A stretch of 12,561 nucleotides of DNA from Promethearchaeia archaeon (GTDB lineage Archaea; Asgardarchaeota; Lokiarchaeia; Sigyniarchaeales; SOKP01), in contig JAHQWX010000016.1 of the NCBI GenBank assembly GCA_029856375.1, forward strand, positions 1 to 12,561, in the 5' to 3' direction. The translations under genes and the position numbers were made by a program. Below, in pieces: positions 1 through 12,561 of the stretch. Within the stretch, counting starts at the first letter, position 1. Each line of letters starts with the position of its first letter. A model generated the notes under the pieces. It was not told the DNA's origin. It did not search any database and saw nothing but the letters and a program-made list of their open reading frames with translations.

Positions 1-731
1 AAATCTTTATAAAAATAATAGTGAAAGGTGCCACCTACATAACTACTTGCTCTGACGCAATCCGGAGGCAAATTAAGCATTTCATCCCTCAAGTCGATTT
101 AAACCATATCTTCAATCTTTATTCTGCTATTGAAGAGAAATATAAGCCTTTCCCAGCCGAATCTAAGAAATTAAAAGAGCAAATGGGAATTCAAGGTCCA
201 GTTTTGATCTATATTGGGCGCGTTGGCTTCTATAAAGGAGTAGATGACATAATTAAAGCATATTACCTAGCAAAAAAGGAAATCCCAACCCTCAACTTGG
301 TAATAGGAGGAAAACCTGACTATAAAATGGAGAATACCTTCGAAGAATGGAAACGAAACTATAGGGATGTTCATTTTATAGGATTTATTCCACCTAATAA
401 AATTCCAATGTATTATTCGATGGGTGATGTTTTTGTTACATATTCATTCGGATCGGAAGGCTTTGGTTTGACGCCGGTTGAAGCTATTGCGTGTGGGACT
501 CCAGTTATCTGCTCTTCTCTTCCTGCTTATAAAGAAGTGCTCCAAGATAACGCCATATTCGTCCCTCCAAGAAGTCCCAAACAGTTAGCAAAAGAAATTG
601 TTTTATTATTAAAAGACGATTCTAAGAGAGCGGAGCTAATTAAAAAAGCTCAAAAATTTATAACAAAATACAGCTGGGATTCTGTAGGCGGTAAATTAGA
701 AAAAATTTACAAGCAGTTTGTATCTCTATAG
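1..731 (+). CDS. GT4-family glycosyltransferase, 5'-truncated by window edge
   Basis: This is the C-terminal, nucleotide-sugar-binding half of a retaining GT-B glycosyltransferase of family GT4, probably a cytosolic enzyme adding a sugar to a lipid-linked or surface glycan. The frame is open through the left edge (codons from position 3), so the GTG at 21 is an internal valine and the acceptor-binding domain lies outside the window. Visible signatures are the end of the linker (TTCSDAIRRQI), the start of the second Rossmann domain (LIYIGRVGFYKGVDDIIKA), and the donor-site EX7E motif within GSEGFGLTPVEAIACGTPVI, whose glutamates are encoded at 456-458 and 480-482. The gene stops at 729-731, only 2 bp from the end of the convergent DUF354 gene. 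Sugar specificity cannot be read from the sequence. The family call is firm. Confidence 0.9.
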   Translation, partial: IFIKIIVKGATYITTCSDAIRRQIKHFIPQVDLNHIFNLYSAIEEKYKPFPAESKKLKEQMGIQGPVLIYIGRVGFYKGVDDIIKAYYLAKKEIPTLNLVIGGKPDYKMENTFEEWKRNYRDVHFIGFIPPNKIPMYYSMGDVFVTYSFGSEGFGLTPVEAIACGTPVICSSLPAYKEVLQDNAIFVPPRSPKQLAKEIVLLLKDDSKRAELIKKAQKFITKYSWDSVGGKLEKIYKQFVSL

Positions 732-733
732 GA

Positions 734-1807
734 TTACTCGGTTTTCACTCGTTTTTCAAATTCTTCAATGCCAATAACTATAGGGTTTTCGAGTTCTTCT
801 ATTTTTTTCGATGTATCTATCCTATAATTCCCTTCTAAATATTCAAGAGCCTGTTTAATAGAATCCTTAGCGTCGTGAAAATGTTTTAAGGGAAAACCAT
901 TATCTATAAGGAATTGCTCTTGTGGGTATGTCTCTAATGGAAAAAATTCAATAGAAGGAACACCTAACAAGGCAGACTCCCTAACCATTGTTCCCCCTCC
1001 CGTTAATACGAGCTTCGCAAAATACATTATTTGCGATAAATTCTCTAAACCTCGATAAACTAGTATTTTATCTTCCTTGATTCTGCTCTCAAATTTCTTC
1101 GTAAGAAAATCAAATTGTTCCTCGTTCCTCGTTATTATTAAAAATTTGAAATCGGTAGTTTTTTGAATAATCTCAGGGATAATTGTTGCTAACTGGGTTT
1201 CGTGTGGTTCCATTTCATTAACGAGATATCCTGCTTTTGTCGGCTCTGTTCGGCATATTACATAATTTTCTTTCGAGAGATTCAAGTTTTTAAGAATTTC
1301 CTCGTTGGGCTCAAAATTCGAAAGCCATCCAACTTCATCGATTCCGTTGAACCTAATAATCTTTTCTTCTTTCAATCCATACTCAAAATACCATTCTAAA
1401 GGAATGCATTTGGGAACAATAACTTGGTTTGCATAGGGCAATGTCATGGAACAAGGACCATAAGATCTCGGTTCATCGTTAAACATAATATTAGGAATTT
1501 GAAGACCAAACGAAACTCTTAGCGCCTCTGGACTTGTGATACAAAACAGAAACTCAGGATTTTCATTATAAATTATTTCGATTAACTCTGATAATCGTTC
1601 TGAATATGATCTTAATTTTCCAATCAGATCCTTACCACCATATTTACCTACGGGAATGTAATCTACGCCCCATTTATCCAAGAGATAAAAAGTTGAATCG
1701 AAATCCCTAGCTGTAATAAATACATCGTGAGACTCCAACAATTTATCGTAAAGCGACCTAAGCATCGTAACGCTCTTAGGTTCGCAAAAATCTAGCCAAA
1801 TTTTCAA
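734..1807 (-). CDS. DUF354 domain protein (GT-B-like fold, glycan-related)
   Basis: DUF354 proteins resemble GT-B glycosyltransferases and UDP-GlcNAc 2-epimerases and are common in archaeal and bacterial surface-glycan clusters; no reaction is firmly assigned. Here the family pattern is clear: an N-terminal KIWLDFCEP strand-loop, ITARDFDSTFYLLDKWGVDYIPVGKYGG, a mid-protein FNDEPRS (the family's ND-x-E/H region), and a C-terminal donor-site-like TGGGTMVRESALLGVPSIEFFP. The longest frame starts with an ATG at 1825, but I prefer the TTG at 1805-1807. It gives the usual family start (MKIWLD-) and lies 10 nt after a strong Shine-Dalgarno (GGGAGG, 1818-1823) that would otherwise fall inside the coding sequence. 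The product is then 357 aa (363 aa from the ATG). It follows the epimerase gene by 21 bp, so co-translation is likely. A sugar transferase or epimerase acting on a nucleotide sugar is an inference. Confidence 0.85.
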   Translation of the reverse strand: MKIWLDFCEPKSVTMLRSLYDKLLESHDVFITARDFDSTFYLLDKWGVDYIPVGKYGGKDLIGKLRSYSERLSELIEIIYNENPEFLFCITSPEALRVSFGLQIPNIMFNDEPRSYGPCSMTLPYANQVIVPKCIPLEWYFEYGLKEEKIIRFNGIDEVGWLSNFEPNEEILKNLNLSKENYVICRTEPTKAGYLVNEMEPHETQLATIIPEIIQKTTDFKFLIITRNEEQFDFLTKKFESRIKEDKILVYRGLENLSQIMYFAKLVLTGGGTMVRESALLGVPSIEFFPLETYPQEQFLIDNGFPLKHFHDAKDSIKQALEYLEGNYRIDTSKKIEELENPIVIGIEEFEKRVKTE

Positions 1808-1817
1808 AATTTTCACT

Positions 1818-1823
1818 CCTCCC
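1818..1823 (-). promoter_or_regulatory. Strong Shine-Dalgarno that decides the DUF354 start
   Basis: On the minus strand GGGAGG lies 10 nt before a TTG codon (1805-1807) and overlaps the upstream ATG at 1823-1825. Its position, with the family-typical MKIWLD N-terminus, supports initiation at the TTG. This is a visual match to the anti-SD core, not a scored prediction. Confidence 0.6.
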
Positions 1824-1828
1824 ATGAA

Positions 1829-2839
1829 TTATACTCTAGGTTCGCAATTCCAGAGTTTCAAATTCTCTTTTAACCATTCGATTTCTCTTTTCACTCCATC
1901 CTGAAATTTAACTTTTGGGCTGTAATTTAGCTCCTTAGCGATTAAAGAGCTATCTAAAACAAAATTTTTTAGTTCCCCGGGCAATCTTTTCCTATTTACT
2001 TGATATTTACTTGATTCTCCTGGTTTTGGGTCGTCGTAAATTGGGTTAATACTTGGATTAATTAAATTAATAACCGTATTAGCGACATCGTTAACTGAGA
2101 AGTAGTCGTTTCCACCCACATTATACACCTTTCCATTCGACATATCACTTTTAGTAGCAAGAATATTCGCGTCAACAGCATCGTTGATATAAACATAATC
2201 TCTAATCTGTTTTCCATCTCCAAAAATAATCGGTGACTCTCCTTCCATGACTCTTTTAATAAATAAAGTAAGAACCCTTCCATACCATTCTCTCGGTCCG
2301 TAAACGATTCCGTATCTTAACGATGTGGTTGGAAGTCCGTATAATAAATAATACTGGAGGCAATATTTTTCTCCCGCTAATTTACTCACTCCATAGGGCC
2401 AATGGGGCATTAGTGGATGATTCTCGGGTTCTGGCGTGTAATGAGCTTGCCCATAGACGCCTCCAGAAGACGCGTATATAAACTTCTCAACATCGTTTTT
2501 TAACGCTGCATTCAAAACATTTATGGTGCCCTCTATATTTGTACGCAGATCGTGGATGGTATTGTCAATTCCAGTAAAGACCTCCAACTCTGCCGCGTGA
2601 TGAGATACAATATTCACATCTTTCATCGCTTCGTTCATTCTAGTGGCGTCTAATATATCACCTTTAATAATTTCAACAGACTTGTTTTTAAGGAATTTCT
2701 CACTGCCAGTTGCGAAATTGTCATAAACAATAACTTCACCCGCTTTCTCTTCGATATATCTATCTACTAAGTGAGATCCTATGAAACCAGCACCGCCAGT
2801 GATTAAAACAGTTTTTCCTTCAATGTCCATTGTATTCAC
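1829..2839 (-). CDS. NAD-dependent epimerase/dehydratase (extended SDR, GalE-like)
   Basis: A cytosolic nucleotide-sugar epimerase or dehydratase of the extended short-chain dehydrogenase family, which uses tightly bound NAD to change a UDP- or dTDP-sugar. The 336-aa length is typical. Visible motifs are the NAD-binding TGGAGFIGSHL (residues 14-24), the acidic residue after the second strand (YDNFATG, 39-45), HHAAE (80-84), catalytic serines in YASSGGVYG (122-130), the YxxxK pair Y149/K153 in WPYGVSKLAGE, RYGIVYGPRE (175-184) and RDYVYINDAV (213-222). Substrate is not predictable; UDP-glucose/GlcNAc 4-epimerase is the commonest annotation. The longest frame starts with GTG at 2837-2839; an ATG three codons later (2828-2830, MDIEGKT) is an equally plausible start. 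It lies between the MazG-like and DUF354 genes on the same strand and probably supplies activated sugars to the neighbouring transferases. Confidence 0.9.
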   Translation of the reverse strand: MNTMDIEGKTVLITGGAGFIGSHLVDRYIEEKAGEVIVYDNFATGSEKFLKNKSVEIIKGDILDATRMNEAMKDVNIVSHHAAELEVFTGIDNTIHDLRTNIEGTINVLNAALKNDVEKFIYASSGGVYGQAHYTPEPENHPLMPHWPYGVSKLAGEKYCLQYYLLYGLPTTSLRYGIVYGPREWYGRVLTLFIKRVMEGESPIIFGDGKQIRDYVYINDAVDANILATKSDMSNGKVYNVGGNDYFSVNDVANTVINLINPSINPIYDDPKPGESSKYQVNRKRLPGELKNFVLDSSLIAKELNYSPKVKFQDGVKREIEWLKENLKLWNCEPRV

Positions 2840-2891
2840 TTAACACCATGCCTTTATTCAAATATTTTAAATAATTATACACTTAAATTCC

Positions 2892-3185
2892 TTATTTATC
2901 GCATTTACAGGGATTCGAATCGCAACTTAGGCATTTATTTGGATATTTATCAATTAATGCTTTCTCTAAATCAATATTGAGAATATTGGCAAGAGAGGAT
3001 GTCCAAGCAATAATATCTGCCAGTTCATCCGATATTTTTGAACGATTAAGATCCTTTTTATTTAAATTATCGGCTAGTTCGCCAATCTCTTCAACAAGCC
3101 AAATAAATGTCTTATAAACGCCCCTTTCCACATCACGATGATAATACAATTCGTTCATTAAAAGTTGAAAATCTGAAACTTTCAT
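2892..3185 (-). CDS. MazG-like nucleotide pyrophosphohydrolase
   Basis: A small all-alpha NTP pyrophosphohydrolase of the MazG/dUTPase-like superfamily, which hydrolyses (d)NTPs to NMP and pyrophosphate, often as a house-cleaning enzyme. The metal-binding pattern is visible: E32, E33 and E36 (WLVEEIGELADNLN) followed by E54 and D57 (SDELADIIAW), i.e. EExxE...ExxD. At 97 aa it is the single-domain form. The last 15 residues carry a cysteine cluster (C85, C88, C93, C95; KCLSCDSNPCKC), which suggests a small zinc-binding tail. It lies 43 bp downstream of sec61beta and 52 bp upstream of the epimerase on the same strand. Its substrate is unknown. A role in trimming nucleotides for sugar activation is possible but speculative. 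Confidence 0.85.
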   Translation of the reverse strand: MKVSDFQLLMNELYYHRDVERGVYKTFIWLVEEIGELADNLNKKDLNRSKISDELADIIAWTSSLANILNIDLEKALIDKYPNKCLSCDSNPCKCDK

Positions 3186-3228
3186 TTAGTATTAGTAGAA
3201 AGCGATTTTTAATTAATATTTGGGTTTC

Positions 3229-3429
3229 TCAGAAGAGCCAGCCAAAAATTCCAACGTGTGCGAGAATAACCACAACAATTAAAATAATAGCAAACGCTAT
3301 CGATGCAATAGGTCCAACTTTAATACCGATAGAGCTATCCTCAAAAAATCTCATAAGACCTGCCCCGCTCATGGGCATTGGGGATTTACTACTTCTTCTC
3401 TTGCTTCGACGAGATCTTCTTTGAGACAT
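3229..3429 (-). CDS. Preprotein translocase subunit Sec61 beta
   Basis: The small tail-anchored subunit of the archaeal SecYE-beta protein-conducting channel. The 66-aa protein has the family layout: a basic, serine/arginine-rich cytosolic N-terminus (SQRRSRRSKRRSSKSP), the conserved segment PMSGAGLMRFFEDSSIGIKVGP (about residues 19-40), then one membrane helix (about 41-62, IASIAFAIILIVVVILAHVG) ending in a short GIFGWLF tail. This segment is shared by archaeal and eukaryotic Sec61 beta. It is the first gene of the leftward run and is head-to-head with the ribophorin I gene, 154 bp away. Another open frame covers the same DNA on the plus strand (3107-3424), but its product looks non-native. 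Confidence 0.93.
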   Translation of the reverse strand: MSQRRSRRSKRRSSKSPMPMSGAGLMRFFEDSSIGIKVGPIASIAFAIILIVVVILAHVGIFGWLF

Positions 3430-3583
3430 TTTATCAGTTAAGATATGTTATTTATGATAATAAAGATATCTAAATTAATTAAAATTACTAAAAAAAAATT
3501 TATGTATTACCGTTTATTTTTAAAAAAATATTAAAACGATTTCAGATTAAAATTTTCAAGTTAATACGGGTCGTCGTTAGAAA
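3430..3583. promoter_or_regulatory. Divergent promoter region between sec61beta and ribophorin I
   Basis: This 154-bp gap separates two genes read in opposite directions, so it should hold both promoters. It is very AT-rich, with several TATA-like stretches (for example around 3465-3490 for the leftward gene and 3515-3535 for the rightward one), but none stands out enough to name as the box. A short GC-richer patch (CGGGTCGTCG, about 3567-3576) lies just before the ribophorin start. I see no convincing Shine-Dalgarno for ribophorin I. An in-frame TAG at 3578-3580 fixes its start as no earlier than the GTG at 3584. Confidence 0.5.
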
Positions 3584-5440
3584 GTGGATGCAACTATTTT
3601 TAAAATTAAAAGTGTTAAGAAGAGAAAAATCTATTCATTACTCAGCGTTTTAATTGTTTTCCTAATCTTAATCTCTTTAAACACTCAAAATACGCAAAAA
3701 CAAGTTGTATTCACAAACTCCGATTCTTTTGGCGCTTCCTCAATTATAGAAACTTTTGATGGCGTTGAAGTTTCAAGCACAATTAGGAGAGTTAATTTAG
3801 AAGGAACGGGTTTGGTGACGGTTAGAGATACTTTTACAGTGAAAAATGATAGGGAAAATCCATTATCCTTTATTAGTGTTGGAATTAATGAGTCTTATCT
3901 TGAAGATCTTGTGTATTATAACGCTGAAGGTTCTTTCTTACAAACTTTAGAGGTTCAATTTTCAGAAGAAATGATCGAATCATATAGAATGATTTATATT
4001 TTCTTCGATACTCCACTATTACCCTCAGAACAAACATCATTCACTTTCATTCAAACGTATCAGAATCTCTATAATTACACAGGTTCATATACGGAAGAAT
4101 ATTCGGATCAAACAATAGGATTTGATTTTTATATATATCCCATTCTTCCTTATCAAGTTGATGACGCACAAGTAACATTTTTCCTCCCTGAAGGTGGATT
4201 AAATCTTAGGGTATTTAACGATTCAGACGAAGAAGAAACAATCACTGAGGATTCTCTAAAATATTCGAAAACATCAATACCTACATTTTATTACGTTGCA
4301 TTAAAAGGAGAATTTACCTATACGCAAAGCACCAAATTACAATTGGATAGCGTCCAACGAAAAATTATGTTCAATTCGTTAGGATACTTGCTAGTTGAAG
4401 AGACTCATGAGATCCACAACACTGGACCAATACCTATTACAGGATTCACGATCTTAGTACCTGCAGAGGTTTCAGCGATCACAGTTTATGATGATATAGG
4501 TCCACTTACCGGAGCGTCCCTTGCAGGCTTCGAAAATCTAGATGGAAAAACTAAAGATTTAACTATAACTTTATCCACTAATCGTGTCAAACTAAATCCC
4601 GATGCAAAACTCAGATTTTATTTAACATATGCGCTGACATACGATAATTACCATATCTTTAATTGGATAGAACAATCAATTTCGATTAACATTCATCTTA
4701 TCACATGTGATTTTATTATCCTTGACCAAGAAGTTGAGATAATAATTGATGGCTGTGGTGATATTTTGTCGTTATCAGAACAACCAAAATCAATTGAAAG
4801 CCAAGGCGATGATGTAGTTTTGGTTTACGACTCTGGTATAGTCGCTCCTCTGGAAGATTATAATATAAAAATCATTTACACGCTTGATGTTATTGAAATT
4901 TTAATGAGACCCTTAATTTTTACAATTCTAATATTGTTAGGGTTAATAGGTTTCGTAATTTTAACGAAATCCCGAAAGCCTGAGGCAGAAGAAGACATTT
5001 ATAGAAAAGCGGATATCCCCGTCAACGAGTTGCGTCAGTTTTGTACCCTTTGTGAGGAGAGAAACGCCGTATTATTGGAAATTCTGCAAGCAGATGACGA
5101 TGTTAAAAGAAAGAAATTAACAAAAAAGAAATATATTAATTTAATTAAAAAGTGCGAGGCAAGAATTAAAACGCTTGATGATGATATCGTGCCTCTCAGA
5201 AAATTATTAGAAGAATCGACAAACACTTTTGATAACACATTTAAAAAGTTCGACGACTTAGAAGCAAAAAGAATAAGTCTTAAAGATAGTATTAATCTAT
5301 TGGAAAACAGATATAAACAAGGAAGAATGCCATCTAGGGAAGCTTATGAAAAATTACTAAGAGATTTGCTTAAACAACGAGATAAAATTAAAAAGGCGGT
5401 TGACCGCCTTGTAAATGAGATGAAAGCTTATTTAATTTGA
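3584..5440 (+). CDS. Ribophorin I (OST1) homologue, oligosaccharyltransferase subunit
   Basis: A homologue of ribophorin I, a non-catalytic subunit of the eukaryotic oligosaccharyltransferase that N-glycosylates proteins at the translocon. Its 618 aa are laid out as in human RPN1. A basic N-terminus and hydrophobic stretch (about 16-33) form a signal peptide or anchor. Two extracellular beta-rich halves follow (about 58-245 and 250-435), with VYDDIGPLTGAS (301-312) and LRFYLTYALTYDNYHIFNW (343-361) matching RPN1's YYRDEIGNVSTS and its THYIVGYNLPSYEYLY region. One membrane helix lies at 441-461, and a charged helical cytosolic domain at about 462-618. Three N-glycosylation sequons (N102, N164, N212) and two cysteines (C375, C391) lie outside. 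GTG is the first possible start, two codons after a stop. The gene heads a rightward run with a Trm112-like gene. Ribophorin I homologues are established in Asgard archaea; the assignment here is by recall of RPN1, not a search. Confidence 0.88.
   Translation: MDATIFKIKSVKKRKIYSLLSVLIVFLILISLNTQNTQKQVVFTNSDSFGASSIIETFDGVEVSSTIRRVNLEGTGLVTVRDTFTVKNDRENPLSFISVGINESYLEDLVYYNAEGSFLQTLEVQFSEEMIESYRMIYIFFDTPLLPSEQTSFTFIQTYQNLYNYTGSYTEEYSDQTIGFDFYIYPILPYQVDDAQVTFFLPEGGLNLRVFNDSDEEETITEDSLKYSKTSIPTFYYVALKGEFTYTQSTKLQLDSVQRKIMFNSLGYLLVEETHEIHNTGPIPITGFTILVPAEVSAITVYDDIGPLTGASLAGFENLDGKTKDLTITLSTNRVKLNPDAKLRFYLTYALTYDNYHIFNWIEQSISINIHLITCDFIILDQEVEIIIDGCGDILSLSEQPKSIESQGDDVVLVYDSGIVAPLEDYNIKIIYTLDVIEILMRPLIFTILILLGLIGFVILTKSRKPEAEEDIYRKADIPVNELRQFCTLCEERNAVLLEILQADDDVKRKKLTKKKYINLIKKCEARIKTLDDDIVPLRKLLEESTNTFDNTFKKFDDLEAKRISLKDSINLLENRYKQGRMPSREAYEKLLRDLLKQRDKIKKAVDRLVNEMKAYLI
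5393..5410 (+). repeat. Perfect 7-bp inverted repeat within the end of ribophorin I
   Basis: AAGGCGG (5393-5399) and CCGCCTT (5404-5410) are exact reverse complements around a 4-nt TTGA loop. They form a GC-rich hairpin in an otherwise AT-rich stretch, 30 bp before the stop codon. It encodes part of KKAVDRLVN, so it may be incidental. No T-run follows directly. Confidence 0.45.
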
Positions 5441-5511
5441 ATTATCAAAAAAATTCCAAGAACAACGTTTAATTTTAATAATTAACGACACATTTATTTT
5501 AATTGATTAAA

Positions 5512-6189
5512 ATGAAAATTTGGCTTCAAGAAATTCTAGCATGTCCCATCGACAAGCACTATCCTTTAGAATTATTAATATTAAAATGGGAAACAATAAC
5601 TGAAGAAATTGAGTATTTTTGGAAAACTTACCAAGACAAAAATATTCAAGAAATTGAAAAGGAGGACATTTTGAAAATTTCTGAAGAGAAAAATGATATT
5701 AAAGTGAGAGATAACATCGTTCTAAAATCCACAAGTATAGTTGAGTATTTAAAGTTAATTCTTGAAAGCATTCTAGAGTTAAGGAATGTTAAAGACCTCA
5801 CAGATGTAAAATTTATAGAAGTCATTCTTAGTTTATTGCAAAATATCGTAAAAGAAAAAATTGAAGCTACACTATATGCAATTCCCAACGAAAAAAACAT
5901 TGAAAAGCTGAAAAAGAACTTCAAGGACATTCTACCTGATTTGTACCTAATCAACAAAATTAAAGTTGATGCCGAAATTAAAGAAGGTCTTTTGTTCTGT
6001 TCTAAATGTAACAGATGGTATCCAATAATCGATACCATCCCCCAAATGCTCCCAGATAAATACAGAAATAAAAAAGAAGAGTTAAAGTTCCTTAAAACTT
6101 GGAGTAAAGAATTAGACGAGATAAATTTCTTGCAGAAAGAATTAGCGCCTCATAAAATTAAAGCCAAAAGCAATGATTCAAAAAATTAA
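5512..6189 (+). CDS. Trm112-like zinc-ribbon protein, long form
   Basis: Trm112 is a small zinc-ribbon protein that binds and activates several SAM methyltransferases acting on tRNA, rRNA and release factor. This protein has the split ribbon at its two ends: MKIWLQEILACPIDKHYPLEL at the N-terminus and EGLLFCSKCNRWYPIIDTIPQMLPDKY near residues 159-182, matching yeast Trm112 EGEMKCRNCGHIYYIKNGIPNLLLP. A helical insert of roughly 130 residues lies between them, much longer than in the roughly 60-aa short archaeal forms and longer than in yeast. The first knuckle reads C11-P-I-D14 in place of CPxC, while CxxC is intact in the second. The ATG at 5512 (226 aa) is preferred to a TTG at 5503 because the family starts MK-. 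It follows ribophorin I by 71 bp, and its end overlaps the longest frame of the methyltransferase by 17 bp. Confidence 0.82.
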   Translation: MKIWLQEILACPIDKHYPLELLILKWETITEEIEYFWKTYQDKNIQEIEKEDILKISEEKNDIKVRDNIVLKSTSIVEYLKLILESILELRNVKDLTDVKFIEVILSLLQNIVKEKIEATLYAIPNEKNIEKLKKNFKDILPDLYLINKIKVDAEIKEGLLFCSKCNRWYPIIDTIPQMLPDKYRNKKEELKFLKTWSKELDEINFLQKELAPHKIKAKSNDSKN

Positions 6190-6811
6190 AAGTATAGCAA
6201 AGCGAATGTTCATTTACGACATTGTTAAATGGAGGAGGGGCAAGAAATCTTCAAAAATGTGGAAAAATAAAGGCAAACCAATGCCCCCACCTCCAATAAT
6301 AAAACAAAGAACTGTAAAAAGATTCCTAAAACAATACTCTATTCAAACACTAATTGAAACCGGAACTTTTTATGGTGATATGGTTGAGGCAAATCGAAAA
6401 AATGCGAAAAAAATAATCTCAATAGAACTCGATGAAAGGCTGTATAATCGAGCAAAAGAAAAATTCTCAAGATATAAACATATTAAAATAATTAACGGGG
6501 ATAGTGGTGAAAAATTGCAGGAAATATTGCAAACCATAAGAGAAAGATGTGTTTTTTGGCTAGATAGTCATTATTCCGGAGAGGGAACTGCGAAAGGAAG
6601 CCTTGAGACACCAATTATGCAAGAGATAAAAGCAATTTTAAACCATTCCATCCCAGACCATGTGATTTTAATAGATGACGCTAGTAATTTCATTGGAGAA
6701 AAAGATTATCCCGAATTAGAAGAATTTAAGCAATATATTTTAAAAATGAAACCCAACTTGTTATTTTATGTAAAAAATGATATCATTAGAATTCATAAAG
6801 AATATGAATAA
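6173..6811 (+). CDS. Class I SAM-dependent methyltransferase, glycan-cluster type
   Basis: A Rossmann-fold methyltransferase whose closest remembered relatives sit in bacterial surface-polysaccharide clusters and resemble TylF-like sugar O-methyltransferases. Motifs: a PPPPIIKQRTVKRFLKQY lead-in (38-55), SAM motif I IETGTFYGDMV (61-71), the acidic ribose-binding E85 in SIELDE, INGDSGE (107-113), FWLDSHYSGEG (128-138) and VILIDDAS (164-171). The aspartates D131, D168 and D169 could bind a metal as in TylF-type enzymes, which is an inference. There is no NPPY motif, so it does not look like a Trm11, Mtq2 or Trm9 partner. The ATG at 6173 overlaps the Trm112-like gene by 17 bp; an in-frame ATG at 6206 (residue 12) would remove the overlap and is a real alternative, as neither has a clear Shine-Dalgarno. 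Likely role: O-methylation of a cell-surface or N-linked sugar. Confidence 0.85.
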   Translation: MIQKIKSIAKRMFIYDIVKWRRGKKSSKMWKNKGKPMPPPPIIKQRTVKRFLKQYSIQTLIETGTFYGDMVEANRKNAKKIISIELDERLYNRAKEKFSRYKHIKIINGDSGEKLQEILQTIRERCVFWLDSHYSGEGTAKGSLETPIMQEIKAILNHSIPDHVILIDDASNFIGEKDYPELEEFKQYILKMKPNLLFYVKNDIIRIHKEYE

Positions 6812-6814
6812 AGA

Positions 6815-7330
6815 ATGTCCAATTTAGATATAACATACATTTTATATTTCTTATTTGCGGGCCTTTCTATTTTTGGAGTGGCTATTAGTGGATACTTAAT
6901 TGCAAAAAAATTAAATAAACAAAGACCATTCGTTTTACCCCAACCAAAATTGCTACATTTTTTGGGTGTCTGGATTTTTTTATACTTATTATCACTTACC
7001 GTGGAATTATTAGGACATTTTGTTGGTATCTGGACTTGGTTGAGAGATTTTCACATTTTTTTACACGCAGCTTTCTGGTGGGCTAACATTCTAACCATTG
7101 GGGTATGGTTTTTATCTTCGCTAAATCCCCACCTAAGATATTTAATCCTGTTGGGGTGGGTGCTCCTTTTTGAATTAATTCAGGAAGCTACAATTCACTG
7201 GGTTACCCACTTTCCTTTACTTGGAAATCCGTACTTAATGATAATTCTTGTAATGTGCGTAGTATGTCTTGCCAGTTATCTTGCCTTAGACTTGTTAAAA
7301 AAACTGAAATTGTTGAAAAACAAAGACTAA
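6815..7330 (+). CDS. Unrecognised five-helix membrane protein
   Basis: I do not recognise this 171-aa protein. Five hydrophobic segments are visible at about 8-30, 47-70, 80-100, 108-126 and 138-160, followed by a basic tail (KKLKLLKNKD), so it is an integral membrane protein. Polar residues recur in or near the helices: E64 and H68 (VELLGH), D78, H80 and H84 (RDFHIFLHAAFWW), and E120, E124, H128 and H132 (FELIQEATIHWVTH). The E/H spacing of four is what a buried metal, haem or acidic-substrate site might show, but this is only a pattern. It starts 3 bp after the methyltransferase stop and is almost certainly co-transcribed with it. The run ends here, with an inverted repeat at 7341-7370 and then a tRNA gene. 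Confidence 0.75.
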   Translation: MSNLDITYILYFLFAGLSIFGVAISGYLIAKKLNKQRPFVLPQPKLLHFLGVWIFLYLLSLTVELLGHFVGIWTWLRDFHIFLHAAFWWANILTIGVWFLSSLNPHLRYLILLGWVLLFELIQEATIHWVTHFPLLGNPYLMIILVMCVVCLASYLALDLLKKLKLLKNKD

Positions 7331-7340
7331 TCCTTTTAAA

Positions 7341-7370
7341 ACAACTTTAATTATTTAATTATTAAGTTGT
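7341..7370 (+). repeat. AT-rich inverted repeat between the membrane-protein gene and tRNA-Gln
   Basis: ACAACTT (7341-7347) and AAGTTGT (7364-7370) are exact reverse complements. They flank an AT-only core that contains two copies of TAATTA (7348-7353 and 7356-7361). It lies 10 bp after the preceding stop codon and 27 bp before the tRNA. It could mark the end of the upstream transcript, and the AT-rich core could also serve as the TATA region of the tRNA promoter. Neither is proven. Confidence 0.4.
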
Positions 7371-7397
7371 AATGCAATCAAGATAAAAGACACTTAG

Positions 7398-7470
7398 AGC
7401 TCCGTAGTGTAGTGGCCAAGCATCCGGGGCTTTGAACCCTGTGACGGCGGTTCGAATCCGCCCGGAGCTA
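7398..7470 (+). tRNA. tRNA-Gln, anticodon UUG
   Basis: A complete cloverleaf can be folded by eye. The acceptor stem is AGCTCCG with CGGAGCT (7 bp). The D-arm is GTGT/GCAT with loop AGTGGCCAA, containing the conserved GG. The anticodon arm is CGGGG-CTTTGAA-CCCTG, giving anticodon TTG at 34-36 (reads CAA, Gln). The variable loop is 4 nt (TGAC), and the T-arm is GGCGG-TTCGAAT-CCGCC. The discriminator base is A at 7470. There is no intron, and no CCA is encoded, as is common in archaea. The first pair is A1-U72, as I recall for archaeal tRNA-Gln, in contrast to U1-A72 in bacteria. Confidence 0.95.
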
Positions 7471-7486
7471 TTTTGTTTTCTATTTT
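7471..7486 (+). terminator. T-rich tract after tRNA-Gln
   Basis: Directly after the discriminator base comes a tract of T-runs broken by single bases (TTTT-G-TTTT-C-TA-TTTT). Archaeal RNA polymerase often terminates at such tracts. The next gene starts 31 bp later, so read-through into it is also possible. Confidence 0.35.
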
Positions 7487-7517
7487 GCCCCAATAACATT
7501 TCAAGTGAAAGGATAAA

Positions 7518-8882
7518 GTGCAGACATTCTCAGAATACAATTTTGGAATATTTGAGATAATAACCTTAATTATATTGTTTGGAATCTCTTTTTTAGCGAC
7601 CTATTTTATTGTACCGCTTGTTATGAAGTTCGCGAGATCAAGAGGATGGATCGGGATAGACATCCATAAACTAGAAAAACCCGAAGTACCAGAATCTGGG
7701 GGGATAAGCATTGCATTAGGATTGGTAATTTCCCTTGTAATTTCGATATTTATATTCCCAACTCTTATCAATGAGATTTTGGTTATTCTCCTTACCGTAA
7801 TAATCGCGAGTATTATTGGAATAATTGATGATCGAATCAAATTATCTTCCTTGGAAAAGACAGCCCTTACAATTATTAACGGTGGACCGATATTTTTGCT
7901 ATATTATGTGGGATTTATTGAATATCAAAGTCCCACCATTCCAATCTTAGGCTCTCTACGATTGACATTAATATATCCCTTAGTAACTCCAGTAATTATT
8001 GCTGTTACTAGTAATACCGTGAATATGCTAGAAGGCTACAACGGAGAGGGTTCTGGGACTTGCCTCATCGCCGTGATTTTTATGTTAATTTCAGGTATAA
8101 TTTGGGGTTCGGCACAAGCTGTTATATACTCAGTTCCTTTTATCGCAATTTTACTCGCGTTTTGGTTGTATAATAAACATCCCGCGAAAATATTTCCAGG
8201 AGATATAGGAACGCTTACCGTGGGTTCAATGATTGGATGTATCGCAATATTCGGATCTATTGAGGTTCCAACATTTTGTGTGTTATTAGGGCATGTTTTT
8301 AATAGTTTTTATGTCATATCTTCTCTCAGAAAGCTTATGGAAAGTAGCGAAATTCAATTGGAAAAGAGCGATATAGAATTACTCGAGAATGGTAAAATCA
8401 AAGCATCGAGAGAGGATGATGCAGCAATGAGCTTACCGAGATTAATTCTCGCAAAAGGAGAGTTGACCGAATCAGAATTAGTTAAAAATTTTTACGCGCT
8501 TTCTCTGGTTTGTGGTCAATTTGCTATTGTTTCCGCTGTTACAATGGCTTGGTTTGTAATGTCTGAAGATATTCTTCTTATCGTATCGAGTGGAATTATC
8601 GTTGGTATAATTTCTGGTGGAATTATCCTTTTAACTTACTTGAAATTCCCCAAAATTAGAGGCATCGTTGTTATAATGGTTGTCTTGTTGACATGTGGAG
8701 TAGTCTTTTTATGGTTTATTGATATGGTAATAATGGAGTATTTTCCAAATCCTTATAATTTAGTAATAAGCGCCGTTTTCACAACCATAGGTTTAGGTAT
8801 TTGGTATTATATTGGATGCCTTCGTTATTTCTGGACCCAAATTGATAAAATGAAGAAAAGAGAAAACGCCGAGAAGAAATAG
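7518..8882 (+). CDS. UDP-GlcNAc:dolichyl-phosphate GlcNAc-1-phosphate transferase (ALG7/DPAGT1-like)
   Basis: A polytopic membrane enzyme that transfers GlcNAc-1-phosphate, or a related sugar phosphate, from a UDP-sugar to dolichyl phosphate on the cytosolic face, the first step of lipid-linked N-glycan assembly. PNPT/MraY-GPT motifs are present: GWIGIDIHKLEKPEVPESGGI (43-63), the DD motif GIIDDRIKLSS (101-111), NTVNMLEGYNGEGSG (166-180, compare NAINILAGINGLEAG in DPAGT1), FPGDIGTLTVG (226-236, compare VFVGDTF) and a cytosolic loop at about 268-310 ending DDAAMSLPRLILA. About ten helices are expected. At 454 aa it is longer than many archaeal AglH-type enzymes (300-350 aa as I recall) and has extra C-terminal helices (about 350-440). 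GTG is the start, with a weak GAAAGGA (7507-7513) upstream. It lies 47 bp after tRNA-Gln and is convergent with the GT4 gene. Confidence 0.88.
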   Translation: MQTFSEYNFGIFEIITLIILFGISFLATYFIVPLVMKFARSRGWIGIDIHKLEKPEVPESGGISIALGLVISLVISIFIFPTLINEILVILLTVIIASIIGIIDDRIKLSSLEKTALTIINGGPIFLLYYVGFIEYQSPTIPILGSLRLTLIYPLVTPVIIAVTSNTVNMLEGYNGEGSGTCLIAVIFMLISGIIWGSAQAVIYSVPFIAILLAFWLYNKHPAKIFPGDIGTLTVGSMIGCIAIFGSIEVPTFCVLLGHVFNSFYVISSLRKLMESSEIQLEKSDIELLENGKIKASREDDAAMSLPRLILAKGELTESELVKNFYALSLVCGQFAIVSAVTMAWFVMSEDILLIVSSGIIVGIISGGIILLTYLKFPKIRGIVVIMVVLLTCGVVFLWFIDMVIMEYFPNPYNLVISAVFTTIGLGIWYYIGCLRYFWTQIDKMKKRENAEKK

Positions 8883-8889
8883 ATAATTT

Positions 8890-10053
8890 CTATTTTTCAA
8901 GAAATGTGGTTTTGATTACATTAATTAAACTTTCAGCTATTTTATTTGAGTTTAATCTTTCTTTAAATAATTTATATCCATTATTCGCTATTCTTTTTCT
9001 CATTTTTTCGTCTTCATATAAGGTTAATATGGCATCTGCTAGGCTTTTAGAATCGTTTATTTTACATAAATAGCAATCTTTCTTATGAGTAAAAAGTTCT
9101 TTTATTGCTGGAGTATTTGCAGTAATCACGGGTTTATTCATGGCAATCCCAGTATATACCTTATTTGGTATAACGCGTCTTGCTTTTTGAGTCCCACCAA
9201 AAATGCCTAGTTGAATATTAGACCTTGCAATTGTTTCTGGAATATCTTCAATAGGAACTCGAGAATTGAATTTAATATTAGAAACATTTAGACTTTTCGC
9301 GAGTTTTATCTTTTCAAATTTTTCTCTGTTTGAACCGCCCGTTATCTCAAATCGAATGTTTTTATTTATATTTTCAATAATTTTAGCCGATTTAATTATG
9401 TTGTCTATACCGTGTAATGGTATATAGTTACCATTAAATCCAACGATCATTTCATCATCAGATCTTTTATATTTCCTCGGATAAAATAGCTCCTCGTCGG
9501 CGCCTAAATATATGGGCACAATTTTTTTTTGATTTAGGTGAAATATCCTTGAATATTGATTTTTTTCCATTAATGTGTGAGAAATTACCATATCTGACAA
9601 GTGAAAAGAGAAATACTCGATGAAATAGTAAAGCCTACTTAAAAGAGAATTTCTTTTCAACTTACGATAATCTGTAATTATCGAATCCACTAAGGATGTA
9701 TACGGGTTGAATATTATTCGCGCTCTTTTCTTTCCTAATTTTTTGGTAAGAAAGTTTAAGAAATAAGCCGTGTAAATTGACTCGTGGCCTGGATAACCTA
9801 TAAAGAAATAATCAAAATCTTCATAATTTACTTTGAAATATTTTTTCATCAAGATTTTATTTCGATCGACGAAACTTCTAAAGAATCTCGGGGTAAATAA
9901 GTATTTGCGGTTATGTAAAAAATCCCGAGCTAAATTTGGGGTCGAAAAGTTTATTTCAATAACATTAACATTCCGTATTTTTTTCAATCCTTTTAAAAAA
10001 ACCCGATTTACGTTTCGGTCTTTATCATAGGCACCAAAAAAACAAATATTCAT
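8890..10053 (-). CDS. GT4-family glycosyltransferase
   Basis: A 387-aa GT-B glycosyltransferase, probably a cytosolic enzyme at the membrane that extends a lipid-linked or surface glycan. The N-terminal acceptor domain (about 1-180) begins MNICFFGAYDKDRNVNRVFLKGL and includes FFIGYPGHES (83-92). The C-terminal donor domain begins at VGFNGNYIPLHGIDNIIKSA (204-223), typical for GT4. It continues through ITGG, FNSRVPIEDIPETIARSNI (262-280) and LGIFGGTQKARRVIPNKVYTGIAMNKPVI (282-310). At the usual position of the second donor-site glutamate (VYE-x-LAM in relatives) there is T301, so the EX7E motif is not intact. Specificity cannot be inferred. It is convergent with the GlcNAc-1-P transferase (7 bp between stops) and divergent from the ATP-grasp gene (73 bp). 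Confidence 0.88.
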   Translation of the reverse strand: MNICFFGAYDKDRNVNRVFLKGLKKIRNVNVIEINFSTPNLARDFLHNRKYLFTPRFFRSFVDRNKILMKKYFKVNYEDFDYFFIGYPGHESIYTAYFLNFLTKKLGKKRARIIFNPYTSLVDSIITDYRKLKRNSLLSRLYYFIEYFSFHLSDMVISHTLMEKNQYSRIFHLNQKKIVPIYLGADEELFYPRKYKRSDDEMIVGFNGNYIPLHGIDNIIKSAKIIENINKNIRFEITGGSNREKFEKIKLAKSLNVSNIKFNSRVPIEDIPETIARSNIQLGIFGGTQKARRVIPNKVYTGIAMNKPVITANTPAIKELFTHKKDCYLCKINDSKSLADAILTLYEDEKMRKRIANNGYKLFKERLNSNKIAESLINVIKTTFLEK

Positions 10054-10096
10054 TATTTTTTCAAAAAGTATTTACTAAAATAAATTATTTTTAATC

Positions 10097-10118
10097 ATAT
10101 AATATAATTTTTCGAGGG
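10097..10118 (+). promoter_or_regulatory. Candidate TATA box and Shine-Dalgarno of the ATP-grasp gene
   Basis: ATATAATATAA (about 10097-10107) is a good TATA-like match about 25 bp before the ATG at 10127, a spacing that would give a leaderless transcript. GAGGG (10114-10118) lies 8 nt before the ATG and resembles a Shine-Dalgarno. The two readings conflict, since a start fixed by this TATA would exclude the GAGGG from the mRNA. A second, upstream promoter would resolve it. Confidence 0.35.
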
Positions 10119-10126
10119 TAAAAAGA

Positions 10127-11206
10127 ATGAAAAAGATTTTGGTTACTGGTTCAGGCGGACCTGCTGGAGTAAACACGCTTAGATCGTTAGGTATCTCTCC
10201 CGAAAAGATGGTACTTTACAGCTCAGATATAAATGTTTATCATTTAGAGTTTTCTAGACCTTATGCAAAAGAAGTATTTCTCGTTCCTAGGTGCACGCAA
10301 CCAGAATTTGTACCGAAGATTAACGAAATCGTCGAAAAACATAAGATTGAATTAATAATCCCTCAACCTGATATTGAGGTTGCCATATTATCTGAGAAAA
10401 GAGAAAAGTTCAATGCTAGTGTTTTTTTACCAAAAAAAGAGACTGTCAAAATTTGCCAAGATAAATTTAGAAGCGCAAAAATTTGGAAAAAACAAGGATT
10501 TCCCACCGTAAAAGCAATTGAAATTAAAAAAGACAATGTGGAAAACGATTTGGAACAAGCTTTTTCAATGCTAGGGGATAATCTCTGGATTAGAGCAAAA
10601 CGAGGGGCTGGTGGTACAGGAAGCACTCCAGCAGATAATATAAAAACCGCAACAAGCTGGATTAACTATTGGTATTCAAGAGAAAAAGATTGGGAGTTTA
10701 TAGCCCAAGAATTTTTGCCCGGAAGGAATATCGCTTTTCAGAGCGTATTTAATAATGGCGAATGCGTGACATCACAAGCGCGAGAGAGATTAGAATATAT
10801 CTATCCATATCTTGCTCCCTCGGGAATAACTGGTACTCCAGTTGTAGCTAAGACAATACACGACGATGAGGTGAATAAGATCTCCACGAATGCAATCTTA
10901 AGTATTGATCCAAACGCAACAGGAATTTTCTCCGTAGATCTAAAAGAAGATAAATCTGGAAATATTGTTCCAACTGAAATTAATGCTGGAAGATTTTTTA
11001 CTACCAATTTCTTTTACGCTTTTGCAGGAAAAGAACATAATAGCCCTCGAGCAAATATGGCTCATATTTTAGTAAAACTTGCATACAAGGAGTCTATACC
11101 TGAAGGAAACAATTATAATGTATTACCTGCAGATTTATACTGGATAAGACACATTGATTGCTCGCAACACTTAGTCCAAGAAAAGAATCTACAGTATAAT
11201 CCTTAG
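10127..11206 (+). CDS. ATP-grasp protein, carbamoyl-phosphate-synthase-like
   Basis: ATP-grasp enzymes use ATP to activate a carboxylate and join it to an amine, thiol or similar group. This 359-aa protein has the CarB-like layout. An N-terminal pre-ATP-grasp Rossmann part, MKKILVTGSGGPAGVNTLRSLG (1-22), is followed by IIPQPDIEVAILSE (77-90). The ATP-grasp fold (about 105-320) includes the nucleotide-binding WIRAKRGAGGTGS (154-166), IAQEFLPGRNIAFQSVFNNGE (192-212) and the metal-binding residues D271 (FSVDLKED), E284 and N286 (PTEINAGRF). The substrate is unknown; relatives of this size occur in glycan, peptide-tag and small-molecule pathways. It is divergent from the GT4 gene and upstream of the M48 protease on the same strand, 62 bp away. 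The domain call is firm; the reaction is not known. Confidence 0.85.
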   Translation: MKKILVTGSGGPAGVNTLRSLGISPEKMVLYSSDINVYHLEFSRPYAKEVFLVPRCTQPEFVPKINEIVEKHKIELIIPQPDIEVAILSEKREKFNASVFLPKKETVKICQDKFRSAKIWKKQGFPTVKAIEIKKDNVENDLEQAFSMLGDNLWIRAKRGAGGTGSTPADNIKTATSWINYWYSREKDWEFIAQEFLPGRNIAFQSVFNNGECVTSQARERLEYIYPYLAPSGITGTPVVAKTIHDDEVNKISTNAILSIDPNATGIFSVDLKEDKSGNIVPTEINAGRFFTTNFFYAFAGKEHNSPRANMAHILVKLAYKESIPEGNNYNVLPADLYWIRHIDCSQHLVQEKNLQYNP

Positions 11207-11210
11207 TATT

Positions 11211-11241
11211 TGTCTTTTTTCTTAAAAGTAATAACTTTTTT
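11211..11241 (+). terminator. T-runs after the ATP-grasp gene
   Basis: Two runs of six T (11215-11220 and 11235-11240) lie 8-34 bp after the stop codon, in line with archaeal T-tract termination before the next gene. There is no stable stem upstream. Confidence 0.35.
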
Positions 11242-11243
11242 AG

Positions 11244-11257
11244 TTTATTATATATAA
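11244..11257 (+). promoter_or_regulatory. Candidate TATA box of the M48 protease gene
   Basis: TTTATTATATATA-like sequence centred near 11250 lies about 20 bp before the ATG at 11269. That spacing would place the transcript start at or very near the ATG. No Shine-Dalgarno is visible, so a leaderless mRNA would fit. Confidence 0.35.
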
Positions 11258-11268
11258 TACACTTTATA

Positions 11269-12561
11269 ATGGAAAAGAAAAATCGCGTTTTATTTTTCAC
11301 CCTATTTATTGTACTCTCTGCCTTGTCCTTTTATATCTTTGGATTTGTTATTTTTTCCCCAGATTGGCTTTTAATCATTACAGATTTCATTTTTTGGATC
11401 TTAATAATATTTTATTTTCTTACAATAAATGAAATAATCAACTGGATTAAAGAAGGTAAAAGAAGCGAATTAGCAGATTTAGTCGTTCTTGCGTTTTTAT
11501 TCTTCTTGATATTCTTTTTATTTAAAGATATATTGATTGCGATCATAGGAGCGTTCTTTATTTATTTGCTTCTCGGGAGGTCTGAGGTAAAAGAATACGA
11601 AATTATTAGCAAATTACTTGATATTTCGTTAGTTACATATGCTGTTTTGTTTATCTCTGGAGTCACATCGAGATTACTAGAAAACGAACTTATTTTTAAT
11701 ATCGCATTCTCGTTCAGCTTTTGGTTAATATTAATTCTGGGATTTGCTTTTTTCGGTAGAAAATACCTAATCGTGTTCAGATTTATTAGCCCGGAGTATC
11801 TTACGCTGCTATTATATATATTGGCGTGGTTAGCAGTAGTTTTTATTAACCAATATACTCCCTTAGATTTTCTCTCATACATCTATATCGTCTTAATAAT
11901 CACGAATTGGATCGTCTACTTCCTCTCAGGTCCTATTTTAGACAAAATGTTAGGCATTAAAAGAGTTCAAGACGAGAACTTAATCAATCTAGTAAACGAA
12001 TTGAAAGAAAAAGTAGGAATAAAAGGTAAAATTAAGGTAGGTTTTGGTAAATACCCTATTCTTAACGCAATGGCCTACGGATCTTTTTTTGATAAAAGAA
12101 TAGCGATAATTGCCGAGGATGTTTCTCAAATTGCGGAGGACGAGATCGATGGAATCATCGCTCACGAGCTCGCTCACACAAGGGGATATCATACATTAAT
12201 TTTAACTCTTATAACTTCTATTGATTTATTTATTAGAATGTTGGTCAATTTCCCAGCAACTTATTACGATTATGTATTTGGAAATCCTAGCATTCCACTG
12301 TTTGCTTTTATAATTATAAATATTGGGATTTTTGTAATATTATATTTTTTCGTTAGAATTTTGGAGGGGCGTGCTGACTTAAAAACTAAACGAATTGGAC
12401 TTGGACCTAATCTCACAAAGGCGTTATACAACTTAGAGAGCTTCTACGCGCATGGAAGAGATGTAGGACTTAACACTATGCTTCTGTGCGATGAGAAAAT
12501 AACCAAAAATAACCAAATGTTAGATTACAAAAGTACTGCAGAATATATTAACAAATCAATG
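11269..12561 (+). CDS. M48-family membrane zinc metalloprotease, 3'-truncated by window edge
   Basis: An integral-membrane metallopeptidase of the M48 (HtpX/Ste24) group. The frame is open for 431 codons and runs off the right edge. The first ~220 residues are highly hydrophobic, with about seven or eight segments (around 7-29, 33-54, 68-102, 116-133, 143-163, 177-193, 201-221). A soluble-looking segment (223-295) follows, and then the zinc site GIIAHELAHTRGYH, with H299, E300 and H303 forming HExxH. The third ligand is E366 in LEGRADLKTKRIG, the M48 ExxAD motif, after two more hydrophobic stretches (about 308-330 and 341-364). HtpX enzymes act in membrane-protein quality control and Ste24 in CAAX processing. 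The long membrane part before HExxH recalls Ste24 more than the short HtpX, but substrate and class are uncertain. It follows the ATP-grasp gene by 62 bp. Confidence 0.88.
   Translation, partial: MEKKNRVLFFTLFIVLSALSFYIFGFVIFSPDWLLIITDFIFWILIIFYFLTINEIINWIKEGKRSELADLVVLAFLFFLIFFLFKDILIAIIGAFFIYLLLGRSEVKEYEIISKLLDISLVTYAVLFISGVTSRLLENELIFNIAFSFSFWLILILGFAFFGRKYLIVFRFISPEYLTLLLYILAWLAVVFINQYTPLDFLSYIYIVLIITNWIVYFLSGPILDKMLGIKRVQDENLINLVNELKEKVGIKGKIKVGFGKYPILNAMAYGSFFDKRIAIIAEDVSQIAEDEIDGIIAHELAHTRGYHTLILTLITSIDLFIRMLVNFPATYYDYVFGNPSIPLFAFIIINIGIFVILYFFVRILEGRADLKTKRIGLGPNLTKALYNLESFYAHGRDVGLNTMLLCDEKITKNNQMLDYKSTAEYINKSM

Follow-up and report, generated by a model that had tools for sequence, protein, structure and literature searches.

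The window analyzed here, a stretch of 12,561 nucleotides from a Promethearchaeia archaeon, carries a ribophorin I (OST1) gene at positions 3584–5440 of the forward strand, an open reading frame with a GTG start that encodes 618 amino acids. The protein matches Pfam family PF04597 (Ribophorin I) over residues 62–283 with a score of 38.6 bits, against a curated cut-off of 25. Of the 11 database proteins recovered with it, two carry an organism name, in both cases Promethearchaeota (Asgard). A full-length AlphaFold2 model built from 11 sequences (pLDDT 81.3, pTM 0.57) starts with a helix, continues with a beta-rich domain and, after a helix assigned to the membrane, ends in a helical tail. The hydrophobic N-terminal helix (residues 12–32; 3617–3679) is a probable signal sequence. 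The beta-rich extracellular domain, assigned from the DSSP analysis of the model, spans residues 58–434 (3755–4885), the membrane helix residues 436–463 (4889–4972) and the cytosolic C-terminal four-helix domain residues 461–618 (4964–5437), all on the forward strand. An earlier note on this DNA had placed a single membrane helix at residues 441–461; one helix is indeed predicted, with wider limits in the model. The protein has the OST1 ectodomain fold followed by one membrane helix; it is most probably an OST1 orthologue and adds a member to a known protein family. The source genome (2.54 Mb, 69.3% complete) also contains an STT3 gene and a match to the OST3/6 family, a family that was matched in 5 of 14 control genomes as well, once over the cut-off.

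The tail begins directly behind the membrane helix and comprises 158 residues, with 38 K/R, 30 D/E and four prolines, in line with the roughly 157 charged, helix-prone residues described in the earlier note. Structure prediction, which that note had proposed as a check, yields a four-helix bundle. In the model of the tail alone, the helices occupy residues 480–508 (5021–5107), 514–545 (5123–5218), 550–578 (5231–5317) and 585–615 (5336–5428) of the forward strand; helices 2 and 3, separate in this model, are continuous as residues 514–578 in the full-length model. The reading frame is not a chance ORF: matches to the protein occur in 201 of the 227 genomes of its phylum and in 44 of the 45 good ones. 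Compared with 18 of 20 Asgard family representatives, the window protein shows greater identity in the tail than in the ectodomain; for the other two, the rounded values are the same.

A search of PDB sequences with the tail alone recovers entry 8whn with an E-value of 1.8e-36 (128 bits) in a nearly gapless alignment. This entry is a crystal structure of the OST1 cytoplasmic domain of MK-D1, another Asgard archaeon (WP_147663064.1; Carilo et al. 2024, PMC11417166), to which the window tail is 42% identical over 142 residues and with which it shares the four-helix fold and the place after the membrane helix. According to the portion of that paper considered here, the MK-D1 OST1 homologue binds human ribosomes, ribosome preparations of several purities are pulled down by its tail but not by an ectodomain control, and the archaeal domain has the same topology as the tail of human RPN1. 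The central proposal of the earlier note, that the tail is homologous to that of RPN1, is therefore supported and has already been published for a relative. The best Pfam match of the tail region is a different family, the chemoreceptor-type four-helix sensor 4HB_MCP_1 (PF12729, 8e-6), and the tail could be such a sensor, or a generic charged coiled coil, unrelated to RPN1. We regard this as highly improbable: the family cut-off of 27 bits is reached neither by the whole protein (20.9 bits) nor by residues 441–618 (26 bits), the tail should face the cytosol, the wrong side for a ligand sensor, the gene context is one of translocon and glycosylation, and both the 8whn sequence match and the fold comparison disfavor it.

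Is the tail a general feature of archaeal OST1? Among Asgard archaea, it is present in all 74 OST1 genes with a complete C-terminus. These comprise 30 genes (L001–L030, with L001 being the window's own), 20 family representatives (L031–L050) and 24 of 27 further genes (L180–L206), the other three being truncated, L183 and L196 by contig ends and L191 by an internal stop. The window tail alone finds the tail in each of the first 50 genes (E ≤1.5e-4), with alignments ending at most 12 residues from the C-terminus. The 24 further genes encode 146–165 residues past the last hydrophobic stretch, and an Asgard tail profile recognizes 20 of them at E <1e-3; the four that it misses, from families f23 and f24, are divergent. 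A profile search of 20 of the 26 Asgard genomes that had remained unmatched recovered OST1 in 12, only short coiled-coil matches in three and none in five.

The tail also extends to Thermoproteota. In a sample of 398 genomes from the phylum of Culexarchaeum nevadense, the Asgard OST1 profile matches 202. Tails were counted in the 140 genomes with E up to 4.7e-10, where a tail was taken as aligned if the alignment ran from profile position 420 or earlier (the membrane helix) to position 550 or later of 588. By this measure, the tail is aligned in 109 genomes, 14 have short proteins ending after the membrane helix, 12 have long proteins with the tail unaligned and five are of other kinds; tail-bearing OST1 thus occurs in at least 109 of the 398. 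The Asgard tail-only profile matches all of the 30 best Thermoproteota ORFs at 4e-25 or better. Four Thermoproteota proteins (L172, L173, L174 and L176) have 143–146 residues past the last hydrophobic stretch and tail-profile E-values of 0.12 or worse; their tails have either diverged strongly or been replaced. The occurrence of OST1 in TACK archaea is mentioned by Carilo et al. (PMC11417166), and we saw no statement on the tail of TACK OST1 in the part of their paper covered here.

The 14 short proteins have only 17–50 residues past the last hydrophobic stretch. Their sources include Methanomethylicus mesodigestus, M. oleisabuli, Methanosuratincola subterraneus, one Methanomethylicota genome and one Methanomethyliaceae genome, which we take to be one group; Methanosuratincola belongs to the class Methanosuratincolia of Thermoproteota in the NCBI taxonomy. 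OST1 was not found in five further genomes bearing such names (L081, L099, L105, L112 and L114). In a tree of 76 rows calculated from the ectodomain and membrane helix only, 13 of the 14 tailless proteins, including all five named, fall in one branch (SH-aLRT 100), with L166 elsewhere. Human and yeast OST1 group together (99) among Asgard rows (91, not starred). The tree was made by a quick method without bootstrap, is unrooted and has many long branches, and the human row is among those with an odd letter make-up. Tail presence and absence require at least three changes on this tree. The simplest reading is an old tail that was lost in the Methanomethylicus/Methanosuratincola clade, perhaps again in L166 (which is unsure), and in yeast, although tail transfer between phyla may have occurred.

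Conservation within the tail was computed by column over 21 Asgard and 34 Thermoproteota sequences. Seventeen columns are at least 60% K/R in both phyla. Seven of these lie at or near two hairpin turns (509, 511, 514 and 515; 576, 578 and 590), and the other 10 are scattered over helices, loop and linker. The first turn, residues 509–517 (5108–5134, forward strand), has basic residues at the four positions just given, I/L at 512 and a tyrosine at 517; the second, residues 576–588 (5309–5347, forward strand), has R576, Y577, a basic residue at 578, I/M at 582, S584 and Y588, in register with the first. The conserved tyrosines 517 and 588 adjoin the basic columns of their turns. An in-register alignment of hairpin 1 with hairpin 2 has an hhalign probability of 95.5 and a score of 39.6, a value reached by none of 150 heptad-preserving column shuffles (best 37.9). 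This alignment suggests that the bundle is a doubled helix hairpin. Both basic turns should sit at a common end of the bundle, and this end may be the one that meets rRNA. We consider it moderately probable that the OST1 of the common ancestor of Asgard archaea and Thermoproteota already had the tail, derived by duplication of one basic-turn hairpin, and that the tail was lost independently in the Methanomethylicus/Methanosuratincola clade and in yeast. If so, the coupling of glycosylation to translating ribosomes is an archaeal invention and not one of the ER.

The genes surrounding OST1 are compatible with a role at the translocon. A Sec61 beta gene (3229–3429, reverse strand; PF03911, 4.9e-12) lies upstream and is divergent from OST1. 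The same arrangement is seen in all 33 loci L001–L033, which belong to the window's family and close relatives, with 5–539 bases between the open frames and an intervening ORF in L026; among the 106 loci searched, Sec61 beta was not found near OST1 in L034–L050 or in the 56 Thermoproteota loci. Downstream is a gene for an MraY/Alg7-type polyprenyl-phosphate sugar-1-phosphate transferase (7518–8882, forward strand; PF00953, 3.4e-30), for which NCBIfam MraY models give matches under their cut-off. This enzyme possibly carries out the first step of lipid-linked glycan assembly, and relatives occur near OST1 in 32 of the 106 loci; loci of Thorarchaeota (L049, L050) and Thermoproteota (L174, L179) are among them. 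A DUF354 gene (734–1825, reverse strand; PF04007, 4e-48), with relatives in 14 of the 106 loci, Thermoproteota included, may be glycosyltransferase-like, judging from weak secondary matches. Two other genes recur near OST1. A MazG-like pyrophosphohydrolase gene (2892–3185, reverse strand), with relatives in 32 of the 106 loci, adjoins Sec61 beta. A gene at 5503–6189 of the forward strand, with relatives in 39 of the 106, encodes a Trm112-like protein whose domain is probably split by a long insert, since the match to the 40-position profile is spread over residues 10–177.

We interpret the stretch as encoding the cytosolic part of an OST1 orthologue, a bundle that would hold the oligosaccharyltransferase at the ribosome and translocon, and place the probability of this reading at about 0.78. 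OST1 would be anchored in the cell membrane by its one helix, with the beta-rich domain outside, beside STT3, and the C-terminal bundle inside, reaching the large subunit of a ribosome that is docked on SecY/Sec61. The bundle would thereby keep the oligosaccharyltransferase at the channel exit, where new chains could be glycosylated as they are threaded through. We infer that the window protein binds its own ribosome. It is also conceivable, though unlikely, that the main archaeal partner of the same domain is something else, with the tail bracing STT3 or other OST subunits or docking an SRP or chaperone factor. The persistence of tailless OST1 in one Thermoproteota clade would fit such a role, and no assay with archaeal ribosomes was seen in the part of Carilo et al. 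covered here (PMC11417166). Against it are the MK-D1 pull-downs, the basic columns common to two phyla and Sec61 beta as a gene neighbor in the window's relatives.

In Thorarchaeota, OST1 is mostly ∼930–1010 amino acids long, with an FKBP prolyl-isomerase domain (PF00254) and an Ig-like domain (PF17957) ahead of the ribophorin ectodomain. Examples are L049:3974–6946 (reverse strand), where both domains score over the cut-off, and L050:2597–5599 (forward strand), where both are under it. By eye, PF00254 is present in 95 of the 120 proteins listed, from 219 in all; in family f28, 35 of the 36 rows listed have ORFs of at least 884 amino acids, with G179 having 588. Many of these fusion proteins are named FKBP-type isomerases in databases, and a literature search on Thorarchaeota, FKBP and ribophorin gave no paper joining Thorarchaeota and FKBP among the matches listed. 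The fusion suggests that a folding factor is tied to the same site as OST1. In humans, FKBP11 is a separate protein located beside OST-A at the ribosome-bound translocon, according to the part of the source considered (PMC12804085).

As far as the partly covered sources go, Ost1 and Ost3 had previously been reported in Asgard archaea, with further subunits added by Eme et al. 2023 (PMC10307638), Lombard 2016 (PMC4973528) described non-catalytic subunits as having no archaeal homologues and Meyer et al. 2022 (PMC8993221) termed ribophorin mammalian only. Relative to the literature found, three points go beyond what was described: how old the tail is and where it was lost, the possibility that it arose by duplication, and the fusion in Thorarchaeota.

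The relation to the human tail requires separate consideration. A profile built from OST1 proteins of Asgard archaea (21 sequences) matches human OST1 at 4.6e-45 over residues 28–606, tail included, whereas its match to yeast Ost1, at 9.5e-20, aligns only to residue 470 of 476, which bears out the earlier statement that yeast lacks the tail. Human RPN1 is absent among the 60 matches listed for tail-only profiles of 21 Asgard or 55 Asgard and Thermoproteota sequences. Scored directly, the human tail obtains 15.4 bits with the 55-row profile, above 1000 of 1000 plain and 997 of 1000 heptad-preserving shuffles, and 12.4 bits with the 21-row profile, reached by 0/1000 and 13/1000, respectively. 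In the full-length context, the human protein scores 153.8; removing the tail lowers this to 143.2 and reversing it to 147.3, and 153.8 was reached by none of 1000 plain and 12 of 1000 heptad-preserving shuffles. The signal between the archaeal and human tails thus looks real but weak. Fold alignment of the two tails gives 5.8 Å over 146 residues with 14% identity, and the full-length fold match to human OST1 does not bear on the tail. The case for homology is carried mostly by position, length and fold class. The archaeal tails could be homologous among themselves and the human tail an independent gain, simple helical bundles having arisen convergently at the C-terminus of both proteins. We consider this improbable in view of the equivalent position past the membrane helix, the near-equal length, the shuffle results, the published common topology and ribosome binding (PMC11417166, in the portion considered) and the placement of eukaryotic OST1 among Asgard proteins, for which all 74 complete genes examined have the tail. 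The window and human tails probably descend from one shared ancestor; the result favors the homology proposed in the earlier note and helps to date the domain.

The window protein can be set among four known systems. MK-D1 is a different Asgard archaeon, and ribosome binding is published for its tail and predicted for that of the window protein. Thermoproteota OST1 (G279; C. nevadense, G229; M. mesodigestus, G227) has the ectodomain and membrane helix of the window protein, but that of M. mesodigestus is among the 14 without a tail. Archaea with and without the tail are natural test cases for the contribution of ribosome docking to N-glycosylation. Yeast Ost1 (6c26) likewise shares the ectodomain and membrane helix and, unlike the window protein, ends at residue 476 without a tail. 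Human RPN1/OST1 (6s7o, 8b6l), which contacts the 60S subunit via its cytosolic domain (according to the part of a review considered, PMC6929149), has the same domain order and ectodomain fold and a helical cytosolic tail of near-equal size (residues 460–607, compared with 155–168 residues in the archaeal representatives), but its tail is barely similar in sequence and it is part of a many-subunit ER complex.
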